NCBI GenBank assembly: GCA_015709715.1
Contig: CP054184.1
Coordinates: forward strand, 3,581,001-3,645,000
DNA from: Nitrospira sp.
GTDB taxonomy: Bacteria; Nitrospirota; Nitrospiria; Nitrospirales; Nitrospiraceae
DNA: 64,000 bases
Direction of reading: 5' to 3'
The notes below the pieces were generated by a model. It had not been told where the DNA came from. It saw only the letters and a program-made list of their open reading frames with translations, and searched no databases. This document shows positions 1-64,000 of this stretch, piece by piece (positions within the stretch are counted from its first letter, which is position 1; each line of letters opens with the position of its first letter). A program made the position numbers and the translations under genes.

Positions 1-1
1 C

Positions 2-373
2 ATGTTGGCGTTGAAGACTGTGCTGGCGGAGACTGATCAAGTACCGATTCTGATTTTCGACGAGGTCGATGCCGGCGTGGGCGGAGCCGTTGCGGAGGTG
101 ATGGGGGCTCGTCTTCGCGAGCTCAGTCAACACCATCAGGTGTTGTGCGTGACCCACTTGCCACAGGTGGCATCTCAGGCCCATGTGCATTTCCTGGTGC
201 GGAAACAGGTTCGCCAGAATCGGACCGTGACGGAGGCGCGCTTGTTGACGCCCCTCGAACGAGAGGAAGAGGTGGCGCGCATGCTGGCAGGTGTGACGGT
301 GACGAAAAACGCGCGTGCGGCGGCCGCCGAGATGATCGGCAATGTGAAGGGCCAGCGGTCTCGGTCGAGTTAG
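2..373 (+). CDS. recN: DNA repair protein RecN, C-terminal fragment (5' end outside window)
   Basis: Last ~123 residues of RecN, the SMC-like ATPase that acts in double-strand break repair. The visible part holds the Walker B/D-loop region (ILIFDEVDAGVGG) and the following switch histidine segment (VLCVTHLPQVASQA), both typical of the RecN C-terminal ATPase lobe. The Walker A half and coiled coil lie upstream of the window. The gene ends at 373 and overlaps by four bases the stop of the convergent response-regulator gene. Family assignment is firm; nothing can be said about the promoter. Confidence 0.93.
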   Translation: MLALKTVLAETDQVPILIFDEVDAGVGGAVAEVMGARLRELSQHHQVLCVTHLPQVASQAHVHFLVRKQVRQNRTVTEARLLTPLEREEEVARMLAGVTVTKNARAAAAEMIGNVKGQRSRSS

Positions 374-1518
374 GAGGCGGGAGAGCCGGCAGGGGCGGTG
401 GCGATCGCCAGCGCGGGCAGTGAAGATTTGCATTCTCGCACGACCCGGGCAAAGATCTCCGTGAGTCTCGGATCGAACTGAGTGCCGGCCCGTTGAGTAA
501 TGCGCAGGATTGCCTCTTCGATAGCACACGGCTGATGGCCGGGGAGGTCCACCGTCAGGTTGTCGAAGGCTTGGGCGATCGCGACGATCCGTGCGAGCAG
601 CGGAATGTTCTCACCGTGCAATCCCTGCGGGCTCTGTGCTCCGTCAAAGCGTTCGTGGTGATAGGCGACGATGTCGCCTACCTCGGCCGGGAATCCAAGC
701 GGGCGGAGCATCTTGGCACCGATCTCACCATGCTTTCCGGCCGGTGTCTGATCTGTTACGGCCTCATCCTCCTGGGCCGAATATTTGTAATCAGGGACAC
801 GTAGTTTTCCAACGTCATGCAGAAAAGCGCCCAGCGCGAGGGCCTTCTGTTCGGCGTGGGAGAGATTCAATTGGTTGGCCAGGAGCGAGGCATAAAAACT
901 GACGCGGCTACTATGGTTCAACAGTTGACGATCTTTGGCTTCCAGGAGATCCGACAGCAAAGGAATCAGCACGGCGACGTCGTCGCCGGACGAGGCGGCA
1001 TCCGGAACCGCTTTCCCTGCGAAGTAATTGGCGCGTAGGTCTTTCCACGCCTGAACCGTTTCAGCCTCTGTGCCCCACAAGGCCGTGGATAGCTTTAAAA
1101 ATGATCGAAGGTAATCCAGCCGATGTTTCTTCTCCAGCGTCTGATTGATCAACGTGATGAGCTCGGTCACGTTGAATGGTTTCAACAGGTATCCTGCCGC
1201 CCCATGGCGAATGCCTTCCATCGCCGAGGTCAGGCTGCCGTAGCCGGTGATGATAATGACTTCAATGTCGGCGTAGTCCTGCTTGATATCCTGAAGTAAA
1301 TCGAGCCCCTGCCGGTCCGGCAGTTTTTGGTCCAATGTGATGAGGTCGATGTGCTGTTCTTTCAGCACGTGAAGCGCGGATCTGGCATTGTCTGCGGTAT
1401 AAATTGTGAAAAACGGACGGAGGATGACCTTGAGCGCATCGCGCGGCCCCGTTTCGTCGTCGACGACCAGAACGGAAGGCTTTTCGCCTCGGGGATCCTG
1501 TGATGCCTGAGTTCTCAC
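370..1518 (-). CDS. Response regulator with HD hydrolase output domain (degenerate HD-GYP)
   Basis: An N-terminal receiver (about residues 14-130 from the chosen start) carries the acidic DDE pocket, a phospho-acceptor Asp near residue 63 (LITLDQKLPD) and the conserved lysine (LLKPF). The C-terminal half is an HD domain with GAFLHDVGKL and a downstream HHERFDG. RpfG-type cyclic-di-GMP phosphodiesterases continue as HHE-x-x-DG-x-GYP; here the GYP triplet is replaced by a serine/proline/glutamine stretch, so c-di-GMP hydrolysis is uncertain. A longer TTG start at 1551 exists, but GTG at 1518 has an AGGAG 6-7 bases upstream and is preferred. It lies downstream of the sigma-54 activator on the same strand (about 210 bases), so it may share its signal. 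Confidence 0.85.
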   Translation of the reverse strand: MRTQASQDPRGEKPSVLVVDDETGPRDALKVILRPFFTIYTADNARSALHVLKEQHIDLITLDQKLPDRQGLDLLQDIKQDYADIEVIIITGYGSLTSAMEGIRHGAAGYLLKPFNVTELITLINQTLEKKHRLDYLRSFLKLSTALWGTEAETVQAWKDLRANYFAGKAVPDAASSGDDVAVLIPLLSDLLEAKDRQLLNHSSRVSFYASLLANQLNLSHAEQKALALGAFLHDVGKLRVPDYKYSAQEDEAVTDQTPAGKHGEIGAKMLRPLGFPAEVGDIVAYHHERFDGAQSPQGLHGENIPLLARIVAIAQAFDNLTVDLPGHQPCAIEEAILRITQRAGTQFDPRLTEIFARVVRECKSSLPALAIATAPAGSPAS

Positions 1519-1728
1519 TCGGTCGCTCCTGGATGCACGGCCGGCTTCCAAGAAGGAAAGCGGTAAAACTCGTACCGCTCAGGTACTTTCCCTAAACAAG
1601 GCATATATAGCAGGTCCTGTTTTCTCACGCTACCAGATATTTGCGACAAGCCTGTGCTCTTCGCATGAGTATCAGGTGATGGATGCGCACATGCGTCAGG
1701 CTGTCTGATTGTTGTACGCCGCACGGTG

Positions 1729-3141
1729 TCATTCCTGCGTCGCCGCAGTGTCCGTAACCGGCCCGTTGTCTGGCCGGCTGATTCCCAACGTATCCATGCG
1801 GTACTTCAACATGCGACGACTGATGCCCAGCATGGCCGCCGCATGGGTCTGTACGTAGTTCGTACGCTTCAAGGCGTCCAGAATGATGTCCCGTTCGAAC
1901 TCCATCACCGCCTTTTCCAGGGAAAGGCGTCCAGCCAGTGTGTCGTCCCGTAGGGAGGTGGATCTGATGTCGGTACGTAGGATGTTGGGAAGGTGTTCGG
2001 GGGTGATGGTCTGCGACCCCTTCGACCAGATGAACGCCTGTTCGATGATATTTTCCATTTCGCGGACGTTTCCAGGCCATGGATAACGTGACAGCAGTTC
2101 CAACGCGTCCTTGGTGAATTCCTGCGGGGCGCGGTGTTCTTCCTCGATGCGCTTCGCCAAAAAATGTTTTGCCAGCAGGGGAATGTCCTCGCCGCGCTCG
2201 CGCAGCGGCGGTAGGTAAAGGGCGATGACATTGATGCGGTAGTAGAGGTCCTCGCGGAACTGCCCTTTGCGGACCATCTCGTCCAGGTTTTTGTTAGTGG
2301 CCGCGACAATACGGACGTCGACCTTGATGGACTGTACGCCGCCGATTCGGGTGAATTCGCGCTCCTGTAAGACGCGGAGGAGCTTGGCCTGCGTGGTGGG
2401 ACTCAGGTCCCCGATTTCGTCCAAGAACAGCGTGCCTGTATGGGCCAGTTCGAACTGGCCTACACGTCTTGCGGTGGCATCGGTGAACGAGCCCTTTTCA
2501 TGCCCGAACAGTTCGCTCTCGATCAAGGTTTCGGGCAGGGCGGCGCAGTTGAGAGCGACGAAGGGGCGTTCCTTCCTGCCACTGTTATAGTGGATGGCCT
2601 TGGCGACGAGTTCCTTTCCGGTTCCGCTTTCGCCGGTCACCAGCACCGTCGTCCGGCTATCGGCCACCTGTTCGATTTTGGCATAAATTTCCTGCATGGC
2701 CGGACTCTTGCCGATCAGGTTGTGAAAGGCATAGCGTTGCGCAACCTGCGCGCGCAGCTGCCGAACCTCTCGCTCCAGTTCACGGCTGTTCATCGCGCGA
2801 TCAACGACGATCCGTAGTTCTTCGACGTCAAAGGGCTTGGACAGGTAGTCCGCAGCTCCCAGTTTCATGGCATCGACCGCGGTCTTGACCGATTTGGTGC
2901 CGGTCAACATGATCACGGGAACCGAGTGATCTTCGGCTCGCATCGACTGGAGCGCCGCCAGCCCGTCCGTGCCAGGCAAGACGACATCGAGCAGTACCAA
3001 ATTGGGAGTGTCTTTTTTGAAGACCTGAAGGCCTTCCGCCGCATCCGCGGCCTCAAGAATGTCATAGGTCGGTTCCAGCACGGTCTTCAATGAAGCGCGA
3101 ACGCGCGGCTCGTCATCCACAAGCAGTACTCGTTTTTTCAT
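1729..3141 (-). CDS. Sigma-54-dependent NtrC-family response regulator
   Basis: 470 residues in the canonical order receiver (1-120, phospho-Asp 52 in LLDVVLPG), AAA+ sigma-54 activation domain (about 140-380, Walker A GESGTGKE, Walker B FLDEIG) and Fis-type helix-turn-helix at the C terminus (AAAMLGISRRMLKYRMDTLGIS). It should use ATP to open sigma-54 holoenzyme at target promoters when phosphorylated. The sigma-54 contact loop reads GSFTDA rather than GAFTGA, a variant worth noting. One base separates it from the upstream histidine kinase gene, so kinase and regulator are a cognate pair in one operon. Targets are unknown. Confidence 0.93.
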   Translation of the reverse strand: MKKRVLLVDDEPRVRASLKTVLEPTYDILEAADAAEGLQVFKKDTPNLVLLDVVLPGTDGLAALQSMRAEDHSVPVIMLTGTKSVKTAVDAMKLGAADYLSKPFDVEELRIVVDRAMNSRELEREVRQLRAQVAQRYAFHNLIGKSPAMQEIYAKIEQVADSRTTVLVTGESGTGKELVAKAIHYNSGRKERPFVALNCAALPETLIESELFGHEKGSFTDATARRVGQFELAHTGTLFLDEIGDLSPTTQAKLLRVLQEREFTRIGGVQSIKVDVRIVAATNKNLDEMVRKGQFREDLYYRINVIALYLPPLRERGEDIPLLAKHFLAKRIEEEHRAPQEFTKDALELLSRYPWPGNVREMENIIEQAFIWSKGSQTITPEHLPNILRTDIRSTSLRDDTLAGRLSLEKAVMEFERDIILDALKRTNYVQTHAAAMLGISRRMLKYRMDTLGISRPDNGPVTDTAATQE

Positions 3142-3142
3142 G

Positions 3143-4474
3143 TTACTCCAGTGCTGCGACGACTGTGTTGTAGTCGGCAGAGGCGGGGAGAGTCACCGTG
3201 AAGGTAGATCCCACGCCGACTCGGCTTTCGACCAGGATGTCTCCGCCGTGTTCGCGGACGATTTGATGCGCAGTCGTGAGCCCGAGCCCGGACCCATCAC
3301 TCGCGCTGTTGGTATGTTTCGTCGTGAAAAAGGGATCGAAAATATATTCCAGATGCTCCGGTGCAATGCCGCATCCCTGATCCTCGACCTGTACCTGCAC
3401 CCAGGGACGGCCGGCTTGGAGCGTGAGCGCTGTCCGAACGGTGATGTGGCCTTGTCTATCCTGCATGGCGTCCAGTGCGTTCAAGAGGAGGTTCAAGATG
3501 GCCTGCTTGATCTGTTGTCGATCGAGAGAGAGGACCGGCAGACAGGAAGCGAGGGATGTGCACAGAGGGATATTGCGTCGTGCCGCACTCGCCGACACGA
3601 ACCCTATGCAGGAGGACACGAGGTCGTTGAGATCCACTGCGCCGGGTTGTGGGGGCACCGAGCCGGCGTAGTCAAGGATCTCGTGGAGCAGGCTCTCGAT
3701 TCGATGAATATCTTCGATGGCGAGCTTACTGAATTCCGTAATGAAGACCGGATCCTGGTGGCGCTGGGGCGTCAGCTGTACAAATGTCTTAATGGAGGTG
3801 AGCGGGTTTCGGATTTCGTGAGCGAGTCCTCCAGCCAGAATCTCCAGAGAATGCAGTCGATCGGTGCGTCGCATCAAGGTTGTTGAGCGGTACGAATGGT
3901 GCTGTGCCAAGTGATGAGCCAAGGCCTGTGAAACGATCGAGGCCATGGCTTCTGCGAGCGCCGATGCCTCTTGCGCGACGGTTGTGGATCGGCGAGGGCC
4001 GAGGGTGCAGAAGCCGAGCAGACCGGCCTTGATTCTGAATGGTATGCAGACGGCGGCATCCAGCATGCTCAGGGCGAGGCCGATCGGGGTTTGAGGGACT
4101 GACGTGCGCAATCGTAGGCCGGGGTTGTGGTGGAGACCGAGGATGAGTGGGTGGTCGGACGCGACTGTGATGGGCATCGCTCCGGAACTCTGTCGTATCG
4201 CCTTGGCCACGAGGCGGTAGTGTTCCGGGTCTGATTCGCGTACCCACATGGCACCATCCGGAAGCCCGAGTTGATGAGAGAAGGTCTTGACGACACAGTC
4301 GCCGAGTGCGGAGAGATCGTCGGCCTCATTTACGGCTTCGGCGAACCGAGCGATCGTTTGCAGCAGATCCATGGTTTCCGAACGGGAACTGAGAATTCGA
4401 CTGTGGGCGTGGCGTGCCATGCGTGATGCGGCGGAGTCAATCAGTGATCGCGTGAGGCGGCTTGAGGACGTCAC
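3143..4474 (-). CDS. GAF-domain sensor histidine kinase
   Basis: 443 residues: a GAF-like sensory region (about 40-190), a HisKA dimerisation helix with the phospho-accepting His 219 (LAHEIRNPL), and a HATPase_c domain with the N box (LLLNALDAM), G1 (DQGCGI) and G2 (GSGLGL). No membrane segment is seen, so it is probably cytoplasmic. It should phosphorylate the NtrC-type regulator that follows one base downstream. The signal is unknown; the GAF domain suggests a small ligand. An internal methionine near residue 35 could be an alternative start. Confidence 0.9.
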   Translation of the reverse strand: MTSSSRLTRSLIDSAASRMARHAHSRILSSRSETMDLLQTIARFAEAVNEADDLSALGDCVVKTFSHQLGLPDGAMWVRESDPEHYRLVAKAIRQSSGAMPITVASDHPLILGLHHNPGLRLRTSVPQTPIGLALSMLDAAVCIPFRIKAGLLGFCTLGPRRSTTVAQEASALAEAMASIVSQALAHHLAQHHSYRSTTLMRRTDRLHSLEILAGGLAHEIRNPLTSIKTFVQLTPQRHQDPVFITEFSKLAIEDIHRIESLLHEILDYAGSVPPQPGAVDLNDLVSSCIGFVSASAARRNIPLCTSLASCLPVLSLDRQQIKQAILNLLLNALDAMQDRQGHITVRTALTLQAGRPWVQVQVEDQGCGIAPEHLEYIFDPFFTTKHTNSASDGSGLGLTTAHQIVREHGGDILVESRVGVGSTFTVTLPASADYNTVVAALE

Positions 4475-4528
4475 CCGATCGATGCGGAGTTACAATCAGT
4501 AGGCGGAGTATATCGGCGCCCTCTCGTT

Positions 4529-7500
4529 TCAGCCAGCGGAATCGGGTTTTTCAGCGACTACGAGGAGCACCTGTCCACCCAGAGCGCGGGTGAACCGTAA
4601 GGGACAAGGTGTGAGCGGGGAGAGGCGCGCAGTGAGGAGGGTCTCATCGAAGGTATGGAGTTGCCCGACACGAAGGGCGTGACACCATTGCGCCATCAGA
4701 TCAAGGGTACGGCGAGCGTCTCCTGTAAACTCATCGATTCCCCGTTCGTGGAAATATGGGCGACAGAACACGGCGAGATCGGCGGTGTCGGTCAGCACAC
4801 CGGCGACGAGTTTTCCGCCCGGCTTGAGTAGTCGAACGAATTCTCGGAGGGCGTGCAGGGGAGAGGGAGCGAAGCTCAACGAAAGATTGGCGACGATACG
4901 GTCGAAGGATCTGTCGGCAAAGGGGAGGACCTCGATCGACGGAGCAAGCACCCAGCTGTCTGCGATGAGAGTTGGAACAGGGCGGGATCCGGCAAGCAGG
5001 TCACCTGCAGCGCCGAGTGTGCCGAGCGCGGCGGCTCTCGCCGATTGCAGCGCGGAAACCGAGAAATCCAGGCCGACGTATCGAATGGACTGTGGCTGCA
5101 ATTGAGGTCGTGCGCGCAAGCGATACAGGCAGTTGAGAAATAGCAGTGTGACGAACGAATGCATGCCGCATCCGATATCAAGCAGCGCGACGCCCTCCTC
5201 AAACGGTTGGGAACACTGATACAGGTCATCAAGATAGCGCCAGTAGACCGGCAAGTCGTCCAATCTCGTCGTGAGTTCAGTACGGGCGGTGTAGAGACGG
5301 TTTCGAACAACGGCGTCGGGCCCATACCGGGTGCAGAGGAGATCGCGTTCGAAGCGTAGGCGAATGCCGGTGCTACGCGAGAGACTGGCCATGGGAATTG
5401 AGAGCGACGTGCCTGGATGGCCCAAGCGGCAGAGCTGGGCGAGTCGTTGCCACTCCCTCACGGACTCGTCGGATGGAGCCCCCGAGGCAAGCAGAACCGT
5501 GGACGGCACCGAGATGCAGCTGCATCGGGGCCCAAGCAGGGTGAGGAGTTCGTTGAGCAACTCCGGCGGCGGGCTTGGAATGGAGCGTTCCGTGTGAACC
5601 GCGGCGTCGGTCATGAAGATAATGTCGGTCTCGGCGCGGCTTCCATGCTCTCGAAAGACGGTGGCATCGCCGTAGTGTCCGGCAAGGGCATCAGCTAAAA
5701 ACTGATCGATGGCGAGTGGAAGCCCTAACAGATTCCCGGAGCCGAACCGTACTCCCGACTGATACTCCTGGAGAATGTTTCGCTGATGGAGTGCGGTCAA
5801 GCAGTGCTCCAGGTCAAGGGTCGGGTTAAGCAGCAGAAACCGATTTGCACGCCTCTGCCAGTCCCGTCGGCGTACTGCGATTCCTGCTGATAAATCGGAC
5901 GCGAGTAGGGTGAGTGGAGCGTCGGGCCACTTGTCATGGGCGAACGCCAGAACAGCATCGAGATCATCTTCCAAGGAGGCGTATGTCGTGTGTGCGGGAT
6001 CGCCGTCACTGAGACCGATGTGTCGGCTATGGTCGTAACGCAGGACTTGAATCCCCTGACTAGCTAGGTAATAGGCGAAGCGGACATACGCCTGCTGCGT
6101 GTGGCCATATCCTGGGCTCAGCACCACCATCGGAAGCGCGGCGGTATAGGCCTGTTTAGGCCGATCATGGTTCAACACCAGTGTGTGTCCGACTCGATTG
6201 CGCACCAGATGGGTCGTCGTGACGACCGGTGGGTCTGCCGCAGGCTCAGCCAGATCAGGAGAGGTCGCCAGCCGCGGTGCCATGATGTGGTGAAGGTGCC
6301 GCTCCTGAGTGGAGGAGAGCCGTTCGAATCGCACTCCGAGGTGGATGCGTTGGGCCTGTCTCTGTTCGCGGGAGGCTGCAACCACTCCATGGGCGCGCGT
6401 CCAAATGATGCGGCCTGCCCAAGGCTGCTCCAAGGAGTCCGTGGTCGGCGGAGGCGATGCAGTGATGAAGGCGCCGACGGGTATGAAGCGGACCGTGGTG
6501 CGATTCATCCAGGTTTCGGGCCGATCGAACAGTTCGATACAGGCGCCGTCTCGCCCGAGGTTTAACATGAGGCCCCGTGCGCGCCGTTGCCCATGGTCGG
6601 GATGAAACACATCAATAGGAACGGCGGATGTCACCCGAATCGTCTCGCGCCGATCGGAGGAGATCCTCTGCAGGATTGGGTTCGGGGGCAAATGAGATGC
6701 GGAAGTGGTCGTGCGCGGAAGAATCAGCGCTTCGAACGTGACGGCAGGGGCGCCTTCCCGCAAGGCGTCCAGTAGCGAGAGGAGCACGGTCCGATCTCGG
6801 TCGTCGGCGAGGGTGAAGGAAATGACGAGGTCTTTGATAGAGGGGAAGGTGAGGCTGCCTGAGGGCAGAGGGCGTTCCTGAACGACTCCCTCGAGCTCCA
6901 GAAAACTGACGGGAGTTCTAATCACGACATAGGCCGGCTGAAGGTGGACGGAACTCGCCAGATCGCGAAGGGTTAAGAGCGCCCCCCCGGCGCTCATATT
7001 CCGAAGGACACCGCGCAACATCGTGGTGCCGACCGAAAATTGTACGGGAATGGAAAACGACCTTCGCGGAAAGCGTCGGCGGTCCGGTGGCGTGGGGAGC
7101 ACGTCTTGTGATCCGGACTCCTGGGGTGCGGCGTTCGAATCTGAGCGATCATGGGGCGCGGAGGCTGCTTCTCCACCGGCCGGTGAGGGCAACATCGCTT
7201 CCGGGGCTTCGGGGATTCTGACCGTGATGACCAACTCCTGTCCGAGAGCCTGTTCGAATTGGATGGTTCCACCGTGGGCCTGGACGATTCGATGAGCGCG
7301 CAGGAAGTCCTCGGGGGGAAAGCTGCCTTGATGAAGGGGGCGAGCAGGGATGTGCTGCTTTGGTGCGGAACCGGTGATCTGGAAGGAGGCTGCCGTCTGG
7401 ATGGTTTCCCGGCCTTGCCGGTCCCCGCCCAGACCGATCGGGTACCCCGCTAGGGTCGTGGTTTCAGTTTGTAAATGGATCCGGGTGTTCGTGTCAGCCT

Positions 7501-8734
7501 CTCTGAAGGGAGCGTGCGCGTAGGCCAGCAGGACGCGGACGAGATCTTCGAGTGCTTGACGAGACCCCAGGACCATCGGAAGGTGAGGTGTGAACTGACA
7601 GACGAGCGACAGTCCTTCGAGTTGTGGGCTGTCGCGCATGGAGTCGACCACGGACTGCAGGATTCCCGTGAGGTCTAGGACGTCCATTCCGTCCGGTCCT
7701 GCGAGAGCGGCGAGTGCCAGCCGGCGATTTAGCTGGGAGGCGCGGGAAGCCTGCGAGATGATGGTTGTGACCTGCTGTTCAATCTGACGGTGTTGAAGCG
7801 TCTGGAGCAGGCGCTTTGAATCCTCGATTAGCGAGGCAAGAGGTTGATGCAGCTGTCGTGAAACCAGCGCGGCATCCTGAAATCGTGCCAAACGGTGATC
7901 GGCCTCGTGCAGTCGTGATTCCAGTGCGGCCATCCGTTCCAACAGGTCTTTTTGGGGCGAGAGGTCTCGCAGCGCACCGATGGTGCCGACGTACCGTTGT
8001 GTATGGTCGTAGAGCCCCTTTGCGGAGATCTCCACGGAGACGGTTGTGGTCCTGTCCTGTGGTGAGGCCTTGCGCAGCAGCACCAGCTCCTGTCGCTGGG
8101 TCGAGCGTCCACCTGCCCGTCGTTCCCCCACGTGGTAGCGAGAGGTCCCTGCCTGGGCCGGCGAAAGCACGACGGAAAAATGTCGTCCGGCAAGTTCCTC
8201 AGGTTGGTAACCAAGGAGGGTTGCTAGGCCGAGACTCACATAGATAAAACGGCCCTCACGGTCGAGTTCAAACAACAAATCGTTGAGGATCTCGGTGATG
8301 CGGAGGTGCCGCTGAAAGGTGTGGTCTAATTGAGTTTGAAGGGTTCGCTTCTCAAGCGCCTCCTGAACCGAAAAGAGCAGTTCTGTCACGAAGGCCGCCG
8401 ACTGCTTGAAAAGGAGAAAATCCGCGCCCTGCCGGATGGCTTCAAGGGCCGTCTGTGAGTCGTTGTGGTTCGTTTGCAGGAGAATGGCTGCAGCGGGAGC
8501 GGCACGGCGGATGCGGGCCAGCAGATCGAGGTCCTGGCCTTTGACTATGTTGTGGTCGAGGATGATGATCTGCCAGTCGTCTCTTCGACTGAACGTCAGG
8601 CCCTCTTCCGCGGTGTAGGCTGCTTCGATCCGGCAGGCACCGAAGAAGCCCCTCAAGCTGGAGGTGACCAGCTTGATTTCGTCCGGACGGTCATTGATGA
8701 GGAGGATGCTGAGGGCCAAGTCAGGTCGTGGCAT
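4529..8734 (-). CDS. 1401-residue fusion: receiver, PAS, degenerate kinase, two PilZ, LuxD-like hydrolase, methyltransferase
   Basis: One uninterrupted frame. Domains seen, in order: receiver 8-125 (Asp 60 in IIILDHN, Lys 110); PAS 145-262; degenerate histidine-kinase-like region 285-508 (H-box-like LHQPLASL with His 296, but no N box or G1; a G3-like tail remains); PilZ 551-655 (DRRRFPRRSF, later NMSAGG); PilZ 695-818 (DRRETIRV, later NLGRDG); alpha/beta hydrolase 840-1085 resembling LuxD acyl-transferases/thioesterases (VLSPGYGH, LRYDHSRHIGLSDG, nucleophile Ser 949 in ASDLSAGIA, NPTLDL, TDAA); class I SAM methyltransferase 1125-1395 with motif I LLDIGCG at 1184-1190 and KPGG at 1304-1307. 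Inference: cyclic-di-GMP or phosphorylation input controlling an acyl-hydrolase/methyltransferase output, perhaps acting on lipids or acyl carriers. It lies 54 bases upstream of the kinase/NtrC pair on the same strand. Confidence 0.82.
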   Translation of the reverse strand: MPRPDLALSILLINDRPDEIKLVTSSLRGFFGACRIEAAYTAEEGLTFSRRDDWQIIILDHNIVKGQDLDLLARIRRAAPAAAILLQTNHNDSQTALEAIRQGADFLLFKQSAAFVTELLFSVQEALEKRTLQTQLDHTFQRHLRITEILNDLLFELDREGRFIYVSLGLATLLGYQPEELAGRHFSVVLSPAQAGTSRYHVGERRAGGRSTQRQELVLLRKASPQDRTTTVSVEISAKGLYDHTQRYVGTIGALRDLSPQKDLLERMAALESRLHEADHRLARFQDAALVSRQLHQPLASLIEDSKRLLQTLQHRQIEQQVTTIISQASRASQLNRRLALAALAGPDGMDVLDLTGILQSVVDSMRDSPQLEGLSLVCQFTPHLPMVLGSRQALEDLVRVLLAYAHAPFREADTNTRIHLQTETTTLAGYPIGLGGDRQGRETIQTAASFQITGSAPKQHIPARPLHQGSFPPEDFLRAHRIVQAHGGTIQFEQALGQELVITVRIPEAPEAMLPSPAGGEAASAPHDRSDSNAAPQESGSQDVLPTPPDRRRFPRRSFSIPVQFSVGTTMLRGVLRNMSAGGALLTLRDLASSVHLQPAYVVIRTPVSFLELEGVVQERPLPSGSLTFPSIKDLVISFTLADDRDRTVLLSLLDALREGAPAVTFEALILPRTTTSASHLPPNPILQRISSDRRETIRVTSAVPIDVFHPDHGQRRARGLMLNLGRDGACIELFDRPETWMNRTTVRFIPVGAFITASPPPTTDSLEQPWAGRIIWTRAHGVVAASREQRQAQRIHLGVRFERLSSTQERHLHHIMAPRLATSPDLAEPAADPPVVTTTHLVRNRVGHTLVLNHDRPKQAYTAALPMVVLSPGYGHTQQAYVRFAYYLASQGIQVLRYDHSRHIGLSDGDPAHTTYASLEDDLDAVLAFAHDKWPDAPLTLLASDLSAGIAVRRRDWQRRANRFLLLNPTLDLEHCLTALHQRNILQEYQSGVRFGSGNLLGLPLAIDQFLADALAGHYGDATVFREHGSRAETDIIFMTDAAVHTERSIPSPPPELLNELLTLLGPRCSCISVPSTVLLASGAPSDESVREWQRLAQLCRLGHPGTSLSIPMASLSRSTGIRLRFERDLLCTRYGPDAVVRNRLYTARTELTTRLDDLPVYWRYLDDLYQCSQPFEEGVALLDIGCGMHSFVTLLFLNCLYRLRARPQLQPQSIRYVGLDFSVSALQSARAAALGTLGAAGDLLAGSRPVPTLIADSWVLAPSIEVLPFADRSFDRIVANLSLSFAPSPLHALREFVRLLKPGGKLVAGVLTDTADLAVFCRPYFHERGIDEFTGDARRTLDLMAQWCHALRVGQLHTFDETLLTARLSPLTPCPLRFTRALGGQVLLVVAEKPDSAG

Positions 8735-9028
8735 GGATACTTATCTGTTCCAGGTATGACGACGTCCGGTCCGGCGCCTCCCACCCGTTCACGAGTTCGG
8801 TATGGAATGAGGCGGCCGTAGTGCGCACGGGTGTTTCAATAACATACAGATTTTCTGGAAACACAGTCCGCAACCTGAGGGGAGCGCGTTACTTCGGTAG
8901 GGGGAGGCTGACGGCGCGGATCAATCAGCGGGCCTGTAGACAGACTCGGGTTCGTCTTAAAGTGCGCGACGAGGGTTGGTCCGCCGAGGCAGGGGGAGAG
9001 AATGAATGCTGGTCGGGGAACGAATCTG

Positions 9029-10030
9029 CTAGCGGGCCGCGACGTTGTTTTGAGGTTGTCCGCAGGTTCCCGGAGTCATATAGAGCAGGTAGTTCCCCAT
9101 TCCATGCTGGATGTTCGGATTCTGAAGGAGATGATGGTGCACCATCACCATTTCATAGTCATCCGATTTGGTGACCGTGAAACCTTTCGAATTTTTGTAC
9201 ACCTGATGGGGCTGGAAGTCTCGGAACGTGCCGTCGGCTTCCACGTCGGGAACGGTTCGCAAGAGGGTTTCGTTAGTGGTCTTATTTTCGAGCGAAATCA
9301 TGAGCAATTCATCGTGACCGTGGGGGTAGGCAAACTTGACGCACCCGTCGATGTTGAATTTGAGCGGGGCTGACAGAACTGATACACCGGGCCTGATCTC
9401 GATTCCCTCATCGGTTTGATCCGGCCCCCGTTCTCCAAATTTGGAATAACAGACGATGTTCACGCCGACTTGATAAACCTCCATTTCCTGCACCTTGGCG
9501 CCTTTCGGCGCAACATACATGGTGAACCGAGCCATGACATCCTTAGTGGGCGGTGCCTTATGGTAGAAGGCTACGATGGACATGAGGTTCTGCCCCTTTG
9601 CCAGCTTGACTCCGTACCCTTCGGGAAACCGGGCCTCGGTCATCTCCAATCCCGCACCGGCGAAAAACAGCGGCTCGCCATCACAGGAGACACTGGGTTT
9701 ATCGTTGTTCAGCATGAGAATGTGGTGCAGATAATTCTTGGGAAGCGGCCGGCCGTCTTTGGTGAAGACCTCCGACTTATACCCGATCATGTAGGTGTCT
9801 TCCGGCAATTGAAACACCTTCTTGGGCATGCTGGAAGCCAACTCGCCGTCGTGGCCGGTGGGGAGGTCGATCGGACCGAAGGTGAGTGCGATGGTATTGT
9901 CGTCGATGGTGATTTTCGTCTCGCCCAGCGTCGGCATGGTCGGAATCGCATGGTGGTCATGCCCCCCATCGGCAGACACCGAAGCCGCTAGCCCCAACAG
10001 CATCACCATCGACAGCAGTACCCGATTCAT
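9029..10030 (-). CDS. Exported protein resembling copper type II monooxygenase (PHM-like) fold
   Basis: 333 residues with a clear signal peptide (residues 1-20, cleavage near SVSA-DG) followed by a His-rich segment GGHDHH. Spaced histidine motifs (LHHILMLNN near residue 105, AFYHKAP, FAYPHGHDELL, and MVHHHLLQNP near the C terminus) and several cysteines recall the copper-binding fold of peptidylglycine-monooxygenase-like or Nod19-like proteins. I infer a periplasmic metal-binding protein and cannot assign a substrate. The gene stands alone on the minus strand. Confidence 0.5.
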   Translation of the reverse strand: MNRVLLSMVMLLGLAASVSADGGHDHHAIPTMPTLGETKITIDDNTIALTFGPIDLPTGHDGELASSMPKKVFQLPEDTYMIGYKSEVFTKDGRPLPKNYLHHILMLNNDKPSVSCDGEPLFFAGAGLEMTEARFPEGYGVKLAKGQNLMSIVAFYHKAPPTKDVMARFTMYVAPKGAKVQEMEVYQVGVNIVCYSKFGERGPDQTDEGIEIRPGVSVLSAPLKFNIDGCVKFAYPHGHDELLMISLENKTTNETLLRTVPDVEADGTFRDFQPHQVYKNSKGFTVTKSDDYEMVMVHHHLLQNPNIQHGMGNYLLYMTPGTCGQPQNNVAAR

Positions 10031-10100
10031 GACCTCTCCTCGTCTTGACGCACCGCCCGTGAGCGGTGAGCGTCGCTCTTGAGAACGTTTGTTGTTAGTG

Positions 10101-11030
10101 TTATCGGGCCGGCGGCGGCGTCAGCCGTTTCCACACGTAATTGCCGCCATGTTCTCGAGGCGGGATATTGTTACGACTTCCGACACGCACATACCACCAC
10201 ATGCCTCTGGCCTGAGTGCCGTCTTCGGAGAGGACGACGTCAAACCCACCTTCACGATCGTTTCCTGTCTGCTTCCAGGTTCCCTGCCAGCGGCGATCTT
10301 TGAAGCTGGTCGTGGAAAACTGTCCGCCCTGCCAGGTATAGGGGCCGTTACCCTGTGCATCCAAGGTGGCCACATACTTCTTGTTGTCTTCGACTTCCGT
10401 GACTTCCCATTGGCCGCTGAGGTCGACGTGATCTGCCGGGCTCGGACTCTCCGATGTGCGGTGGAGTAAGGCGGCATGGTCCGCAACAGCGGTCGCGGTC
10501 TGGCTTCGGGGCTGTCGAGTCGATTCGTGCCAGGACACGAGCACCCACCGATCTCCCCTTCGTTCCATGACGCCGGTTTCGCGTAATGGGAGCACCATGC
10601 GTTGAGCGGGGTCTTCGGCACTGAGATAGCGGATGTAATCCAATTCCATCGCGAACCAGGCAACATCCCCTCGGGTCCACATGTGAAGGCTGGTAATGGG
10701 AATTTCCAATCGGACCACCGAGTCGAACTCGCTGCGCATGTCGTCCGCGAAGTCCGACCATCCGAGATACGTGCGCCCGTCGATGGTGTAGCCGATGGCA
10801 TCGGCATCCTGGGACATGTACGTGGACATGGTGGCTAAATCGCGCCCCGCGTTGGCCCGCACCAGCGTGCGCAGGGTGGATTCGGGGTCGGTAGGGGCAT
10901 CGGCCCAGGCCGAGGAACATGCGAGCATGCCCGCGAGAGAGAGCAGGACGATTCCCCGCCTTCCGCGAGACCATCGGGATTGCAGGGAGGAAGAACAAAA
11001 CTGATGTATCTGTTCAGAGAATAGTTCCAT
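10101..11030 (-). CDS. Exported SnoaL/NTF2-like protein with extra C-terminal beta domain
   Basis: 309 residues. After a basic N terminus and a hydrophobic export segment (VLLSLAGMLACSSAWADA, about 27-44), residues 46-170 resemble an NTF2-like/YybH ketosteroid-isomerase fold (ESTLRTLVRANAGRDLATMSTYMSQDADAIGY, then WSDFADDMRSEF). The remaining ~110 residues (DLSGQWEVTEVEDNKKYVATL and WWYVRVGSRNN) look like a small beta-rich domain. The sequence MLAC could be a weak lipobox. Ligand and role are unknown. Confidence 0.55.
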   Translation of the reverse strand: MELFSEQIHQFCSSSLQSRWSRGRRGIVLLSLAGMLACSSAWADAPTDPESTLRTLVRANAGRDLATMSTYMSQDADAIGYTIDGRTYLGWSDFADDMRSEFDSVVRLEIPITSLHMWTRGDVAWFAMELDYIRYLSAEDPAQRMVLPLRETGVMERRGDRWVLVSWHESTRQPRSQTATAVADHAALLHRTSESPSPADHVDLSGQWEVTEVEDNKKYVATLDAQGNGPYTWQGGQFSTTSFKDRRWQGTWKQTGNDREGGFDVVLSEDGTQARGMWWYVRVGSRNNIPPREHGGNYVWKRLTPPPAR

Positions 11031-11084
11031 CGAATACCTCGTAACTTTTCGAGGCTACTCTGTGGTTCCGGATGGTGTCAATGT

Positions 11085-11876
11085 CTATTTGTCGGGTGCA
11101 TGACTCTCGGAAAATCTGCAAGCTACGACCGTGACATTGTCGATGCCCCCTGCTGTCAGAGCGGCCTGGATCAGGGCCGCAACGGTGTGACTCGGTTGGT
11201 CCAGGTGAGGACTCACCAGGTCGAGAATCCGCTCATCGTCCAACATTTTCGTCAGGCCGTCGGAGCAGAGCAACAGCAGGTCTCCAGGTTGGACATCATG
11301 GATGAAGGTGTCGCACTGGACGGTTAGTCCTTGCCCCATGGCTCGGGTCAGCACATGCCGGTCCGGATGGGTAGCCGCCTGCGCCGGGGTGAGGAGACCG
11401 TCGCGCAGATATTCTTCAACCAGGGTGTGGTCGCGGGTCACCTGAGTGATGGCGGACGGTCTGAGGAGATAGGCGCGGCTGTCTCCGACGTTGGCGATGA
11501 TGAGGCGCGGAGGCGAGATAGGCAGGAAGTGCGCCAAGGCCAACGTGGTCCCCATGCCTCGCAACGACGGATGGTGGTCGACGTGCGTCAGTATGGCCCG
11601 GTGGGCGTGGGCGATGAGTTCCGTGATGCGCCCGATGACCTGCGGCAGTAGCAGCCGGCCATCGGCGCTCTCGGGGACGAGGGTTGAACCAAGGCGTGCG
11701 ACAGTTTCGATCACTAACCGGCTGGCAACATCCCCTCCCGCATGGCCTCCCATCCCATCGGCCACGGCCCAGAGCCGGTGCTGATCATCTACGAGTAGGG
11801 TATCCTGATTGGTCGCACGTACCAAGCCGCGATCCGTTTGTCCGAAGGTTCTCCAGGTCCATTGAGGTTGCAGCAT
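11085..11876 (-). CDS. PP2C-family serine/threonine phosphatase
   Basis: Compact bacterial PP2C phosphatase (about 263 residues). All metal-binding motifs are visible: RATNQDTLLVDD, VADGMGGHAGGDVAS, ANVGDSRAYLL, LLCSDGLTKML and GGIDNVTVVA. It should remove phosphate from serine/threonine-phosphorylated proteins in the cytoplasm. The reading frame is open to 12059, but a Shine-Dalgarno TAAAGGAG at 11886-11893 touches ATG 11885 and lies nine bases before ATG 11876, so 11876 is chosen. It begins just after the stop of the nuclease gene upstream, suggesting co-transcription. No partner kinase gene is in the window. Confidence 0.88.
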   Translation of the reverse strand: MLQPQWTWRTFGQTDRGLVRATNQDTLLVDDQHRLWAVADGMGGHAGGDVASRLVIETVARLGSTLVPESADGRLLLPQVIGRITELIAHAHRAILTHVDHHPSLRGMGTTLALAHFLPISPPRLIIANVGDSRAYLLRPSAITQVTRDHTLVEEYLRDGLLTPAQAATHPDRHVLTRAMGQGLTVQCDTFIHDVQPGDLLLLCSDGLTKMLDDERILDLVSPHLDQPSHTVAALIQAALTAGGIDNVTVVACRFSESHAPDK

Positions 11877-11890
11877 GCCGGCCATCTCCT

Positions 11891-12679
11891 TTACCGCGTC
11901 GAGGGGAACGATGTCGGCGTTACAACCGCGGGGCCATAGCGTGCGGCCAGTTGGTCGTACAAGAGGTTGGCCAGCGGCTCGAGGTTGCGGGTGTCTGCAG
12001 CGTTGTAGCGGACGAGTCGATCCAACGCCTCCTGATCTCCTGCCCGGTGCCGATGCCACAGGCGGACCGCCTCCAATCCGTCGAGGTCTTGGAGGTCTGC
12101 GGATCGTGAGATCTCCAGTTCACGCTCGATGCGTTTGAGCCCGCCCTGCAGACCGACGCGCCTTGCGGCAAAGCAGAGATCGAAGTGGGGCACTGTCACT
12201 TGCAATCCCGGAAAGCAGGCCTGCAGATAAGGCACGTCGAAGACGGTACCGAAAAACGTAATCAGCAGGTCGGCCTGGTCGAGTTCGTCTTGCAGGGCGG
12301 CTCGGCTGAGGGCCTCGCCGTGGATCAAGGTACGCATGTAGCCCTTGCGATAGAGCCCGACGACGGTCACCTCTCCCTCATGGGCTGAGAGGCCGGTGGT
12401 TTCAATGTCGAGGTAGAGGGCCTGCGCCCCGAACGTTCGAAACAGCCGCCAGTGATCGCGCGTGTGAAGGCAGCGGGCAAAGTATCTGGCGTTCCGCCGA
12501 TCGAGTTCCTCTTGGGCCGTAGCCAACTCCGCGTCATACAACTCCTTCCGGGGTGCCGACAAGCCAGGCAGCTTGACCTCACGGCGAAAGGCAGCCCAAT
12601 CGACGATCCCCTCCTCCCAGAGCCGCCGTTCGGTGGAGGGGCCGATGCCTTTCAAGTGGACGAAGGTCGAGGTCAACAT
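11891..12679 (-). CDS. YprB-like ribonuclease H-fold exonuclease
   Basis: About 262 residues. An N-terminal helix-hairpin-helix-like stretch (HLKGIGPSTERRLWEEGI) precedes an RNase H/DnaQ-type 3'-5' exonuclease domain with YLDIETTGL (first acidic pair), a central FFGTVFDVPYL segment and the C-terminal YNAADTRNL. This matches the YprB family of putative exonucleases. No Shine-Dalgarno is obvious at ATG 12679; a TTG at 12727 would add 16 residues. It is probably co-transcribed with the PP2C gene downstream. Substrate (DNA or RNA) is not known. Confidence 0.75.
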   Translation of the reverse strand: MLTSTFVHLKGIGPSTERRLWEEGIVDWAAFRREVKLPGLSAPRKELYDAELATAQEELDRRNARYFARCLHTRDHWRLFRTFGAQALYLDIETTGLSAHEGEVTVVGLYRKGYMRTLIHGEALSRAALQDELDQADLLITFFGTVFDVPYLQACFPGLQVTVPHFDLCFAARRVGLQGGLKRIERELEISRSADLQDLDGLEAVRLWHRHRAGDQEALDRLVRYNAADTRNLEPLANLLYDQLAARYGPAVVTPTSFPSTR

Positions 12680-12810
12680 GCCGGTCGATCGAATGGAACT
12701 GGCGAGGGATTGTAGCCTTGATTTCAAGGGATAAACAAGTTAGAGTCCGCGACTGATGCGGGGTTTCGTTATGTTCGGATCGAAAGAACGGTCGAGTTTG
12801 GTGAGGATGC

Positions 12811-13203
12811 ATGACCACGAATGGCACTGCAAAACGGATCAGAATCAAGGTGGGGGGAGTGCAGCTCGAGGCCGAGCTCAAAGGCACCAGGACGGCGGAG
12901 GAACTCTACCGTGCCTTGCCGGCCGAGGGGCCATTGAATGTCTGGGGCGAGGAGTTTTATTTTAAGGTTCCGGGCGTCAAAGATTACCGTGAAACCGCCA
13001 CGACCCAAGTGAAAGTGGGTGACGTCGCCTTTTGGGGAGCCGGGCAAGTGCTGGCAGTTTTTTTCGGGCGGACCCCCATGAGCATGGGCGCCGATCCGGT
13101 TCCAGCCGACCGAGTCAATGTCATCGGTCGCGTCTTGGGTGATGCGGCCATGTTGCGGCAGGCGATGAACGCGAGTTCGATTCGAGTCGAGCGGATCGAG
13201 TAG
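12811..13203 (+). CDS. Cyclophilin-like fold protein
   Basis: 130 residues matching the bacterial cyclophilin-like family (IRIKVGGVQLEAEL, ALPAEGPLNVWGEEFYFKVP, VKVGDVAFWGAGQVLAVFFGRTP). The family shares the beta-barrel of peptidyl-prolyl isomerases but most members lack a demonstrated activity. It starts a plus-strand run that continues with two DUF507 genes 37 bases downstream. Function is unassigned. Confidence 0.75.
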   Translation: MTTNGTAKRIRIKVGGVQLEAELKGTRTAEELYRALPAEGPLNVWGEEFYFKVPGVKDYRETATTQVKVGDVAFWGAGQVLAVFFGRTPMSMGADPVPADRVNVIGRVLGDAAMLRQAMNASSIRVERIE

Positions 13204-13240
13204 GCTGGGCCGAAGATCGTATCCAGGAGGGGTTGCGACC

Positions 13241-13522
13241 ATGCGGTTGGCAAAAGAACGCATCCACCATATGGCGGATGCCCTCGTCTCCAGGCTACAG
13301 GGTCTCGGGTACCTGGAATTGACCGGAGATCGCAAGGCTTTGCGGGATGCACTGGAACAGACCATGACCGAGGAACTCGGGGTGGAAGATCGGTTGAACG
13401 CCGAAGTGCGTCGCATGATGCAGCCCTATGAGCGAGATATCGAGCAGGGAAAAGTGGACTATCAAAAGATGTTCACGATGATCAAGCAAAAGCTCGTGCG
13501 GGAGCGGGGCATCATCCTCTGA
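13241..13522 (+). CDS. DUF507 protein, first copy
   Basis: 93 residues, predicted almost wholly helical, with the DUF507 pattern: MRLAKERIHHMADALV at the N terminus, EELGVEDRLNAEV centrally and DYQKMFTMIKQKLVRERGI at the end. DUF507 proteins are small, soluble and of unknown function. The second copy follows eight bases downstream. Confidence 0.85.
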   Translation: MRLAKERIHHMADALVSRLQGLGYLELTGDRKALRDALEQTMTEELGVEDRLNAEVRRMMQPYERDIEQGKVDYQKMFTMIKQKLVRERGIIL

Positions 13523-13530
13523 CTATCGCC

Positions 13531-13806
13531 ATGATCAGTGACGACAAAGCCAGCCATCTGGCCCACCTCGCGTTGGGCGCCCTCAAGAAAAGCGCCCACT
13601 GTCGCCTTACAGAGGAGGACGGCAAGGTGTTGCGAGAGATCAAGCGGGTCTTGGCGGCGGAACTGACCCTGGAAGCGGAGATCGATCGGAAGGTGCGGGC
13701 GAAGTTGGCGTCCTATTCCCGTCGGATCGTTGAAGGAAGCTCCGAATGGGACGTGATGTACCGTAAAACATTTGAGGAAGAGCAGAAGAAACGCGCGAAA
13801 CCATAA
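13531..13806 (+). CDS. DUF507 protein, second copy
   Basis: 91 residues, a divergent paralogue of the gene just upstream: LAHLALGALKKS corresponds to the first helix and ELTLEAEIDRKVRAKL to the central segment. The tail is lysine/arginine rich. The tandem pair suggests a heterodimer or subfunctionalised duplicates. No function is known. Confidence 0.8.
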   Translation: MISDDKASHLAHLALGALKKSAHCRLTEEDGKVLREIKRVLAAELTLEAEIDRKVRAKLASYSRRIVEGSSEWDVMYRKTFEEEQKKRAKP

Positions 13807-13851
13807 CGAGAACCAGAGGGGCCGGCCATGAGGCCGGAAGAGGTGATAGCG

Positions 13852-14292
13852 ATGCACGTCACCAAGTGGATCGTCATGTGTGCGGCAGTCCTGTCAGTGC
13901 AGGCCTGTACCCACTCCAAACCCAAGCCGCTGATGCCGCTGGAGTTGGCCTATGGAGCCAATGCCCAGGCGATTGCGCTGAACACCCAAGGGACCCAAGC
14001 GTTCCAGTCGGGACAGTTGCCCGAAGCCAAGAACTATTTCGGACAGGCTATCAAGGCGGCGCCGGATTCAGGCCAGGCCCATTACAATTTTGCCTTGGCT
14101 TTGAATGCGCTGGGCGAGACGGAACAGGCTCGTCAGGAGTTCATCGAAGCGGCCAACCTGGCTCCCGGGGACAAGGTCATTTGGGACTCTCCCGCCCTGC
14201 GGCCGTTCGGCAGCCCGGAGGCGCCGAAAAAGGCGATGCGCGAGCACCCCTATGGAACACAGCGCCCGATGATCGGCAGCGGACCTCGTTAA
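13852..14292 (+). CDS. TPR-repeat lipoprotein
   Basis: 146 residues from ATG 13852, chosen over the in-frame start at 13828 because GAGG lies about eight bases upstream and the protein then begins with a typical lipoprotein signal (MHVTKWIVMCAAVLSVQAC, Cys 19). About two tetratricopeptide repeats follow (GTQAFQSGQLPEAKNYFGQAI and AHYNFALALNALGETEQARQEF). It is likely an envelope-anchored scaffold. The peroxiredoxin gene follows 13 bases downstream. Confidence 0.75.
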   Translation: MHVTKWIVMCAAVLSVQACTHSKPKPLMPLELAYGANAQAIALNTQGTQAFQSGQLPEAKNYFGQAIKAAPDSGQAHYNFALALNALGETEQARQEFIEAANLAPGDKVIWDSPALRPFGSPEAPKKAMREHPYGTQRPMIGSGPR

Positions 14293-14305
14293 AAAGAGGG
14301 CAACG

Positions 14306-14794
14306 ATGGCAAAGGGAAAACAGGATATGGCACAGGAGCTGGAAGTGGGTGCGAAGGCCCCGGATTTTTCCTTGCCCGATCAGGACGGCACGTCCGTCTC
14401 GTTGAAGAGCTTCAAGGGAAAGCAGGTGGTGTTGTACTTCTACCCCAAAGACGATACGTCCGGATGCACCAAGGAAGCCTGCGATTTTCGCGACAACCTG
14501 GCGCCGATCAAGAAAGCCGGGGCGGTGGTCTTGGGGGTCAGCATGGACGGCAAGGCCTCACACCAGAAATTCATCGCCAAGTACGGGCTGCCCTTTGCCT
14601 TGCTGAGCGACGAGGATGCGTCGACCTCCAAGGCCTATGGCGTCTATAAAGAAAAAAGCATGTACGGCAGGAAATATTGGGGCATCGAACGGAGTACCTT
14701 TGTGATCGATGCCGAGGGCCGTATCAAGGCCCTGTTTAGAAAAGTGAAGGTCCCGGGGCATGTCGACGAAGTTTTGGCTGCACTGAAGGTATAG
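14306..14794 (+). CDS. bcp: Thiol peroxidase, Bcp/PrxQ type
   Basis: 162 residues, full length for the Bcp family of thioredoxin-dependent peroxidases that reduce hydrogen and organic peroxides. The peroxidatic Cys 54 and resolving Cys 59 lie in DDTSGCTKEACDFRD, the atypical 2-Cys spacing known from E. coli Bcp; APDFSLPDQDG and the TSKAYGVY and RSTFVID segments also fit. A methionine at residue 8 is an alternative start. Confidence 0.93.
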   Translation: MAKGKQDMAQELEVGAKAPDFSLPDQDGTSVSLKSFKGKQVVLYFYPKDDTSGCTKEACDFRDNLAPIKKAGAVVLGVSMDGKASHQKFIAKYGLPFALLSDEDASTSKAYGVYKEKSMYGRKYWGIERSTFVIDAEGRIKALFRKVKVPGHVDEVLAALKV

Positions 14795-14822
14795 AGTCGC
14801 TGGGGCGCAGGGGACCGTGTTC

Positions 14823-15065
14823 ATGGATCCATTGGAAAAAACGTCCCATGCCTACAGCGCCGCCGCCCTCTCCCTCGTGCCGGGTCTCGGGCACCTCTAC
14901 ATCGGAGAAAAGCGGGGCTGGCCCCTGTTCCTCGCTGGGCTGCTGTTGATCTTCCTGTGGCTCTATATCGCCTCCTTCGCTCTCGTGCCCCTCATCGGAC
15001 TGATCCTGCTCTGCATGGGCGATACCTATCTGACAGTCAACCGAGACCGCGGGCTCTTCACCTGA
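14823..15065 (+). CDS. Small membrane protein (two transmembrane helices)
   Basis: 80 residues. A hydrophilic start is followed by LSLVPGLGHLYIGEKRGW and two hydrophobic helices (LFLAGLLLIFLWLYIASFAL and LVPLIGLILLCMGDTYL). The PGLGHLYxGE-K-W pattern resembles small TM2-like inner-membrane proteins. ATG 14823 is preferred to GTG 14817 because AGGGG lies eight bases upstream. No function can be assigned. Confidence 0.6.
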   Translation: MDPLEKTSHAYSAAALSLVPGLGHLYIGEKRGWPLFLAGLLLIFLWLYIASFALVPLIGLILLCMGDTYLTVNRDRGLFT

Positions 15066-15100
15066 CAGGTGCCTAGGTCTTCTCGGGAACTGGAGATTCC

Positions 15101-15925
15101 ATGACAACGTGTCGTGCGAGGCTGTGGCGGTCGGTTGTGCCGGCCCTGCTCATGTTGTCGACCGTCGCGATGGCTGAAGCAGGTGCGCAAGCCCAGGCCG
15201 CTTCCATCACCGTGGACGATGTGTTGACCCTGCCGAATCAGTCGGTCCGAATCGAGGCCCGAGTGGGTGAGGGGACTGTCGGTGGGGGCTCGGCGTTGGG
15301 CGGTATCGCATTACGGTTGCGGGTCGACGGGGCGGCCGTGGCGACCGCCAAGACCGACGACAGGGGGCGTGCCTCGTTCGACTTTACGCCGAAGATGCGT
15401 GGCAACCATCCCATGGTCGTGGAACAGGGCGAGTCCTCGGGGAGTGACGCGGGCACGACGGCCAAGGCGACCCTGTTTGTGTGGGAGCGTCGGCGTCCGA
15501 TTCTGTTGGTGGAAGTGGCGTCGCTCGTCGAAGCCGGCGGGGGGGGCTCCGATGTTCTATCGACCAAGCCATCGGCCGATGCGGCCGAGGAACTCACTCG
15601 CCTGTCGCAGTACTATTACAATCTGGTGTATATCCCGCGCGGGGAACAGTCCTCGTCGGATACCCGGGCCTGGCTGGAAGCCCACCAGTTTCCCACCGGC
15701 CTGGTCCTGATGCCCCTCGCCGGCGGATTGGGTCCAGCGCTCGATTCGTTCAAGCAACAGGGGTGGACGACGATGAAGGCCGGCATCGGCCGTACGAAGC
15801 TGTTTGCGGAAACCTTGTTGCAGCATCGCGTGGACGTGGTGCTCGTGCCGGAACCACCCAAGGGAGATTTGCCGCGCAAGGCTAAGGCTGCGAAGGATTG
15901 GAAGGACGTGCGCAAGAAACTGTAA
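15101..15925 (+). CDS. Exported protein of unknown function with Ig-like N-terminal domain
   Basis: 274 residues. A signal peptide (about 1-30, ending AQAQA) is followed by a beta-rich, Ig/transthyretin-like region (about 32-125: VLTLPNQSVRIEARVG, VDGAAVATAKTDDRGRASFDFTP). The C-terminal half (WERRRPILLVEVASLVEAG, LARLSQYYYNLVYIP-like stretch, WLEAHQFPTGLVLMPL) has a weak HAD/lipin-like arrangement but no DxD catalytic motif is seen. ATG has GGAG upstream. Function is unknown. Confidence 0.5.
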   Translation: MTTCRARLWRSVVPALLMLSTVAMAEAGAQAQAASITVDDVLTLPNQSVRIEARVGEGTVGGGSALGGIALRLRVDGAAVATAKTDDRGRASFDFTPKMRGNHPMVVEQGESSGSDAGTTAKATLFVWERRRPILLVEVASLVEAGGGGSDVLSTKPSADAAEELTRLSQYYYNLVYIPRGEQSSSDTRAWLEAHQFPTGLVLMPLAGGLGPALDSFKQQGWTTMKAGIGRTKLFAETLLQHRVDVVLVPEPPKGDLPRKAKAAKDWKDVRKKL

Positions 15926-15983
15926 TCATGCTATCTTCAGCGCCCGACAGGGTTTGATCTCATCGAAGGAGCAGGAGCCGGTT

Positions 15984-16763
15984 ATGTTGTTAGAGGGAAA
16001 AAAGGGGTTGATCATCGGGGTGGCCAACAAACACAGCATCGCCTGGGCCATTGCGCAGGCCGCAGCCCGTGAAGGCGCGCAGTTGCTGTTCAGCTACCAG
16101 AACGAACGGTTGCGTGAAAACGTCGAGGAGTTGGTCGGTACGCTGCCCGGCGCCGCTTCTTGCGTCTGTGATGTGGGAGACGATGCGCAAATCGAAGCCT
16201 TGATGACCGCGGCCGAACAGAAGCTGGGCCGGTTGGATTTTCTGGTTCACTCGCTCGCCTTTGCGCCGCGGGAAGAATTGACGGGAGAATTTCTCAACAC
16301 GACTCGCCAAGGGTTTGCGACGGCGTTGGACGTGAGCGCCTATTCGCTCGTGGCCGTCACCAGGGCCGCCGTGCCGTTGATGACGGAAGGCGGGTCGGTC
16401 GTGACCTTGACCTATCTCGGCAGCGAACGGGTGGTGCCCCACTACAATGTGATGGGGGTGGCCAAGGCTGCGCTTGAAGCGACGGTACGGTACCTCGCCC
16501 ACGATCTCGGACCGAAGAACATCCGGGTCAATGCCGTGTCGGCCGGGCCGATCAAGACCTTGGCTGCCCGCGGCGTCTCGGGGATCAGCAAAATGGTCGA
16601 CCACCATCGGGCCTTTGCCCCGCTCCGACGAGCCACCGAGCAGGGGGAAGTCGGCGACACTGCCTTGTTCCTGGTCAGTCCGTTAGGTCGTGGCATCACC
16701 GGAGAGGTGATCTACGTCGATGGGGGATACCATATCCTCGGGTCGCTGGCGTCGGTCGATTAA
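15984..16763 (+). CDS. fabI: Enoyl-[acyl-carrier-protein] reductase (NADH) FabI
   Basis: 259 residues. The last step of each fatty-acid elongation cycle. Family hallmarks: cofactor loop IIGVANKHSIAWAIA at the N terminus, the FabI catalytic set Tyr 144, Tyr 154 and Lys 161 (TLTYLGS, HYNVMGVAKAAL), and SAGPIKTLAARGVSG. The frame is open to 15804, but ATG 15984 gives the family-standard N terminus. The motif set excludes an ordinary SDR. Confidence 0.95.
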   Translation: MLLEGKKGLIIGVANKHSIAWAIAQAAAREGAQLLFSYQNERLRENVEELVGTLPGAASCVCDVGDDAQIEALMTAAEQKLGRLDFLVHSLAFAPREELTGEFLNTTRQGFATALDVSAYSLVAVTRAAVPLMTEGGSVVTLTYLGSERVVPHYNVMGVAKAALEATVRYLAHDLGPKNIRVNAVSAGPIKTLAARGVSGISKMVDHHRAFAPLRRATEQGEVGDTALFLVSPLGRGITGEVIYVDGGYHILGSLASVD

Positions 16764-17769
16764 CGGGTCGGCCCCGCTGTCGGAAACATCCGTCTCAATC
16801 ACCTGCCGTCGTCTGTCCTTTTGCAGGGGCGGCTGCTGCGCGGCAGCCGCTCGGTTACTCCTGTCCATCGTGGCCCTTCTCTGCCTGGGATTGGTAGAGG
16901 AGGGCCTGTCCGGCGAGCTATCCGACCGTGAGGAGGACGGTCTAGTCGGGCCGGTCCGTTCCGTTGAAACCAAAGAAAGCCTGTTGGTACAGATCGACCG
17001 CTACGATGCGCAGGGGCGGGTCGTCGAGCGCATGCAAGGTGGCCTGGACACCATGCCCGGCTTGTGGCCGTTGCGCTTTTCCTACCACTACGATCAGACC
17101 GGCCGGCTGCAGTCCGAAGTGGTCACGGATGCAAAGGGTGATCTGGTGAAGGAAACCCGCATGGCCTATGATGCGCGCGGCCATCGCTCTGCGGAGGTGG
17201 CGGCCTGGGGCGACGGGACCTTCGAAAACGCGTCCCTGTATGAGTACGACCAGGCGGGCCTGAAAATACGCGGCCTCCATTACAACGCCGTGCAGGTCAT
17301 CAACCGGAACCTGTTCACCTATGATGAGCACGGACGGGTGATCGGCGAACGATTCGAACGCAACTACCGGTACGATGCGGTAGGGAATCAGGTCGCCACG
17401 TCGGATCGTTTCGACGCGGGGCATGCGTTGGTCCTCACCTATGACGACCAAGGACGAGTCGGGACTAAGCACGTCTCGGATTTGCGAGGCCGACGAGAGG
17501 GGCGGTCGGAGTTTCGTTACGACGACCATGGCAACCAAATCGAAGAAGCCTTCTACGATGCTCTCGGACGCCTCACCGACCGGAAGACCTATCGCTATGA
17601 CTATGACGCGGTCGGCAATTGGACCAAGGAAACGTTCGAGCGGTGGGAATCGGTCGACGGAGGCGAACGGCTCAAGCAGGCTCACGTTCGCGAACGTACC
17701 ATCGTCTACCATGACGCGACCTGCAAGTTCTCCCCATCACCAAGTCCCACCCCAGTCGAGCGCCGCTGA
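16720..17769 (+). CDS. Exported YD-repeat (RHS-like) protein
   Basis: Up to 349 residues. After a hydrophobic segment (LLLSIVALLCLGLVEEGLSG, about 47-66) come at least seven degenerate YD repeats of the RHS type: IDRYDAQGRVVER, YHYDQTGRLQSE, MAYDARGHRSAE, YEYDQAGLKIRG, FTYDEHGRVIGE, RYDAVGNQV, FRYDDHGNQIEE and YDYDAVGNW. There is no RHS core box or toxin tip, so it is a stand-alone short repeat protein, likely periplasmic or surface located. The start is uncertain: ATG 16720 overlaps fabI by 44 bases and the gene may begin at a downstream alternative codon. Confidence 0.65.
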   Translation: MGDTISSGRWRRSINGSAPLSETSVSITCRRLSFCRGGCCAAAARLLLSIVALLCLGLVEEGLSGELSDREEDGLVGPVRSVETKESLLVQIDRYDAQGRVVERMQGGLDTMPGLWPLRFSYHYDQTGRLQSEVVTDAKGDLVKETRMAYDARGHRSAEVAAWGDGTFENASLYEYDQAGLKIRGLHYNAVQVINRNLFTYDEHGRVIGERFERNYRYDAVGNQVATSDRFDAGHALVLTYDDQGRVGTKHVSDLRGRREGRSEFRYDDHGNQIEEAFYDALGRLTDRKTYRYDYDAVGNWTKETFERWESVDGGERLKQAHVRERTIVYHDATCKFSPSPSPTPVERR

Positions 17770-17887
17770 GGTCTGTTCGGCACAGGCCGTTCTGTGAACG
17801 GTGACGGAGTCGCCCGGCAGGATGCCTTCGGTATGGATCTGTGGAGCGGCGAGATCCGGCCGATGTCCATGCTAAGATGTCTCCACC

Positions 17888-19885
17888 ATGCCTCCTTTTA
17901 AGCTCGAAGCTCCGTTCAAGCCCTGCGGTGATCAAGGGCAAGCCATTGAAAAATTATCGGCCGGGGTGCTGGCCGGCAAACCGCATCAAGTGTTGCTCGG
18001 TGTGACCGGATCCGGCAAGACCTTTACGATGGCCAATGTCGTCGAGCGCGTGCAGAAACCCACGCTCGTCCTTGTCCACAACAAGACTCTGGCCGGGCAA
18101 CTCTACCAGGAGTTCAAACAATTCTTTCCACACAATGCCGTCGAGTACTTCATCAGCTATTACGACTACTACCAGCCGGAAGCGTACATTCCGCAAAGCG
18201 ACACCTATATTGCGAAGGACGCGTCGATCAACGACGCGATCGACCAGATGCGCCATGCGGCCACGACGTCTCTACTTCAACGGAACGACGTGCTGATTGT
18301 GTCGTCGGTCTCCTGCATCTACGGCCTCGGTTCGCCGGAGGTCTACCACGACATGCTGGTGTATCTGGAAGAAGGCCTGGAGACGCGACGCGAAAAAATC
18401 CTGGCCAAACTGGTGGAGATTCAGTATGCCCGCAACGATGTGGATTTCCATCGCGGCACCTTTCGGGCGCGCGGCGATGTCATCGAGATTTTTCCGGCCT
18501 CGTCTGAAGCCAAGTCAGTCCGCATCGAATTGTTCGGCGACGTGGTCGATGCGATTCATGAGATCGATCCGTTGACGGGGAAGTCGCTAGGGAAATTGCC
18601 CAAGATTGCCATCTATCCGAACACGCATTACCTCATCGCGCCGGATCGGTATGAGCGGGCGATTACCGGGATCGAGGAGGAATTAGAGGCGCGTATCGCG
18701 GCCTTCAGGAAGACCGGGAAACTGGTGGAGGCCCAGCGGATCGAACAACGGACCAAGTACGATCTCGAAATGATTCGCGCCATGGGGTATTGCCATGGCA
18801 TCGAGAATTATTCACGCCACCTGAGCGGGCGTGCGCCGGGAGAACCGCCGCCGACGTTGTTGGACTACTTCCCCAAGGACTTTCTGTTGATCATCGACGA
18901 GTCGCATGCCACGGTCCCCCAGGTGGGCGGCATGTACGAGGGCGACTTCTCGCGCAAACGGACGCTGGTGGAGTACGGATTTCGTTTGCCGTCCGCCGTC
19001 GATAATCGTCCGTTGAAGTTCGCTGAGTTCGAACGGATGCTGAAGCAGGTGATTTACGTGTCCGCCACGCCGGGGCCGTATGAACTGGATCATGCCAAGG
19101 GCGAGGTCGTCGAGCAGATCATTCGTCCGACCGGCTTGATGGATCCCTGTATCGAGGTGCGCTCGGCGAAGGGGCAGGTGGATGATCTGCTGGCCGAGGT
19201 GCGGGCGGAAACGGCCAAGGGCCATCGTGTGTTGGTGACGACGCTCACGAAACGCATGGCTGAGGATCTCACGGAATATTTCCATGATTTGGGCGTGAAG
19301 GTGCGGTACCTGCATTCGGACATCAAGACCTTGGAGCGAGCTGAAATCATTCGCGACCTCCGACGTGGGATATTCGACGTGTTAGTGGGTATCAACCTCT
19401 TGCGGGAAGGCCTGGATTTGCCCGAGGTCAGTTTGGTGGCCATTCTCGACGCCGACAAGGAAGGGTATCTCCGTTCGCATCGGTCACTGATTCAAACGGC
19501 AGGGCGAGCGGCCAGGAATGCCGAGGGGCGGGTTATTTTTTATGGGGATGTCGTGACGGATTCCATGCGGGTGGCGATGGAAGAAACGGCGCGCCGTCGC
19601 CATATCCAAGAGGGCTACAACCAGATGCACGGCATTACGCCCGCGAGCATCAAGAAGGGGATTCCGACACTGGAGTATGCGACGGCAGAACTCGACTATG
19701 TGCAACTGGATTTGGCGGCTGAGACGACGGCTATCTATGAGCCCGAAGAGGATGTCGCACAGCTGATACAGCGACTAGAGACGGAGATGAAAGCGGCGGC
19801 CAAGAAATTGGAGTTCGAACGGGCGGCCGAATTGCGGAATCGGATCAGGAGCCTGAAGTTGAAGGGCCTTGAGTTGGCACCGTAA
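17888..19885 (+). CDS. uvrB: Excinuclease ABC subunit B
   Basis: 665 residues, the standard length of UvrB, the helicase-like damage-verification subunit of nucleotide excision repair. Walker A GVTGSGKT at 38-45, the beta-hairpin region [16 protein letters not shown]-like [15 protein letters not shown], helicase motifs [22 protein letters not shown] and QTAGRAARN, and a C-terminal UVR motif ([28 protein letters not shown]) that contacts UvrC. Single gene, no uvrA or uvrC nearby. Confidence 0.97.
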
Positions 19886-19905
19886 GAGGAGTCGGGGCGA
19901 ATGGC

Positions 19906-20166
19906 TTACATCTGTTTGTAGAGGTAGGCGCCCAGAAACATTCCTAAGACACTCAGTAAGCTGACTTTGATGCTGAAGCCGAATGTCAGTTTGAACAGTA
20001 CCAAGTCCAGGGTGAGGGGGGGATTGATCCCGGGTGAGAAGTTGCCTGCGAAGATGTTCTGAATTGCACCGTTTGGAGCCATCACGCGAAGAATTTCTCC
20101 GAAAATCCCGCCCAGCATACCGCCGATCAGGATAAAGATCAGCAGGACGCCGACCGATTTTCTCAT
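19906..20166 (-). CDS. DUF4321 small membrane protein
   Basis: 86 residues with a hydrophobic helix at the N terminus (VGVLLIFILIGGMLGGIFGEILRVM) and another at the C terminus (VSLLSVLGMFLGAYLYKQM), the arrangement of DUF4321. GGGGAGAGA precedes the ATG. It is convergent with uvrB. Function unknown. Confidence 0.75.
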   Translation of the reverse strand: MRKSVGVLLIFILIGGMLGGIFGEILRVMAPNGAIQNIFAGNFSPGINPPLTLDLVLFKLTFGFSIKVSLLSVLGMFLGAYLYKQM

Positions 20167-20485
20167 CCGATGTCTCTCCCCGGGTTTTTTTTATAGATGG
20201 ACGGCACTACGTAGGCCGACGTTGCGCACCTTATCGGAAGCGGAAATTGATGTCAACAAAATGCATGCCAGCGGAGAAGGTGCGGAGAATCGTGGATCTC
20301 AGTCGCAGTTCAACCGTCGACTCCCCAGGCTTCAACCCGCTTTCCGGGTGTCAGCTGTGTCCAGCCGAACGTCTTGACTTCACAGCACCCGGTTCTATAG
20401 ACTGCCCGATGCTGTTTTTCTAGTCTTTTCGAGGCGATCGGAGATCTGGCTCGAAACCGGCTTCGATGGCCTTTTTCTTTGGTGA
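20167..20485. other. Intergenic region between DUF4321 gene and ffh
   Basis: 319 bases with no convincing gene. It separates two divergently read genes and therefore should hold both promoters; one sigma-70-like candidate for ffh is listed separately. A small ACCCG/CGGGT dyad near 20337-20350 is too weak to call. No SRP RNA signature was seen. Confidence 0.6.
20374..20401 (+). promoter_or_regulatory. Candidate sigma-70 promoter for ffh
   Basis: TTGACT (20374-20379), 16-base spacer, TATAGA (20396-20401), about 85 bases before the ffh start. It is the best match in the gap, called by eye. Confidence 0.5.
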
Positions 20486-20488
20486 TTG

Positions 20489-21835
20489 GTGCTCGACGCG
20501 CTGAGCGAAAAATTCGAACGGATCCTCAAGAAGCTCCGGGGGCAGGGTGTGCTCACGGAGGACAACATTGCCGAGGCGTTGAAAGAAGTGCGCTTGGCGT
20601 TGCTTGAGGCTGACGTCAACTTCAAGGTGGTCAAGGATTTCCTTGAGCGCGTTCGCGAGAAGGCGGTCGGCCAGGAAGTCTTGAAGAGCCTGACCCCAGG
20701 CCACCAGGTCGTCAAAATCGTCTGGGATGAACTCCGCGGCATGATGGGCGGAGAGCGGGCGGGGATCAGTCTGGCCTCCAAGCCGCCGACGGTCGTGATG
20801 ATGGTCGGCTTGCAAGGGGCCGGTAAGACGACGACTTCGGGCAAATTGGCTCGACTGTTCAAGGGCCAAGGGAAACGCGTCTTGTTGGTCGCGGCCGACC
20901 CACGTCGACCGGCTGCAGGTGACCAGTTGGCGAGCCTGGGGCGTGATCTTGGGATTGATGTGCATCGGTTTGATCAGGTCGATGCGTCACGCGCCGATGT
21001 GGTGCGCATTTGTGAGCAGGGGGTGCAGCGCGGCCAGGAGCAAGGGTATGACGTGGTCGTGCTGGATACCGGCGGACGCCTGCACATCGATGACGAGTTA
21101 ATGGCGGAGCTGGTCTCCGTCAAGCAGGCCGTGATGCCCCACGAAGTGCTTCTGGTGGCGGATGCCATGACGGGACAGGATGCCGTCAACATGGCCGGCC
21201 GCTTCGACCAACAGGTCGGAGTGACGGGGATCATCCTCACGAAAGTCGAAGGCGATGCCAGGGGCGGAGCCGTGCTCTCCATTCGCGCCGTGACCGGCAA
21301 ACCGATCAAGTTTCTCGGAATGGGGGAAAAGCTCGATGCGCTGGAGCCATTTCATCCGGATCGCATGGCCTCGCGCATTCTCGGGATGGGCGATGTCCTC
21401 TCCCTGATCGAGAAGGCGCAGGAAACATTTTCGCGAGAAGAGGCGGAGGCCGCTCAGAAGAAACTCACCAGCAGCACCTTTACGCTGGAGGATTTCCGTT
21501 CCCAGCTGGGGCAAATGAATCGGCTGGGCTCGTTCGAACAGATTTTGGGGATGTTGCCGGGCGGGCAGAAGCTGAAAGACTTGGCGAACAGCGGATTGCC
21601 GGAAAAAGAGATGAAGCGGGTTGCGGCTATGATCGACTCGATGACGCTGCGGGAGCGCCGGGACCATACGCTCATCAACGGCAGCCGAAAGAAGCGCATT
21701 GCCCGCGGCAGCGGCACCAGCGTGCAAGAGGTCAATCGGTTGATCAAACAGTTTTTGCAGGCGAGGAAAATCGCCAAGGTCATTTCCGGGTCCGGCGGCC
21801 GACGTCAGTTGGCCCAAATGCTGCGTGGGATGTGA
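20489..21835 (+). CDS. ffh: Signal recognition particle protein Ffh
   Basis: About 448 residues, the SRP54 GTPase that binds signal sequences and SRP RNA and delivers ribosomes to FtsY. N domain 1-85, G domain with GLQGAGKTT, DTGGRLHID, TKVEGDARGGA and FLGMGEKLDALEPFHPDR, and an M domain with GMLPG and the RNA-binding RGSGTSVQEVNRLIKQF. A TTG at 20486 directly precedes GTG 20489; GTG gives the family-typical start MLDALSEKF. No strong Shine-Dalgarno is visible. It leads a translation cluster with rpsP. Confidence 0.96.
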   Translation: MLDALSEKFERILKKLRGQGVLTEDNIAEALKEVRLALLEADVNFKVVKDFLERVREKAVGQEVLKSLTPGHQVVKIVWDELRGMMGGERAGISLASKPPTVVMMVGLQGAGKTTTSGKLARLFKGQGKRVLLVAADPRRPAAGDQLASLGRDLGIDVHRFDQVDASRADVVRICEQGVQRGQEQGYDVVVLDTGGRLHIDDELMAELVSVKQAVMPHEVLLVADAMTGQDAVNMAGRFDQQVGVTGIILTKVEGDARGGAVLSIRAVTGKPIKFLGMGEKLDALEPFHPDRMASRILGMGDVLSLIEKAQETFSREEAEAAQKKLTSSTFTLEDFRSQLGQMNRLGSFEQILGMLPGGQKLKDLANSGLPEKEMKRVAAMIDSMTLRERRDHTLINGSRKKRIARGSGTSVQEVNRLIKQFLQARKIAKVISGSGGRRQLAQMLRGM

Positions 21836-21933
21836 TGCCCGGCGGGACAGGTTCGGGACGGACGGGTCGGTAGGGGGATTGTCAACAAGAGCGCCGGTCG
21901 ATGTGACGGTGTGTTCATTCAAGGGAGGTCAGC

Positions 21934-22212
21934 GTGGCAGTTCATTTACGGTTGGCACGGACGGGGCGGCATAAGCGCCCGATGTATCGAGTGATCGCGG
22001 CGGATTCCCGCAAGCCGCGGGATGGGCGGTTCTTGGAGATCTTGGGCATTTTCGATCCGCTCAAGAACCCGGCGGTGCCGGAGTTGAAGTCGGAGCGGGT
22101 CTTGACGTGGTTGCGGCATGGGGCGCAGCCCACCACCACGGTGCGGACCTTGCTCAAGCGGCACGGCGTGTGGAAACAGTTCGAGACCGAAAAGGCTGCG
22201 AAGTCCAAGTAG
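21934..22212 (+). CDS. rpsP: 30S ribosomal protein S16
   Basis: 92 residues, full length for S16. The N terminus MAVHLRLARTGRHKRPMYRVIAADSR and FLEILGIFDPL are diagnostic. The start is GTG, supported by GGGAGGT seven bases upstream. It heads rpsP-rimM-trmD-rplS. The KH-domain gene (khpA) often found after rpsP is absent here. Confidence 0.96.
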   Translation: MAVHLRLARTGRHKRPMYRVIAADSRKPRDGRFLEILGIFDPLKNPAVPELKSERVLTWLRHGAQPTTTVRTLLKRHGVWKQFETEKAAKSK

Positions 22213-22238
22213 GATGGCCGTGGCCTGATGGTGTGACC

Positions 22239-22760
22239 ATGCACGATCAGGCGGATCTCGTCACGATCGGGAAGATCGAACGGTCTTTCGGCATCAGAGG
22301 TGAAGCTCGCGTTCGTTCGTTGACGGATGTGCCGAGGCGGTTCGAGCAACTGGGGGCGGTGACGCTCGTCGGGATGAAGGGCCGGACGATTGACACGAGG
22401 GTGACCCATGTGCGGCCAGGCGGCTCGACGTTGATCGTCGGCTTCGAGGCCTTCACCACGCCGGAGCAAGTCGCCGAATTTCGTGGCGGGCTCATTCAGG
22501 CTCCGCGTGCAGATTCGCCGACATTGCCCGCTGGGCACTATTATGAGTGTGATCTCATCGGGATGGTCGTGCAGGATGAGGCGGGGATGGTGCTCGGTCG
22601 GCTGGAGGAAATTTGGCGCCTTCCCGACCATCAAGTATTTGCCGTCAGGCAAGAAGGAAAAGAGACATTGATTCCGGCCGTCAAGCAGGTTGTCGTGGGT
22701 GTGGACGTGCCAAACCGGCTAATGACGGTTCGGCTTCCGAAGGGATTCGAAGACCTCTAG
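22239..22760 (+). CDS. rimM: Ribosome maturation factor RimM
   Basis: 173 residues. RimM assists 30S head maturation and binds S19. The RimM N-domain pattern VTIGKIERSFGIRGEARVRSLTD and the PRC-barrel half (LIGMVVQDEAGMVLGRLEEIWRLPDHQVFAV) are both present. The frame extends 132 bases upstream into rpsP, but ATG 22239 gives the conserved N terminus. Its stop abuts the trmD start with no gap, indicating translational coupling. Confidence 0.93.
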   Translation: MHDQADLVTIGKIERSFGIRGEARVRSLTDVPRRFEQLGAVTLVGMKGRTIDTRVTHVRPGGSTLIVGFEAFTTPEQVAEFRGGLIQAPRADSPTLPAGHYYECDLIGMVVQDEAGMVLGRLEEIWRLPDHQVFAVRQEGKETLIPAVKQVVVGVDVPNRLMTVRLPKGFEDL

Positions 22761-23537
22761 ATGCGTTGCGCCGTTCTGACATTGTTTCCGGATATGGTGA
22801 CCCCGGCTTTGGGGCAGAGCATCCTGAAGCGAGCCCAGGAAAAGGGGGTGCTGGAGGTGTCTGTCCAAAACTTGCGCGACTTCACCCATGATCGTCACAA
22901 GACGGCCGACGACACCCCCTACGGGGGCGGCGCCGGGATGGTGATGAAAGCCGAACCGATCTTGCAGGCCGTCGACGCCCTATGCGAAGCCTACGGAGTT
23001 TCTCCCGCACGGGAAGCCAGGATGCGGATTGTGCTGCCTTCTCCGCAGGGCAGACCCTTTTCGCAGGAGGTGGCGAAGTCTTTGGCCGAGGAGACGCGGC
23101 CGATCGTCTTTATCTGCGGGCACTATGAAGGCATCGATGAGCGGGTCAGGCTTGCGCTGTGTCCGGAAGAACTTTCCGTCGGGGACTATGTCCTGACGGG
23201 CGGAGAGTTGCCTGCGTTGGTCATGATCGATGCGGCGGCCCGTTTGGTGCCGGGCGTATTAGGTGACGCCGCCTCCGCGGCGGAAGAATCCTTCACGGAG
23301 GGGTTGTTGGAATATCCCCACTACACCAGACCGGCCGAGGTGCGCGGTATGTCGGTGCCCGAGGTCCTCGTGTCCGGTCATCATGAAGTCATTCGGCTGT
23401 GGCGACGCAAGGAGGCGTTGCGGAACACCTATCTGAAGCGACCGGATCTCTTGCGAGACCGCGCGCTCGGGCCTGAAGATCGTCGGTTGTTAAGCGAAGT
23501 CATGCAAGAAAGTCGTGTTCAGGTTTCAGCTCGTTGA
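22761..23537 (+). CDS. trmD: tRNA (guanine-N1-)-methyltransferase TrmD
   Basis: 258 residues. Makes m1G37 in tRNA using SAM through a SPOUT trefoil knot. Visible motifs: [75 protein letters not shown], and the C-terminal [16 protein letters not shown]. It starts immediately at the rimM stop. Confidence 0.97.
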
Positions 23538-23556
23538 GAGGAGGAGGGATATCATC

Positions 23557-23970
23557 ATGAATCGGCTAGAACGGATCCAACGATCCTTGACCAGAAAAAC
23601 GGCGCCCAAGTTTGAGATCGGGGATACCGTCCGTGTGCATGTCAAAGTCGTTGAAGGCGAAAAAGAGCGCATTCAGGTGTATGAAGGGGCGGTGATTGCG
23701 AGAAAGGGCACCCTGAACAGCGAAACCTTTACAGTTCGGAAGCTGTCCTATGGCGTGGGGGTGGAACGGACGTTTCCGGTTCATTCGCCCAGTGTGGCGA
23801 AGGTTGATGTCGTGCGGCAAGGTCGTGTTCGCCGTGCCAAGCTGTACTACCTCCGCACCAAGAAGGGCAAGTTTGCCAAGGTGGAAGATCGCGAGTTCAC
23901 CGCCGAAAGCAAAGCACAAATTGCCGCCAAGGCGCAGGCACAGCAAGCGGCGGCAGCCACCGAGGCGTGA
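23557..23970 (+). CDS. rplS: 50S ribosomal protein L19
   Basis: 137 residues from ATG 23557, which is preceded by a strong GAGGAGGGA; an earlier in-frame start at 23515 lies inside trmD and is rejected. Typical L19 motifs: [35 protein letters not shown] in part, [20 protein letters not shown] and RRAKLYYLR. The alanine/glutamine-rich tail after residue ~115 is an extension beyond the core protein. Confidence 0.96.
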
Positions 23971-24021
23971 TCGACGGAATCTAGTTGTTCGTCTGACTGA
24001 CACCAGGGCAGAGGCGCACGT

Positions 24022-24717
24022 TTGCTGGGAACTCCGAGCCTGACAACTTGGGGCCCCACCGAAGACTTCGAGGGGGAGGCCAGATGCTGTGGGTATCGGT
24101 GCGTCGCCGGTCTGGATGAGGCGGGACGTGGCCCCTTGGCCGGTCCCGTCGTAGCGGCCGCGGTCGTATTGCCCCGCCGCTGTCGTCTCGTTGGGCTGAA
24201 CGATTCCAAACAGATTTCCGAAGCGGACCGTCTACGGTTGTTCGATGAGATCGTTCACCGGGCGGTCGGCATCGGCGTCGGTGCAGCCTCCGAATGGGAG
24301 ATCGATCGGCTGAACATTCTGGAAGCGACCAAGTTGGCGATGCGGCGTGCGCTGGGGTCGCTTCCTTCCCCCCCGGATTTCCTTCTGCTCGATGCCGTGA
24401 CGCTTCCGGGGATTCCCGTTCCCCAGCGCTCCCTCATCAAGGGGGATGGCCTTTCCTGTTCCATCGCCGCCGCGTCGATCATCGCCAAGGTGACGCGCGA
24501 CCGGCTCATGGTCGAATATCACCGCTGGTATCCCCAATATAATTTTGCCGAACACAAGGGGTATGGCACTCCGGACCACCTGCGTCGTCTTCGACGGCAC
24601 GGACCCTGTCCGATCCATCGCGCGAGCTTTTCTCCCATCAGCCGACTCGAGTCCCGTTCCAGTCAACTCTTCTTCGCCACCGATGATCCACAGGCGTTCG
24701 AGGCGGCCGATGCGTGA
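24022..24717 (+). CDS. rnhB: Ribonuclease HII
   Basis: About 231 residues. Removes RNA from RNA-DNA hybrids. Catalytic acidic residues are seen in AGLDEAGRGPLAGPVV and in LLLDAV, with KGDGLSCSIAAASIIAKVTRD and HKGYGTPDH as further family signatures. The frame starts at TTG 24022; the first ~25 residues are poorly conserved. It overlaps yraN by eight bases. Confidence 0.93.
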   Translation: MLGTPSLTTWGPTEDFEGEARCCGYRCVAGLDEAGRGPLAGPVVAAAVVLPRRCRLVGLNDSKQISEADRLRLFDEIVHRAVGIGVGAASEWEIDRLNILEATKLAMRRALGSLPSPPDFLLLDAVTLPGIPVPQRSLIKGDGLSCSIAAASIIAKVTRDRLMVEYHRWYPQYNFAEHKGYGTPDHLRRLRRHGPCPIHRASFSPISRLESRSSQLFFATDDPQAFEAADA

Positions 24718-25084
24718 CCAGCGCCGCCTAGTCGGTGATGAGGGGGAGGGACAGGCCGAGGCCTATCTGTGCGGGCAGGGATTTCAAATTCTCGGCCGCA
24801 ACGTGCGGTCCCGGTTGGGCGAATTGGATCTCGTTGCCGAGGATCGAGGCGTGGTGGTCTTCGTCGAGGTCAAGCGGCGGCGGAGTGGAGCCTTCGGCGG
24901 GGCGGCTGAGGCCGTCGACGCGCGCAAGCGTGCCAAGCTGATTCGATTAGCCGTCCAGTATTTGGCCACGCATCAGCTGCAGGATCGCGAGTGCCGGTTC
25001 GACGTGGTGTTGATTCAGGATGGGACTTCGTTGCGGCATATTGCGAATGCGTTCGACGTCGCGGGGGATGATCTGCGATGGTAG
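24710..25084 (+). CDS. yraN: UPF0102/YraN family endonuclease-fold protein
   Basis: 124 residues from ATG 24710, within the last codons of rnhB. The restriction-endonuclease-like core is clear: GEGQAEAYLCGQGFQILGRNVRSRLGELDLVAEDRGVVVFVEVKRR in part, with the E-LD-V-x-F-VEVK arrangement and RLAVQYLATH. Family function is not established. The rnhB-yraN overlap suggests translational coupling. Confidence 0.9.
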   Translation: MRDQRRLVGDEGEGQAEAYLCGQGFQILGRNVRSRLGELDLVAEDRGVVVFVEVKRRRSGAFGGAAEAVDARKRAKLIRLAVQYLATHQLQDRECRFDVVLIQDGTSLRHIANAFDVAGDDLRW

Positions 25085-25120
25085 GATGAGAACCGTGCGG
25101 TCGACCGTCCGTCGTCATCC

Positions 25121-25789
25121 ATGATTCAACTTTTTCACGTGTCCAAATACTACGATGGGCGTCCGGCACTGGCGGATGTGACCCTGGAAGTCGACAAGGG
25201 GGAATTTATTCTCCTAATGGGGCCCAGCGGCGCAGGGAAGTCCACGTTGCTGAAGCTGCTGATCGGAGCGGAGCGTGCCGATGATGGGCAGGTCTTCGTG
25301 CAGGGCCGCAATCTTTCGAAGCTCCGTTCCTCCGACATTCCCGCCTTGCGCCGGAAAGTCGGGGTCGTGTTGCAGGACTTCCGGCTGCTCCCGAAGAAGA
25401 CGGTCTTTGACAATGTGTCGTTGCCGCTGTTGGTTCAGGGAGCACCGGCACAGGAAATCCGGCGCAAGGTGACGGAGGCGCTGCGCGCCGTGGGATTGGA
25501 CCACAAGAAGGACCTCTTCCCTCCTGGACTGTCCACCGGAGAGCAACAGCGAATCTGTATCGCGCGCGCCATCGTGAACGGCCCGATCGTGCTGCTGGCC
25601 GACGAACCAACGGGAAATTTGGATCCGGAGTTGACGACGGAGATCATCGAACTCTTTAAGGCCATCAATGCCAGAGGCACGACCGTCATGGTGGCTACCC
25701 ACGATCCGCACGTGTTGGCCCAAGTTAATCGCCGCGTCATCACGCTGGAGCGGGGCAGGATCGTCTCGCACGAGGGAGGGCGTTCGTGA
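25121..25789 (+). CDS. ftsE: Cell division ATP-binding protein FtsE
   Basis: 222 residues. ABC ATPase that with FtsX controls peptidoglycan hydrolases at the septum. Walker A GPSGAGKST, Q-loop VVLQDFRLL, signature LSTGEQQRICIARAI, Walker B VLLADEPTGNLDP and the switch THD. N terminus MIQLFHVSKYYDGRPALADVTL is FtsE-like. Overlaps ftsX by four bases. Confidence 0.95.
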   Translation: MIQLFHVSKYYDGRPALADVTLEVDKGEFILLMGPSGAGKSTLLKLLIGAERADDGQVFVQGRNLSKLRSSDIPALRRKVGVVLQDFRLLPKKTVFDNVSLPLLVQGAPAQEIRRKVTEALRAVGLDHKKDLFPPGLSTGEQQRICIARAIVNGPIVLLADEPTGNLDPELTTEIIELFKAINARGTTVMVATHDPHVLAQVNRRVITLERGRIVSHEGGRS

Positions 25790-26685
25790 GGCGTGTGTTC
25801 TATCTCCTGCGAGAAGCCGTCGCGAATATATTGACGAACCGCACGACCACCGCCGTGGCGGTGGCAACCACGGCCTTCACCTTCGCCTGCGTAGGGGTGT
25901 TTTTGCTGTTGTATGTGAACGTGCGGAGTATGGCCGCCTCCATCGAGCAGGACATCCGCGTCATGGTGTACCTGCTCAATGACGTGACCGCCCACACGAC
26001 TACCGAACTTGAGCAACAATTAAAAGCCGATCGTGCCGTCGCGGCGGTGACATTCTTGTCGAAAGAGCGGGCTCTGGCGGACTTTCGGAGGCAATATCCC
26101 GCCGAGTCCCGTCTTCTCGAAACGATGGATAAGAACCCGTTGCCGGCGTCGTTTGCCGTGACGCTGGCGCCGGATTCGCGCTCGGCCGATGTCATGCGCC
26201 GCTGGGTTGAGCGCGCCCGTTCCCTTCCCGGCGTGGAGCAGGTGCAATACAATCAGGAACTGGTCGAAACGCTAGGCGGGACCGTGCGCTATATTGAAAT
26301 GACAGCACTGATCGTGGGAGTCATTCTGTCCGCAGCGGCGGTGACGATCATTGCCAACACGATCAGACTCACGATTTATTCGCGTCGAGAGGAAATTCAG
26401 ATTCTCAGGTTGATCGGGGCGGGTCGGGCGTTCATTCGTGTGCCGTATGTGCTCGAGGGGGCGGCGCTCGGATTTCTCGGAAGCGCCCTGTCCTTGGTGA
26501 TCCTGCGGGGCGGGTTTGAGTTGTTTCTGCATGAAATCCGTACCGCACACCGATTTCCATGGGTGGACGGGTTGTTGACCTTCTTTTCCTTTGAAACGTG
26601 CCTGGTACTCCTGGTGGTCGGACTCTTTCTGGGCTGCACCGGAAGCGTGCTGTCGTTGCTGAATGTGCGGGAGGGCCGCGCTTGA
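25786..26685 (+). CDS. ftsX: Cell division permease-like protein FtsX
   Basis: 299 residues. One transmembrane helix near the N terminus (TTTAVAVATTAFTFACVGVFLLLYVNV), a ~120-residue extracytoplasmic domain (RVMVYLLNDVT, SKERALADFRRQ, PLPASFAVTL), then three helices near the C terminus, the FtsX plan. It starts at GTG in a GTGA overlap with the ftsE stop. The large extracellular loop should contact the EnvC-like protein encoded next. Confidence 0.94.
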   Translation: MRRVFYLLREAVANILTNRTTTAVAVATTAFTFACVGVFLLLYVNVRSMAASIEQDIRVMVYLLNDVTAHTTTELEQQLKADRAVAAVTFLSKERALADFRRQYPAESRLLETMDKNPLPASFAVTLAPDSRSADVMRRWVERARSLPGVEQVQYNQELVETLGGTVRYIEMTALIVGVILSAAAVTIIANTIRLTIYSRREEIQILRLIGAGRAFIRVPYVLEGAALGFLGSALSLVILRGGFELFLHEIRTAHRFPWVDGLLTFFSFETCLVLLVVGLFLGCTGSVLSLLNVREGRA

Positions 26686-27872
26686 AGCTGGGATGGATGG
26701 TGCTGTTGGTCGGTGTGCAGGGGTTGGCGCTGAGCGTTTCCATGTCCGTTTCGGCGGAACGCAAGGACCCCTATACCGACAAGATTGAGAAAGAAAAGAA
26801 GATGCTGGAGAAATTGCGCGGCACGATCGTCGAAAAGCGCAAGAAGTCCGATGAGGCGGAGAAAAAGCGCGAGTCTATTCTCCAGGGACTGCAATCCTTG
26901 GATGAGCGGCTGGTGCAGCACCGCCAGGAGCACCAGGAGATTCGGAAGCAACTTCGAAAGAAAGATCAGGAAATCCAGCAGATGAGTGTGCAACTCAGCC
27001 GGTTGTCCGACCGCATCGAAGAGCGGCGCGATGCGATCGCCGGCCGGTTGCGACTGCAGTACATCGAAGGGCGCTACTGGCAATTGAAGACCTTGCTGGC
27101 CGCCGGGTCCTCCGACGATTTCCAGCGGCGGCTCCGGTACCTGGCCGCGGTGTCCCAGCATGAGTATGACATCCTGGAAGCGCACCAGAGGGATGCGGAG
27201 CGAATCGCCGAGGTTGAGCGGAGCCGGGAGGAGGCTCGCCAGGGAATCTTGGCCGACAAGGCAACGACTGAGCGGAAGCTGGCCCAGATCCAAGGCCTCA
27301 AGAAGCAGAAGCGAGTCTTTCTGGCCAAAATTACCCGTGAGAAAGAGTCGCATGACCGGGCGGTCGAAGAGTTGGAGCGCTCCGCAGCCCGAGTCGATGG
27401 CCTGCTCAAGGAATTGGAGGCTCGGCGTCGGGCGATGGCGGCCAAGCCTCCGTCTGGAGCCGGAGGCCTGCACGCGTTACGAGGCACGCTCCCCTGGCCC
27501 ACAGAGGGGCAGGTGGTGTCCTACTTCGGTCGGCAGAAACATCCCACCTTCAATACCTACGTCCAGCGGAAGGGGATAGAGATTCGCGCCGCGGAAGGGA
27601 GTAATATACGCTCCGTCCTGGCCGGGCAGGTTGTCTATGCAGACTGGTTGAAAGGATATGGACTCGTTATAATTGTGGATCATGCCAATGGGGTCTTCTC
27701 GCTCTACGCCCATGCGTCGAAAATTCTGGCGGTGGTGGGGGCCAAGGTTGAAGCCGGGGAACCGATCGGTGAGACGGGAGACACGGGCATGACGGGTGAC
27801 AATACACTCTACTTTGAGTTGCGCGAGGGGGCCGAGCCTGTGGATCCTCTCGTGTGGCTGTCGAAACGATAG
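26682..27872 (+). CDS. envC: EnvC-like murein hydrolase activator (degenerate LytM domain)
   Basis: About 396 residues. TTG 26682 overlaps the ftsX stop (TTGA) and is followed by a signal peptide ending VSMSVSA. Residues ~25-245 form a long charged coiled coil; the last ~120 residues are a LytM/M23 fold (GTLPWPTEGQVVSYFGRQKH, VLAGQVVYADWLKGYGLVIIVDH). The zinc ligands are absent: the HxxxD site reads KGIEIR and HxH reads YFELR, as in E. coli EnvC, so it should activate amidases rather than cut peptidoglycan itself. Context with ftsEX fixes the role. Confidence 0.9.
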   Translation: MKLGWMVLLVGVQGLALSVSMSVSAERKDPYTDKIEKEKKMLEKLRGTIVEKRKKSDEAEKKRESILQGLQSLDERLVQHRQEHQEIRKQLRKKDQEIQQMSVQLSRLSDRIEERRDAIAGRLRLQYIEGRYWQLKTLLAAGSSDDFQRRLRYLAAVSQHEYDILEAHQRDAERIAEVERSREEARQGILADKATTERKLAQIQGLKKQKRVFLAKITREKESHDRAVEELERSAARVDGLLKELEARRRAMAAKPPSGAGGLHALRGTLPWPTEGQVVSYFGRQKHPTFNTYVQRKGIEIRAAEGSNIRSVLAGQVVYADWLKGYGLVIIVDHANGVFSLYAHASKILAVVGAKVEAGEPIGETGDTGMTGDNTLYFELREGAEPVDPLVWLSKR

Positions 27873-27898
27873 GACGAGGGAAGGAAGGAACCCACGTT

Positions 27899-29242
27899 AT
27901 GGAACAGCGGCAGCGCCGACGATGGCTATATCTCTTGCTGATGGTGACGATGTTCCTCGGCATTGGCATCGTGCTGGAAAAAGGCTGGGAACGAACCGGC
28001 CATGCCTCAGAAACCTATGAGGAACTTCGCACCTTCTCGGAAGTCCTCACGCAAGTGCAGAAACACTATGTCGATGAGACAAAGGTCAAGGACTTGGTCC
28101 AAGGGGCCATTCGCGGGATGCTCTCCACGCTTGATCCCCATTCGGCCTACATGACTCCAGATATGTATAAGGAGATGCAGGTTGAGACAAAGGGAGAGTT
28201 CGGAGGTGTCGGGATCCAGATCGGGGTGAAGGAAAATCGTTTGGCCGTCATTGCGCCGATTGAGGGGACACCCGCCCATCGGGCCGGCATCAAGGCCGGG
28301 GATTTTATCACCAAAGTCAACGATGAGCCGACCAAAGACCTGACCTTGATGGACGCCGTACAGAAAATGCGCGGGCCGAAGGGCACGAAGGTCAATTTGA
28401 CGATTCAGCGCGATGGAGTGACGGATCCGATGGCGTTTTCGCTTGTGCGGGATACCATCAAGATCGAAAGCGTGAAGTTCAAGGTCATCGACAATATCAT
28501 TGGCTATGTGCGCCTCACGCAGTTCCAGGAGGCGACGGGTAGGGATCTGAGCCGAGCGCTCAAGCAATTCAAGGAACAAAAAGTCCAGGGCACAATCCTG
28601 GATCTGCGCAACAACCCCGGTGGGCTGCTGACGGCGGCGGTGGATGTGTCTGAGCAGTTCGTGGGGAATGGAAAACTCATCGTCTATACGAAGGGACGGG
28701 AGGGGAAGAAAGACGAGTGGTTCTCCAAGACGAAAGAAACGCTCGAAGATTCCCCCATGATCATTTTGGTCAATGAAGGGTCCGCCAGTGCTTCCGAAAT
28801 CGTCGCGGGGGCCTTGCAGGATTGGGGGCGTGCGGTCATCGTGGGCACCACATCGTTCGGCAAGGGGTCCGTGCAGACGATCCTTCCCCTGGGTGACGGC
28901 TCGGGCTTGCGATTAACGACAGCCAAATACTATACGCCGAAGGGGCGATCCATCCAGTCGACCGGAATTACGCCGGACATCGTAGTGAAACTGCCGACGT
29001 CGACCGTGGCGAAGGCGGGGGAGAAGGAGGGAAAAGAGCCGGACGCCAAAGCCTTGAAAACTCCGCCCGGGAAGGATCCTTCCGCTCCTGCGAAGTCGGG
29101 CGACGAGGGAGCGCATAAGAATGGGGCGACGCCACCGGTTGAGGTGGGCGGAGACGTGGCTGTCGACGACGACGTGCAATTGCAGAAGGCCGTCGAGTTG
29201 TTGAAGACGTGGAAAATCTTTAAGGAGCTTCGTCCGTCCTAG
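27899..29242 (+). CDS. ctpA: Carboxyl-terminal processing protease (S41, CtpA type)
   Basis: 447 residues from ATG 27899 (GGAAGGA nine bases upstream). N-terminal membrane anchor/signal (LYLLLMVTMFLGIGIVLEKG), PDZ domain (about 95-185: GGVGIQIGVKENRLAVIAPIEGTPAHRAGIKAGDFI), and S41 catalytic core with the Ser in NEGSASASEIVAGALQD and the Lys in SFGKGSVQT. Periplasmic processing of proteins at their C termini, often of peptidoglycan enzymes. The C-terminal ~60 residues are low complexity. Its 3' end overlaps the convergent HhH gene by 23 bases. Confidence 0.94.
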   Translation: MEQRQRRRWLYLLLMVTMFLGIGIVLEKGWERTGHASETYEELRTFSEVLTQVQKHYVDETKVKDLVQGAIRGMLSTLDPHSAYMTPDMYKEMQVETKGEFGGVGIQIGVKENRLAVIAPIEGTPAHRAGIKAGDFITKVNDEPTKDLTLMDAVQKMRGPKGTKVNLTIQRDGVTDPMAFSLVRDTIKIESVKFKVIDNIIGYVRLTQFQEATGRDLSRALKQFKEQKVQGTILDLRNNPGGLLTAAVDVSEQFVGNGKLIVYTKGREGKKDEWFSKTKETLEDSPMIILVNEGSASASEIVAGALQDWGRAVIVGTTSFGKGSVQTILPLGDGSGLRLTTAKYYTPKGRSIQSTGITPDIVVKLPTSTVAKAGEKEGKEPDAKALKTPPGKDPSAPAKSGDEGAHKNGATPPVEVGGDVAVDDDVQLQKAVELLKTWKIFKELRPS

Positions 29243-29714
29243 CCATCGTCTCGATTGGCTGCTGTCGCTGACGGATGGCGGCCAGCAGGGCGGTTTCCGA
29301 TCCGATAAACCCTGGTTGCGTCCGTAATAGATGAGAGGCGACCAGGGTTTCCAAATCCGCCAGCGTGCGGATATTGAGTCGGAAATACAGATAACTCACC
29401 AACGCATCGGTCAGCCCAGGCAACGTCGCCCAGCCGCGCACCTCATCCGGAAGGGGCGTTTTTAATTCCTCATAGGCTCGAATCGTTCCGGTATTTAAAA
29501 ATTCTTCGATTTTCGCGCCCAAATCTCGACCGATTCCAGGGATGCTGTCCAATTGATGGGCGGCTGCCAAGTCGGCCAAATTTTCTGTGACAGCCAAAAT
29601 CGAGTCGGCCGCTTTCCGATAGGCACGGATGCGGTATGGATTGGCCCGGCGAGTGGCCAACAGATCGGCCGTGGCGCGGAACAGCTGGGCGATCTTTTGA
29701 GCGTGATCGGTCAT
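29220..29714 (-). CDS. Stand-alone helix-hairpin-helix protein like the N terminus of family X DNA polymerases
   Basis: 164 residues from ATG 29714. The segment NPYRIRAYRKAADSILAVTENL followed by LDSIPGIGRDLGAKIEEFLNTGTIRAYEEL closely resembles the 8-kDa lyase/HhH domain of DNA polymerase X, and WATLPGLTDALVSYLYFRLNIRTLADLETL is the second hairpin. The polymerase palm and PHP domains are missing, so the protein is either a truncated PolX or a dedicated DNA-binding protein. A longer upstream start (29816) is less likely. Confidence 0.72.
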   Translation of the reverse strand: MTDHAQKIAQLFRATADLLATRRANPYRIRAYRKAADSILAVTENLADLAAAHQLDSIPGIGRDLGAKIEEFLNTGTIRAYEELKTPLPDEVRGWATLPGLTDALVSYLYFRLNIRTLADLETLVASHLLRTQPGFIGSETALLAAIRQRQQPIETMARTDEAP

Positions 29715-29846
29715 GGCACTGTGCGTGTCCTTAGGGGAGGCGTCATTGTGCGGGCAGCGGACGAGAAAGGGCAAGCCCCTTCGGGCTTCGGTTGACAAGA
29801 ACTTTTCGCGTCTCATAGGATGGCGGCACGGAACAGAGGTGAGATG

Positions 29847-30053
29847 ATGACCATTCAGGTGAACGGTGAATCGCGCGGGCTCGGGGAGGGACAGACCGTC
29901 GCCTCTCTCTTGCGGGAGTTGGATATCCGAGCCGACCGAGTCGCGGTTGAACTGAATCTGGAAATCGTGGATCGCAAGGAATTCGAGACTCGCGGCCTTC
30001 GGGACGGGGATCGAGTGGAGATTTTAAGCTTTATCGGAGGTGGGGCACGCTGA
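29847..30053 (+). CDS. thiS: Thiamine biosynthesis sulfur carrier ThiS
   Basis: 68 residues from ATG 29847 (ATG 29844 also possible; AGAGGTGAG overlaps upstream). Ubiquitin-like fold: [44 protein letters not shown]. ThiS is adenylated and thiocarboxylated at a C-terminal Gly-Gly and donates sulfur to ThiG. Here two residues (Ala-Arg) follow the glycines, so trimming may be needed. Two bases separate it from thiG. Confidence 0.9.
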
Positions 30054-30055
30054 CT

Positions 30056-30835
30056 ATGGATACGATCAATGATCGTCTGGTAATTGCCGGCCGTGAATTC
30101 AAATCCCGCCTGTGGGTTGGGACGGGGAAATATAAGAACTTTCTCGAAACCAAAAAGGCCATCGATGCGTCCGGCGCCGATGTGGTGACGGTCGCGGTAC
30201 GGCGCGTCAATATTACGGATCGTTCGCAGGAGAATCTGCTGGATTACCTGGATCCTAAACAGTACACCATTTTGCCCAATACCGCCGGATGTTACACCGT
30301 CGAAGATGCGGTGCGGTATGCTCGCTTGGCGCGGGCTGCGGGCGTGTCTGATTTGGTCAAGTTGGAGGTCATCGGGGACGAAAAGACGTTGTTTCCCGAC
30401 ACGGCCGGATTGATCGAAGCCGCGAAGATTCTGATCAAGGAAGGATTCGTCGTCCTACCTTACACGAACGACGATCCCATCGTGGCTAAAAAACTGGTCG
30501 ATATCGGTTGTCCGGCCGTCATGCCGCTGGCGGCTCCTATCGGATCCGGGTTGGGAATCAGAAATCCCTACAACCTCAAGATCATCATGGAGACGGTCAA
30601 GGTGCCCGTTATTGTGGATGCGGGTGTCGGCACGGCCTCTGACGCAGCGCTGGCAATGGAGTACGGGGCGGACGCTGTTCTGATGAATACGGCTATCGCT
30701 GGGGCGCAGGACCCGCTGGCGATGGCAGAGGCCATGAAATATGCCGTGTGGGCGGGCAGATTGGCTTATAAGGCTGGTCGTATTCCGCGCAAGCTCTATG
30801 CAACGGCCAGTAGCCCTATCGAAGGGATGTTATAG
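30056..30835 (+). CDS. thiG: Thiazole synthase ThiG
   Basis: 259 residues. Forms the thiazole phosphate of thiamine from deoxyxylulose phosphate, an imine of glycine and ThiS thiocarboxylate. The Schiff-base Lys 102 lies in [15 protein letters not shown]; other signatures are [30 protein letters not shown] and [29 protein letters not shown] in part. Directly follows thiS. Confidence 0.97.
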
Positions 30836-30925
30836 CCCCCGTGATCTTCCGCGTGCGGACCGGTGCCGTGGTCCGCAAGGGGTTTCAGTCCGCCGCTATT
30901 GCTGCCTCACAAGTTCGCCCGACGA

Positions 30926-31549
30926 ATGAATCCACGAGTCGATTTCCGTCTCTATCTTGTCACCGATCGACACCAGACTGCCGGGCGCTCGCTCCTGTCG
31001 GTGGTGGCGGAGGCTGCGCGCTCTGGAGTGCGGGCGGTGCAGCTGCGCGAGCGGGATCTGCCGACCGGCCCGCTGCTTGCGCTGGCGGAGGCGCTTCGGC
31101 AGGCGATGCCCGCGACGCAACTCTTTCTCAACGATCGTGTTGATCTGGCCCTGGCCTTGGGGGCAGCAGGTGTGCACCTGCGTGAGAGCAGCTTACCGAC
31201 GGCGAGTGTGCGCAGGATCCTGTCGCCCCAGCAGGTCATCGGGCGGTCGGTCCATTCTCTTGAAGGCGCGCGGCAGGCCGAGCGAGAGGGTGCGGATTTC
31301 GTCGTCCTGGGTCCGATTTACGAGACGCCGTCGAAACGTGCCTATGGGGAGCCGCTCGGACTGCCCGTATTGGAAGCCGCAGCGCGTCGACTCCAGATCC
31401 CTGTGTTCGCGATCGGCGGTATCACAGCGGCGCGCGCGCGTGAGGTTCGGCATGCAGGGGCCATGGGCGTCGCGGTGTTGTCGGCGATCTTGGGTGCACC
31501 TGATGTCGAAGCTGCGACGTGCGAATTGCTCGCGGCGGTGGAAGGATAA
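30926..31549 (+). CDS. thiE: Thiamine-phosphate synthase ThiE
   Basis: 207 residues from ATG 30926. Joins HMP-pyrophosphate to thiazole phosphate. Motifs: FRLYLVTDRH, GVRAVQLRERDLP, LFLNDRVDLALALGAAGVHL, IGRSVHSLEGARQAEREGADFVVLGPIYETPSK in part, and FAIGGI. An upstream GTG (30863) is in frame but gives a non-conserved extension. Third gene of thiS-thiG-thiE; no thiF, thiH or thiO in this cluster. Confidence 0.94.
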   Translation: MNPRVDFRLYLVTDRHQTAGRSLLSVVAEAARSGVRAVQLRERDLPTGPLLALAEALRQAMPATQLFLNDRVDLALALGAAGVHLRESSLPTASVRRILSPQQVIGRSVHSLEGARQAEREGADFVVLGPIYETPSKRAYGEPLGLPVLEAAARRLQIPVFAIGGITAARAREVRHAGAMGVAVLSAILGAPDVEAATCELLAAVEG

Positions 31550-31615
31550 TCGGTACATGCGCGCTCCGATTTCCTCGCTGGACAAAATTCTCGGGCGAGT
31601 GGCGAGCCTGTCCAG

Positions 31616-31644
31616 TTGACCACCCTAGAGGCGGATGTTAGAAT
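31616..31644 (+). promoter_or_regulatory. Candidate sigma-70 promoter of the proteasome operon
   Basis: TTGACC (31616-31621), 17-base spacer, TAGAAT (31639-31644), 60 bases upstream of mpa. Close to consensus and well placed. Called by eye. Confidence 0.6.
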
Positions 31645-31704
31645 CCGGAACAGCGTGAATGCCCGTGACTGACAAGGCTTTCGAACGATTCAACGAGTGG
31701 GACG

Positions 31705-33474
31705 ATGGCCGAATCGAAAGGGAGTTCAGGCCGACTCCGGTCCTTACGTGATTCCGTCAAGCGCCTCACCAAGTCACTGTCCGACGGGGATGGAGTCGTG
31801 ACGCACAAGAACGACGAACACACCCGCGAGGTGGAAAAACTTCGTATCCAAATCCAGTCGATGGAGGAGGAGATCCGGCGGCTCTACCAGTCACGCTACC
31901 AACTTGAGCAGGCAACGAAGCAGAATGAAAAGCTCGTTGCTACGCTACAAGAAGCCAAATCCCAAATCGAAGCGCTCCGGGCGGAAGTCGAAAAATTGAC
32001 GGCTCCTCCCTCCACCTACGGCATTTTTTCCAGCTTGAATATCGACGGCACCGGCAACGTGTACGTGTCCGGTCGCAAGATGAAGGTCAGCCTGCATCCT
32101 TCGATCAAAGCCAAGGAGCTTCGCAAAGGGCAGGAAGTTATTCTGAACGAGGCGCTCAACGTGATTGAGGCGCGTGGGTTCGACGTCCAGGGCGAAGTTG
32201 TCAGGCTCAAAGATGTGCTCGAAGGGAATCGCGCGTTGGTCACTTTGCATTTCGACGAAGAGAAGGTTGCCGAACTCGCCGAGCCGCTGCTGAAGGAACG
32301 ACTCAGCGTCGGGGATCATTTGCTGTACGATCAGCGGTCCGGGTGCGTTGTCGAAAAGCTCCCGAAGTCCGAGGCGGAGGAGTTGGTCCTCGAAGAAGTG
32401 CCGGACGTCGACTACGAACATATCGGGGGACTGCAGAAGGAAATCGAGCAGGTGCGAGATGCCGTCGAACTGCCGTTTCTCTATCCGCACGTGTTCTCGA
32501 ATTACAAACTGAGCGCTCCGAAGGGGGTCTTGCTCTATGGCCCTCCCGGGTGCGGCAAGACGCTCATTGCCAAAGCGGTGGCAAGCTCAATCGCTAAGAA
32601 GCTCGGGCATCTCAAGGACCGGCAAGTGCGCAGTTACTTCCTGCACGTGAAGGGCCCGGAGCTCCTGAGCAAATATGTCGGTGAATCCGAACGCCAGGTT
32701 CGGGAAGTGTTCAAGAAAGCCAAGGAGCGGGCGGATGACGGCCATCCGGTCATCGTGTTCTTCGATGAAATGGATGCGTTGTTCCGTACCCGCGGAACCG
32801 GCATCTCCTCCGACATCGAGTCAACCATTGTCCCGCAGTTTCTCTCGGAAATCGACGGAGTCGAGCGGCTCAACAATGTCATCGTGATCGGGGCGAGTAA
32901 TCGGCAGGATTTGATTGATCCTGCCGTTTTGCGTGCAGGTCGGTTGGATGTCAAGGTCAAGGTCGGTCGCCCGGATGCCGCCGCCGCACGTGACATTTTT
33001 TCGAAATATGTCACCACCGACCTGCCGTTTGCCGAAGCCGATTTGAATCGTCATGGAGGTGATGCCACGGCGCTGGTCGAGTCGCTGATGAACACGACCG
33101 TCGATGCGATGTATGCCACCTCCGATGAAAACAAGTTCATCGAAGTGACGTACCAGAACGGCGAAAAGGAAGTGTTGTACTTCAAAGATTTCGCGAGCGG
33201 TGCCCTGATCGAGGGCATCGTGTCTCGAGCCAAGAAATACGCTGTGAAGCGAGCCATTGCGCAGGAAGGCGATGGCCTGCGGGCCGAGGATCTCGTGCGC
33301 GCCATCCGTGAAGAATTCAAGGAGCACGAAGACCTGCCCAATACCACCAATCCGGACGATTGGGCGAAGGTCGCCGGGAAGAAGGGCGAGAAGATCGTTC
33401 ATCTCCGAACGATCAGCGGCGGGCCGGCCGAGTCTCGCCAGATTGAGACGGTCAGTACCGGTCATTACCTCTAG
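31705..33474 (+). CDS. mpa: Proteasome-associated ATPase Mpa/ARC
   Basis: 589 residues. Ring-shaped AAA+ unfoldase that recognises the modifier on tagged proteins and threads them into the 20S core. N-terminal coiled coil 36-100, double OB-fold region ~100-235 (GIFSSLNIDGTGNVYVSGRKMKV), AAA+ module with Walker A GPPGCGKT at 279-286, Walker B VFFDEMDA (Asp ~354) and GASNRQDLIDPAVLRAGRLDVKV. The C terminus ends GHYL, retaining the penultimate Tyr used for docking to the proteasome (GQYL in Mycobacterium). First gene of the cluster. Confidence 0.96.
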   Translation: MAESKGSSGRLRSLRDSVKRLTKSLSDGDGVVTHKNDEHTREVEKLRIQIQSMEEEIRRLYQSRYQLEQATKQNEKLVATLQEAKSQIEALRAEVEKLTAPPSTYGIFSSLNIDGTGNVYVSGRKMKVSLHPSIKAKELRKGQEVILNEALNVIEARGFDVQGEVVRLKDVLEGNRALVTLHFDEEKVAELAEPLLKERLSVGDHLLYDQRSGCVVEKLPKSEAEELVLEEVPDVDYEHIGGLQKEIEQVRDAVELPFLYPHVFSNYKLSAPKGVLLYGPPGCGKTLIAKAVASSIAKKLGHLKDRQVRSYFLHVKGPELLSKYVGESERQVREVFKKAKERADDGHPVIVFFDEMDALFRTRGTGISSDIESTIVPQFLSEIDGVERLNNVIVIGASNRQDLIDPAVLRAGRLDVKVKVGRPDAAAARDIFSKYVTTDLPFAEADLNRHGGDATALVESLMNTTVDAMYATSDENKFIEVTYQNGEKEVLYFKDFASGALIEGIVSRAKKYAVKRAIAQEGDGLRAEDLVRAIREEFKEHEDLPNTTNPDDWAKVAGKKGEKIVHLRTISGGPAESRQIETVSTGHYL

Positions 33475-33492
33475 CGTGCTCAAGACGAGTTC

Positions 33493-34992
33493 ATGAACGA
33501 CACCCAGTCACACACCATGCCCCGTGTCCTCGGCACGGAGACGGAATTCGGTATTGCCAGCCGCGATCCAAACGCGGCCGACCCTGTCGCCAACTCGATC
33601 CACCTCATCGGGCACTATCCGAACCTGCCGGCTCCCCAGGCCGTCTGGGACTATGAAAATGAAAATCCGCTCCTGGATGCGCGGGGTTTCGAAGTCGACG
33701 GCGAACGGGAGCGTCCGGGGCCGGATTACAATCGGCAACTCAACAAGGTGTTGGCCAACGGCGGACGGCTCTATGTCGACGGGGCCCACCCCGAATACTC
33801 CACGCCGGAATGTACGAACGCTCGGGAGGTGGTGGCGTTCGAGCGGATCGGGGAGCAGATCGTGGCACAGGCACTGGCGGACATCACGAAGGTGCGCGGA
33901 CGTGAACAGTTCGTACTGTACAAGAACAATTCCGACGGCAAGGGAAACAGCTACGGGTACCACGAGAATTATTTGGTCTCCCGTGCGGTGCCTTTCGAGC
34001 GGATTACACAGGTCCTTACGCCGTTCTTCGTCACTCGTATCATCTTTGCGGGCGCGGGCAAGGTGGGGGCAGAGAATCAGACCAGCCCTGTGGAGTATCA
34101 GATCTCTCAACGGGCGGACTTCTTCGAAACCCTTGTCGACCTCAACACGATGGTACGGCGGCCGATCATCAACACGCGGGACGAGCCGCATTCCGATCCG
34201 GCGAAGTATCGTCGCCTCCACGTGATTGTCGGCGATGCCAACATGGCCGAAGTGTCGACCTATCTGAAAGTCGGTACCCTGTCGATCGTCTTGGACCTGC
34301 TGGAAGCCGGCGCTGAGCTTCCCCATATCACGCTCACCGATCCGGTCGGAGCCATCAAACAGGTGTCTCGTGATGTGCAACTCAAGGGGTCGCTGCGGCT
34401 CGCGGACGGGACTGCGACCACCGCCATTGCCGTCCAACGGGCCTATCTGCAGGCAGCCCAGCATTTTTATGCCTGCCATGAACTCCCGCAGGTGACCAAA
34501 GATGTGCTGGTGCGCTGGGAGGATGTGCTCGATCGATTGGAACGGGATCCTCGGCTCTTAGTTCGGGAATTGGATTGGGTCGCGAAGCGGTATCTCATCG
34601 AATCCTACATGGACCGCAAGGCTTGCGGGTGGGACGATCCGCGTGTGCGTCTGATGGATCTGCAGTATCACGATGTCCGGTCCGACCGTGGCCTGTATTA
34701 CACATTGGAGCGCAGCCATAGGATCGAGCGCGTCGTGTTGGACCATGAAATCGCACGAGCGGAGTTCACCCCGCCGAGCGGCACGCGCGCGTACTTCCGA
34801 GGGCAGTGCGTCAAGAAGTATGCTGCCGCCATCTACGGGGCGAGTTGGACGTCGGTGCTGTTCGATATCGGGCAGAATAAGATCAAACGCATCCCGTTGA
34901 TGGAACCATTGCGCGGCACCGAGTCGCTCACAGGCGAATTGCTCGCCCAAGCGGAGACCGCGGCGGCCCTGTTGTCAAAACTATCTCATTGA
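33493..34992 (+). CDS. dop: Deamidase/depupylase Dop
   Basis: 499 residues. Glutamine-synthetase-like enzyme that deamidates the C-terminal Gln of the modifier and removes it from substrates. ATP-site start MPRVLGTETEFGIASRD, catalytic Asp 96 in YVDGAHPEYSTPECTN, and a Dop-specific insertion loop around 43-82 ([20 protein letters not shown]) that is absent from PafA. An alternative start is Met 9. Lies 18 bases after mpa and 13 bases before prcB; the gap after dop, where pup normally sits, is too short for a gene. Confidence 0.94.
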   Translation: MNDTQSHTMPRVLGTETEFGIASRDPNAADPVANSIHLIGHYPNLPAPQAVWDYENENPLLDARGFEVDGERERPGPDYNRQLNKVLANGGRLYVDGAHPEYSTPECTNAREVVAFERIGEQIVAQALADITKVRGREQFVLYKNNSDGKGNSYGYHENYLVSRAVPFERITQVLTPFFVTRIIFAGAGKVGAENQTSPVEYQISQRADFFETLVDLNTMVRRPIINTRDEPHSDPAKYRRLHVIVGDANMAEVSTYLKVGTLSIVLDLLEAGAELPHITLTDPVGAIKQVSRDVQLKGSLRLADGTATTAIAVQRAYLQAAQHFYACHELPQVTKDVLVRWEDVLDRLERDPRLLVRELDWVAKRYLIESYMDRKACGWDDPRVRLMDLQYHDVRSDRGLYYTLERSHRIERVVLDHEIARAEFTPPSGTRAYFRGQCVKKYAAAIYGASWTSVLFDIGQNKIKRIPLMEPLRGTESLTGELLAQAETAAALLSKLSH

Positions 34993-35005
34993 TCTCGACG
35001 CTTGT

Positions 35006-35830
35006 ATGACCTACGGTCCATTTCTTTCACAGCACGAAGGGTCCAGTTTTTTTGACTTGCTCATCCGTCATTATCCGGAATTAGCACCGGGGATAAAAGG
35101 CCTTGGCGGCCAATGCCTTCCTCTGCCCTCCGATCTTTCCAGACCAGGCGGTATCCCCCTACCGCATGGGACGACCGTGCTGGCGCTGAAGTATCGCGAC
35201 GGAGCTATCATTGCCGGAGACCGCCGGGCGACCGAAGGTTTTCAAATCGCCGACAGGCGGATCGAAAAGGTCTTCCGGATCGACGACTATTCCGCCATGG
35301 CTATTGCCGGGGCGGCCGGGCCCTGTATCGAAATGGCAAAGCTGTTCCAGACCGAACTGGAGCATTACGAAAAGCTGGAAGGCGTGCAGTTGTCCTGTGA
35401 AGGCAAGGCCAACAAGCTTGGCCAAATGGTGAAGGCCAACCTGCCGATGGTGTTCCAGGGATTGGTCGTGATGCCGTTATACGTGGGGTACGATCTGAAG
35501 CGGAAGGAAGGCCGCATCTTCAAGTACGACATCACGGGCGGACGCTATGAAGAATCGGATCACCATTCCATCGGCTCCGGCGGCAAGGATGCGCGAAACA
35601 CCATGCGGGAACACTATCGTCCCGGTCTGTCTGAGCAAGACGCTCTCAAGGTCGGTCTCTTGGCATTGTATAACGCAGCCGATGAGGATGTGGGTACCGG
35701 CGGACCGGACTTTGTGCGAGGGATCTACCCCACGGCCAAGATCGTCAGTGCGGCAGGACTGAGCGACGTGCCGGAGGACCGTGTTCTGGCTATGTACGAA
35801 GCGCTGATCGCAGAGCGAAGGAGATCCTGA
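35006..35830 (+). CDS. prcB: Proteasome beta subunit PrcB
   Basis: 274 residues. A 55-residue propeptide ends PLPHG, after which Thr 56 becomes the N-terminal nucleophile (TTVLALKYRDGAIIAGDRRAT). The aspartate in AGDRR and the lysine in RRIEKVFRIDD complete the active-site set, and GPDFVRGIYPTAKIV is PrcB-specific. Together with PrcA it forms the 28-subunit core particle. Confidence 0.96.
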   Translation: MTYGPFLSQHEGSSFFDLLIRHYPELAPGIKGLGGQCLPLPSDLSRPGGIPLPHGTTVLALKYRDGAIIAGDRRATEGFQIADRRIEKVFRIDDYSAMAIAGAAGPCIEMAKLFQTELEHYEKLEGVQLSCEGKANKLGQMVKANLPMVFQGLVVMPLYVGYDLKRKEGRIFKYDITGGRYEESDHHSIGSGGKDARNTMREHYRPGLSEQDALKVGLLALYNAADEDVGTGGPDFVRGIYPTAKIVSAAGLSDVPEDRVLAMYEALIAERRRS

Positions 35831-35833
35831 GCG

Positions 35834-36517
35834 ATGCCGTTGCCGTATTACGTCTCGCCCGAACAAATGATGCAGGACAAGGCGGAGTATGCCAAGAAGG
35901 GCATCGCCAAGGGCCGCTCCATCATTGCGCTGGAATATGTCGACGGCATCCTATTGGCCGCGGACAATCCCAGTACGTCGCTCCATAAGGTGTCCGAGGT
36001 CTATGATCGCGTTGCCTTTGCCGGGGCAGGCAAGTATAGCGAGTTCGAACATCTGCGGAAGGCAGGCATCCGCCATGCCGACCTCACGGGATACATGTAT
36101 AGTCGCGAGGATGTCAGCGCCAGGACATTATCCAATGCCTATTCTCAGAGCCTTGGCACCGCCTTCAGCACCGATGTGAAGCCCTTGGAGGTCGAACTCC
36201 TTGTCCTTCAAGTGGGTGTGAATGGACAGCCGAATGAGATCTACCGCATTTCATTTGACGGCAGCATCGTCGATGAAAAGCATTTCGCGGTGATCGGCGG
36301 ACGAGCCGAAGCGGTTCAGCAGTATCTCCGGGAACATGCAACCGCCGAGTTGCCGACGCTCAAGGCCGGCCTCAGCCGGTGCCTGGAGGCGTTGGAACAG
36401 GTGGCGAATCAAAAGATCCCCACCGAAAACCTAGAAGTAGCAGTTCTCGACAGGACCCGTGCCGGCCGGAAATTTAAACGCTTGCTCGGCGCCGATATTT
36501 CCCAGCTTCTCTCCTAG
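35834..36517 (+). CDS. prcA: Proteasome alpha subunit PrcA
   Basis: 227 residues. N terminus PYYVSPEQMMQDKAEYAKKGIAKGRS is the gating region typical of PrcA; no catalytic Thr. IALEYVDGILLAADNPS and GKYSEFEHLRKAGIRHADL fit the outer-ring subunit that binds the Mpa C-terminal tail. AAGGAG precedes the start, and the gene follows prcB by three bases. Confidence 0.95.
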   Translation: MPLPYYVSPEQMMQDKAEYAKKGIAKGRSIIALEYVDGILLAADNPSTSLHKVSEVYDRVAFAGAGKYSEFEHLRKAGIRHADLTGYMYSREDVSARTLSNAYSQSLGTAFSTDVKPLEVELLVLQVGVNGQPNEIYRISFDGSIVDEKHFAVIGGRAEAVQQYLREHATAELPTLKAGLSRCLEALEQVANQKIPTENLEVAVLDRTRAGRKFKRLLGADISQLLS

Positions 36518-36612
36518 TCATCCATCCGTTCATGTGTCGTTCCCCTGAGTCGGTACGCTACGCCGTGCTCTACCCGACGCGCCTTTTCTCCCATTTAGAC
36601 GAGGGCGTCGTG

Positions 36613-36641
36613 TTGAAGCCTCAGCCCTCAGGGTGTATTCT
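36613..36641 (+). promoter_or_regulatory. Candidate promoter for pafA
   Basis: TTGAAG (36613-36618), 17-base spacer, TATTCT (36636-36641), 30 bases before pafA in the 154-base gap after prcA. Suggests pafA can be transcribed separately from mpa-dop-prcBA. Confidence 0.45.
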
Positions 36642-36671
36642 GATACCATGCCCTGCTGAGGTTTTATCGCG

Positions 36672-38048
36672 ATGCAACAACGTATTTTCGGTTTGGAAAA
36701 CGAATACGGGCTGATCTTCTCGCCTAATGGCAAGATCTACCTGCCCATGGAAAAGGTGTTGGGCTACATTTTCGAAGGTTTGATTCCGAACAGCTGGCCC
36801 TCCAACGCGTTTTTGGTCAATGGAGCACGATTTTACCAGGATACCGGATGTCACCCTGAATATTCGACGCCGGAATGCGACAACATCCTCGACTTGGTGG
36901 TTCACGACAAGGCCGGCGAGCGTCTGTTGGAAGCCTGTCTGCCGGCGGCGGAAGAGCGATTGCGGGAAGAAGGGCTTTCCGGGGAAATCTATATTTTCAA
37001 GAACAATACGGATTCGTTGGGCAATACCTACGGCTGCCATGAGAATTACCTCATGCGCCGGGATGTGGATTTCTGGAAGGTGACCGAGCAACTGATCCCG
37101 TTTTTCGTCACGCGCCAGATTTTCAGCGGTGCCGGCAAAGTGTTGAAGGTCTCCGGTAAGCCGCAGTATTTCATTTCCCAGCGCGCGCAGCATATCCACG
37201 AAAAGACATCTTCATCGACGACCTCCTCGCGCAGCATCATCAATACTCGCGATGAACCCCATGCGGATGCGGAAAAGTATCGCCGTCTGCATATCATCGT
37301 GGGGGATTCGAACATGTCCGAGTATGCCACCTACCTCAAGGTCGGAACGGCGACGCTCGTGTTATCCATGGTCGAGGCGGGCTTCTCCGTCACGGGCATG
37401 GAACTCGAAGATCCCGTCAAAGCGATCCGAGAGATCTCACGGGATCCCACACTCAACAAGAAGGTGAAGCTGGACGACGGACGTCAAATGACCGCGATCG
37501 AGATCCAGCGGGTCTATGCCAAGCGCGCGACGGAGTTTCTGGCCTCCCAGGATCATGACCCGGTGTTGGACGACGTGCTGCAAAAATGGATCTCGGTGCT
37601 GGATCGGTTGGAAGACGACCCCATGCAGCTGATCCATGAAGTCGATTGGGTCATGAAAAAACATCTGATCCAGTCTTACATCGACAAGAAAGACTGCGGG
37701 TGGGATGATCCGCGCGTGTTCTTGTTGGATTTGCAATTTCATGACGTTAAACGCACGCGCGGGCTGTATTATCTGATGGAGAGTCGGGGCATGGCATCGC
37801 GCGTGGTTGAGGAGGAAGCCGTCCAGCGTGCCATGTCGGTGCCTCCTCAGACCACCCGCGCAAAGGTTCGCGGCGACTTCATTCGATTTGCCCGTGCGAA
37901 GAATCGTTCCTACACCGTGGATTGGACGTATCTGAAGTTGAACGGGTATTGGGAAGAGACGATTCTCTGCATGGACCCCTTCAGTGCGGTCAACCGGCGG
38001 GTTGAGGAACTCTTGTCGCAAGTGTCCGGGGCCCGATTGTATCGATGA
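36672..38048 (+). CDS. pafA: Pup-type protein ligase PafA
   Basis: 458 residues. Glutamine-synthetase-fold ligase that joins the modifier C terminus to substrate lysines. MQQRIFGLENEYG with Glu 9, catalytic Asp 57 in FYQDTGCHPEYSTPECD, FKNNTDSLGNTYGCHENYL, INTRDEPHADAEKYRRLHIIVGDSNMSE in part, and a C-terminal domain typical of PafA. It lacks the Dop insertion loop, which distinguishes the two. Its stop overlaps the next gene (ATGA). Confidence 0.95.
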   Translation: MQQRIFGLENEYGLIFSPNGKIYLPMEKVLGYIFEGLIPNSWPSNAFLVNGARFYQDTGCHPEYSTPECDNILDLVVHDKAGERLLEACLPAAEERLREEGLSGEIYIFKNNTDSLGNTYGCHENYLMRRDVDFWKVTEQLIPFFVTRQIFSGAGKVLKVSGKPQYFISQRAQHIHEKTSSSTTSSRSIINTRDEPHADAEKYRRLHIIVGDSNMSEYATYLKVGTATLVLSMVEAGFSVTGMELEDPVKAIREISRDPTLNKKVKLDDGRQMTAIEIQRVYAKRATEFLASQDHDPVLDDVLQKWISVLDRLEDDPMQLIHEVDWVMKKHLIQSYIDKKDCGWDDPRVFLLDLQFHDVKRTRGLYYLMESRGMASRVVEEEAVQRAMSVPPQTTRAKVRGDFIRFARAKNRSYTVDWTYLKLNGYWEETILCMDPFSAVNRRVEELLSQVSGARLYR

Positions 38049-39052
38049 GGCAGATGGGAAGACGGAGACAGGATACGACCATGTCGCTGCTGGATCGTTT
38101 GTTCATCATCACCGTGGTTTTGGTGGCCAGCGTGTTTCCGGTCGAGCTGTTCCCGAACAGCGCACCGGCGCAACGGGGGGCGGACGGGCAATTCAGCGGG
38201 AAGCAGGGGCAAGTGATCGTCGTAAGGGTGCCGGGAATTATGGATGCGACGGTCGTCAAGGGCCGGTTCCTGGGGCGCACCATGACGTTATTTCCGGATC
38301 CCGGTGCCGCGACCGGTTATGTGGGACTATTGGGCATCGATCTGCAGGATGAGCCGGGGGCACATGAATTGACGATCGATGCACAGATCGGTGAACAGAT
38401 GCGACACTTGACCTATCAGGTGTTCGTGGCCAAGGAAAAATTCTCGGTGGAGCGATTGACCCTACCGAAAGACAAGGTCGATTTGGACCAGAAGGCAGCC
38501 GCACGTTGGAAAGAAGAGCAGGACCAGGTACGGAAGGCGCTGGCGGAAGAGTCGGGGATGCGTCTCTGGCACACGGGCTTCCTCGAACCGGTGCGTGGGA
38601 AACGCACCGGCATCTTCGGCAGCGTGCGGATCATGAACGGCCAACCGAGGAATCCCCACAACGGTGAAGACATCGGGGCTCCGTTGGGCACGGACGTGGT
38701 GGCCAGCAACGACGGCGTCGTGCGCCTCACCGTGGACCATATTTTTTCCGGAAGGGGTATCTATCTCGACCACGGCCTCGGCCTCTACTCCATGTATTTC
38801 CATCTTTCCGATGTGTCGGTGAAGGAAGGGGACTTGATCAAGGCCGGCCAAGTCATCGGCAAGGTCGGTGCGACGGGCCGTGCGACCGGGCCCCATCTCC
38901 ATTGGGGAATGAAAGTGAACGGGGCCAGGGTCAATCCCTATGCCATGCTCGACCTGCCGTTTCCAAAAAACGCGGCCGCGGCCGCTGTTGTAGTCACTCC
39001 ACCTTCTTCGCTCGACCGCTCCTCGCCAGCTCTTGGCGGCGATAGCCGCTAG
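38045..39052 (+). CDS. Exported M23 (LytM) peptidase
   Basis: 335 residues from ATG 38045 overlapping the pafA stop, or ~323 from ATG 38081, which begins right at the signal-like segment LLDRLFIITVVLVASVFPVELFP. The C-terminal M23 domain keeps the zinc ligands: PHNGEDIG (His...Asp) and PHLHWGM. A beta-rich N-terminal region (about 40-140) precedes it. It should cut peptidoglycan cross-links in the periplasm. Coupling to pafA is positional; a functional link is not evident. Confidence 0.88.
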   Translation: MRQMGRRRQDTTMSLLDRLFIITVVLVASVFPVELFPNSAPAQRGADGQFSGKQGQVIVVRVPGIMDATVVKGRFLGRTMTLFPDPGAATGYVGLLGIDLQDEPGAHELTIDAQIGEQMRHLTYQVFVAKEKFSVERLTLPKDKVDLDQKAAARWKEEQDQVRKALAEESGMRLWHTGFLEPVRGKRTGIFGSVRIMNGQPRNPHNGEDIGAPLGTDVVASNDGVVRLTVDHIFSGRGIYLDHGLGLYSMYFHLSDVSVKEGDLIKAGQVIGKVGATGRATGPHLHWGMKVNGARVNPYAMLDLPFPKNAAAAAVVVTPPSSLDRSSPALGGDSR

Positions 39053-39123
39053 TCGACTTTCCGGTACGATTGTGAGTAGGGGCTGGCGCATTGCGCGCAA
39101 TGCGCATGTGCGGCTTCGCGGTT

Positions 39124-41556
39124 TCAGGGCGTCGAGGCTTGGGCCGGAGCGCCGAGGACTTCTCGAACCTTATCCGCGAGCGAGTCGGGGGTATAGGGTT
39201 TCTCCAGAAATCCCACCGTCGACCCGAACGATTCCTGAATCTCTGTCCCTCGATCCGAGTACCCGGAGGTCACCACGACCTTGATATTCGGCAGGAGTCG
39301 ACGGAGCTGGGAGACCAATTCAGCGCCGGACATGCCGGGCATGACCATATCCGTGAGCAGGAGAGAAATACGACCAGGATTGGACTCCGCGATCGCGAGC
39401 GCCTCTTGGGCATTTCTCGCGGGGATGACCGTGTATTGTCGTGCGTGCAGAACGGCTTGTGCCAGCCCTCGCACCAGATCGTCATCTTCGACCAACAGAA
39501 TGGTGCCGGCCCCAGCGGCTGGGGAGAGGTGAGGGAGGGGGGCGACACGTCCATCTATGGCGCCGTGGGCTCGAGGCAAGTAGATCGTGAAGGTCGTCCC
39601 CTGTCCGGACGCGGTCTCCACACCGATCGTGCCGCCGGCTTGCCTGACGATGCCATAGGCCGTCGAAAGGCCGAGTCCCGTGCCTTTACCGCGCTCTTTG
39701 GTCGTGAAAAACGGTTCGAAAATGTGGCCGAGCGTATCGGGGTCCATGCCGCAGCCCGTGTCGCGGACGGTGAGTGTGACATAGGGGCCCGGCCGAAGGG
39801 TGTCCGGCCATAGGGCGTCGGGCGGTGCGACCTGGAATTCCCGCGTCTCCAGCTCAAGGCGGCCTCCGTGGGGCATCGCGTCACGGGCGTTGACTACCAG
39901 ATTCATCACGACCTGTTCGATTTGTCCGGGATCCGCGTGAATCGGTCCCAGCGTCGAGTTCAGACTCACGGACAGCTCGATATCCTCGCCGATCACCCGC
40001 TGCAAGAGGTCGAGAATATCCGTGACACGGTCGTTCAGGTTCAGCAGCTGCGGTTTGGTCACCTGATGCCGGCTGAATGCCAGAAGCTGGCGTGTGAGGC
40101 CGGCCGCCTTGTTTCCGGCTTCGCTGATCTGTGTCAATCCGCCGTGGATCCGCGAACTCGGGGGGCTTTCCGACAGGAGCAACTCGCTCCAGCTGTTGAT
40201 GACGGTCAGCAGATTGTTGAAGTCGTGGGCAATGCCTCCGGCCATCCGTCCAAGCGCTTCCATCTTTTGGCCCTGGCGCATGTGCCGTTCGAGGTCCTTG
40301 TCCTGAATGAATTGGCTGATTTTGCTGCCCAGGTCGGTAAGTGTGTGGAGTTGTGTGGCGTCCGGGCGCAGCACTTCGCGGGTCATGAATTCCAGGATCC
40401 CGATGATTGCCTTGCCTTTCCGAATCGGAACGGCCATGCCGCCTCGTAGGTCATGAGAGCCGGGGATAGTCGCGAGGGGAGAATCGCGTTCGAGTCGGAG
40501 GTCAGACAGCAAGACCGCCTCGCCGCCGGTCAAGGCTCGCCCGGCAAGGCCCCTGTCAGGCCGAAGCGACAAGGTGCGATAGGCTTGGACGAATGCATCG
40601 GCGGGCCAATCAGGCTGGTGCCAGAGCATCGTACAGCGCAACGCCGGGTTCTGGGGTAAGGCGGACCAGAAGGCGCCGACCGTCCACCGCTTGGCCTCAC
40701 CGATGCCACGAAGGATGTTCGGCAGGGCCTCGTCCAACGAGAGCGATTCATCTAACGCCATGCTGACGGCCAATTGCGCCGCTTGGGAGGTTTCCAGCTG
40801 TCGGGGTCCGGTGATGTCGCTCATCGCGCCGATCATGCGCCGCGGAAGTGCGCCTGGGTCGCGGATGACGTAGCCGCGGTCGATGACGTCGGCGTAGGTG
40901 CCATCGGCGCGGCGAAACCGATATTCCCTCGTCCACAATTGTAGGTCGGAGCGGACCCTGTCCATCAGCTCGCTCACGACCGCGGTTCGGTCCACGGGAT
41001 GCAGACGCTCTGTCCAGGCCGTCAGCGGTTCTTCCCGGCCTTGGAGGCGGTATCCGAACACGGTTTCATAGGCTTCGTTCCACCAGACCATTCCGGTCTG
41101 GATGTCCCAATCCCAAATGGCATCGTTTGTGGCGCGGCAGGCGAGGTGAAATCGTTCTTCGCTTTTCCGGAGCGCTTGCTCGACGTGGTGCCGGCCCATG
41201 GCGTATCGGATGGCTCGCCGCAAACTGTCCCCCGTCAAACGGCCTTTCACCAGATAATCTTGGGCTCCCCGCAGGAGGGCCGCTTCGGCCACCGCTTCGT
41301 CATCGAGCCCCGTGAGGACGATGACCGGCGCATCTTGCGCGCGCGCTCGTACGTGATCGACGGTGTCCAAGCCATGGCTGTCCGGCAGCGACAAGTCCAC
41401 CAGCACGGCATCCACGGGACCCTCTGCGAGGCGGGCGAAACCCGTTTCAAGCCGGTCGGCCCATGCGAGCCCGGTGATCTGAGAGGACGGTTCCGTCAAC
41501 GCTTCACGAATCAACTGCGCATCGTCTTCGTTGTCCTCAATGAGCAGCACGCGCAT
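39124..41556 (-). CDS. Hybrid sensor kinase: receiver, PAS, GAF, HisKA, HATPase, receiver
   Basis: 810 residues. N-terminal receiver 1-120 (Asp 54 in VLVDLSLPD), PAS 130-255 (ATNDAIWDWDIQTGMVWWNEAYETVFGY in part), GAF about 265-420, HisKA with the phospho-His in GGIAHDFNNLL (~445), HATPase_c (NLVVNARDAM, DTGCGMD, GTGLGL) and a C-terminal receiver about 675-800 (LLTDMVMPGMSG). No transmembrane helix. It starts four bases after the stop of the single-domain regulator upstream, so the three genes 44759-39124 form one operon and probably a phosphorelay. Confidence 0.92.
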   Translation of the reverse strand: MRVLLIEDNEDDAQLIREALTEPSSQITGLAWADRLETGFARLAEGPVDAVLVDLSLPDSHGLDTVDHVRARAQDAPVIVLTGLDDEAVAEAALLRGAQDYLVKGRLTGDSLRRAIRYAMGRHHVEQALRKSEERFHLACRATNDAIWDWDIQTGMVWWNEAYETVFGYRLQGREEPLTAWTERLHPVDRTAVVSELMDRVRSDLQLWTREYRFRRADGTYADVIDRGYVIRDPGALPRRMIGAMSDITGPRQLETSQAAQLAVSMALDESLSLDEALPNILRGIGEAKRWTVGAFWSALPQNPALRCTMLWHQPDWPADAFVQAYRTLSLRPDRGLAGRALTGGEAVLLSDLRLERDSPLATIPGSHDLRGGMAVPIRKGKAIIGILEFMTREVLRPDATQLHTLTDLGSKISQFIQDKDLERHMRQGQKMEALGRMAGGIAHDFNNLLTVINSWSELLLSESPPSSRIHGGLTQISEAGNKAAGLTRQLLAFSRHQVTKPQLLNLNDRVTDILDLLQRVIGEDIELSVSLNSTLGPIHADPGQIEQVVMNLVVNARDAMPHGGRLELETREFQVAPPDALWPDTLRPGPYVTLTVRDTGCGMDPDTLGHIFEPFFTTKERGKGTGLGLSTAYGIVRQAGGTIGVETASGQGTTFTIYLPRAHGAIDGRVAPLPHLSPAAGAGTILLVEDDDLVRGLAQAVLHARQYTVIPARNAQEALAIAESNPGRISLLLTDMVMPGMSGAELVSQLRRLLPNIKVVVTSGYSDRGTEIQESFGSTVGFLEKPYTPDSLADKVREVLGAPAQASTP

Positions 41557-41559
41557 GGG

Positions 41560-42000
41560 TCACCTATTCACGGTCGGAATCTTGGATATGGCGCTCCAAT
41601 AAAGATCGAATTCCCGCACCACGGAAATGAACCGGCTCAACGTGACGGGTTTGCGAATGTAGGAACAGGCACCCTGTTCATACGATCGCAGGATATCCTC
41701 GTCGCGTTCGCTGACTGTGAGCATGACAACGGGGATGGCTCTGAGTCGCGGATCGGCCTTGACTTCACGAAGCACTTCCAGCCCGCTCTTTTTTGGCATG
41801 TTGATGTCAAGCAGAACCATGCCGGGAAGCGGCGTCCGATGGTAGCGACCCTCTCCGCGCAGGTAGGCCAATGCCTCTTCTCCATCCCGCACGACGGCAA
41901 TACGTTCGATCAGGTTGCCGTCGGTGAACGCTTCTTGGATCAGCACGATGTCGTCCTCATTGTCTTCGGCGATCAGCATCTCGAACGGTCGTATGGTCAT
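41560..42000 (-). CDS. Single-domain response regulator (Rcp1-like)
   Basis: 146 residues consisting only of a receiver: EDNEDD acidic pocket, phospho-Asp 65 in LLDINMPKKSG, Thr in VMLTVS and Lys in YIRKPVTL. The long alpha/beta insert after GRYHRTPLPG is typical of Rcp1-type regulators encoded next to PAS or phytochrome kinases. Its start overlaps the stop of the upstream kinase, and it likely shuttles phosphate between the two flanking kinases. Confidence 0.93.
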   Translation of the reverse strand: MTIRPFEMLIAEDNEDDIVLIQEAFTDGNLIERIAVVRDGEEALAYLRGEGRYHRTPLPGMVLLDINMPKKSGLEVLREVKADPRLRAIPVVMLTVSERDEDILRSYEQGACSYIRKPVTLSRFISVVREFDLYWSAISKIPTVNR

Positions 42001-44759
42001 GGTCCTACCTTCGTCAGGTGAGTCTGGGGCAACGCGAATGTGATGTAAAACTCAGAGCCTCCGCCTTCGCGCGGGGCGACCCAGGCGCGTCCACCGTGGC
42101 GCTCTGCCACCTGACGGACGATGGCAAGCCCGGCTCCCGTGCCGTCTACCTCACGGCCGACGGCCCGTTGGAACAGTTCGAAGATGCGTTCCCGTTGCTC
42201 GGGAGCGACGCCTGGGCCGCGATCCCGGACGACCAACCCCATGGCGTGGGCCTGCTCGCCCCCGTGCTCCCGATACGTGTCAATCTCGATGTCCGGCGGT
42301 GCGCCGGGGCGCGCAAATTTGAGGGCATTCGCCACCAGATTGTAAATGCCTTGGATGGCCCACGTTCGGTTGACCCGCAGGCGCGGCAGCGGAGAGCGAA
42401 CGGTCAGGTGCGCGCCCGTCTCTTTGATGCGTGTGTCCAGCCGGCGGAAGACCTCCTGAACGAGCAGGTCGGCTTCGACCTCTTCGACCGGCGGATCCAT
42501 GCGTTGCGCGCGCGAGAGATTCAAAATGTCGGTGAGCAGTTGGTCGAGCCGCTGCGTGGCGCGGACGATTCGTATAAGAAAGTCCCGCCCCTTGTCGTCG
42601 AGACGGCCCGCGTACCGTTCCTGAAGCAGGAGCGAAAAGCTTTCGATGGCGCGCAGGGGCTCCTTTAAATCATGCGAGGTGACGTGAAGCAGCGTTTCCA
42701 AATCCTTGTTCTTCTTTAGAATCAGGACCTCGGCTCGGCGCCGTTCGGTGATATCCCAGTTGGTTTCCAACACCAGACGTCGACCATTCGTTTGCAAGAG
42801 ACTCCAACGGCTTTCCACCAAAACCTCCTGCCCCTCTTTGGTGCGTTGACGGATTTCCCCAGTCCAGCTTCCGGTCGTTTCCAGTGCGGCATGGATGTCG
42901 CTGAGCGAGCAGGGAAGTTGCGTGTGTAACAGAAGATGGCTCGCTTGTCCCAGCGCTTCCGCCTTGGTATAGCCGTACAGTTGTTCACAGCCGCGGTTCC
43001 AGTCGACGATGCCGTGGTCCATGTCCCACGCGAAGATCGGTTCGTAAGACAATTCCAGCAGCGTGCGCTGCTGTTCCAACAGCTCGTCCGCGCGTTTTCG
43101 CGCCGTGATGTCGCGCGCGATCGTCGAGACTCCCACGACGCGGCCCTTGTCATCGGTGATCGGCGACAACGTCAGGGAGACTTCAAGCGAACGTCCGCCC
43201 TTCCGCCGCCGAGTCGTTTCATATTGTTGCAGTCTCCGCCCGGTTTTCACCTGTTCGATGAGCAACAATTCCTCAATGCGAAGCTCCTGAGGAACCAGCG
43301 TCAGGATCGAGTGGCCGATCATCTCATCGGCGGGATATCCGAACATCAGCTCGGCGCTTCGGTTCCACGTCGTGACGCGTCCGTCGAGCCCCTTGCTGAA
43401 AATGGCGTCGGACGAGGACTCCACGATCGCGCCCAGCCGTGCCTGAAGCTCCTGCGCCTGTTTGGAATCATCGATGTCGGTGCTGGTGCCCAGCCACTTC
43501 ACCAAGACGCCGCTCTCGTCGCGAATGGGGGTGAGTTGGGTGTGAAACCAGCGATAACGGCCGGTTGCCGCCTTGATACGGCATTCAGTTTCAAAGGGGC
43601 TCCTCTCGGCGAGCTGCCGGTGCCATTGTGTGAGGGTGGCCTGCTGATCGTCCGGGTGCAGCCGGCGAAGCCACCCATCTCCCATATGCTCCTCCAAGGG
43701 GAGGCCGGTGTAGCGGGCCCATTGGGGACTTACATAATCGCACGACCCGTCCGGAAGACAGGTGCAGATCAACTGCGGGAGGCTTTCCACCAGTTGACGG
43801 AAACGTGCCTCGCTCCGCTGGAGATCCGTCGTCGTTCGCTGACTTTGCGCGAGCTCCGCCTCAAGCCGTCGGTTGGCGAGGTGCAGGGCGGCTGTCCGCT
43901 CACGTACCTCTTCTTCGAGCCGATGATGGCTCTGTCGAAGGGCTTCATCGGCCTGTTTGCGATCGGTGATGTCGATGACAGTGGAGCGGCTGGCGACATA
44001 GTCCCCGTCGGTATTCTTGACGGCCCTTGCGTTGAGCAGGATCGGCAAGCGGGACCCATCCTTTCTGATGAGATCGAATTCCAAGTCATGCACGACCCCC
44101 TCTGTCTTGAACCGGGGAAAATTTCGCTGGAAGGCTGCAGCACCGGACGGCGTCAAGAGGTCGATATAGCGCTTCTTCCCGATCAGTTCTTCCCTGGCAT
44201 ATCCCAGCCAATCCAGTTCCGTCTGATTCATGGCGATGATGACGCCGTCGCGGTCGAGGGAATGGTACCCACAGGGGGCCTGTTCGTAGAGATCGCGGAT
44301 CTCATCGGAACGCTTTCTGGACAGGGCCTCTCGTTGGCGGATCGCGTCATGTTCGGTCGCCATGACGGCGGCCTTGACCAAGTCCTTGGTCATGCGTTGA
44401 TGCCTGACAAGCAGGTAAGCGATGATGGCCAACATGCCGATGCCGGCGGAACGGTTGAGGAGCGAGACCCAGGTCGGCACATCCTGCGCATTCGGCGAGA
44501 GGTGATACCCGAGAAAGGTGAGGAGGCTGCACAGCAGGGCCATGAAGGGGGGCGCCCAATGGGACGGGAGGCGGTAGGTCAGGATCAGAGGAATCGCATA
44601 GAGCGCAGAGACGGGAATGCCCCGTTGCGTAAAGGTATCCAATAGAAAAATAACGGCAATCAGCCCGATCAGCAGGCCGGCGAGGGCAGGGACGTTCGGG
44701 CCCTGATGCGCAGGAGAGGTTGTTTCGTCTTGGGAGGTCGGGCTAGCGGACGCGACCAT
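41997..44759 (-). CDS. Membrane multi-PAS sensor histidine kinase
   Basis: About 920 residues. Several N-terminal transmembrane helices (about 25-120: LAGLLIGLIAVIFLL, VSALYAIPLILTYRL, FMALLCSLLTFLGY, AGIGMLAIIAYLLV), a coiled stretch, four PAS domains (about 155-275, 325-440, 445-565, 570-690), HisKA with His in LLHVTSHDLKEPLRAIESF, and HATPase_c (NLVANALKFA, DRGPGV, GTGAGLAIV). The SHDLKEPL H box is the bacteriophytochrome-like subclass. ATG 44759 with GGGAGA close upstream is preferred to TTG 44774. First gene of the three-gene signalling operon. Confidence 0.9.
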   Translation of the reverse strand: MVASASPTSQDETTSPAHQGPNVPALAGLLIGLIAVIFLLDTFTQRGIPVSALYAIPLILTYRLPSHWAPPFMALLCSLLTFLGYHLSPNAQDVPTWVSLLNRSAGIGMLAIIAYLLVRHQRMTKDLVKAAVMATEHDAIRQREALSRKRSDEIRDLYEQAPCGYHSLDRDGVIIAMNQTELDWLGYAREELIGKKRYIDLLTPSGAAAFQRNFPRFKTEGVVHDLEFDLIRKDGSRLPILLNARAVKNTDGDYVASRSTVIDITDRKQADEALRQSHHRLEEEVRERTAALHLANRRLEAELAQSQRTTTDLQRSEARFRQLVESLPQLICTCLPDGSCDYVSPQWARYTGLPLEEHMGDGWLRRLHPDDQQATLTQWHRQLAERSPFETECRIKAATGRYRWFHTQLTPIRDESGVLVKWLGTSTDIDDSKQAQELQARLGAIVESSSDAIFSKGLDGRVTTWNRSAELMFGYPADEMIGHSILTLVPQELRIEELLLIEQVKTGRRLQQYETTRRRKGGRSLEVSLTLSPITDDKGRVVGVSTIARDITARKRADELLEQQRTLLELSYEPIFAWDMDHGIVDWNRGCEQLYGYTKAEALGQASHLLLHTQLPCSLSDIHAALETTGSWTGEIRQRTKEGQEVLVESRWSLLQTNGRRLVLETNWDITERRRAEVLILKKNKDLETLLHVTSHDLKEPLRAIESFSLLLQERYAGRLDDKGRDFLIRIVRATQRLDQLLTDILNLSRAQRMDPPVEEVEADLLVQEVFRRLDTRIKETGAHLTVRSPLPRLRVNRTWAIQGIYNLVANALKFARPGAPPDIEIDTYREHGGEQAHAMGLVVRDRGPGVAPEQRERIFELFQRAVGREVDGTGAGLAIVRQVAERHGGRAWVAPREGGGSEFYITFALPQTHLTKVGP

Positions 44760-44887
44760 CGCTCTCCCGCACAAGTGTGAGGAACACAGAGTGAAACGCG
44801 CTGATACGAACAGCGGTCATCACGGTGTGGACCATTATGCCTGGGATGGCAACGGAAGCGCAGAGCCGTTAGGACCTAGCGATGTAC

Positions 44888-44904
44888 CTAGCAGGCTGTT
44901 GACA
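44888..44904 (+). repeat. Left copy of short repeat CTAGCAGGCTGTTGACA
   Basis: Nearly matches, in opposite orientation, the segment at 51896-51914 (reverse complement CTAGGCAGGCTGCTGAACA). The two copies bracket the accessory module 45495-51767. One C/T difference and two single-base indels by eye. Confidence 0.5.
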
Positions 44905-44944
44905 AACTCGCGGTTTGAAACCGTTGTATTGGCACGGCTGTAGT

Positions 44945-44962
44945 CACTCAGGTCTCTGAGTG
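44945..44962. other. Perfect 7-bp hairpin
   Basis: CACTCAG, four-base loop, CTGAGTG. No T-run follows, so it is not a standard terminator. Possible operator or RNA element. Confidence 0.4.
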
Positions 44963-45438
44963 GCGATTGGTCTGTCTGTTCTGGAGTGCGAGCCGTCCAT
45001 TTTCTGTTCTCTCCGCCACATGTACGCCAACGACCTGCCCAGCGGCGTGAAATGTTTCGATGCTGATGTTGCCGCCTGCCTCACGTAGTTGCGTCTGCCC
45101 GTGGCGCACCGGCGAGCGACCCTATCTGATCCCTGTCGAAGCCTCGCTCACTGTATCCCAGTCGATACGACAGCTGTATCACAACGGATAATGCCTCCAT
45201 TTTCTCGGGCCTCCGTATTCTGCCTCAGTGAATGAGGAATTTCATTCATGTCTGATCACCTGCCAATTCACATCAATAGGTTATGGTACATACACCATTT
45301 CATGCTGAGGCCGTTCACGATTCGGCCTGGGAATTGCTTGCGCCATTATTTGTCGGCCTATCAATGCTTGCTCGCCCGCTATCAGGCGGTGGGCAGTCAC
45401 AGACGCAGTACAGAGCCCTTTCGTCGGTGTCAGTAACG

Positions 45439-45468
45439 AGGGAGATCGTCCGCTCGGACGATCTCCCT
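45439..45468. other. Perfect 12-bp inverted repeat upstream of the patatin operon
   Basis: AGGGAGATCGTC, six-base loop, GACGATCTCCCT, ending 26 bases before the first operon gene. There is no U-tract, so either an attenuator-like leader hairpin, a processing site, or an operator. The next bases contain no strong alternative promoter. Confidence 0.5.
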
Positions 45469-45494
45469 GTAGCGATAGGCGCATAAGCCGGACC

Positions 45495-46103
45495 ATGGAG
45501 GATCAGGTGGGCAGACGCTGCTGCCGCGCCACGATCTTGTCCCTCATGCTTGTCATGGAGATGGGATGTGTGTGGCACGGTGAATCTGCGGACCACCTGT
45601 GGGGGCCGACGCTGTTCCGTATCGCCACCCCACCTGACAGTCAAGCCTTCCTGGCAGAGCAGGCCTGGCTGCCGTTGCTGGTCGAGGGCGGTAATCGCTG
45701 GGGGATCACCATCGGCTACTTCAGCAACCTGCTGAGCGTCCCCCTGGCCTTCCGACAGACAGATGGAGCTGCGAGTCAAAACCACCCTCTCGCCTGGTCA
45801 TCCTTCGCTGCGATCCCCATCGGCTCCTGGCGGATCAGTCCGTTTCATGCATCGATCCAACGAGCGCATGAGGCCGAATTTGTGGCGAAACGAGTGGTGG
45901 GCCTTCAACTCTCAACCGCGCTCGACAGGGAAGGATCGAACATTACATTCGGCACCTCATGCACGAGCCGGTTCTGGCCACACCCTGATGCGCTCTATCT
46001 CCTGGAGTTTTCAAGCAACAGGCCGCTTACGACTCGCTTTCTGGTCTGCGATGCCAAGCCGGATGAATCCCTTGAGCCCTGCCTACAGGAGGTGATCCGA
46101 TGA
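45495..46103 (+). CDS. Exported protein of unknown function, first gene of patatin operon
   Basis: 202 residues. An N-terminal hydrophobic stretch (ATILSLMLVMEMGCVW) ends in Cys 25, a possible but poor lipobox (Glu at -3). The rest (LWGPTLFRIATPPDSQAFLAEQAWLPLLVEGGNRWGITIGYFSN in part) is rich in Trp and Phe with several Cys (SCTSRFW, LVCDAK). No family recognised. Its stop overlaps the next start (ATGA), so it is translationally coupled to the lipoprotein gene. Confidence 0.55.
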   Translation: MEDQVGRRCCRATILSLMLVMEMGCVWHGESADHLWGPTLFRIATPPDSQAFLAEQAWLPLLVEGGNRWGITIGYFSNLLSVPLAFRQTDGAASQNHPLAWSSFAAIPIGSWRISPFHASIQRAHEAEFVAKRVVGLQLSTALDREGSNITFGTSCTSRFWPHPDALYLLEFSSNRPLTTRFLVCDAKPDESLEPCLQEVIR

Positions 46104-46576
46104 CATCGTTACCGCTCCTCCGAGGTTTGCGTTTGCTTTGCGTGGTTGCCGCAGCCTGTTCCTCTGTCGGTTGTAAGGATTACCTCGTGGTCACCACCGC
46201 CACCAAATTCGGCCTGGAAATCTCTCAAGTGGCCAAAGAGCCCCCCAAAATCGCGCTTGGCTATAAGCGAGAAGAAACCACCATCATTCCGGCCGAGCAC
46301 AGGAATACTACGTCCGGCAATGCCTCTGAAGCGCAAACCGATACCTATTCGGTCCTCGCCGAATTCTGTGTCATGGCGAACCCCTCGCTGTGGGATTTTT
46401 TCGAAGGCCTCATGTCGACAGGTCGCGACGTGCCGGACGGCCTGCAGATCCGCTCGTTTTTTGCGACCGGGATGGCGGCGGCCAAAGCCGCCAATAGCGT
46501 CCAGACCCGCCACTACTTCAGGGACAATGTCCTGGAACGGACCAGCGACAAGCGCAAGGGGAAACGCTGCTTCTAG
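46100..46576 (+). CDS. Lipoprotein of unknown function, short paralogue
   Basis: 158 residues. Signal peptide with lipobox-like SSVGC (Cys 25). Two blocks are shared with the next gene: TTATKFGLE...PPKIALGYKREETTIIP (about 32-64) and DTYSVLAEF...IRSFFATGMAAAKA (about 82-132). I read these as one conserved ~110-residue exported domain of unknown function. No catalytic motif is visible. Confidence 0.6.
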   Translation: MTSLPLLRGLRLLCVVAAACSSVGCKDYLVVTTATKFGLEISQVAKEPPKIALGYKREETTIIPAEHRNTTSGNASEAQTDTYSVLAEFCVMANPSLWDFFEGLMSTGRDVPDGLQIRSFFATGMAAAKAANSVQTRHYFRDNVLERTSDKRKGKRCF

Positions 46577-46608
46577 CTGAAGCAGGACCATAGGAAGGGA
46601 AATAGCCC

Positions 46609-47676
46609 ATGATGGCCTCATGGTCCCGAATCCACCGATGGCTGATGGTTCCGATTCCGCTCTTCATGACCGCCTGTTGCCTGAAGAATCCTGCTGTCTA
46701 TTTTTCCACCGGCACCACCGTAGGCCTGGAGGCCACCCCGCCCGCCAATGAAACGCCTCCGAGCATTACGTTTGGCTATAAGAGGGCGGAGATCGCCATG
46801 GTTCCTGTGACGAAACTCGACGAGAAGCCGGCTGAGCCTGCTGGTGCAACGCGTGGCTCGCCTCCATCGCAACCAAATACTGAAAATCTTCCCGCGCCTA
46901 CAACCGACGTGAAGCCGTCTGGACCTATCCAGCAAAAATCCGGCTCGCCTCCCTTCGATCGTGGATGTAGCGAGTTGCCTCCGTCAGCCTACTCTGGTTC
47001 CAGCATCGCAAGGGACGCCTACTCAGTCTTAGCCGTCTTCCACTTGGCCGTGAACTGGTTCGGTCCGGCCAAGATTGAACAGCATTTTGCAACCGGCTGC
47101 GCGGCGACGCACCTCATCCGTGGATTGACGGAGGAGGAGGAAGACAAGAGAAAAGCCGAGGAGGCCGGAAACGAAGCCCAAGAAGCGAAACGTTTGCTTA
47201 AAATCACCAAGAGCGGAGCCGACAAGCTCCTTCAACAAGCCCAAGCGCTGGAAGAGACGATTCAAAAAACCAAGGAGGACGCTGAGAAGGCCTCAGCGAT
47301 CATTGACGACCAAACGTCTAACGATGAGACCAAGAAAGAGGCGAAAAAGAAGCTCCTACAAGCAGGGAAGGAAGCAACGGAACGACAAGCGACCGCGGTG
47401 CGTCTTCAATCGAACGCGGACAATATCAACCGCCTCGAAGAGGCGAAGGCAAAGGCGCAGAGTGCCATCGAAAAGGCCGACAAGGCGACAAGAACGGAGG
47501 AGGTGCGACCCAAGGCGCAGAAGACCAAGGACGATGCGACTCAGCTGGTTACGGATATCAAAGCCATGGAACAGCAGGTGTCGACCAACATGAACGACAC
47601 GTGCAGAGCGCTTGATAAGGTTCTTGAACTCGGCGACGAAATCAGGGCTAAGGTGCCAGACAAGGTGACGCCTTAG
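46609..47676 (+). CDS. Lipoprotein with long coiled-coil tail, long paralogue
   Basis: 355 residues. Clear lipobox LFMTAC (Cys 23). The N-terminal third repeats the domain of the preceding gene (TGTTVGLE...PPSITFGYKRAEIAMVPV, then DAYSVLAVF...IEQHFATGCAAT), split by a Pro/Ser-rich linker (about 75-120). Residues ~170-345 are a highly charged Lys/Glu/Ala coiled coil. GGAAGGGA precedes the start (Met 1 or Met 2). It may span or organise the envelope around the patatin encoded next. No known family. Confidence 0.6.
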   Translation: MMASWSRIHRWLMVPIPLFMTACCLKNPAVYFSTGTTVGLEATPPANETPPSITFGYKRAEIAMVPVTKLDEKPAEPAGATRGSPPSQPNTENLPAPTTDVKPSGPIQQKSGSPPFDRGCSELPPSAYSGSSIARDAYSVLAVFHLAVNWFGPAKIEQHFATGCAATHLIRGLTEEEEDKRKAEEAGNEAQEAKRLLKITKSGADKLLQQAQALEETIQKTKEDAEKASAIIDDQTSNDETKKEAKKKLLQAGKEATERQATAVRLQSNADNINRLEEAKAKAQSAIEKADKATRTEEVRPKAQKTKDDATQLVTDIKAMEQQVSTNMNDTCRALDKVLELGDEIRAKVPDKVTP

Positions 47677-47726
47677 GAGACCACAACATCCTGCGAACGA
47701 GACCAGGCTGCTGAGAGAGGATGCCC

Positions 47727-50700
47727 ATGTGGAAGAAGCGCACATCTGTTGGCTATTTCGTCGTCACATTCACGCTGCTCCTTCCTGTCACCGCCATGCC
47801 GAGTCATCCACACTCTGCATACGAGCCGGATGCGGTACCATGGATCGGGATCGCGCTCTCGGGCGGAGGGTTGCGTGCGGCGGCCTTTTCCCATGGGGTC
47901 ATGTTGGAGTTACGCAAGCTCTGTCTGCTGAAACGACAGGAGGATTCTACAGATTCGGACGATCACAACGGCCACACCACCCCCGCACGGTTCTCTCTGC
48001 ATTATCTCGAAGACCAAGAATACTCGGATGACGACCGTTCGAGTCCTTGTGGGCGCGGTGGAGGAGCTTCGTTCCTGGAGAACGCCCGCTTTCTGTCCGG
48101 CGTATCAGGCGGCGCCATCACTGCCGCCTATTACAAGACCCATCCCGACCGTCTGGTTGAGTTCGGACAAAGGCTCAAAGACGCTCAGTTAAAGTGGAAG
48201 CTATTCACGCTGGAAAAGAAGACTCCTATCTGGCGTCCACTGGCCATGTTGGTCGCTTCGGCACTTGACACAATTTTTCAGACATTCAAGCTCCCAGTGC
48301 TTCCAATCCCGGAGGTCGAGGTGGCCCCCTTTGCGACGATGTGGCTCTATGACGGTCTATTCGAGAGCGAACAATTGGGGGCGATCTATAACAAGCTCTT
48401 CCTGGATGGGCAGAGGTTCGGTGAATTGGAAGCGCAGGCTAAGCCTGCTGAAACCCTGACGGGAGCCCTGTTCGGAGGAAAGCCGGTCAAAGCGAACGGT
48501 ATAGGGCGAGCTAACCTGCTAATTAACGCAACCGACATCGCCAACGGCCGGGTCTTCACCTTCGACAAGGAGACATTCGCCTGCTTGGGTGATGTCGAGT
48601 TGTTCCGAACGCTCGACCTAGCAACCGCGGTGGCGGCATCGAGCAGCCTTCCCGGTGTCTTCTCGCCGATGCGGTTGAAATCGCACCTGCAGGCTACCGA
48701 TACCGCACACATCCCCACAAACTGCCCATTGATCCTGGGGGACCAAATCAGGTCACCGATCCTGGTGGACGGGGGTGTCAGCGACAATCTTGGAGTGACC
48801 GGTCTGCTCAGGGCCATCTTTGAACGGAAAAACAGGGATCGGTTCCAAGAGGATGATTGGACCTTGGCGAACGGCCATGGCCTGACCGTTTCCTCCGGCG
48901 AGCCCACCAGAACTTCCCTCGCCACTGCAGAGGTCACGGATCTCCCCACGGCCCAAAAAGAAAACCCGAAGTCCCAAAAGGCATTCCTGCTCATCGTCAA
49001 TGCCGGCGTGAGCGCCACCTCCTCACTGCCCGCCTTGGCGGGCCACATTGACGATAGTTTCGACGTCTTGATCAGGGATCGCACGGATCTGTCGCGCCTT
49101 GTCGCCCAACGATTGCTGAATAACTTCGGTTTCGGAGTGGTCGAGTTGAATATGCGCGACCTCGTCAAGAACAGCCGAGTGGTGACGAGGATCGTCGAGC
49201 AGAGCCTGGCGATTCAGAGCAAGACGAATTCCATGACCGACTCCATCAGCGAGGTCGCGCGAGCGTTCGATTTCACAGAGATGGAACGGAAGGTCCTCAG
49301 CGACCTCAACAATGTGAGCTTGCTTCCGAGCAAAGCCGAAATCGAGACCCTCGTCCTGGCGGGACGGGCGGTGGTTGCCGAACGGTCGAGCACGATCAAG
49401 CGGGAGTATGAAGAATTGGCGGACAAACAATATGCAGCGAGTTGCGACAGCATTGTCAATCCGGACCGTCATTATTGCTGGCCTATGGAGTTCGAAACTC
49501 CTCATGTGGTCGCGAACAAGGTCGGGGTGTTGCTCGATGTCCTCACAAAAACGAGCGAACACTTTTCGAAAAAGACCACTGAAAATCGATCCCTTCAATT
49601 AACGCAGATCAGAAGCCAACTCTGGGATCTGTATGCGAATGAAACTCGAGCCTTGGATCTTCTGGGGATTCAAAAAGCCTCTGCCGATCCAAACCCCTTT
49701 ACCTTCATGAAATGTCGAATCAAGCAAGATATGATCATTGCTTCGGCTTTGCGCACAGGAACACCCATCGACTCAGTTCCGGCATGCGATCCCAGTGAAG
49801 GAGAGCCGGAGAAGCCATCATCCAATCCCCCTGCAACCAAACTTGCTGGCTTGCTGGATGACCTTCCGGAGAATCCAGAACTGACGGGATATGTGTTCGC
49901 ATTACTAAATCCGAAATCCTCACCTGCTACGATCATGCGCGAAAAAACGGCCATTGATTCGTGGGCAGAGCGATTCATCCGACATCTGCTGACGAAGCCA
50001 GAAGCCCAAGCCGAGTCCCCATGGTATGACTATCTGCTGGCCAGATTCTCGATGCTCCTCGGGAAAACGAGCGAAGGCTTCCATTACCTCTACCGAGGGG
50101 CCACGACCTTTCCGGATGACTTCAATTTCTCCTTTCTTTTGGGCTATTACTCCATTCACCTCAACCGCGACTTTCATGGCGGGCTCGGGCACTTATTCCA
50201 GGCCCGCGAAAAGGCTGAAGCGAAGAAAAAACAAATCGATTGGCTACCTGATGCGGTTCTTAAGGATAAGCAGGTCGCCCAAAAGCGGTTCTCCCTGGCA
50301 GAGGAGTACTTTGTGCTGCAATATGCGAAATACGTCGCCCTGTCCCCTTCTCCGGTCGAAGGTCGCAGCGAGTTTATCCTAGGTGAGGACGTCGACGCAT
50401 GGTTGAACCAGAACTTTCCTGATGGTCATGGCAGCAACGAGCTTTCGACATTGGCCACGTTCGCAGAGAAGTCGAAAGAAGCCACGGTGGAGGCGGTCAA
50501 AATTTCATGTCGCAGCATACAGAAAAGATTGGACGGCCTGTCCTTCCCCATAGAGATCAAAAAGGCAATAGCGGCCTTTCTCGGTCACTTCGCGCTAATT
50601 ATCCCCGAGTGCCCGCCGGCCGGTAACGGCCAGCCTGACGGTTATGCATTGATCGCAATAGATGACTTGTTACGGGGCTCACCTTGCGGCGACATTCAGA

Positions 50701-51134
50701 CCGACAACCTTCCACCCATGAGCAATGGGTTCAGAGCACGCCTCCAGGTCTGTCAAGACTTTGCCAAAGTCCGGCACCAAATCAGAGAGCTTCTGGCTCA
50801 TAAAACCGCTTTACGTTACGCGCGCGCACAGGCGCGAAAACTTTATGAGTCTGGATCTGTGTCGGCACAAAAGGCGAAACCCTTCCCATATCTCTGGGAG
50901 AAGGCCGACGTCTATGGATTGATCGCTCTGGTCGATGCCATTCAGAAGGAATGCCCGCAACGCACTCCAGACATTCGAACTGCCCTGCGACTGTTCCATG
51001 TGGCTCGCGCCTCCATCGATCAAGACGACAGGCTGAACCAAGATGATGGGAATTTCGTTACGGGTGTGAAGAAACGGATCAGCCGCCTTGTGGAGGTGAC
51101 AGAAGAATTCTCATGCGGCAGAGATCTCGATTAG
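47727..51134 (+). CDS. Large exported patatin-like phospholipase
   Basis: 1135 residues from ATG 47727 (GAGAGAGG six bases upstream; ATG 47721 touches the Shine-Dalgarno). Signal peptide 1-24 (VGYFVVTFTLLLPVTAMP). Patatin core ~38-430: oxyanion loop SGGGLRAAAFSHG at 45-57, nucleophile Ser 127 in SGVSGGAIT, and catalytic Asp 348 in VDGGVSDNLG, so the Ser-Asp dyad is intact. The remaining ~650 residues are mostly helical without known domains (TPR-like spacing around LLARFSMLLGKTSEGFHYLYRGATTFPDDF in part). It probably hydrolyses acyl lipids in the periplasm or outside the cell. It is the main gene of the accessory operon. Confidence 0.85.
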   Translation: MWKKRTSVGYFVVTFTLLLPVTAMPSHPHSAYEPDAVPWIGIALSGGGLRAAAFSHGVMLELRKLCLLKRQEDSTDSDDHNGHTTPARFSLHYLEDQEYSDDDRSSPCGRGGGASFLENARFLSGVSGGAITAAYYKTHPDRLVEFGQRLKDAQLKWKLFTLEKKTPIWRPLAMLVASALDTIFQTFKLPVLPIPEVEVAPFATMWLYDGLFESEQLGAIYNKLFLDGQRFGELEAQAKPAETLTGALFGGKPVKANGIGRANLLINATDIANGRVFTFDKETFACLGDVELFRTLDLATAVAASSSLPGVFSPMRLKSHLQATDTAHIPTNCPLILGDQIRSPILVDGGVSDNLGVTGLLRAIFERKNRDRFQEDDWTLANGHGLTVSSGEPTRTSLATAEVTDLPTAQKENPKSQKAFLLIVNAGVSATSSLPALAGHIDDSFDVLIRDRTDLSRLVAQRLLNNFGFGVVELNMRDLVKNSRVVTRIVEQSLAIQSKTNSMTDSISEVARAFDFTEMERKVLSDLNNVSLLPSKAEIETLVLAGRAVVAERSSTIKREYEELADKQYAASCDSIVNPDRHYCWPMEFETPHVVANKVGVLLDVLTKTSEHFSKKTTENRSLQLTQIRSQLWDLYANETRALDLLGIQKASADPNPFTFMKCRIKQDMIIASALRTGTPIDSVPACDPSEGEPEKPSSNPPATKLAGLLDDLPENPELTGYVFALLNPKSSPATIMREKTAIDSWAERFIRHLLTKPEAQAESPWYDYLLARFSMLLGKTSEGFHYLYRGATTFPDDFNFSFLLGYYSIHLNRDFHGGLGHLFQAREKAEAKKKQIDWLPDAVLKDKQVAQKRFSLAEEYFVLQYAKYVALSPSPVEGRSEFILGEDVDAWLNQNFPDGHGSNELSTLATFAEKSKEATVEAVKISCRSIQKRLDGLSFPIEIKKAIAAFLGHFALIIPECPPAGNGQPDGYALIAIDDLLRGSPCGDIQTDNLPPMSNGFRARLQVCQDFAKVRHQIRELLAHKTALRYARAQARKLYESGSVSAQKAKPFPYLWEKADVYGLIALVDAIQKECPQRTPDIRTALRLFHVARASIDQDDRLNQDDGNFVTGVKKRISRLVEVTEEFSCGRDLD

Positions 51135-51248
51135 TCAGAGAAAACACCATCACCTTCACTCGCGAGGGCGACGACTCTACCTGGTTACCAGATGGGGTTC
51201 TAGCAGTGGAGAACGCATGGCCTCGTCACAATCAAATGGAGGTGCCTC

Positions 51249-51767
51249 ATGCCCGCGGATGCGACTGCATTACTCGACGAAATCAGGAAGCTGGCTCCCG
51301 AAGAGAAGAAAGGGCTTTGCAAGAACGTGTTGGGGGAATTCAAGGGGAAAGAAATCTACGACTTTGCCGGTCAGTTCTTCAAGGGGTTACAGCCGGACGC
51401 CTTGAAGGACGCATTGGTCGGTGCCGCCTCGAATCTTCCCGAGAAAGAAAAGAAGGAAGCCGTCAAGGAAACGGCGCGCCAGCTTTCTCGTGCGCAGCAG
51501 GTGTCAATCGGTGGTGAAATTCAACAGGGCGGAGTTTTGGCAGGACCGGGAGAGAAGACCCGCGACAGCCTCTGGCTGGTCGTCGTGTCGGCCTTTGCGT
51601 TCGTCCTGGTCGGGTCATTTATTTCCATCGCCACGGCGATGTTTGTTGCGGTACCTCAGGGAGCGGTCAAACCCGAGCTTGTGCTGACTATGTTCACGAG
51701 CGTCGTGGGTTTTCTCGCGGGCCTATTCGTTCCGAGCCCCGCAGGAAATAAGCAAGGGCAAGCCTAG
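51249..51767 (+). CDS. Small membrane protein with helical cytoplasmic domain
   Basis: 172 residues. GGAGGTG lies six bases before ATG 51249. Residues 1-90 are charged and helical (LLDEIRKLAPEEKKGLCKNVLGEFKGKEIYDFAGQFFKGL in part), then two transmembrane helices (SLWLVVVSAFAFVLVGSFISIATAMFVAV and LVLTMFTSVVGFLAGLFVPSP) with a short loop. No family recognised. 114 bases after the patatin gene, same strand, so probably the last operon gene. Confidence 0.65.
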   Translation: MPADATALLDEIRKLAPEEKKGLCKNVLGEFKGKEIYDFAGQFFKGLQPDALKDALVGAASNLPEKEKKEAVKETARQLSRAQQVSIGGEIQQGGVLAGPGEKTRDSLWLVVVSAFAFVLVGSFISIATAMFVAVPQGAVKPELVLTMFTSVVGFLAGLFVPSPAGNKQGQA

Positions 51768-51791
51768 CCTAGCAAGCACTTTCAGGTACGT

Positions 51792-51808
51792 TGAACCTCC
51801 GAGGTTCA
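51792..51808 (+). other. Palindrome after the accessory operon
   Basis: TGAACCT, three bases, AGGTTCA: a perfect 7-bp dyad 24 bases after the last operon stop. No T-run follows, so a factor-independent terminator is unlikely; could mark a transcription end or a repeat element. Confidence 0.4.
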
Positions 51809-51895
51809 CGACGGGGTGAAGAACACACGTCACGTTTGTGAACGCCGCGGAGATGTGAACCGGCAGTGCCTCCATGAGTGCGAAGCCGGGATCCA

Positions 51896-51914
51896 TGTTC
51901 AGCAGCCTGCCTAG
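51896..51914 (-). repeat. Right copy of short repeat, inverted
   Basis: Reverse complement CTAGGCAGGCTGCTGAACA, matching the copy at 44888-44904. It overlaps the stop codon of the HD phosphohydrolase gene. Confidence 0.5.
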
Positions 51915-53332
51915 AAATTCGATTCGAGACTGAACGGTGTTTTGTTCAACACCGTGGCCGCGGCGCTGGACAGGGCCGCATCCTCTGCATGGTCGAGGGC
52001 ATAGATCCGAAACTGCACCAGGCGGGTGGGGAGCAGGTCCAAGAATTCTTCCAACGGTTCAGTCGAGAGTCCCTTGGTTCCGGGATCGTACACGAGGAGT
52101 GGGGTGCTGCGGGTGTCCTTGGGGTCAGGGCGCGGATCGAGAGGGGCCATGTCCACACGGAAGGGGAAGTGTTTGAGGCGGGAGGGCAGGGCCTTCTGAA
52201 TCTGTTGCCGAAAGTGCTCATGGCTGGGAAAGTCCATGCCCCGCTCGACACCCTTTTCTTTCAAGACCGTGCTGTAAGCCATTTTCCATTTGACGTCTCG
52301 GCCGAGGATGTGGGCCCATTCGCGATGGAGGCGGCGCAGGGTGCTTCGTCCGGACCGCTTCCACCGGCGGACTTCCTCCAGCAGCGACCAGTCGGTCAGG
52401 GTCAGGTAATCCTCCATATGTTTGGCCGGGTTTTCGGGAAACATCCGCTTCATCGTGTCCCCGAAGATGTCGCGGAGATGAATGTCGATCGCTCGGGTCG
52501 TGCGGTGAAAGTACACGTTGGAGTAGAGGTACATCCTCGTGTTGAGAAACATCTGCAGCGCGGGCAGTCCGGTCTTGTGGATCGTGAATCCGCGGTCCGT
52601 GATGATGGTGTAATGAATCAAGCGGGTCAGATCGACGGGGCCGACCGCGACGCCGCACATGTAGGCATCGCGGAGGACATAATCCAAGTTGTCGGCGGTG
52701 TAACTCCCCGAGATGACCGGCTGCAGCAGGTTGAGCCAGCGTGGGATCCGGGAGTTATCCTTGCCCTTTTCTTTCAAGATGACGTGGGCGATCAGATCGG
52801 GGTTGAGTTCTTCGCCGCGTTCGAACGGACCGGACGGGCTTCGGCGGATTTTCTTGATGAGCGGGCCCACATGCTCGCGCACGATGATTTGACCGAGTCG
52901 CTCGTGGGACAGCCCGAAGTCGTGTAAGTAGTTGTCATCGAAGAAATGGCAAAAGGGGCCATGGCCGATGTCGTGGAGCAGTGCGGTGATCCGCAAAAAT
53001 TCCTCGACGAACGGTGCCGACGGCAGGTCGGGCGCTACCTTTTTCAGAAACGGATAGAGGTGGCGGGCGAACCGGCCGGCCACGTGCATGGTGCCGAGCG
53101 AATGGACGAATCGTGTATGTTCCGCCGACGGATAGACCCAGCGGGCGCTCTGCAATTGATAAATGTAGCGGAGGCGCTGGACCCAAGGGGAATCGATCAG
53201 GTCTTTCTCCGTTCGCTCGGAGGAGTTGGGCGTCGCATAGGGAACGGTGAAAGTCACGTATTCATGGATGGGATCGGCGATCAGCGCCGATCCGTCATAG
53301 GGCGCGGGTGAATGTGCGGGAGGAAGTTTCAT
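51911..53332 (-). CDS. HD-domain phosphohydrolase (SAMHD1/dGTPase-like)
   Basis: 473 residues. The N-terminal HD core has VYPSAEHTRFVHSLGTMHVAGRF, LHDIGHGPFCHFFDDNY and later YTADNLDYVLRDAYMCGV, the motif set of the YdhJ/SAMHD1-like dNTP triphosphohydrolases. A C-terminal ~170-residue extension is present. Likely hydrolyses nucleoside triphosphates; substrate not shown. Lies 20 bases upstream-of-end from the DUF2062 gene on the same strand. Confidence 0.85.
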   Translation of the reverse strand: MKLPPAHSPAPYDGSALIADPIHEYVTFTVPYATPNSSERTEKDLIDSPWVQRLRYIYQLQSARWVYPSAEHTRFVHSLGTMHVAGRFARHLYPFLKKVAPDLPSAPFVEEFLRITALLHDIGHGPFCHFFDDNYLHDFGLSHERLGQIIVREHVGPLIKKIRRSPSGPFERGEELNPDLIAHVILKEKGKDNSRIPRWLNLLQPVISGSYTADNLDYVLRDAYMCGVAVGPVDLTRLIHYTIITDRGFTIHKTGLPALQMFLNTRMYLYSNVYFHRTTRAIDIHLRDIFGDTMKRMFPENPAKHMEDYLTLTDWSLLEEVRRWKRSGRSTLRRLHREWAHILGRDVKWKMAYSTVLKEKGVERGMDFPSHEHFRQQIQKALPSRLKHFPFRVDMAPLDPRPDPKDTRSTPLLVYDPGTKGLSTEPLEEFLDLLPTRLVQFRIYALDHAEDAALSSAAATVLNKTPFSLESNF

Positions 53333-53352
53333 AGCCGGATCGTCGAGTCATC

Positions 53353-53832
53353 TTAACGTAGCCCGGGCGAAGGGGGCAACGCGTTGCGCTCGGCCGATGC
53401 GGTCCTCTGCCGGTAGGCGCGGATCAGGAAGAAGGCGATCGGATAGGCAAGCAAGCCACCCGCGAGGCTCAGGACGAAGCCGCCGAGGAAGAAGGGCCAG
53501 GCATAGGGCATGACCTGGTGGTAGATCCCCATAAAACTGAGGTTGCTCCAATCGAACGACGGCATCTCGCGGACGCCCAGGAGAACCGCGCCCGTCCAGT
53601 AGGTCGCGCCGAGGATCGGAATCAAGGTCCAGGGGTTATTCACGAAGGCTCCCGCAAGGAGCGCGACCGCGTTCAATCCGAAGGCCCACGCGCAGAACCC
53701 CACCATCACCATATGGAGCCCGTAAGTCGGGGAGAAGGCGATGAACACCCCGATGGCGAATGCCAGCGCCGTGCGGCGCGGGGTCTCCTCGAGCTGGAGA
53801 ATCCGGCGAAAAAGGGAACGGACGTCCGTCAT
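53353..53832 (-). CDS. DUF2062 membrane protein
   Basis: 159 residues with the DUF2062 pattern: TPRRTALAFAIGVFIAFSPTYGLHM, VNNPWTLIPILGATYWTGAVLLG and a C-terminal helix (FFLGGFVLSLAGGLLAYPIAFFLI). Three to four transmembrane helices. Function of the family is not defined. It follows thiL by 18 bases. Confidence 0.88.
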   Translation of the reverse strand: MTDVRSLFRRILQLEETPRRTALAFAIGVFIAFSPTYGLHMVMVGFCAWAFGLNAVALLAGAFVNNPWTLIPILGATYWTGAVLLGVREMPSFDWSNLSFMGIYHQVMPYAWPFFLGGFVLSLAGGLLAYPIAFFLIRAYRQRTASAERNALPPSPGLR

Positions 53833-53850
53833 AGTCGTGCCGACCTGGGG

Positions 53851-54900
53851 TTAGCAGGGCCTGAGAAAATGTTCGTAACTGGTCACCACCAAGGGCTGGG
53901 TCGTTCCTTGCTCGGTCCGCAGCCGCAGCCCCGATCGTCGAGAGGTGATGCGTCCGATGCAGGTGAAACGAAAATCCGTACAGGCCGCCAAGCGTTCGAA
54001 CCGCCCCTGTTGAGCGGCGGGCACCGTGAACAACAGTTCGTAATCCTCACCCCCTTGGAGAGCGATGTCGACGGCATCGAGTCCGCGACTGGTGGCGTAA
54101 GCGCGGCACGCCGGCGAGAGGGGGAGCGCGGCGGGAAAGAGTTCCGCGCCGACCCGGCTTTCTTCGCACAGGTGGGTGAGGTCGCCCGTCAAGCCGTCGG
54201 AGAGGTCGATCGCTGCACCGGACAACCCGTGACGAATCAACCATTGGCCCTCCGCAATGCGAGCCGAGGGGCGGTGGTGTCTCCTGAGAAGAAACCGTGC
54301 GTGCGTGGGGCGGAGAGTGTTGCTGCCCCTGCCGGCCGGCGTTCTCAAGAGGCCGAGCCCGGCATGGGAGTCCCCGAGCGTGCCCGTCACGTACAGATGG
54401 TCTCCGACTTGGGCGCCGCTGCGCAAGAGGACTCGGTGCGGTTTGACCGTCCCGGTCAAGGTAATGCTCACGAAGAGCCCTTGCGTGGAGGCGGATGTGT
54501 CGCCGCCGATCAGGCTGACCCGGTAGGGGCGGACCGCCTGCATCATGCCGCGGTAGAGGCGTTGAATCTGGTTGGTCGAGCCGGTCGGTGGGATGGCGAT
54601 GGCTACCAGCATGAATCGCGGCGTGCCGCCCATTGCCGCGATGTCGCTCAGGTTGGCGATCGCGGCGCGGTAGCCGATGTCCTCGAAGGAGGACGTGGCA
54701 GGATCGAAATGTACCCCGTCGGCCAGCAGGTCCGTGGTCATCAGGGTCCACTCGGAGGCCGAGGTCCGGATGACGGCGGTGTCGTCGCCGATGCCGCGAA
54801 TGACCTGCGGGTCCGATCGCCTGACCTGCGCCTGCAGTAGTTTGATCAGCGCGAACTCAGCGCGGACAGGGCCGGAGCGACGAGGTCGGCTGGGCGGCAT
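53851..54900 (-). CDS. thiL: Thiamine-monophosphate kinase ThiL
   Basis: 349 residues. Phosphorylates thiamine monophosphate to the active cofactor. PurM-like fold: IRGIGDDTAVI (Mg/ATP), MTTDLLADGVHFD, IGYRAAIANLSDIAAMGG, LIGGDTSAS, VTGTLGDSHAGL, AIDLSDGLTGDL, and GGEDYELLFTVP. It completes the pathway begun by thiS-thiG-thiE 23 kb away. The start is one base after the lon stop (translational coupling). Confidence 0.95.
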   Translation of the reverse strand: MPPSRPRRSGPVRAEFALIKLLQAQVRRSDPQVIRGIGDDTAVIRTSASEWTLMTTDLLADGVHFDPATSSFEDIGYRAAIANLSDIAAMGGTPRFMLVAIAIPPTGSTNQIQRLYRGMMQAVRPYRVSLIGGDTSASTQGLFVSITLTGTVKPHRVLLRSGAQVGDHLYVTGTLGDSHAGLGLLRTPAGRGSNTLRPTHARFLLRRHHRPSARIAEGQWLIRHGLSGAAIDLSDGLTGDLTHLCEESRVGAELFPAALPLSPACRAYATSRGLDAVDIALQGGEDYELLFTVPAAQQGRFERLAACTDFRFTCIGRITSRRSGLRLRTEQGTTQPLVVTSYEHFLRPC

Positions 54901-54901
54901 A

Positions 54902-57391
<2,490 letters not shown>

Positions 57392-57465
57392 GAGGCTCCC
57401 ATGTATCGGATGTGTGGTTTCGGTATGGTCGTTCGATGCGGGTGACGGCGCCCGTCATGCCCGGG

Positions 57466-58398
57466 TCAGTTGGCGGCGCGCGATCGACTCTGGCCGGAAC
57501 GTCCGGTGCTTCGACGGCGGGTGTCCGGGGCCGTCGCGCCGAGTCGTTGTTGCAGGAACTCGCCGAACGACGGTCCAAGGGAAGGATTTTTCAGCGCCAA
57601 CTCGACGGTCGCGATGAGGAATCCGAGTTTGTCCCCGGCGTCGTGCCGTTGCCCCTGGATTTCATGGGCAAACATCGGCGTAGTGCGGACGAGTTGCCGT
57701 AACGCGTCGGTCAGCTGAATTTCTCCGTTCTTGCCCGGCGGGGTTTTCCGGAGGATTGGGAAAATTTCCGGCGGCAGCACGTATCGGCCAATGACGGCCA
57801 GGTTGGAGGGCGCATCGGCGGGAGCGGGTTTCTCGACCAGGTCCTCGACCTTGTGCAGGCCGTTTCCGGCACGCCGGGCCGACACGATGCCGTACCGGCT
57901 GACTTCCTGGTGCGGGACTTCCTGCACGCCCAGCACGGCGCCCTTGCGTTGCTTGTAGATATGAATCAGCTGTGCGAGCCCCGGAACCGGAGCGTCGATG
58001 ATTTCGTCGCCGAGGATGACGGCGAACGGCTCGTCGCCGATCAGGTGTTGGGCGCAGAGGACGGCATGGCCCAACCCCAACGCTTCGGACTGGCGGACAT
58101 AACAGAAGTTCGCCAGGTTCGAAATATGCCGGATCTGGTTAAGGACCTGCCCCTTGCCGCTGCCCTTGAGATTTTCTTCGAGTTCGAGCGAGCGGTCGAA
58201 GTGATCTTCGATCGCACGTTTCCCTCGTCCGGTAATGACGATGATGTCTTCGATGCCGGATGCGACGGCCTCCTCCACGACGTACTGAATCAGCGGCTTG
58301 TCGACCAGCGGGAGCATCTCTTTGGGAGAGGCTTTGGTAGCGGGGAGAAAGCGTGTGCCCAGTCCAGCAGCGGGAATAATGGCCTTACGTACATCCAT
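57466..58398 (-). CDS. galU: UTP-glucose-1-phosphate uridylyltransferase GalU
   Basis: About 310 residues. Makes UDP-glucose for envelope polysaccharides. VRKAIIPAAGLGTRFLPATKASPKEMLPLVDKPLIQYVVEEA in part, FGQ-like VILGDEIIDAP region, and GEIQLTDALRQL. ATG 58398 is taken; ATGs at 58404 and 58407 are equally possible because the promoter predicts a very short or absent leader. The frame stays open into the neighbouring transposon, which is an artefact. The C-terminal ~25 residues are Arg/Ser rich. Confidence 0.95.
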   Translation of the reverse strand: MDVRKAIIPAAGLGTRFLPATKASPKEMLPLVDKPLIQYVVEEAVASGIEDIIVITGRGKRAIEDHFDRSLELEENLKGSGKGQVLNQIRHISNLANFCYVRQSEALGLGHAVLCAQHLIGDEPFAVILGDEIIDAPVPGLAQLIHIYKQRKGAVLGVQEVPHQEVSRYGIVSARRAGNGLHKVEDLVEKPAPADAPSNLAVIGRYVLPPEIFPILRKTPPGKNGEIQLTDALRQLVRTTPMFAHEIQGQRHDAGDKLGFLIATVELALKNPSLGPSFGEFLQQRLGATAPDTRRRSTGRSGQSRSRAAN

Positions 58399-58413
58399 GC
58401 GCATCATAGGGCG

Positions 58414-58442
58414 ATAGTATGTGATGGGGTAAGTGAAGTCAA
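58414..58442 (-). promoter_or_regulatory. Candidate galU promoter abutting the transposon
   Basis: On the minus strand TTGACT (58442-58437), 17-base spacer, TACTAT (58419-58414). The expected start point falls at or next to ATG 58407, suggesting leaderless or near-leaderless mRNA. The outer half of the -35 box is part of the transposon target duplication. Confidence 0.55.
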
Positions 58443-58447
58443 GATTC
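58440..58447 (+). repeat. Left 8-bp target site duplication CAAGATTC
   Basis: Directly abuts the left terminal inverted repeat and is identical to 61535-61542, directly after the right repeat. Confidence 0.85.
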
Positions 58448-58467
58448 GGTAGTGGGTCAGTTTGAAT
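58448..58467 (+). repeat. Left terminal inverted repeat
   Basis: GGTAGTGGGTCAGTTTGAAT, identical over 20/20 bases to the reverse complement of 61515-61534. Confidence 0.9.
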
Positions 58468-58477
58468 TGCTCTGATC

Positions 58478-58506
58478 TTGCGCATGCTTAAGCGGTCATG
58501 TATGCT
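58478..58506 (+). promoter_or_regulatory. Promoter-operator of the left cargo genes
   Basis: TTGCGC (58478-58483), 17-base spacer ATGCTTAAGCGGTCATG, TATGCT (58501-58506). The spacer nearly matches that of the transposase promoter at 59714-59742 (15 of 17 positions), giving the two units a shared putative operator. The start point would fall at ATG 58513. Confidence 0.6.
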
Positions 58507-58512
58507 GGAGGC

Positions 58513-58761
58513 ATGAAAAAGAAAAAGCCATCCACTGACGTGAACGTGACCGCATTCCAGATTCTGCAATCGATTACCGGCGAACCTGCCACAGATCCAC
58601 CAAAAAAGAAACCTAACGAACCCGAGAAGAATCCTGCCGCTGTCGCTCTTGGTCGTCTGGGCGGGCTCAAGGGCGGCAAGGCAAGAGCGGAAAAGCTCTC
58701 CACCAGGAAGCGCTCTGAGATCGCCAAGAAGGCCGCCGCTGCGCGCTGGAAAAATAAATGA
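58513..58761 (+). CDS. Small Lys/Ala-rich cargo protein with GRLGGLKGGKARA motif
   Basis: 82 residues from ATG 58513 (GGAGG one base upstream, so possibly leaderless); ATG 58498 overlaps the promoter and is rejected. The N-terminal half is Pro/Lys rich; the C-terminal half (AAVALGRLGGLKGGKARAEKLSTRKRSEIAKKAAAARW) is in part a basic motif I recall from many small proteins on mobile DNA. Possibly nucleic-acid binding. Function unknown. Confidence 0.7.
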   Translation: MKKKKPSTDVNVTAFQILQSITGEPATDPPKKKPNEPEKNPAAVALGRLGGLKGGKARAEKLSTRKRSEIAKKAAAARWKNK

Positions 58762-58848
58762 CGCTAATAATGTTTAGCGTTTGACGCAAAACATAGTTTA
58801 TGGCATAGTGCCATCCAGGGCTGGACAAGAGCCGGAAAGGGGTACGCT

Positions 58849-59397
58849 ATGGATGGCTATAAGTTGCGCGTCAAGATTGGCGATCATGAGTTCGAGGCCG
58901 AAGGGCCCGCCGATGTCGTAAAAGAACAATTCGAACTCTGGAAGTCTCTCGTAACCTCTGCTCCCCCTCCGCAAACTCCTCGTATTGATACACCGCCTCC
59001 TATTCAGCTAGAGCCGCGAAGCCCAGGCGGGCAAGCGGGTCAGGCATTCACTCCCGAGCAGCTACTCCACATCATCAGTATCGATGACAAACGAGATCTA
59101 GTCACGTTGCGCATATTGCCAAAGGGTGAGGACCGGCACCGCGAAGCCATTCTGATTGTACTCTATGGCTATCTAAAATCACGAAATATCGACGAAGTAG
59201 TAGTAACCAAGCTCAAATCATCGCTTGAGGCTTCGGGGTCTGCCCCGGATCGCGTTGACCGTGCTGCGGACCCCCTGCTTAAGGACCAGCTTGTTGTGAA
59301 GGGGGGGTCTGGTAAGGGCGGAAAATATCGACTCACAATGAAAGGTCAGGGCCGAGCGGAAGAATTGATCAGGGCGCTGTTAGAACAATTGGTGTGA
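58849..59397 (+). CDS. Cargo protein of unknown function, 182 residues
   Basis: N-terminal module MDGYKLRVKIGDHEFEAEGPADVVKEQFELWK in part (about 1-37) is a small beta-beta-alpha pattern, then a Pro-rich linker (55-75), then a helical region ~80-182 that ends in a winged-helix-like segment (LLKDQLVVKGGSGKGGKYRLTMKGQGRAEELI). GGAAAGGGGTACGCT precedes the ATG, and the tail GGGGTACGCTATG recurs at 59449-59460. No family named. The gene belongs to the transposon and follows the Lys-rich gene by 87 bases. Confidence 0.7.
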   Translation: MDGYKLRVKIGDHEFEAEGPADVVKEQFELWKSLVTSAPPPQTPRIDTPPPIQLEPRSPGGQAGQAFTPEQLLHIISIDDKRDLVTLRILPKGEDRHREAILIVLYGYLKSRNIDEVVVTKLKSSLEASGSAPDRVDRAADPLLKDQLVVKGGSGKGGKYRLTMKGQGRAEELIRALLEQLV

Positions 59398-59404
59398 ATT
59401 TGAA

Positions 59405-59433
59405 AGGCCAACCAGGGACAAGCTGGTTGGCCT
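59405..59433 (+). terminator. Hairpin after the 182-residue cargo gene
   Basis: AGGCCAACCAG, seven-base loop, CTGGTTGGCCT: perfect 11-bp stem, eight bases after the stop. Only AAACC follows, no U-run, so termination is plausible but not proven. Confidence 0.5.
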
Positions 59434-59536
59434 AAACCACCAATAGCGGGGTACGCTATGTTAGCCTTTCGGCTAAGTGGCAAGTTCACCATAGCAAAGT
59501 AATGCTTCGCCTGCAAGAGGGAAAGGAGGATCCGCT

Positions 59537-59620
59537 ATGAAAAGAAGAGTTTCCGCCCCTATGCTCATGCTCACCGGCATGAGGGGCGAAAAGAGAAGAG
59601 GCCATCCCTTTAGGCTGTAG
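59537..59620 (+). CDS. Possible 27-codon small ORF in the transposon
   Basis: Begins MKRRVSAPMLML, basic, 27 residues, ends TAG at 59620. It is preceded by a strong AAAGGAGGA seven bases upstream, much better than chance. It may encode a leader peptide or small protein; alternatively the region acts as structured RNA (see hairpins). Another 14-codon ORF starts at 59458 after GGGGTACGCT. Both are tentative. Confidence 0.35.
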   Translation: MKRRVSAPMLMLTGMRGEKRRGHPFRL

Positions 59621-59639
59621 GAGGCTGGAGGGATGGCCT
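59599..59639 (+). other. Perfect 11-bp hairpin overlapping the small ORF end
   Basis: AGGCCATCCCT, 19-base loop, AGGGATGGCCT. A further imperfect stem (CGCCCCT...AGGGGCG) lies at about 59549-59586. The 350-base stretch between the cargo gene and transposase is therefore rich in foldable sequence. Confidence 0.5.
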
Positions 59640-59713
59640 CATGGTGGGCCCCAAATATGTCGTTATTATCCGCCAAGACTGCCATGTTTGCAAGACGGCT
59701 CCTCGTAACCAAC

Positions 59714-59742
59714 TTGACAATGCTTGAGCGGTCAAGCATAAT
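59714..59742 (+). promoter_or_regulatory. Promoter-operator of the transposase gene
   Basis: TTGACA (59714-59719), 17-base spacer, CATAAT (59737-59742). The spacer contains the perfect 7-bp dyad TGCTTGA-GCGG-TCAAGCA (59721-59738), an ideal repressor site between -35 and -10. The same core AGCGGTCA with flanks recurs in the promoter at 58478. Confidence 0.65.
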
Positions 59743-59765
59743 ACCTCCATACAGTGGAGGGAGCC

Positions 59766-60593
59766 ATGAACAAGCTGAGCACGAAAGAGCGAGTCCAAAT
59801 CATCGCCGCCTTGGTTGAGGGCAACAGCATCCGCGCTACATGCCGGATGACAGGTGCCGCGAAGGGAACCGTGCTCAAGTTGCTTGTGGATCTCGGCAAG
59901 GCGTGCGCGAAATATCAGGATGAGAAGTTGCGCGGCCTCTCCTGCAAACAGATTCAATGCGATGAAATTTGGTCCTTCTGTTATGCAAAAGAAAAGAATG
60001 TGCCGGAAGAGATGAAGGGGAAATTGGGATTCGGTGATGTCTGGACCTGGACAGCCATTGATGCCGACTCCAAGTTGATTGTGTCTTATTTAGTGGGCGA
60101 TCGGAGCGCAGTGTATGCAAGGAAGTTTATTGATGACCTGGCTTCCCGCTTGGCTCATCGGGTGCAACTGACCACGGACGGACATAAAGCGTATCTCAGC
60201 GCTGCTGAAGGTGCCTTTGGTGCGGATGTCGATTACGCCATGTTAGACAAGATTTATAACGCGCCTCCCCGCGAAGGACAGGCCCGTTATAGCCCAGCCG
60301 AATGCTGCGGAACGCGCAAAATTAAGATCAAGGGCAATCCAGATATCAAGAAGGTTTCGACCAGCTATGTTGAACGGCAAAACCTTACCATGCGCATGAG
60401 CATGCGACGGATGACACGATTGACCAATGCATTTAGCAAGAAAATTGAAAACCAAGCCCATGCTGTGGCTTTGCACTTCATGCATTACAATTTCTGCCGA
60501 GTGCATCAGACCTTACGCGTCACGCCAGCAATGGAAGCGAAGGTCAGCGATCATGTGTGGAGTTTGGAAGAGATTGCCAGGCTCTTGGACTAA
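59766..60593 (+). CDS. DDE transposase, IS1-like
   Basis: 275 residues in a single frame. N-terminal helix-turn-helix (KERVQIIAALVEGNSIRATCRMTGAAKGTVLKLLVDL in part, 7-43), then the DDE core with Asp 66 (IQCDEIWSFCYAKEKN), Asp 138 (QLTTDGHKAY) and Glu 203 (TSYVERQNLTMRM). I know close relatives annotated as IS1-family transposases; unlike E. coli IS1 there is no programmed frameshift. ATG 59766 has GGAGGGAG upstream; GTG 59754 is an alternative. The 3' end overlaps the convergent cargo gene by four bases. Confidence 0.88.
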   Translation: MNKLSTKERVQIIAALVEGNSIRATCRMTGAAKGTVLKLLVDLGKACAKYQDEKLRGLSCKQIQCDEIWSFCYAKEKNVPEEMKGKLGFGDVWTWTAIDADSKLIVSYLVGDRSAVYARKFIDDLASRLAHRVQLTTDGHKAYLSAAEGAFGADVDYAMLDKIYNAPPREGQARYSPAECCGTRKIKIKGNPDIKKVSTSYVERQNLTMRMSMRRMTRLTNAFSKKIENQAHAVALHFMHYNFCRVHQTLRVTPAMEAKVSDHVWSLEEIARLLD

Positions 60594-61483
60594 AGTAACG
60601 GTATTTGCCTAGGCGCGGGGCGAACCTCAATCACTTTTATGATCCTACGCTCAGTTCTAAGACCATTAATGGAATGCCAACTCTTGGTCAGCATTTCCAC
60701 TTTCAAGACATCGCCCTTGGCAAATCCAACTTCTCGCCTATTCAACTTATCCAAAAAATCTTTGTCGCCCATATCAGCAGTTAAAGTTCCGTCCCCATCG
60801 GAGAATGTCCATTTCAACCCTTCATAGAAGGACGGTTTGATCACTTCCAAGTGAGCAATCCTAGATTCTTCTGTAAGAGGCTGTTCAATGTCTGCAGTCT
60901 TGGCTTTGAAGTGCTGATATTCTTCTTTGGTGATGGTCTCTACAACTTGGTTGTCGTGCTTAACTTCAAACTTATCGATGCCATCACGGTCCAACGGTTT
61001 AAGCGCACCTTCCAATGATTTACGAACTTCCCCAGAGTTGTATAGCTTCACCACGGATTGTGAGACTGTCAGAGTTGAATTGTTTATATAAATGGTTACG
61101 TTGCCTGCCTGGTCTGGCTCTACTTTGGTCACCTGCCTGCCGTTAATCCATTTAACCAGTTTTATCAGGCCTGTAGTGGCTCCTCCCGCCAACCCAAGCA
61201 ATGCTGCTAATTGAGTGGCTGCTGTTACTGTGTCTCCAAGTAAAAATGATTTGGTTTGAGTTAATAGGGTTTGAACGACCTCTAGCCCGATATGAAATGA
61301 TCCTGGCTCAAACTCGGCCTTGACGTGAACTGAAACTTGCGCATCGCTGCCATTCAACAACTTGTTGGCATCCTGGCACAGATCACCAATGGCTAGGAGA
61401 GCAGGGGCAAGTTCGCGCACATCCATGGTTCCGTTTGCCAAAATCGGACCATCGTAGACAACCTCTATTGTTGCTGTGCTCAT
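60590..61483 (-). CDS. Cargo protein of unknown function, 297 residues, probable membrane hairpin
   Basis: Starts MSTATIEVVYDGPILANGTMDVRELAPALLAIGDLC in part; an alanine/glycine-rich hydrophobic stretch at ~80-112 (TAATQLAALLGLAGGATTGLIKLVKW) may be a membrane hairpin; the C-terminal ~100 residues look like a beta-rich domain (GLKWTFSDGDGTLTADMGDKDF, VLKVEMLTKSWH). I recall similar hypothetical proteins on mobile DNA but know no function. It is visibly more AT-rich than its chromosomal neighbours, in keeping with transfer. Read toward the transposase. Confidence 0.65.
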   Translation of the reverse strand: MSTATIEVVYDGPILANGTMDVRELAPALLAIGDLCQDANKLLNGSDAQVSVHVKAEFEPGSFHIGLEVVQTLLTQTKSFLLGDTVTAATQLAALLGLAGGATTGLIKLVKWINGRQVTKVEPDQAGNVTIYINNSTLTVSQSVVKLYNSGEVRKSLEGALKPLDRDGIDKFEVKHDNQVVETITKEEYQHFKAKTADIEQPLTEESRIAHLEVIKPSFYEGLKWTFSDGDGTLTADMGDKDFLDKLNRREVGFAKGDVLKVEMLTKSWHSINGLRTERRIIKVIEVRPAPRQIPLL

Positions 61484-61514
61484 AGTAGCTGGAGAATATC
61501 AGAACATGAGCCGG

Positions 61515-61534
61515 ATTCAAACTGACCCACTACC
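61515..61534 (-). repeat. Right terminal inverted repeat
   Basis: Exact reverse complement of 58448-58467. Confidence 0.9.
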
Positions 61535-61542
61535 CAAGATTC
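61535..61542 (+). repeat. Right 8-bp target site duplication CAAGATTC
   Basis: Identical to 58440-58447. Confidence 0.85.
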
Positions 61543-61790
61543 GGGCGCCGGGAAACTCCTTTACATTGAAAAATGTGGTCAATATAATCCGAGAGTTTGT
61601 GAGTTCCTGCGGGTCCGTGGTGGTGCCATGAATGCGGCGGCTTCGGTGATGTCGAATGCGACCATCGGTACGTCTCGATCCGTGGTTCGAGGACCTCGCG
61701 TGAGGGCGCAGACACGGCATGTAACGGTTTCCTATCTCGAGGTCCTGTGCAACCAGTGCCTGCATTCCCAGGCGGTACAGAAGGATTGCG

Positions 61791-64000
61791 GTGATCAAGG
61801 CGGGAGGCAGGCGGGGGGCGCAGGTCGTCATGCTCTTCCTGGTGGCGCTGTGCATGTGCGGCGTGTGGGCGCCGCTTCCCGCGCAGGACGGCGCGCCCCT
61901 GGTCACGTCGGTCGCTATTCGCGGACAGAAGCGCATTGAACTGCCGGCGATCCAAGGGCGCCTGACCCTCAGGCCGAATGACCGCTACACCGCCGACGCG
62001 ATTCGCGAACAGGTCAAGATCCTCTACGGAACCGGCTACTTCGAGGACGTGCAGGTGGAAACGGACCCCGGCGCCACCGGCGTGGCCGTCACGTTCATTG
62101 TGCGAGAGAAGCCGTTCATCACCGAGATCGTCTTCGACGGGAATCAAGAGTTGAGCGACGACAAGCTCAAAGAGAAGATCACGATCAAAAGCCAGACCTT
62201 CCTCGACCAGCAACAGGCGAAAGAAAGCGCGGAAAAAATCAGGCTGACCTATCAAGAGGACGGCTTCTTCAATTGTCAGGTGATTCCCGTCATTCAGACC
62301 GTCGACGAAGACCGCAAGCGCCTCACCTTCTTCATCAAGGAAGGCACCAAGGCCAAGGTACGTCGCGTCAATTTCGAAGGCATGCGGTCGGTGACCAAGC
62401 AAGAGATCTTCAAGGTGACGGCCACTCGCGAGTGGATTCCCTGGTACGGCCTGTTCACGCAATTGAAGGTGCCGTCGTTGTTGTCGGATGCGGGCGTGCT
62501 CAAGCGGGAAGAGCTGGGCAACGACATCGAGCGGATACGGGAGGTCTATCTGAACAAAGGCTACATGAACGTTCAGATCAGCCAGCCGACGGTGGAACTC
62601 AGCGAAGACAAGAAGTGGTTCGAAGTCAGTTACGCCATCGTGGAAGGCGAGCCGTTCATCGTGCAGGAAGTCGGGTTCCGCGGCAACACCGTGTTCGAGG
62701 ATCACGAATTGCGTGAAGGCCTGAACATCAGGCCGGGGGAAATCTTCCAGCGGGCCAAGATTCGCAGCGAGATCACCCGGATCACCGATCTCTACGGCGC
62801 CAAGGGGTATGCCTTCGCCGACGTCGTGCCGAACGTGACGCCGGACAACAAGGCGCACACCGCCACGATCACGCTCAACGTCAAGGAAGGCGAAATGATG
62901 CGGATCCGCGAGATCCACGTCAACGGCAACGACAAGACCCGCGACAACGTCATCCGCCGGGAGCTGCGCCTGGACGAGCAGGACGTCATCGACACCCTGG
63001 CCTTGAAGCGCAGTTTCCAACGGCTGAACAACCTCAACTTTTTCGAGACCGTAGAAATCCTCCCGCAGCAGGTCGACGTCGACAAGGTCGATCTCAACGT
63101 GAAGGTCAAGGAAAAGCCGACGGGACAGTTCAGCATCGGCGGCGGATTCAGCACGCTCGATAAATTGGTCGCGATCGCGGACATTACGGAAGGGAATCTG
63201 GGCGGCAACGGTTGGTTGGGCCGGGTCCGCGGCCAGTTGGGCCAGCAACGGTCGTTAGGCTTGGTGACGTTCCGCAATCCCTACGTCAACGACTCCTACA
63301 ATGCCCTGCAGCTCGACATCTACCGCACGATGACCAACTACATTTCGTATTTCGAGTCGAAGTCCGGAGCCAGCGTCACCTGGAGCCGATGGTTGTCGGA
63401 GTATGTGAACGGCAGCGTGAGCCTCTTCGGCGAACAGTTGGAGTACCGCGACCCGCAGGCAGGGTTGTGTCCGGACCTCATCCCGCTCATTTGCCGTCAG
63501 TTAGGCACGCAGTCATCAACCGGCGTGCGCACCTCGATTTTCAGAGATACGCGGGACTATTACCTGGACCCTCGGACGGGGTGGCGCATCAGCGTGGGTG
63601 TCGATTATGGAACGCCCGCGCTCGGCGGCACGAATCACTTCTTCAAATACTATGCCGATGTCGTCAAATATACGCCGTTGATCTACGATACCCGGTTCTC
63701 GGTGCGCGTACGATACGGGGCGACGGAGGGAATCGGGGGCCGGCCCATTCCCTTGACCGAGCGCTTCTTCGTCGGAGGCATCAATACCATGCGCGGATTC
63801 GTGTTCGGACGCGCCGGTCCCGTGACGCCGTCCGGATCGCTGTTGGGGTCCGCCAAGGAGCTCATCTTCAACAACGATTTCATCTTCACCATTTCATCCG
63901 AGGCGAAATTGAACGGGGTGTTCTTTTTCGACTACGGTAACGGGTTCGACGACAACGAGCCGGTGACCTTCAAACTGCGAAGCGCCGTCGGCTTCGAAGC
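61791..64000 (+). CDS. bamA: Outer membrane protein assembly factor BamA (3' end outside window)
   Basis: At least 736 residues. Inserts beta-barrel proteins into the outer membrane. GTG 61791 has AAGGA six bases upstream and gives a signal peptide (VVMLFLVALCMCGVWAPLPAQDG); ATG 61830 is an alternative. Five POTRA-like repeats follow (first VTSVAIRGQKRIE; others FITEIVFDGNQELSDDKL, KVRRVNFEGM, FIVQEVGFRGNTVFEDHEL, RIREIHVNGNDKTRDNVIRREL in part), then the barrel with GGGFSTLDKLV, FRDTRDYYLDPRTGWR and the loop-6 motif RGF in NTMRGFVFGRAGP. The window ends inside the barrel. It lies about 250 bases beyond the transposon. Confidence 0.95.
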   Translation, partial: MIKAGGRRGAQVVMLFLVALCMCGVWAPLPAQDGAPLVTSVAIRGQKRIELPAIQGRLTLRPNDRYTADAIREQVKILYGTGYFEDVQVETDPGATGVAVTFIVREKPFITEIVFDGNQELSDDKLKEKITIKSQTFLDQQQAKESAEKIRLTYQEDGFFNCQVIPVIQTVDEDRKRLTFFIKEGTKAKVRRVNFEGMRSVTKQEIFKVTATREWIPWYGLFTQLKVPSLLSDAGVLKREELGNDIERIREVYLNKGYMNVQISQPTVELSEDKKWFEVSYAIVEGEPFIVQEVGFRGNTVFEDHELREGLNIRPGEIFQRAKIRSEITRITDLYGAKGYAFADVVPNVTPDNKAHTATITLNVKEGEMMRIREIHVNGNDKTRDNVIRRELRLDEQDVIDTLALKRSFQRLNNLNFFETVEILPQQVDVDKVDLNVKVKEKPTGQFSIGGGFSTLDKLVAIADITEGNLGGNGWLGRVRGQLGQQRSLGLVTFRNPYVNDSYNALQLDIYRTMTNYISYFESKSGASVTWSRWLSEYVNGSVSLFGEQLEYRDPQAGLCPDLIPLICRQLGTQSSTGVRTSIFRDTRDYYLDPRTGWRISVGVDYGTPALGGTNHFFKYYADVVKYTPLIYDTRFSVRVRYGATEGIGGRPIPLTERFFVGGINTMRGFVFGRAGPVTPSGSLLGSAKELIFNNDFIFTISSEAKLNGVFFFDYGNGFDDNEPVTFKLRSAVGFE

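Follow-up and report, generated by a model that had tools for sequence, protein, structure and literature searches.

Fatty acid methyl ester signalling through PhcB, PhcS and PhcR/Q is encoded by the phcBSRQ operon, as described in the accessible part of PMC8578825. For the PrsK/PrsR pair of PEP-CTERM systems, the accessible part of PMC1569441 called the stimulus of PrsK obscure when the protein was named, and its specificity domain entirely novel. Nas343 and Nas354 combine a PilZ domain with an N-acyl amino acid synthase that uses acyl-ACP, and regulation by c-di-GMP was proposed (PMC4897644, accessible part). The myristoyl-ACP thioesterase LuxD (PF02273; PDB 1THT) is the best PDB match by fold for one domain of the protein analysed here.

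We examined a window of 64,000 nucleotides, the whole stretch of Nitrospira sp. DNA that was analysed (Table 1). One gene of this window encodes a domain that shares fold and nucleophile-elbow register with LuxD. However, the window copy lacks the Ser and the His, is fused to PilZ and methyltransferase domains, and has genes for a kinase and a regulator as neighbours, not lux genes. With the PhcB system the likeness is one of gene neighbourhood, since methyltransferase, sensor kinase and response regulator genes are neighbours there too (PMC8578825, same part), whereas here a thioesterase-type domain and PilZ are fused to the methyltransferase. The window family is PilZ-fused like Nas343/Nas354, in which PilZ is joined to an acyl-ACP-using enzyme; in contrast, that acyl enzyme is unrelated (FeeM type), and the accessible part of PMC4897644 mentions no kinase neighbour.

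Table 1. Features of the window protein and of the genes downstream of it (residue numbers refer to the window protein).
Feature	Position	Strand	Basis
REC-PAS-(kinase-like)-PilZ-PilZ-(predicted pseudo-hydrolase)-methyltransferase protein, 1401 aa (P0001)	4529..8734	minus	open frame, Pfam, orthologues
Receiver domain, residues 10-112	8399..8707	minus	Pfam Response_reg, 41.1 bits
PAS domain, residues 155-259	7958..8272	minus	Pfam
Kinase-like stretch without phospho-His, residues about 271-515	7190..7924	minus	H-box region; no Pfam HisKA/HATPase match
PilZ 1, residues about 551-660	6755..7084	minus	Pfam; beta-barrel strands in predicted model
PilZ 2, residues about 694-820	6275..6655	minus	Pfam (two PilZ stretches) and model
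LuxD-like alpha/beta-hydrolase domain, predicted pseudo-enzyme, residues 842-1095	5450..6211	minus	Pfam and fold
D947 codon, at nucleophile Ser position (ASDLSA; LuxD AASLSA)	5894..5896	minus	alignment, register from 1THT
Class I SAM methyltransferase fold, motif LDIGCG, residues about 1142-1401	4532..5311	minus	Pfam, fold and motif
Soluble HisKA/HATPase kinase, 443 aa	3143..4474	minus	domains; no TM segment by crude hydropathy
NtrC-type sigma-54 response regulator	1729..3141	minus	PrsR (TIGR02915), 444.7 bits
Receiver-HD-GYP-type protein, GYP motif altered	370..1551	minus	NF053512, 191.4 bits, below cut-off 400

The original prediction had read this gene as a single 1401-codon frame joining a receiver, a PAS domain, a degenerate kinase, two PilZ domains, a LuxD-like hydrolase and a methyltransferase. 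It was correct in this: the frame is single and runs from 8734 to 4529 on the minus strand, which the prediction had left unstated, and the order of receiver, PAS, two PilZ, hydrolase and methyltransferase was recovered by Pfam above the gathering cut-offs. The same frame was found in all 29 same-genus genomes searched, undivided in 27 and broken across two contigs in each of the other two. Two more genera, G029 and G033, carry it almost complete. Therefore, an assembly artefact or a chance fusion of several genes can be rejected. GC is even along the frame, and no repeats of at least 30 bases were found within it. At one locus (L034) the REC-PAS part and the enzyme part are separate, adjoining genes. 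No published description of this architecture was recognised among the matches listed in the open-licence PMC literature.

In the receiver, the phospho-acceptor D60 and T88 are both present in 28 of 28 orthologues and K110 in 27; the acidic pair ahead of the acceptor is Asn-Asp in the window, Asn-Glu in 26/28 orthologues and Ser-Glu in 1/28. The kinase-like part was identified through its H-box region, VSR[Q/E]L[Q/H]QPL, and neither HisKA nor HATPase_c was matched by Pfam in the window protein. It is indeed degenerate, without a phospho-histidine: Arg stands at the His position in 27 of the 28 orthologues that cover the region, and His is found in the G033 copy only (1/28). The predicted PilZ segment (residues 551-818) matched the PilZ profile in two stretches, at 34.6 bits against a cut-off of 22.5. 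In PilZ 1, RxxxR is kept in 30/30 orthologues and [DN]xSxxG in 29/30; in PilZ 2, [DN]xSxxG occurs in 25/30 and is absent from the window copy, which reads NLGRDG. By profile and motifs the window protein thus has the features of a putative c-di-GMP receptor. Among paralogues of at least 740 aa, 29 of 107 miss the strict PilZ motif pattern in the first 330 residues.

The relation to LuxD was borne out by profile and by fold. PF02273 (Acyl_transf_2/LuxD) matched residues 842-954 at 32.4 bits against a cut-off of 20.3, and Hydrolase_4 matched residues 869-976. Structure prediction gave LuxD (1THT) as the best PDB match for both models, in alignments that mainly span the hydrolase and cover little of the remaining parts of the models. 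The LuxD equivalog NF052253 has a cut-off of 420 bits, which was reached neither by the window protein (34.5) nor by its paralogue (77.1). With the triad register taken from 1THT, the nucleophile position is Asp in 30/30 genome orthologues; among 70 database homologues, 66 have Asp there, three Asn and one Thr, and no homologue has Ser. Two of the 70 keep the catalytic His, and none aligned in the window copy. The acid position is variable (Asp in 26/70, a count that depends on the alignment). In seven chosen close pairs, dN/dS was 0.17-0.27 for the hydrolase part versus 0.13-0.26 for the methyltransferase; purifying selection persists on the hydrolase domain. From its residues this domain is predicted to be a pseudo-hydrolase, and therefore direct second-messenger control of acyl-thioester or lipid chemistry by this protein, which the original prediction had suggested, is not supported; its domain order and LuxD relation stand. 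With the catalytic residues lost, the window protein is likely a regulatory switch.

A paralogue with an intact triad is present (L031:7973-10963; PF02273, 81.4 bits). It has the order PilZ-PilZ-hydrolase-methyltransferase and adjoins a gene for a 7TM-GAF histidine kinase. Of the 120 members listed among the 335 found for the paralogue family, 117 retain the Ser, all 120 the Asp and 119 the His. The pairing of enzyme and kinase was surveyed over 90 distinct loci, most of which come from close Nitrospira relatives; 78 have a readable kinase. All 45 intact-triad loci with a readable kinase have a 7TM kinase downstream (seven more have no kinase in view). At each of the 32 Asp loci, that of the window among them, the kinase downstream lacks the 7TM part. 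At the sole Asn locus among the 78 a 7TM kinase is retained, behind a PilZ-FabH fusion; such a fusion is no general companion, being seen in one of 61 genomes. Two loci (L065 and L069) show the same locus order with an intact triad and a 7TM kinase. In G029, G030 and G033 the broken-triad copy is the sole family member; a search with the sensor half gave no match in G029 or G033 and a partial, weak one in G030. The 7TM kinase is not an exclusive partner of the enzyme, as a search of G060 gave a 7TM match (E 1e-64) and no family member. In G044, G050, G053 and G057, 7TM matches outnumber intact copies.

In the trees, every broken-triad row fits on one side of a single branch. Topologies in which L035 or L079 was placed with the long clade were not rejected by AU tests (p 0.34 and 0.39). 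Independent co-loss of triad and 7TM is thus unsupported, and more than one event cannot be shown. Therefore, we claim only that the intact triad and the 7TM kinase are associated.

The soluble kinase of the window and the soluble half of the 7TM kinase encoded beside the paralogue share 41% identity over 417 aligned columns. On the PrsK profile (TIGR02916) the paralogue's kinase (145.7 bits) and the window kinase (113.5) rank highest in the genome, followed by a third at 109.3; on the PrsR profile the window regulator leads, with the next at 433.2. This likeness to PrsK/PrsR has its limits: the window kinase and regulator outscore other paralogues in the genome by small margins, all scores lie below the curated cut-offs (300 and 502.6), and the paralogue's kinase aligns to the PrsK profile only from position 199. 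Moreover, an acyl enzyme adjoins the kinase here, an arrangement not described for PrsK in the accessible part of PMC1569441. The receiver-HD-GYP-type protein is related to c-di-GMP phosphodiesterases, and the gene order is conserved across loci. The genome also carries PrsT above its cut-off (329.9 vs 312.2 bits) and the exosortase XrtD. Of the 40 genomes that carry the family, 31 have an exosortase, versus 3 of the 21 that lack the family, among genomes that are related; as an obligate partner exosortase was rejected, being missing from nine family-bearing genomes, including the single-contig G001. A strict-pattern sigma-54 regulon was likewise rejected, the count of sites (five, vs three in a reversed control) not being clearly above control. 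Ahead of the VPLPA-type gene in the exosortase locus, no sigma-54 site with up to two mismatches was found. A search with the PEP-CTERM profile PF07589 gave no match even in its controls and is uninformative.

The C-terminal domain has the fold and motif I of a class I SAM methyltransferase (Methyltransf_11 at residues 1212-1310, 42.1 bits). The window protein might accordingly be a live methyltransferase gated by receiver and PilZ, whose pseudo-hydrolase holds or delivers the substrate and whose output is small-molecule or lipid methylation, not kinase control. We consider this unlikely. The third glycine of motif I is replaced in the window (LDIGCGMHS vs LDAGCGNGN), and the G029 copy is decayed (VDAGIGQSD, with GLGR for GLDF); therefore methylation has not been conserved throughout the family. 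A different proposal is lipid remodelling, in which the intact paralogue trims a phospholipid in the manner of a lysophospholipase and methylates a head group. The 7TM kinase would then respond to the state of the membrane, and the window protein would be a regulatory leftover of this system. Monoglyceride lipases also resemble the hydrolase in fold, the methyltransferase has a weak match to the phosphatidylethanolamine N-methyltransferase 8ys9 (E 0.0024, over 44 residues), and 7TM kinases exist without the enzyme too. Lipid remodelling seems to us unlikely as well. That the nearly fixed Asp itself acts as the nucleophile, in the way of haloalkane dehalogenases and epoxide hydrolases, is very improbable, because such enzymes still require the catalytic His that nearly all homologues have lost.

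Our preferred reading, to which we give a probability of roughly 45%, is that the window protein is a fused PilZ-LuxD-type-hydrolase-methyltransferase copy turned regulatory pseudo-enzyme, and that the intact paralogue is a c-di-GMP-gated signal synthase paired with the 7TM kinase. Architecture, synteny, the loss or retention of the triad, selection and the triad-7TM pairing are observed; substrates, product, ligand and target genes are inferred. In the paralogue, the LuxD-type triad would free a fatty acid from acyl-ACP under the gate of c-di-GMP. Capping of this acid by the methyltransferase, for instance to a methyl ester, would yield the product that the adjacent 7TM-GAF, PrsK-like kinase senses. 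Against such capping, the nearest methyltransferase folds are Coq5 and NodS, which are not known to act on fatty acids. In the window copy, the catalytic residues have been replaced while selection retained the domain. The state of the window protein may be set by c-di-GMP through PilZ, by phosphorylation of D60, by PAS input and possibly by a bound acyl ligand, and may in turn modulate the soluble kinase and the sigma-54 activator, whose genes follow directly downstream. Both kinases would pass phosphate to the single window regulator.

Taken together, the family is predicted to be a c-di-GMP-gated acyl-signal synthase that is partnered by a PrsK-like receptor of 7TM type and by a sigma-54 activator, with product, ligand and wiring being proposals, and the window protein is likely a catalytically retired, receiver-fused copy that regulates the acyl-signal pathway. 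A wider picture, which we regard as rather doubtful, is that Nitrospirota possess a self-contained lipid signalling system. A one-chain, c-di-GMP-gated thioesterase-methyltransferase would convert acyl-ACP to a fatty acid methyl ester, which would be read by a PrsK-like 7TM-GAF kinase and answered by a PrsR-like sigma-54 activator; of the two synthase copies in Nitrospira, one would have given up catalysis and now serve this pathway as its cytosolic sensor, coupled to a receiver. The finding of a PrsK-like 7TM kinase beside an intact-triad acyl enzyme, and of non-7TM kinases beside Asp copies, provides a concrete candidate ligand class. If true, c-di-GMP would be placed upstream of the production of a lipid signal in these nitrite-oxidising bacteria, which grow as flocs, and the window protein would clearly exemplify how a signal enzyme becomes a regulator.

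The single fusion frame foreseen in the original prediction was found intact, 1401 codons being open on the minus strand from 4529 to 8734, and the receiver, PAS, PilZ (two stretches), LuxD-like alpha/beta hydrolase and class I methyltransferase were all matched by Pfam. The kinase-like middle of this long protein gave no HisKA and no HATPase match in Pfam, and arginine stands in place of the H-box histidine in 27 of the 28 orthologues covering the H-box. The long protein is kept by every one of the 29 same-genus genomes, undivided in 27 and spread over two contigs in each of the other 2, and nearly full-length forms of it occur in two more genera. Its database homologues bearing an organism name are from Nitrospira or Nitrospiraceae.

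Features of the window, of the paralogue locus (L031) and of related loci
Feature	Position	Remarks
Long protein	4529-8734 (-)	Window operon, first gene
Kinase	3143-4474 (-)	Second gene; 443 aa
NtrC-type regulator	1729-3141 (-)	Third gene
REC-HD-GYP protein	370-1551	Fourth gene; operon ends at recN (recN by eye)
Secreted-looking protein	9029-10030	333 aa
SnoaL-like protein	10101-11030	PF13474
Paralogue, PilZ-PilZ-hydrolase-methyltransferase	L031:7973-10963	Same genome; 25 bases, then 1006-aa 7TM-GAF-HisKA kinase
Pup-proteasome-cluster lookalike genes (by eye)	L031:12620-17606	Adjoin the intact paralogue
1435-aa homologue	L079:5415-9722	Triad replaced by G, G, Y
PilZ-FabH-like ketoacyl-ACP synthase III fusion	L077:4243-5841; L042:4159-5757	Beside 7TM-GAF kinase
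XrtD exosortase locus	L156, own genome C1:211000-230900	PrsT over cut-off, chain-length determinant, export protein

Genome contigs were scanned with two peptide patterns, by which distant kin may be missed, and 53 loci were obtained, of which 51 bear names of Nitrospirota type and L070 a Nitrospinota label. The remaining one, L100, matches weakly (28% across some 135 residues) and was taken as spurious. The family is present in 40 of the 61 relatives' genomes. More than one match, namely the long protein and a shorter PilZ-PilZ-hydrolase-methyltransferase (fragmentary in G009 and G028), was found in 26 of the 29 Nitrospira-genus genomes, and the long protein only in G002, G017 and G020. In G029, G030, G031 and G033 the only copy has Asp where the nucleophile Ser would stand, and in G032, G044, G050 and G057 the only copy has an intact triad.

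The state of the Ser-Asp-His triad was then set against the downstream kinase. Removal of 8 duplicates and 1 fragment from 99 rows left 90 loci, 78 with a readable kinase. A kinase was called 7TM by a tblastn match to the sensor half of the paralogue's kinase; crude hydropathy, used as a cross-check, gave 3 to 13 segments for the matched kinases and 0 for the 32 others. An intact triad goes with a 7TM kinase at 45 loci, an Asp copy with a kinase lacking 7TM at 32 and an Asn copy with a 7TM kinase at one (L042), numbers that count loci and not events, since the trees are compatible with one single change for the whole pattern. In the exception, L042, a gene for a PilZ-ketoacyl-ACP synthase III fusion separates the pseudo-hydrolase gene from that of the 7TM kinase. 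No kinase was in view at the other 12 loci: 7 intact, 1 Asp (L125, where a kinase gene without 7TM match does exist) and 4 others. These four are L079, a window-type locus with no kinase gene and the regulator directly after the enzyme gene; L098 (N, D, N at the triad), where no kinase was found before recN; and two Asn copies at contig ends.

When the sensor half was searched on its own against the 61 genomes, there was no match in G029, G031 and G033, and G030 gave a partial, weak match only. G060, in which no enzyme-family member was found, has a strong match (E 1e-64, 720-aa frame); the 7TM sensor is thus used elsewhere without the PilZ-hydrolase-methyltransferase enzyme. G044, G050 and G057 each have a second match, and G053 has three. 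From the pairing and these searches, an intact enzyme implies a 7TM kinase, and not the reverse.

The window kinase and the paralogue's kinase share 41% identity across 417 aligned columns, with close likeness around the phospho-His. Because no NtrC-type regulator is labelled in the 18-kb paralogue locus, the paralogue's kinase probably addresses the window regulator. L065 and L069 have the window gene order, yet encode a fused REC-PAS-PilZ-hydrolase-methyltransferase with the triad kept, together with a 7TM kinase. At L034 a separate 450-aa gene, immediately upstream of the enzyme gene, encodes the REC-PAS-PilZ part.

The GYP motif of the receiver-HD-GYP-type protein reads HHERFDGAQSP, and the protein's c-di-GMP phosphodiesterase activity is uncertain. 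The positions of the 333-aa protein, which has no match in Pfam or NCBIfam, and of the SnoaL-like protein beside the long-protein locus are kept across several genera. The Pup-proteasome-like genes, an odd neighbour, recur in the other Nitrospira loci listed.

The PilZ-FabH-like fusion (PilZ, 45.7 bits; ACP_syn_III_C, 79 bits), seen in 1 of the 61 genomes, is another acyl-ACP enzyme behind PilZ; a PilZ domain fused to an acyl-ACP-using synthase has a published precedent (PMC4897644). FabH-like matches within unusually long open frames (452-507 aa) were seen in G030, G032, G037, G043, G046 and G051.

PrsK and PrsR, the two-component pair of PEP-CTERM systems, have been proposed as controllers of PEP-CTERM genes with sigma-54, their stimulus being described as obscure (PMC1569441), and RpoN is required for a PEP-CTERM gene of another floc-forming organism (PMC9850573). 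Among the genome's histidine kinases the paralogue's kinase ranks first for PrsK (145.7 bits), followed by the window kinase (113.5) and, closely, the others (109.3), and the window regulator ranks first for PrsR (444.7 bits; next, 433.2), all these scores lying below the curated cut-offs. The exosortase locus of the genome also encodes a 235-aa protein with a C-terminal VPLPA-type tail; a sigma-54 site was looked for at this locus and none could be shown.

Most likely, the intact paralogue would be a PilZ-controlled acyl-signal synthase, and the 7TM kinase the receptor for its signal. A thioesterase followed by a methyltransferase within a single polypeptide points to a methylated fatty acid as the predicted product, which would resemble that of the phcBSRQ system as described in PMC8578825. 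The window protein would then most likely be a retired synthase, kept to regulate the same output.
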